From an uncultured Nitrosomonadales bacterium (GTDB lineage: Bacteria; Pseudomonadota; Gammaproteobacteria; Burkholderiales; Methylophilaceae): a DNA stretch of 5,243 nucleotides. The notes beneath the pieces were generated by a model. The model made no database searches. It saw only the letters and a list, made by a program, of their open reading frames with translations, and was not told where the DNA came from. The position numbers and the translations under genes were made by a program. The stretch spans positions 1-5,243 of the forward strand of contig CAMLMA010000126.1 in the NCBI GenBank assembly GCA_946481065.1, read 5' to 3'. Of the stretch, positions 1 to 5,243 are shown in pieces. How positions within the stretch are numbered: the first letter of the stretch is position 1; each line of letters starts with the position of its first letter.

Positions 1-677
1 TTCTTGCCTTCGGCGATCTGTTCCGGCGTCATCTTCGATTCGACGAAGCGGATGCGCTTTTCGGCCTTGTAGTTGCGTTTGGCTTCGCCGTGTGCGGCAT
101 CGGACGAGATCAGCAGCCACATGTAACCCAGCACCATGTTGCGGTCCGGGCCTTCGAGCTCAAGATACATGCTGGAGAGATCGAACTGGGCTTCCTTGTC
201 GCCTTGTTCGGCGGCCGTGGTGAACCATTTCTGCGCGGCTTCAGGATCGTACCTGACGACTTCGCCACGCAGGTAGGCGACGCCCAGCGCGACTTGCGAC
301 CGCAGGTGGCCTTGCTCGGCTGCCTTGGTGTACCACTTGATGGATTCTGCGTAATCCGGTTTCACCCACTCAGGTCGCAACAGGATGATGCCGGCGTTGT
401 ATTGGGCTTCGGCAAATCCTTGTTCGGCAGAGAGCCGATACCATTTGAGCGCCTCGTTGTAGTTCTGCTTGACGCCATCGCCACGGGAATACATGAGGCC
501 GAGATTGTATTGCGCCTTGGCGTCACCCTGATCGGCAAGCTCGTGGTAGATGGCGGAGGCAGTTTTGAAATCGTGTGCTTCGATGGCTTGCCGGGCATCT
601 TCGAGCGTGGCGGCATTGGCAGTGGATAGGCAAAGCAGCAAGGTCAGCGCTGCCATCATGGGGTAGGTGCGGTTCAA
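1..677 (-). CDS. Secreted Sel1-repeat (TPR-like) protein, C-terminus cut by window edge
   Basis: The 225 residues visible begin with a signal peptide (hydrophobic run ALTLLLCLS, signal peptidase I site ANA|A near residue 22). About four Sel1-type repeats follow, at residues 54-87, 90-123, 126-159 and 162 onward, each with the A-x-x-x-L-G-x-x-Y ... A-x-x-W-Y/F-x-x-A-A/S-E-Q-G pattern. Sel1 repeats form alpha-alpha solenoids that bind proteins; a periplasmic location is inferred from the signal. The TTG start at 677 is chosen because AAGGAG (684-689) sits six bases upstream. In-frame ATGs at 659 and 656 lack a good ribosome site and would shorten the signal peptide. The gene is divergent from the nuclease gene at 771. 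The partner and precise role cannot be read from the sequence. The family call is firm; the TTG start is likely. Confidence 0.88.
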   Translation of the reverse strand, partial: MNRTYPMMAALTLLLCLSTANAATLEDARQAIEAHDFKTASAIYHELADQGDAKAQYNLGLMYSRGDGVKQNYNEALKWYRLSAEQGFAEAQYNAGIILLRPEWVKPDYAESIKWYTKAAEQGHLRSQVALGVAYLRGEVVRYDPEAAQKWFTTAAEQGDKEAQFDLSSMYLELEGPDRNMVLGYMWLLISSDAAHGEAKRNYKAEKRIRFVESKMTPEQIAEGK

Positions 678-707
678 GTCGTTCTCCTTATGGTCGGCGG
701 CGCCGGA

Positions 708-746
708 ATTATTCTGGTGAATTGCTAGTCAGTTTGATTATTCTGG
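708..746. repeat. 10-bp direct repeat in divergent control region
   Basis: ATTATTCTGG occurs at 708-717 and again at 737-746, 29 bp start to start. It lies in the gap between the divergent Sel1 gene (start 677) and nuclease gene (start 771). The position suits a regulator or promoter element serving one or both genes. No convincing -35/-10 pair could be fixed on either strand. It could be chance in an AT-rich gap. Confidence 0.4.
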
Positions 747-770
747 CTGTAATAGTTCAAACTCGTGCCC

Positions 771-2204
771 ATGCTTCCATCTTATGTTTTGCTCGACCTC
801 GAAACCACCGGAGCGACACCGCTGCGCGACCGTATCACCGAGATCGCGCTGGTGCGATTCGACCACGGTATCGAGACGGCGCGTTGGCAGACGCTGGTGA
901 ATCCCGAAACGCCGATCCCGCCGTTCATCCAGAATCTGACCGGCATCACCGACGAAATGGTGCGCGATGCGCCGACGTTTGCCGAGGTCGCGCCGCTGTT
1001 GCTCGATTACCTGGAGGGCAGCGTACTGGCGGCGCATAACGCACGGTTCGATCACGGCTTTCTCAAGAGCGAGTACAAGCGCATCGGCATCAGCCTGCGG
1101 CAGAAGGTGCTCTGCACCGTGAAGCTTTCGCGCAAGCTCTATCCGGAGCATTACCGTCACGGACTCGACGCCATCATCCAGCGTCACGGTCTGACATGCT
1201 CAGCCAGGCACCGCGCCATGGGCGATGTCGAGATGCTGATCGGTTTTCTGCAGGCGGCGAGCGCAGACTTGGGGATCGAACAGGTCCAGGCCACGGCCGA
1301 GTCACTGATGCGTGGCCCCAGCTTGCCGCCGGGCCTGGATCACACATTGCTGGACGACCTGCCGGAAAGCCCCGGGGTTTACCTGTTCTATGGCGAAAGT
1401 CCGGGTGATGGCCAGCGCCAGGAGGGGCAAGCCCATGCAGGCTACGAGCTGCCGCTTTATATCGGCAAGAGCGTCAATATCCGTAGCCGCGTGCTGTCGC
1501 ATTTCAGCAGCGACCACAGCTCAACCAAGGAGATGCGCATCACCCAGGAGATCAAGCGCGTGGAATGGCGTGAGACTGCAGGCGAGTTCGGGGCCTTGCT
1601 GCTCGAATCAAGGCTGATCAAGGAGATGCAGCCGATCTACAACCGTCGGTTACGCAACGAGCGGCAACTGTGTTCGTGGCGTATCGCCGATACTGCCGAC
1701 ACGCGGCCCCTGGTCACGCTGGTGCGCGAAAGCGAGATCGAGGCGACGATGGTCGGGCAATTGTTCGGCACCTTCCGCAGCAAACGCCAGGCGGTGGAGG
1801 TTCTGCAGCAGATCGCCGAAAACCATGGCCTGTGCGAGAAGCTACTGGGGCTGGAGAACGGCAAGGGCCCGTGCTTCGCCCATCAGTTGCGGCGCTGCAA
1901 GGGCGTTTGTGCAGGCAAGGAGGCGCCAGAGATCCACTACCTGAGATTGCAGCAGGCACTGGCGGCGCACCGGCTGAAAACCTGGCCGTATGAAGGCAGG
2001 ATCGCCCTCCGCGAATATGATTCGGCGTCCAACCAGACGCAGATCCACGTGTTCGAACACTGGTGCCATCTGGTGACGGCCAGCGATGAAGCGACCCTGC
2101 ACGAATCGCTCGAGACCAGGCGTCCGCTGGCGTTCGACCTTGATACCTATAAATTGCTGCTGAAGGAACTACACCGGAACAGGCTGGAGATCATTCGGCT
2201 CTAG
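771..2204 (+). CDS. DnaQ-like exonuclease / GIY-YIG endonuclease fusion (UvrC/Cho-like)
   Basis: A 477-aa two-domain nuclease, often annotated as a DNA polymerase III epsilon-like protein. Residues 5-165 are a DEDDh 3'-5' exonuclease: motif I DLETTG gives D9 and E11, motif II NARFD gives D94, and motif III HRAMGD gives H147 and D152. Residues about 200-295 are a GIY-YIG endonuclease: GVYLFYG at 202-208, YIGKS from 230, the catalytic Glu E279 in ESRLIKEMQP, then IYN. The rest carries a UvrC/Cho-like cysteine cluster (C368, C376, C380 in PCFAHQLRRCKGVC). By analogy to UvrC and Cho it should nick damaged DNA while the exonuclease trims ends; this is inferred. A stretch of about 16 residues at 210-226 (SPGDGQRQEGQAHAGY) separates the GIY and YIG motifs and looks like an insertion. 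The ATG at 771 has no clear Shine-Dalgarno; GTG at 765 is an in-frame alternative. It is a stand-alone gene, divergent from the Sel1 gene. Confidence 0.93.
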   Translation: MLPSYVLLDLETTGATPLRDRITEIALVRFDHGIETARWQTLVNPETPIPPFIQNLTGITDEMVRDAPTFAEVAPLLLDYLEGSVLAAHNARFDHGFLKSEYKRIGISLRQKVLCTVKLSRKLYPEHYRHGLDAIIQRHGLTCSARHRAMGDVEMLIGFLQAASADLGIEQVQATAESLMRGPSLPPGLDHTLLDDLPESPGVYLFYGESPGDGQRQEGQAHAGYELPLYIGKSVNIRSRVLSHFSSDHSSTKEMRITQEIKRVEWRETAGEFGALLLESRLIKEMQPIYNRRLRNERQLCSWRIADTADTRPLVTLVRESEIEATMVGQLFGTFRSKRQAVEVLQQIAENHGLCEKLLGLENGKGPCFAHQLRRCKGVCAGKEAPEIHYLRLQQALAAHRLKTWPYEGRIALREYDSASNQTQIHVFEHWCHLVTASDEATLHESLETRRPLAFDLDTYKLLLKELHRNRLEIIRL

Positions 2205-2233
2205 CTACATTGAATGTGAACCCCTGAAATGAG

Positions 2234-2256
2234 AACGGGAGCCAGAGGCTCCCGTT
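2234..2256. terminator. Strong hairpin, probable terminator between convergent nuclease and pqqA genes
   Basis: Perfect 10-bp stem AACGGGAGCC / GGCTCCCGTT with an AGA loop. It starts 30 bases after the nuclease stop codon and lies 61 bases past the stop of the downstream pqqA on the other strand. The plus-strand tail is GTTATTC and the minus-strand tail CTCATTTC, so neither side has an ideal T tract. Its place between two convergent units favours bidirectional termination or mRNA 3'-end protection. Confidence 0.7.
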
Positions 2257-2267
2257 ATTCTGCGATT

Positions 2268-2285
2268 CGACTTCAGAGGAAGTCG
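2268..2285. other. Second small hairpin downstream of the pqqA pair
   Basis: Perfect 7-bp stem CGACTTC / GAAGTCG with an AGAG loop, 32 bases beyond the stop of the downstream pqqA and 11 bases from the larger hairpin at 2234-2256. On the pqqA strand it comes first in the transcript, so the pqqA message ends in two tandem stem-loops. It has no T tract, so RNA stabilisation or processing is as likely as termination. Confidence 0.5.
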
Positions 2286-2316
2286 TTCGCTTGGCTTGCT
2301 TTACACAGATGTCGTG

Positions 2317-2388
2317 TTAGCGATTGCACACGTACATCGTGACTTCAAAGCCAAAGCGCATTTCAGTAGCGGCTGGTTTGGTCCACAT
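2317..2388 (-). CDS. pqqA: PQQ precursor peptide PqqA, downstream copy
   Basis: A 23-residue peptide, MWTKPAATEMRFGFE then V-T-M-Y-V-C-N-R. It has the family's usual length and keeps the E-V-T-M-Y motif: E15 and Y19 are the two residues that the radical SAM enzyme PqqE joins, with PqqD as peptide chaperone, before the bicyclic PQQ is released and oxidised. The W2, K4-P5 and R11-x-G13 positions match characterised PqqA peptides. The ribosome site AGGAG (2396-2400) is seven bases before the ATG. The peptide is identical to that of the copy at 2553-2624, although the genes differ at nine codons. The stop codon of the 33-aa ORF upstream overlaps this ribosome site, suggesting translational coupling. 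No pqqB-E genes follow; two hairpins do. The identification is firm despite the short length. Confidence 0.93.
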   Translation of the reverse strand: MWTKPAATEMRFGFEVTMYVCNR

Positions 2389-2399
2389 GATGACTCTCC

Positions 2400-2501
2400 T
2401 TATTTAGCGCAGATCGGGCAGGTGCAGTTCCAGAAGTGCTGGAGCGACCACCCGATCTGGTTGGATAACTGGTTAGACTGATTTGAAGAACGATACGTCA
2501 T
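2400..2501 (-). CDS. Putative 33-aa Cys-containing small protein between the two pqqA genes
   Basis: An unrecognised ORF, starting MTYRSSNQ and ending FWNCTCPICAK. It has three S-N-Q triplets (residues 6-8, 9-11, 13-15) and three clustered cysteines (C26, C28, C31, pattern C-x-C-x2-C) that could bind metal or be modified. Its TAA stop overlaps the TAAGGAG ribosome site of the downstream pqqA, as in coupled operon genes. It lies in the same frame as the upstream pqqA: after that gene's TAA, 50 sense codons run without interruption to this stop, and the ATG at 2501 is the first usable start. Against it: only a weak AGG precedes the ATG, and much of the 3' half overlaps a strong RNA hairpin (2410-2459), so the open frame may be a by-product of RNA structure. 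It might be a true small peptide, a coupling leader, or non-coding. Confidence 0.4.
   Translation of the reverse strand: MTYRSSNQSNQLSNQIGWSLQHFWNCTCPICAK
2410..2459 (-). ncRNA. Structured RNA element in the inter-pqqA spacer
   Basis: CAGATCGGG (2410-2418) pairs perfectly with CCCGATCTG (2451-2459). Inside, GGT (2421-2423) pairs with ACC (2447-2449), GC (2424-2425) with GC (2444-2445), and TCCAG (2429-2433) with CTGGA (2439-2443) around an AAGTG loop. This makes about 19 base pairs in one 50-base hairpin just ahead of the ribosome site of the downstream pqqA. It could be a processing site, a brake on transcription or translation, or a stabiliser that sets the ratio of the two pqqA messages. 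No T tract follows on the minus strand, so it is not a plain terminator. It matches no riboswitch class that I recognise. Confidence 0.5.
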
Positions 2502-2518
2502 GATGCCTGAATCATAAC

Positions 2519-2561
2519 AACCTTGGCGGTTGCGCGATTTGACGATGTAACCTTAACGGTT
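2519..2561. repeat. Imperfect 13-bp direct repeat AACCTTnnCGGTT
   Basis: AACCTTGGCGGTT (2519-2531) and AACCTTAACGGTT (2549-2561) are 30 bp apart start to start and differ only at the two central bases. The second contains the stop codon of the upstream pqqA. Each unit is itself a small inverted repeat, AACC/GGTT. It could be a duplicated RNA hairpin or a protein site with a helical spacing of about three turns. Confidence 0.45.
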
Positions 2562-2565
2562 ACAT
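2545..2565 (-). other. Hairpin enclosing the stop codon of the upstream pqqA
   Basis: Perfect 8-bp stem ATGTAACC / GGTTACAT with a 5-base loop that holds the TAA stop of the upstream pqqA. A stem after or across the end of pqqA is a plausible way to limit read-through into downstream genes. The downstream pqqA has only a weaker 5-bp counterpart (CGTGT 2313-2317 / ACACG 2328-2332) around its own stop. Confidence 0.5.
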
Positions 2566-2624
2566 ACATACATCGTTACTTCAAAGCCGAAACGCATTTC
2601 AGTAGCAGCTGGTTTGGTCCACAT
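2553..2624 (-). CDS. pqqA: PQQ precursor peptide PqqA, upstream copy
   Basis: A 23-codon gene encoding the same peptide as the copy at 2317-2388, with E15 and Y19 as the PQQ-forming residues and W2, K4, P5 and R11 conserved. It has the better ribosome site of the two: AAGGAG seven to eight bases before the ATG, in AAGAAGGAGATACATC. Nine codons (6, 11, 12, 16, 19, 20, 21, 22, 23) differ from the other copy, all silently, so the copies are not a recent exact duplication. It is the first gene of the minus-strand unit; the control region up to 2830 lies upstream, shared with the divergent zinc-ribbon gene. No confident -35/-10 could be fixed. The stop codon lies in a hairpin loop. Both copies have a cysteine at position 21, which is not part of the crosslink motif. 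Confidence 0.94.
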   Translation of the reverse strand: MWTKPAATEMRFGFEVTMYVCNR

Positions 2625-2722
2625 GATGTATCTCCTTCTTTATCTATCATTCACAGGGTCAGAATTGATCGCTGTGTTCGTATGACTGCAGTATCCTCCC
2701 GCAGTTTGCCTAAGTGCCTGCA

Positions 2723-2738
2723 CCGATTCATGAATCGG
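2723..2738. promoter_or_regulatory. Perfect 16-bp palindrome, candidate operator
   Basis: CCGATTCATGAATCGG is fully self-complementary. It lies about 100 bp from both the upstream pqqA start (2624) and the zinc-ribbon start (2831), in their divergent spacer. The core TTCATGAA (2727-2734) is repeated at 2750-2757, and CGTCATGAT (2740-2748) sits between. A symmetric site flanked by half-copies is typical of a dimeric regulator. The regulator is unknown. A very short-looped RNA hairpin is possible but less likely, as there is no loop spacer. Confidence 0.5.
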
Positions 2739-2790
2739 GCGTCATGATTTTCATGAACATGTCTTTGAAACTGCACCTGAAAGGATTACC

Positions 2791-2811
2791 ATGGATAACA
2801 GCTATGCTTAG
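2791..2811 (+). CDS. Possible 6-codon leader ORF ahead of the zinc-ribbon gene
   Basis: ATG at 2791 encodes MDNSYA and stops at TAG 2809-2811. AAGGA (2781-2785) gives it a good ribosome site five bases away. Its start, CCATGGATAACA (2789-2800), is repeated exactly at 2829-2840, where the main gene begins MDNKYG. The two are 40 bp apart, in different frames. It may be a leader peptide that affects translation of the main gene, or the relic of a local duplication with a frameshift. The tiny size limits confidence. Confidence 0.25.
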   Translation: MDNSYA

Positions 2812-2830
2812 ATCAACTGTGGAGCATGCC

Positions 2831-3046
2831 ATGGATAACAAGTACGGATTAGGTAGCACCAAGGTCGCAACGCATCATCACGAGACGCACCATAAATCGC
2901 CCGAGGCCGAGCTCACCTGCAAGTATTGCGGCGGCCATCACCTGATGATGAGTCAGAGCCTGCACGATCACCGCTGCGCGGATTGCGGCAAATGGCAAGA
3001 GGATGTGGAGATGAACTACTCGACGGGTCGCGCCAGCGACTATTAG
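2831..3046 (+). CDS. Small His-rich zinc-ribbon protein, unknown function
   Basis: A 71-aa protein. Residues 14-21 form a His cluster (THHHETHH), and residues 30-52 form a C-x2-C-x15-C-x2-C zinc ribbon (CKYC at 30-33, CADC at 49-52) with further histidines between the pairs (H37, H38, H46, H48). No signal peptide or membrane segment is visible, so it should be cytoplasmic. Zinc binding by the four cysteines is a fair inference; DNA, RNA or protein binding cannot be told apart. The start at 2831 is chosen for GGAG (2821-2824) six bases upstream and because the ribbon begins soon after. The same frame is open back to GTG 2714, but that extension covers the palindrome and repeat region and looks non-coding. 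The gene is divergent from the pqqA pair, shares its control region, and ends before a bidirectional terminator. Confidence 0.8.
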   Translation: MDNKYGLGSTKVATHHHETHHKSPEAELTCKYCGGHHLMMSQSLHDHRCADCGKWQEDVEMNYSTGRASDY

Positions 3047-3075
3047 TCGCAAGGCCTGTGAAAGCCGGGGCAAGC

Positions 3076-3098
3076 GATCACGTCATGATGACGTGATC
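3076..3098. other. Long perfect hairpin after the zinc-ribbon gene
   Basis: Stem GATCACGTCA / TGACGTGATC (10 bp) with a TGA loop, enclosed by a second stem CGGGG (3066-3070) / CCCCG (3103-3107). No T tract follows directly; the true terminator comes next at 3112-3140. It contains one of the CGTCATGAT copies found in this region. It may stabilise the 3' end of the zinc-ribbon mRNA, or be a protein site. Confidence 0.55.
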
Positions 3099-3111
3099 AA
3101 TCCCCCGAATA

Positions 3112-3140
3112 AAAAAGCCCAGCATGTCGCTGGGCTTTTT
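3112..3140. terminator. Bidirectional intrinsic terminator
   Basis: Stem GCCCAGC / GCTGGGC (3117-3123 / 3129-3135) with an ATGTC loop, flanked by A tract 3112-3116 and T tract 3136-3140. It ends both the plus-strand zinc-ribbon gene and the minus-strand DoxX gene, whose stop is 12 bases away. Confidence 0.93.
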
Positions 3141-3151
3141 GTTTGACCTTA

Positions 3152-3520
3152 TCAGCGCTTATCGACTGCCAAGGCCGTCGCGCCGCTGCTCGCCAATAGC
3201 AGGAAGCCGCCGGCGATCGCCAGATCCTTGAGGAACATGATCATCTGCATCTGGTCGCCGAAATTGTTATGGAACAACGCCGCGGCAAGTAAGGTAAAGC
3301 CAGCCAGCAGATACGCCACAAGCCGTGTCTGGAAACCGACGATGATGGCGAGACCGCCCAGCACCTCAAGCAGGATGGTAGGCCACAGCAGGATAGCGGG
3401 CAGACCGACAGACCCCATATAAGCTGTCGTGCCCGCCGGGTCGTTGAATTTGCCGATGCCGGCGATCACGAAGATCAGGGCCAGCAGGATACGGCCTGCC
3501 AGATGTGCGTACTTTGCCAT
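3152..3520 (-). CDS. DoxX-family membrane protein
   Basis: A 122-aa inner-membrane protein with four predicted hydrophobic helices at about residues 8-22, 41-62, 66-84 and 96-112. The family signature is clear: GRILLALIFVIAGIGKF near the N-terminus, YMGSVGLP at 34-41, LEVLGGLAIIVGF at 51-63, and FLKDLAIAGGFLLL at 96-109. DoxX-type proteins are small four-helix membrane proteins. Some are tied to quinone or thiosulfate redox chemistry or to oxidative stress, but most members of this YqjF-like branch have no proven substrate. The start at 3520 is set by GGAGG seven bases upstream. The gene is monocistronic, divergent from mocA and ended by the 3112-3140 terminator. Length is normal for the family. 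Confidence 0.9.
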   Translation of the reverse strand: MAKYAHLAGRILLALIFVIAGIGKFNDPAGTTAYMGSVGLPAILLWPTILLEVLGGLAIIVGFQTRLVAYLLAGFTLLAAALFHNNFGDQMQMIMFLKDLAIAGGFLLLASSGATALAVDKR

Positions 3521-3549
3521 GTTGTTTCCTCCGAGTGTTTTAGGGTTGT

Positions 3550-3565
3550 ATCGATCGAAATCGAT
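3550..3565. promoter_or_regulatory. ATCGAT inverted repeat between doxX and mocA
   Basis: ATCGAT (3550-3555) and ATCGAT (3560-3565) flank CGAA. Each half is itself palindromic, so the site is both a direct and an inverted repeat. It lies 30 bp upstream of the doxX start and about 70 bp upstream of mocA, a good place for a shared operator. No matching regulator is in the window. Confidence 0.3.
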
Positions 3566-3635
3566 GCATTACCATAAATCAATTCAGACTGATGTACCAT
3601 CCTTGCTCCAAGCAACCGCGGCCTGAGCGTTCTTC

Positions 3636-4223
3636 ATGCACATCATCGGTATCCTGCTGGCAGGCGGCCATTCGCGCCGTTTCGGCAGCAATAAACTCCT
3701 GCATCCCATGGCGGACGGGCAACCCGTTGCGCTGGTTGCGGCACGCCACTTGTTGGCAGCCTTGCCGCATTCGATCGCGATCGTCCGTGACGACACTCCA
3801 CTGGGCAACCTACTCAAGGCGGCGGGCATGCAAGTGATCGAGTGCACGACAGCCCAACAAGGCATGGGCGACAGTCTGGCGGCCGCAGTGCGCTTTGCCG
3901 CCGCGCAGGGTGAGGTCGATGGCTTCGTCATTGCGCTGGCGGATATGCCTTATATCCAGCCACAGACCATCACCGCAGTGGCCGATGCATTGGCTGGCGG
4001 CGCCGGCATCGCGCTACCGGTCCATGCCGGCCAGCGTGGCCATCCGGTGGGGTTTGCCGCGAGGTTCTCAGATGCACTGCAAGCCCTGGCTGGGGATGAG
4101 GGCGCGCGTGCCATCGTGCAGGCAAACCGGTCGATGGTCCTGGAGATCGCCGTCGAGGATGCGGGGGTACTGCGCGATATCGATTATCCGACCGATCTAC
4201 AGGCCGATCCGGCTGCAGACTGA
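3636..4223 (+). CDS. mocA: MocA-like molybdenum cofactor cytidylyltransferase
   Basis: A 195-aa nucleotidyltransferase of the MobA/MocA fold, predicted to join CTP to molybdopterin-Mo to give molybdopterin cytosine dinucleotide, the cofactor of xanthine-oxidase-family enzymes. The nucleotide-binding loop is LAGGHSRRFGSNKLL (residues 8-22); QQGMGDSL (75-82), the metal-binding ADMP (102-105), GHPVGF (135-140), GDEGAR (153-158) and the C-terminal DIDYPTDL (181-188) follow in family order. Length matches MocA (about 190 aa). The second loop residue is G where many MocA proteins have A (LAAG), so CTP specificity is inferred from overall pattern and from XdhC next door rather than from one residue. 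MobA (GTP) is the main alternative. No strong ribosome site precedes the ATG at 3636. The gene converges on xdhC. Confidence 0.85.
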   Translation: MHIIGILLAGGHSRRFGSNKLLHPMADGQPVALVAARHLLAALPHSIAIVRDDTPLGNLLKAAGMQVIECTTAQQGMGDSLAAAVRFAAAQGEVDGFVIALADMPYIQPQTITAVADALAGGAGIALPVHAGQRGHPVGFAARFSDALQALAGDEGARAIVQANRSMVLEIAVEDAGVLRDIDYPTDLQADPAAD

Positions 4224-4268
4224 TCCTTCAGCGCGAATGCGCTATCACAAATGAAGAAACGTACTCGT

Positions 4269-4290
4269 CCAGCGTTGACGGGAACGCTGG
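4269..4290. terminator. Hairpin between convergent mocA and xdhC
   Basis: Perfect 8-bp stem CCAGCGTT / AACGCTGG with a 6-base loop, 45 bases after the mocA stop and 8 bases past the xdhC stop. A smaller hairpin, AGCGC/GCGCT, lies at 4230-4243. Neither has a T tract right after it, so intrinsic termination is uncertain, but the convergent setting supports a 3'-end role. Confidence 0.4.
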
Positions 4291-4298
4291 CCGGGAAC

Positions 4299-5243
4299 TC
4301 AGCTCGCGCAACTACGCGCCATGGTCTTGGCGGCAGCCTGCGTGTAATCGCTGGACTCTGCCGCCGCCGCGCGTTGCTGGGTACGTACCTGGATCAGCTC
4401 GGCGAGGATCGCCACGGCGATCTCGGCTGGGGTACGGCTGCCGATGGGCAGGCCGACCGGGCCGCGCAGACGGGCGATCTCGCTTTCGTTAAGGTCGAAC
4501 ATGCGCATGCGTTCGCGGCGCTTCTCCTGGTTCTTGCGTGAGCCGAGCGCGCCAACGTAGAAGGCATCGCATTTCAGGGCTTCCAGCAGCGCCATGTCGT
4601 CGAGCTTGGGGTCATGGGTGACGGCGACGATGGCCGTGTGGGCATCCGGCTGCAATTCCAGCACCACATCGTCTGGCATGCCATGGCACCAGGTCGCGCC
4701 ATCGACATGCCATTCGGCACGCATGGTTTCGCGCGGGTCGCAGATCAGCACATCGAAATCCAGCGCCTGTGCCATGCTCGCCAGTACCGTGCCAAGCTGG
4801 TTGGCGCCGATGATGAGCAGACGCCATTGCGGGCCGAAATAGCTATGGAACCATTCGCCGTCGAGACTGGGTGCGCTTCCGGGTAGGGCTTCAGCCAGTC
4901 GGCATTCACCTGTTCCCAATTTGACAGAACGCTTGATCAGCTTGCGTTGTTGCATGCCATGCATGATCTGCATGAGCGCCACACTGTCACGCAGGGGTTC
5001 GGCGAAGATCAGCAGGCGACCGCCGCAGGGGATGCCGAAGCGTTGCGCTTCATCGCGGCTGACGCCGTACTCGATGAGCGAGGCGTTCTCGGGCAACTGG
5101 CCATGGCGCGCCTTGTCGGCCAGGTCGTCCTCGATGCAGCCGCCCGACACCGAACCGACCAGATGGCCGTCGTCGCGGATGGCGAGCACCGCACCGGGCA
5201 GGCGCGGGGCCGAACCCCAGGTCTGCACCACGGTGAACAGGTG
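4299..5243 (-). CDS. xdhC: XdhC/CoxI-family molybdoenzyme maturation factor, N-terminus cut by window edge
   Basis: 314 residues are visible; the frame is open to the window edge (HLFTVVQTWGSAPR), so the true start lies upstream and perhaps 15-30 residues are missing. The GTG codons at 5231 and 5228 fall inside the conserved TVV.TWGS.PR motif and are not starts. Residues 1-80 form the XdhC/CoxI domain, with GSVSGGC (30-36) and IPCGG (71-75) holding conserved cysteines. Residues about 140-285 form the Rossmann XdhC_C domain, with IIGANQLG (144-151), VTHDPKLDD, YVGALGSRKN and LPIGSRTPAEIA (265-276). XdhC proteins bind the molybdenum cofactor, support its sulfuration and pass it to xanthine-dehydrogenase-like apoenzymes in the cytoplasm. 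The last 30 residues are an Ala/Ser/Gln-rich tail beyond the domain. It converges on mocA, which makes the dinucleotide form of the same cofactor. Confidence 0.93.
   Translation of the reverse strand, partial: HLFTVVQTWGSAPRLPGAVLAIRDDGHLVGSVSGGCIEDDLADKARHGQLPENASLIEYGVSRDEAQRFGIPCGGRLLIFAEPLRDSVALMQIMHGMQQRKLIKRSVKLGTGECRLAEALPGSAPSLDGEWFHSYFGPQWRLLIIGANQLGTVLASMAQALDFDVLICDPRETMRAEWHVDGATWCHGMPDDVVLELQPDAHTAIVAVTHDPKLDDMALLEALKCDAFYVGALGSRKNQEKRRERMRMFDLNESEIARLRGPVGLPIGSRTPAEIAVAILAELIQVRTQQRAAAAESSDYTQAAAKTMARSCAS

Follow-up and report, generated by a model that had tools for sequence, protein, structure and literature searches.

The window analysed here, a 5,243-nucleotide stretch of DNA, carries on its minus strand two copies of pqqA, and the 164 bases separating them contain a third ORF of 33 codons (2400–2501). 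The earlier note on this DNA was right about the pair itself, but the three-gene unit was overlooked, and the middle gene is its unusual part. By its homologues, the middle ORF belongs to an undescribed family of 24–40-aa peptides. In the reading that we prefer, and to which we give an even chance, the locus is a pqqA–peptide–pqqA operon whose middle product would be a free, metal-binding Cys3His peptide resembling the zinc finger of PqqB.

Both pqqA copies, the upstream one at 2553–2624 (−) and the downstream one at 2317–2388 (−), translate to the same 23-residue peptide, MWTKPAATEMRFGFEVTMYVCNR, and each scores 45.1 bits against TIGR02107 (cut-off 20) and 42.4 bits against PF08042 (cut-off 21.1), which places them in the PqqA family. 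Each contains, as E15-VTM-Y19, the E-x3-Y residues from which PQQ is made. A Shine–Dalgarno sequence, AAGGAG, lies 7 nt 5′ of each ATG—that is, at 2632–2637 (−) for the upstream copy and at 2396–2401 (−) for the downstream copy, where, by sequence and spacing, it overlaps the stop codon of the middle gene. Of the 72 bases, 9 differ between the copies, in every case silently and at a third codon position (codons 6, 11, 12, 16, 19, 20, 21, 22, and 23). The tandem pair as first described is exact in coordinates and translation. The two copies are real and ordinary for Methylophilaceae. No pqqBCDE gene was found among the eight window ORFs scanned with Pfam and NCBIfam profiles; a pair without adjoining pqqBCDE is normal for extra copies, adjacency being no requirement of the PqqA family.

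The age of the pair can be judged from locus L001 (uncultured Methylotenera), the nearest relative found, which has the same pqqA pair in the same place and an exonuclease gene 88% identical at the protein level, a match that assigns the window to Methylophilaceae. At codons 6, 11, and 12, the upstream and downstream copies differ alike in the window and in L001, and the pair is thus older than the split between the two; a recent duplication is ruled out, and the earlier suggestion that the duplication is old and the peptide strongly selected is borne out. Between the window and L001, the upstream pqqA orthologues are 5 bases apart and the downstream ones 4, with between-copy differences of 9 bases in the window and 5 in L001. 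When both window copies were recoded at random with synonymous codons, drawn according to codon usage in five genes of the window (one of them partial), a mean of 10.06 codons (sd 2.07) differed, against 9 observed (P(≥9) = 0.78), so that silent sites are near saturation and the peptide is under purifying selection. Furthermore, in six genomes (G001–G006; 32 pqqA copies out of 45 matches above the cut-off), 54 pairs of same-genome paralogues encoding identical peptides, nearly all dispersed and one tandem, were 0–12 bases apart, stop codon included. Thus, selection against DNA identity, which had been offered as the other explanation of the nine differences, is unneeded and was dropped.

Matches to pqqA were found in 185 of 187 Methylophilaceae genomes, with 1–12 in each (E ≤ 0.01). 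Excerpts of PMC4109929 give 3–12 pqqA copies for each of nine Methylophilaceae strains, in which the other pqq genes are single-copy save for an extra pqqDE in one strain, in agreement with the previous statement that extra copies are known in methylotrophs. Excerpts of PMC11317620, citing Ge et al., describe PqqA availability as rate-determining in Methylovorus MP688. As in the window, these multi-copy systems have several copies that are mostly far from pqqBCDE and whose PqqA peptides are identical or almost so; unlike for the window locus, the copy counts in the excerpts of PMC4109929 come without mention of a middle peptide gene or trio.

The middle gene of the window, 2400–2501 (−), encodes 33 residues, MTYRSSNQSNQLSNQIGWSLQHFWNCTCPICAK, with the motif H-x3-C-x-C-P-x-C within ...HFWNCTCPICAK, and its existence is well supported by homologues and by the pattern of substitution among them. 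The H at −4 (counted from the first Cys) and CxCPxC were present in 41 of 41 profile hits (36 from 34 Methylophilaceae genomes and five from a second family); of 37 distinct peptides, a set gathered by a pattern already demanding W, H, and CxCPxC, 35 have W at −7 and 29 have it at −2. Pooled over four gap-free groups with 26 sequences and 82 pairs, dN/dS was 0.294 in frame, as compared to 0.99 and 1.08 in the shifted frames, and the codons for the three Cys residues and the Pro residue vary silently among relatives. A 31-aa subgroup of six sequences is an exception, its in-frame value being 0.66 and that of one shifted frame 0.40. Overall, the middle gene evolves as a protein, with this one subgroup that misfits. 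The homologue in L001 has 29 aa, four codons (12 nt) fewer than in the window. No match to the window peptide was found in Pfam, NCBIfam, PHROGs, or the PDB. A 43-residue reading of one member yielded one candidate and one match among 5.77 billion predicted proteins, in a search reaching only relatives that share exact 5-residue words; gene callers thus seem to miss the gene. In open-licence PMC literature, no mention of a Cys peptide encoded between two pqqA copies was found. As a separate observation, a strong hairpin is predicted within the ORF (window ~2408–2459, −), with outer arms that, as judged by eye, are mostly conserved in L001; folding of the five other trios gave nothing similar, and its z-score against shuffled sequence was −1.0.

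A search of the 187 Methylophilaceae genomes with a 19-row alignment detected the peptide gene in 34 (E ≤ 1e-6); 59 matched at E ≤ 0.1, the 25 of these at E 0.005–0.1 being taken as chance. The other 153 have no clear copy, where so short a gene may be missed, and the peptide is thus not general for PQQ makers. In 28 of the 34 bearing genomes—the 22 trio genomes together with G047, G088, G089, G093, G099, and G121—a peptide copy has a pqqA no more than 300 nt away, with chance proximity estimated at ~0.1–0.2% per locus (for genomes of 1.3 Mb with about three pqqA each). By pattern search, no pqqA lies within 300 nt in the other six (G086, G094, G095, G098, G100, and G101); one G094 peptide copy and the second G099 copy are close to the end of a contig, and the open frame of the G095 match lacks a Met. 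Two pqqA starts lie 165–225 nt apart in 25 of the 187 genomes by the same kind of search, and 22 of the 25 pairs enclose an intact peptide ORF. In G016, G018, and G028 (loci L215, L216, and L224), both pqqA and the spacer length have been kept and the middle gene has decayed to a remnant, one frame of which resembles the first half of the peptide and ends AEITDWFT or AEITDWFI before a stop codon, with no ATG, no CxCPxC ORF, and, in G018, a further stop.

Spacing within the units is tight: with start codons as chosen by us, the interval from the stop of the upstream pqqA to the start of the peptide gene is 2–17 nt in 23 distinct trios (51 nt in the window) and −1, 4, and 4 nt in the pqqA–peptide loci L175, L203, and L204, and the second pqqA of the trios starts 10–30 nt 3′ of the peptide stop. 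Comparison of the loci thus establishes gene order, tight spacing, a conserved peptide, and, on the whole, coding-type evolution of the middle gene. Apart from the trios, in eight Methylophilaceae genomes with small assemblies (0.8–1.4 Mb), the ORF preceding a peptide copy is a different one, of about 54–60 aa (loci L170, L171, L172, L173, L130, L178, L179, L186, and L187), which ends FVCxQxDxxCWxRxxSAxxDC[VI], with R replacing Q in one locus. This ORF has no Pfam match below E 0.1; one member has 58 database relatives, unnamed or hypothetical, two of which are labelled Candidatus Methylopumilus planktonicus.

The peptide also occurs in a second lineage. In a class sample of 274 genomes, the two matches were G001, the genome nearest to the window, and G732, the sole match outside the family set, which has nine pqqA matches and the same pqqA–peptide–pqqA trio. 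The gammaproteobacterial family of G732, which may be Methylophaga-like, has the peptide in 5 of 57 genomes (E ≤ 0.01; all five E ≤ 1.3e-9). There, the peptide starts 2 or 4 nt after a pqqA in five of five, and in three of them a second pqqA follows, encoding the same PqqA with 4 to 6 silent differences. The 16S sequence of one genome of this family, G891 (about 780 bases), is 82–84% identical to those of three Methylophilaceae. In draws from the order and the phylum, in which, as in the class draw, only the best 20–29 first-look candidates per genome were scored, 6 of 399 genomes matched, all six within the 187 of the family search, and 2 of 398 matched (G001 and G1174), respectively. The G1174 match (E 7e-4; L236, 1414–1623, +) reads FGHTLACTCPIC, with the H and the Cys motif; the stretch has no Met before the motif in the open frame, lies antisense to a 348-aa ORF, and has no pqqA start pattern in the 3 kb of its locus; it is taken as a probable chance match rather than a family member. 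Viral carriage of the peptide is unsupported, the strict HxWxCTCPIC codon pattern having been found in no viral contig.

The peptide has a likeness to PqqB. According to excerpts of PMC2294125, a zinc finger unique to PqqB holds zinc through C19, C21, C24, and N272. The N-terminal stretch of PqqB, ...GGGFPQWNCNCxNC, has W-x-C-x-C-x-x-C in common with the peptide (hhalign E 1.5e-4, probability 52%, over 13 columns only). With the chosen starts, 12 of the 37 distinct peptides have their first Cys at residue 19, as does PqqB (C19), and another 19 have it at residue 21. Among 53 other CxCxxC sites, taken as a control from ORFs of at least 60 aa in the fetched loci, W stands at −2 in one and F at −5 in none. 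In the canonical order pqqA–pqqB, pqqB starts 100–177 nt after pqqA at the four junctions seen, so that the peptide sits where the finger of PqqB would begin. The PqqB finger (PDB 1xto and 3jxp) and the peptide share their Cys spacing, a similar distance from the start, and a place after pqqA. In contrast, PqqB has about 300 aa and a metallo-hydrolase fold, whereas the peptide has 24–40 aa (33 in the window), carries a His at −4 from the first Cys, and has no GGGFPQ stretch. Beyond the 13 matched columns, the two differ, and descent from PqqB is unproven. Small zinc-binding proteins of the YnfU type likewise have Cys metal ligands in a tiny protein; the YnfU-family model NF038384 (NCBIfam) weakly matched one relative (E 0.059, 13 bits vs a cut-off of 36) and did not match the window peptide, which by this cut-off is not a member.

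A candidate control box precedes the trio at 2723–2756 (−), 132 nt before the first pqqA, and consists of TCATGAAAATCATGA (2742–2756) and a perfect palindrome, CCGATTCATGAATCGG (2723–2738), which is conserved in L001. The pattern TMAKGA-N3-TMMBKA, tuned on the same data in which it was counted, lies 110–175 nt upstream of 48 among 68 non-redundant pqqA copies that are single or first, of none of 15 second trio copies, and of 4 of 177 other ORFs; the 68 include the second pqqA of the window, which was misclassed because of its longer spacer and has no box. The untuned TCATGANNNTCATGA, with at most two mismatches, was found in 33 of 104 regions, as compared to 1.2% of base-shuffled regions, the 104 being redundant and five of the 33 matches being seeds. 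A box before the first or single pqqA and not before the second fits one control region per trio. Most pqqA copies of the second family have no TMAKGA-N3-TMMBKA box, and a variant, TCAGGAAAATCCTGA, precedes three of them. At the G086 locus without pqqA, a box lies 344 nt before the peptide; four other pqqA-less loci with enough sequence have none. This shared inverted-repeat box before scattered pqqA copies suggests a pqqA regulon. A sigma-70-type scan of the minus strand at 2200–2860 found no promoter-like site. Behind the second pqqA, an inverted repeat, AACGGGAGCC-TCT-GGCTCCCGTT (2234–2256, −), whose stem is kept in the alignment with L001, is a candidate 3′-end hairpin; it has no T-run and was not called as an intrinsic terminator in terminator scoring.

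The middle ORF might, instead of encoding a working peptide, act through its own translation—that is, as a nascent-chain sensor of metal or cysteine controlling the second pqqA, in the way that CruR/CutF (DUF2946) act for copper. We consider this unlikely. It draws on the Cys motif close to the C-terminus, on a stop codon that overlaps or closely precedes the second Shine–Dalgarno sequence, 10–30 nt from the ATG, and on the existence of copper-sensing upstream ORFs with Cys motifs, as described in excerpts of PMC9426467 and PMC9973294; CruR/CutF are likewise small Cys-motif ORFs in an operon with the regulated gene. However, no pqqA lies downstream of the peptide in L111, L115, L116, L118, L175, L203, L204, and the pqqA-less loci, and in the trios the middle ORF follows a pqqA rather than coming first. 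A convergent neighbour lies behind the peptide in L169, L170, L172, L173, and L187, and the peptide, unlike CruR/CutF, often has no same-strand gene close behind it, a position that does not match theirs. It has about 30 aa, as compared to 145 residues in CruR, and inspection of the 37 distinct peptides by eye showed no RAPP-like or proline-rich arrest end. A common RNA structure or attenuator between the genes is unsupported in the six trios folded (z −1.0, 0.2, 1.2, 0.9, −0.1, and 1.1), and the two Rfam matches in the window both lie outside the trio and under the gathering score.

Less probable still is that the peptide is a RiPP precursor for a cofactor or metallophore, modified at its Cys-rich C-terminal end. 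Small RiPP precursors are of similar length and have a C-terminal Cys core, and the gene adjoins that of a RiPP precursor, pqqA, both of which would fit; against this, MbnB/DUF692 (PF05114), the one modifying-enzyme family searched for, occurs in just 7 of the 38 genomes that bear the peptide, which disfavours an MbnB-type RiPP and, overall, a methanobactin- or bufferin-type system, G001 being among the seven bearers. Least probable, and very unlikely, is that the locus holds nothing beyond two pqqA, the middle ORF having arisen by chance or being a decaying remnant in a spacer. The decay in three genomes and the subgroup lacking a dN/dS signal would be expected on such a reading, but the pooled dN/dS of 0.29, the invariance of H and CxCPxC across two families, the change in length between the window and L001 by whole codons, and the keeping of the motif in copies away from pqqA all argue for a gene.

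In the preferred reading, the locus would be a three-gene PQQ-precursor operon—pqqA, the gene for a 24–40-aa Cys/His peptide, and mostly a second pqqA—under one upstream control region, with a single transcript spanning all three genes. The two pqqA copies would add to the dose of PqqA precursor; the middle gene would be translated with PqqA, and its product would bind one metal ion, most likely zinc, via one His and three Cys. Resembling, as a stand-alone product, the zinc finger at the N-terminus of PqqB, the free peptide may work with the PQQ pathway by partnering PqqB or the enzymes that handle PqqA, or by carrying metal to them, and would be more than a mere leader of the second pqqA. Metal binding, the identity of the metal, and the partner of the peptide are what we infer from sequence comparison. 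A wider proposal, tentative and given somewhat less than an even chance, is that the peptide is an unrecognised part of the PQQ system, mimicking the PqqB finger, co-translated with PqqA, acting in PQQ maturation or its metal control in methylotrophs, and encoded on a cassette carried between lineages under the shared box.

PQQ feeds methanol dehydrogenases, lanthanide-dependent ones included. For the question of why methylotrophs keep many pqqA copies, a conserved, linked peptide gene provides a concrete target. If the peptide binds metal, the supply of PQQ precursor would be linked to metal status, and the shared upstream box would turn the scattered pqqA copies into a testable regulon.

Several other genes of the window were noted. 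Divergent from the trio, a 71-aa ORF at 2831–3046 (+) has two CxxC pairs and is zinc-ribbon-like by eye; it matches nothing in Pfam or NCBIfam at E ≤ 0.001. A DoxX-type membrane protein is encoded at 3152–3520 (−) and has a sub-threshold match to HvfX, of copper-RiPP maturation (37.8 bits vs 80). The gene for a MobA/MocA-like nucleotidyltransferase at 3636–4223 (+) adjoins that for an XdhC-like protein at 4299–5231 (−), and proteins of these two kinds are the usual helpers of molybdenum hydroxylases. At 765–2204 (+), a DnaQ-type exonuclease is joined to a UvrC/Cho-like part; a pqqA within about 0.9 kb of a DnaQ-type exonuclease gene is also found in L002, L004, L005, and L006.
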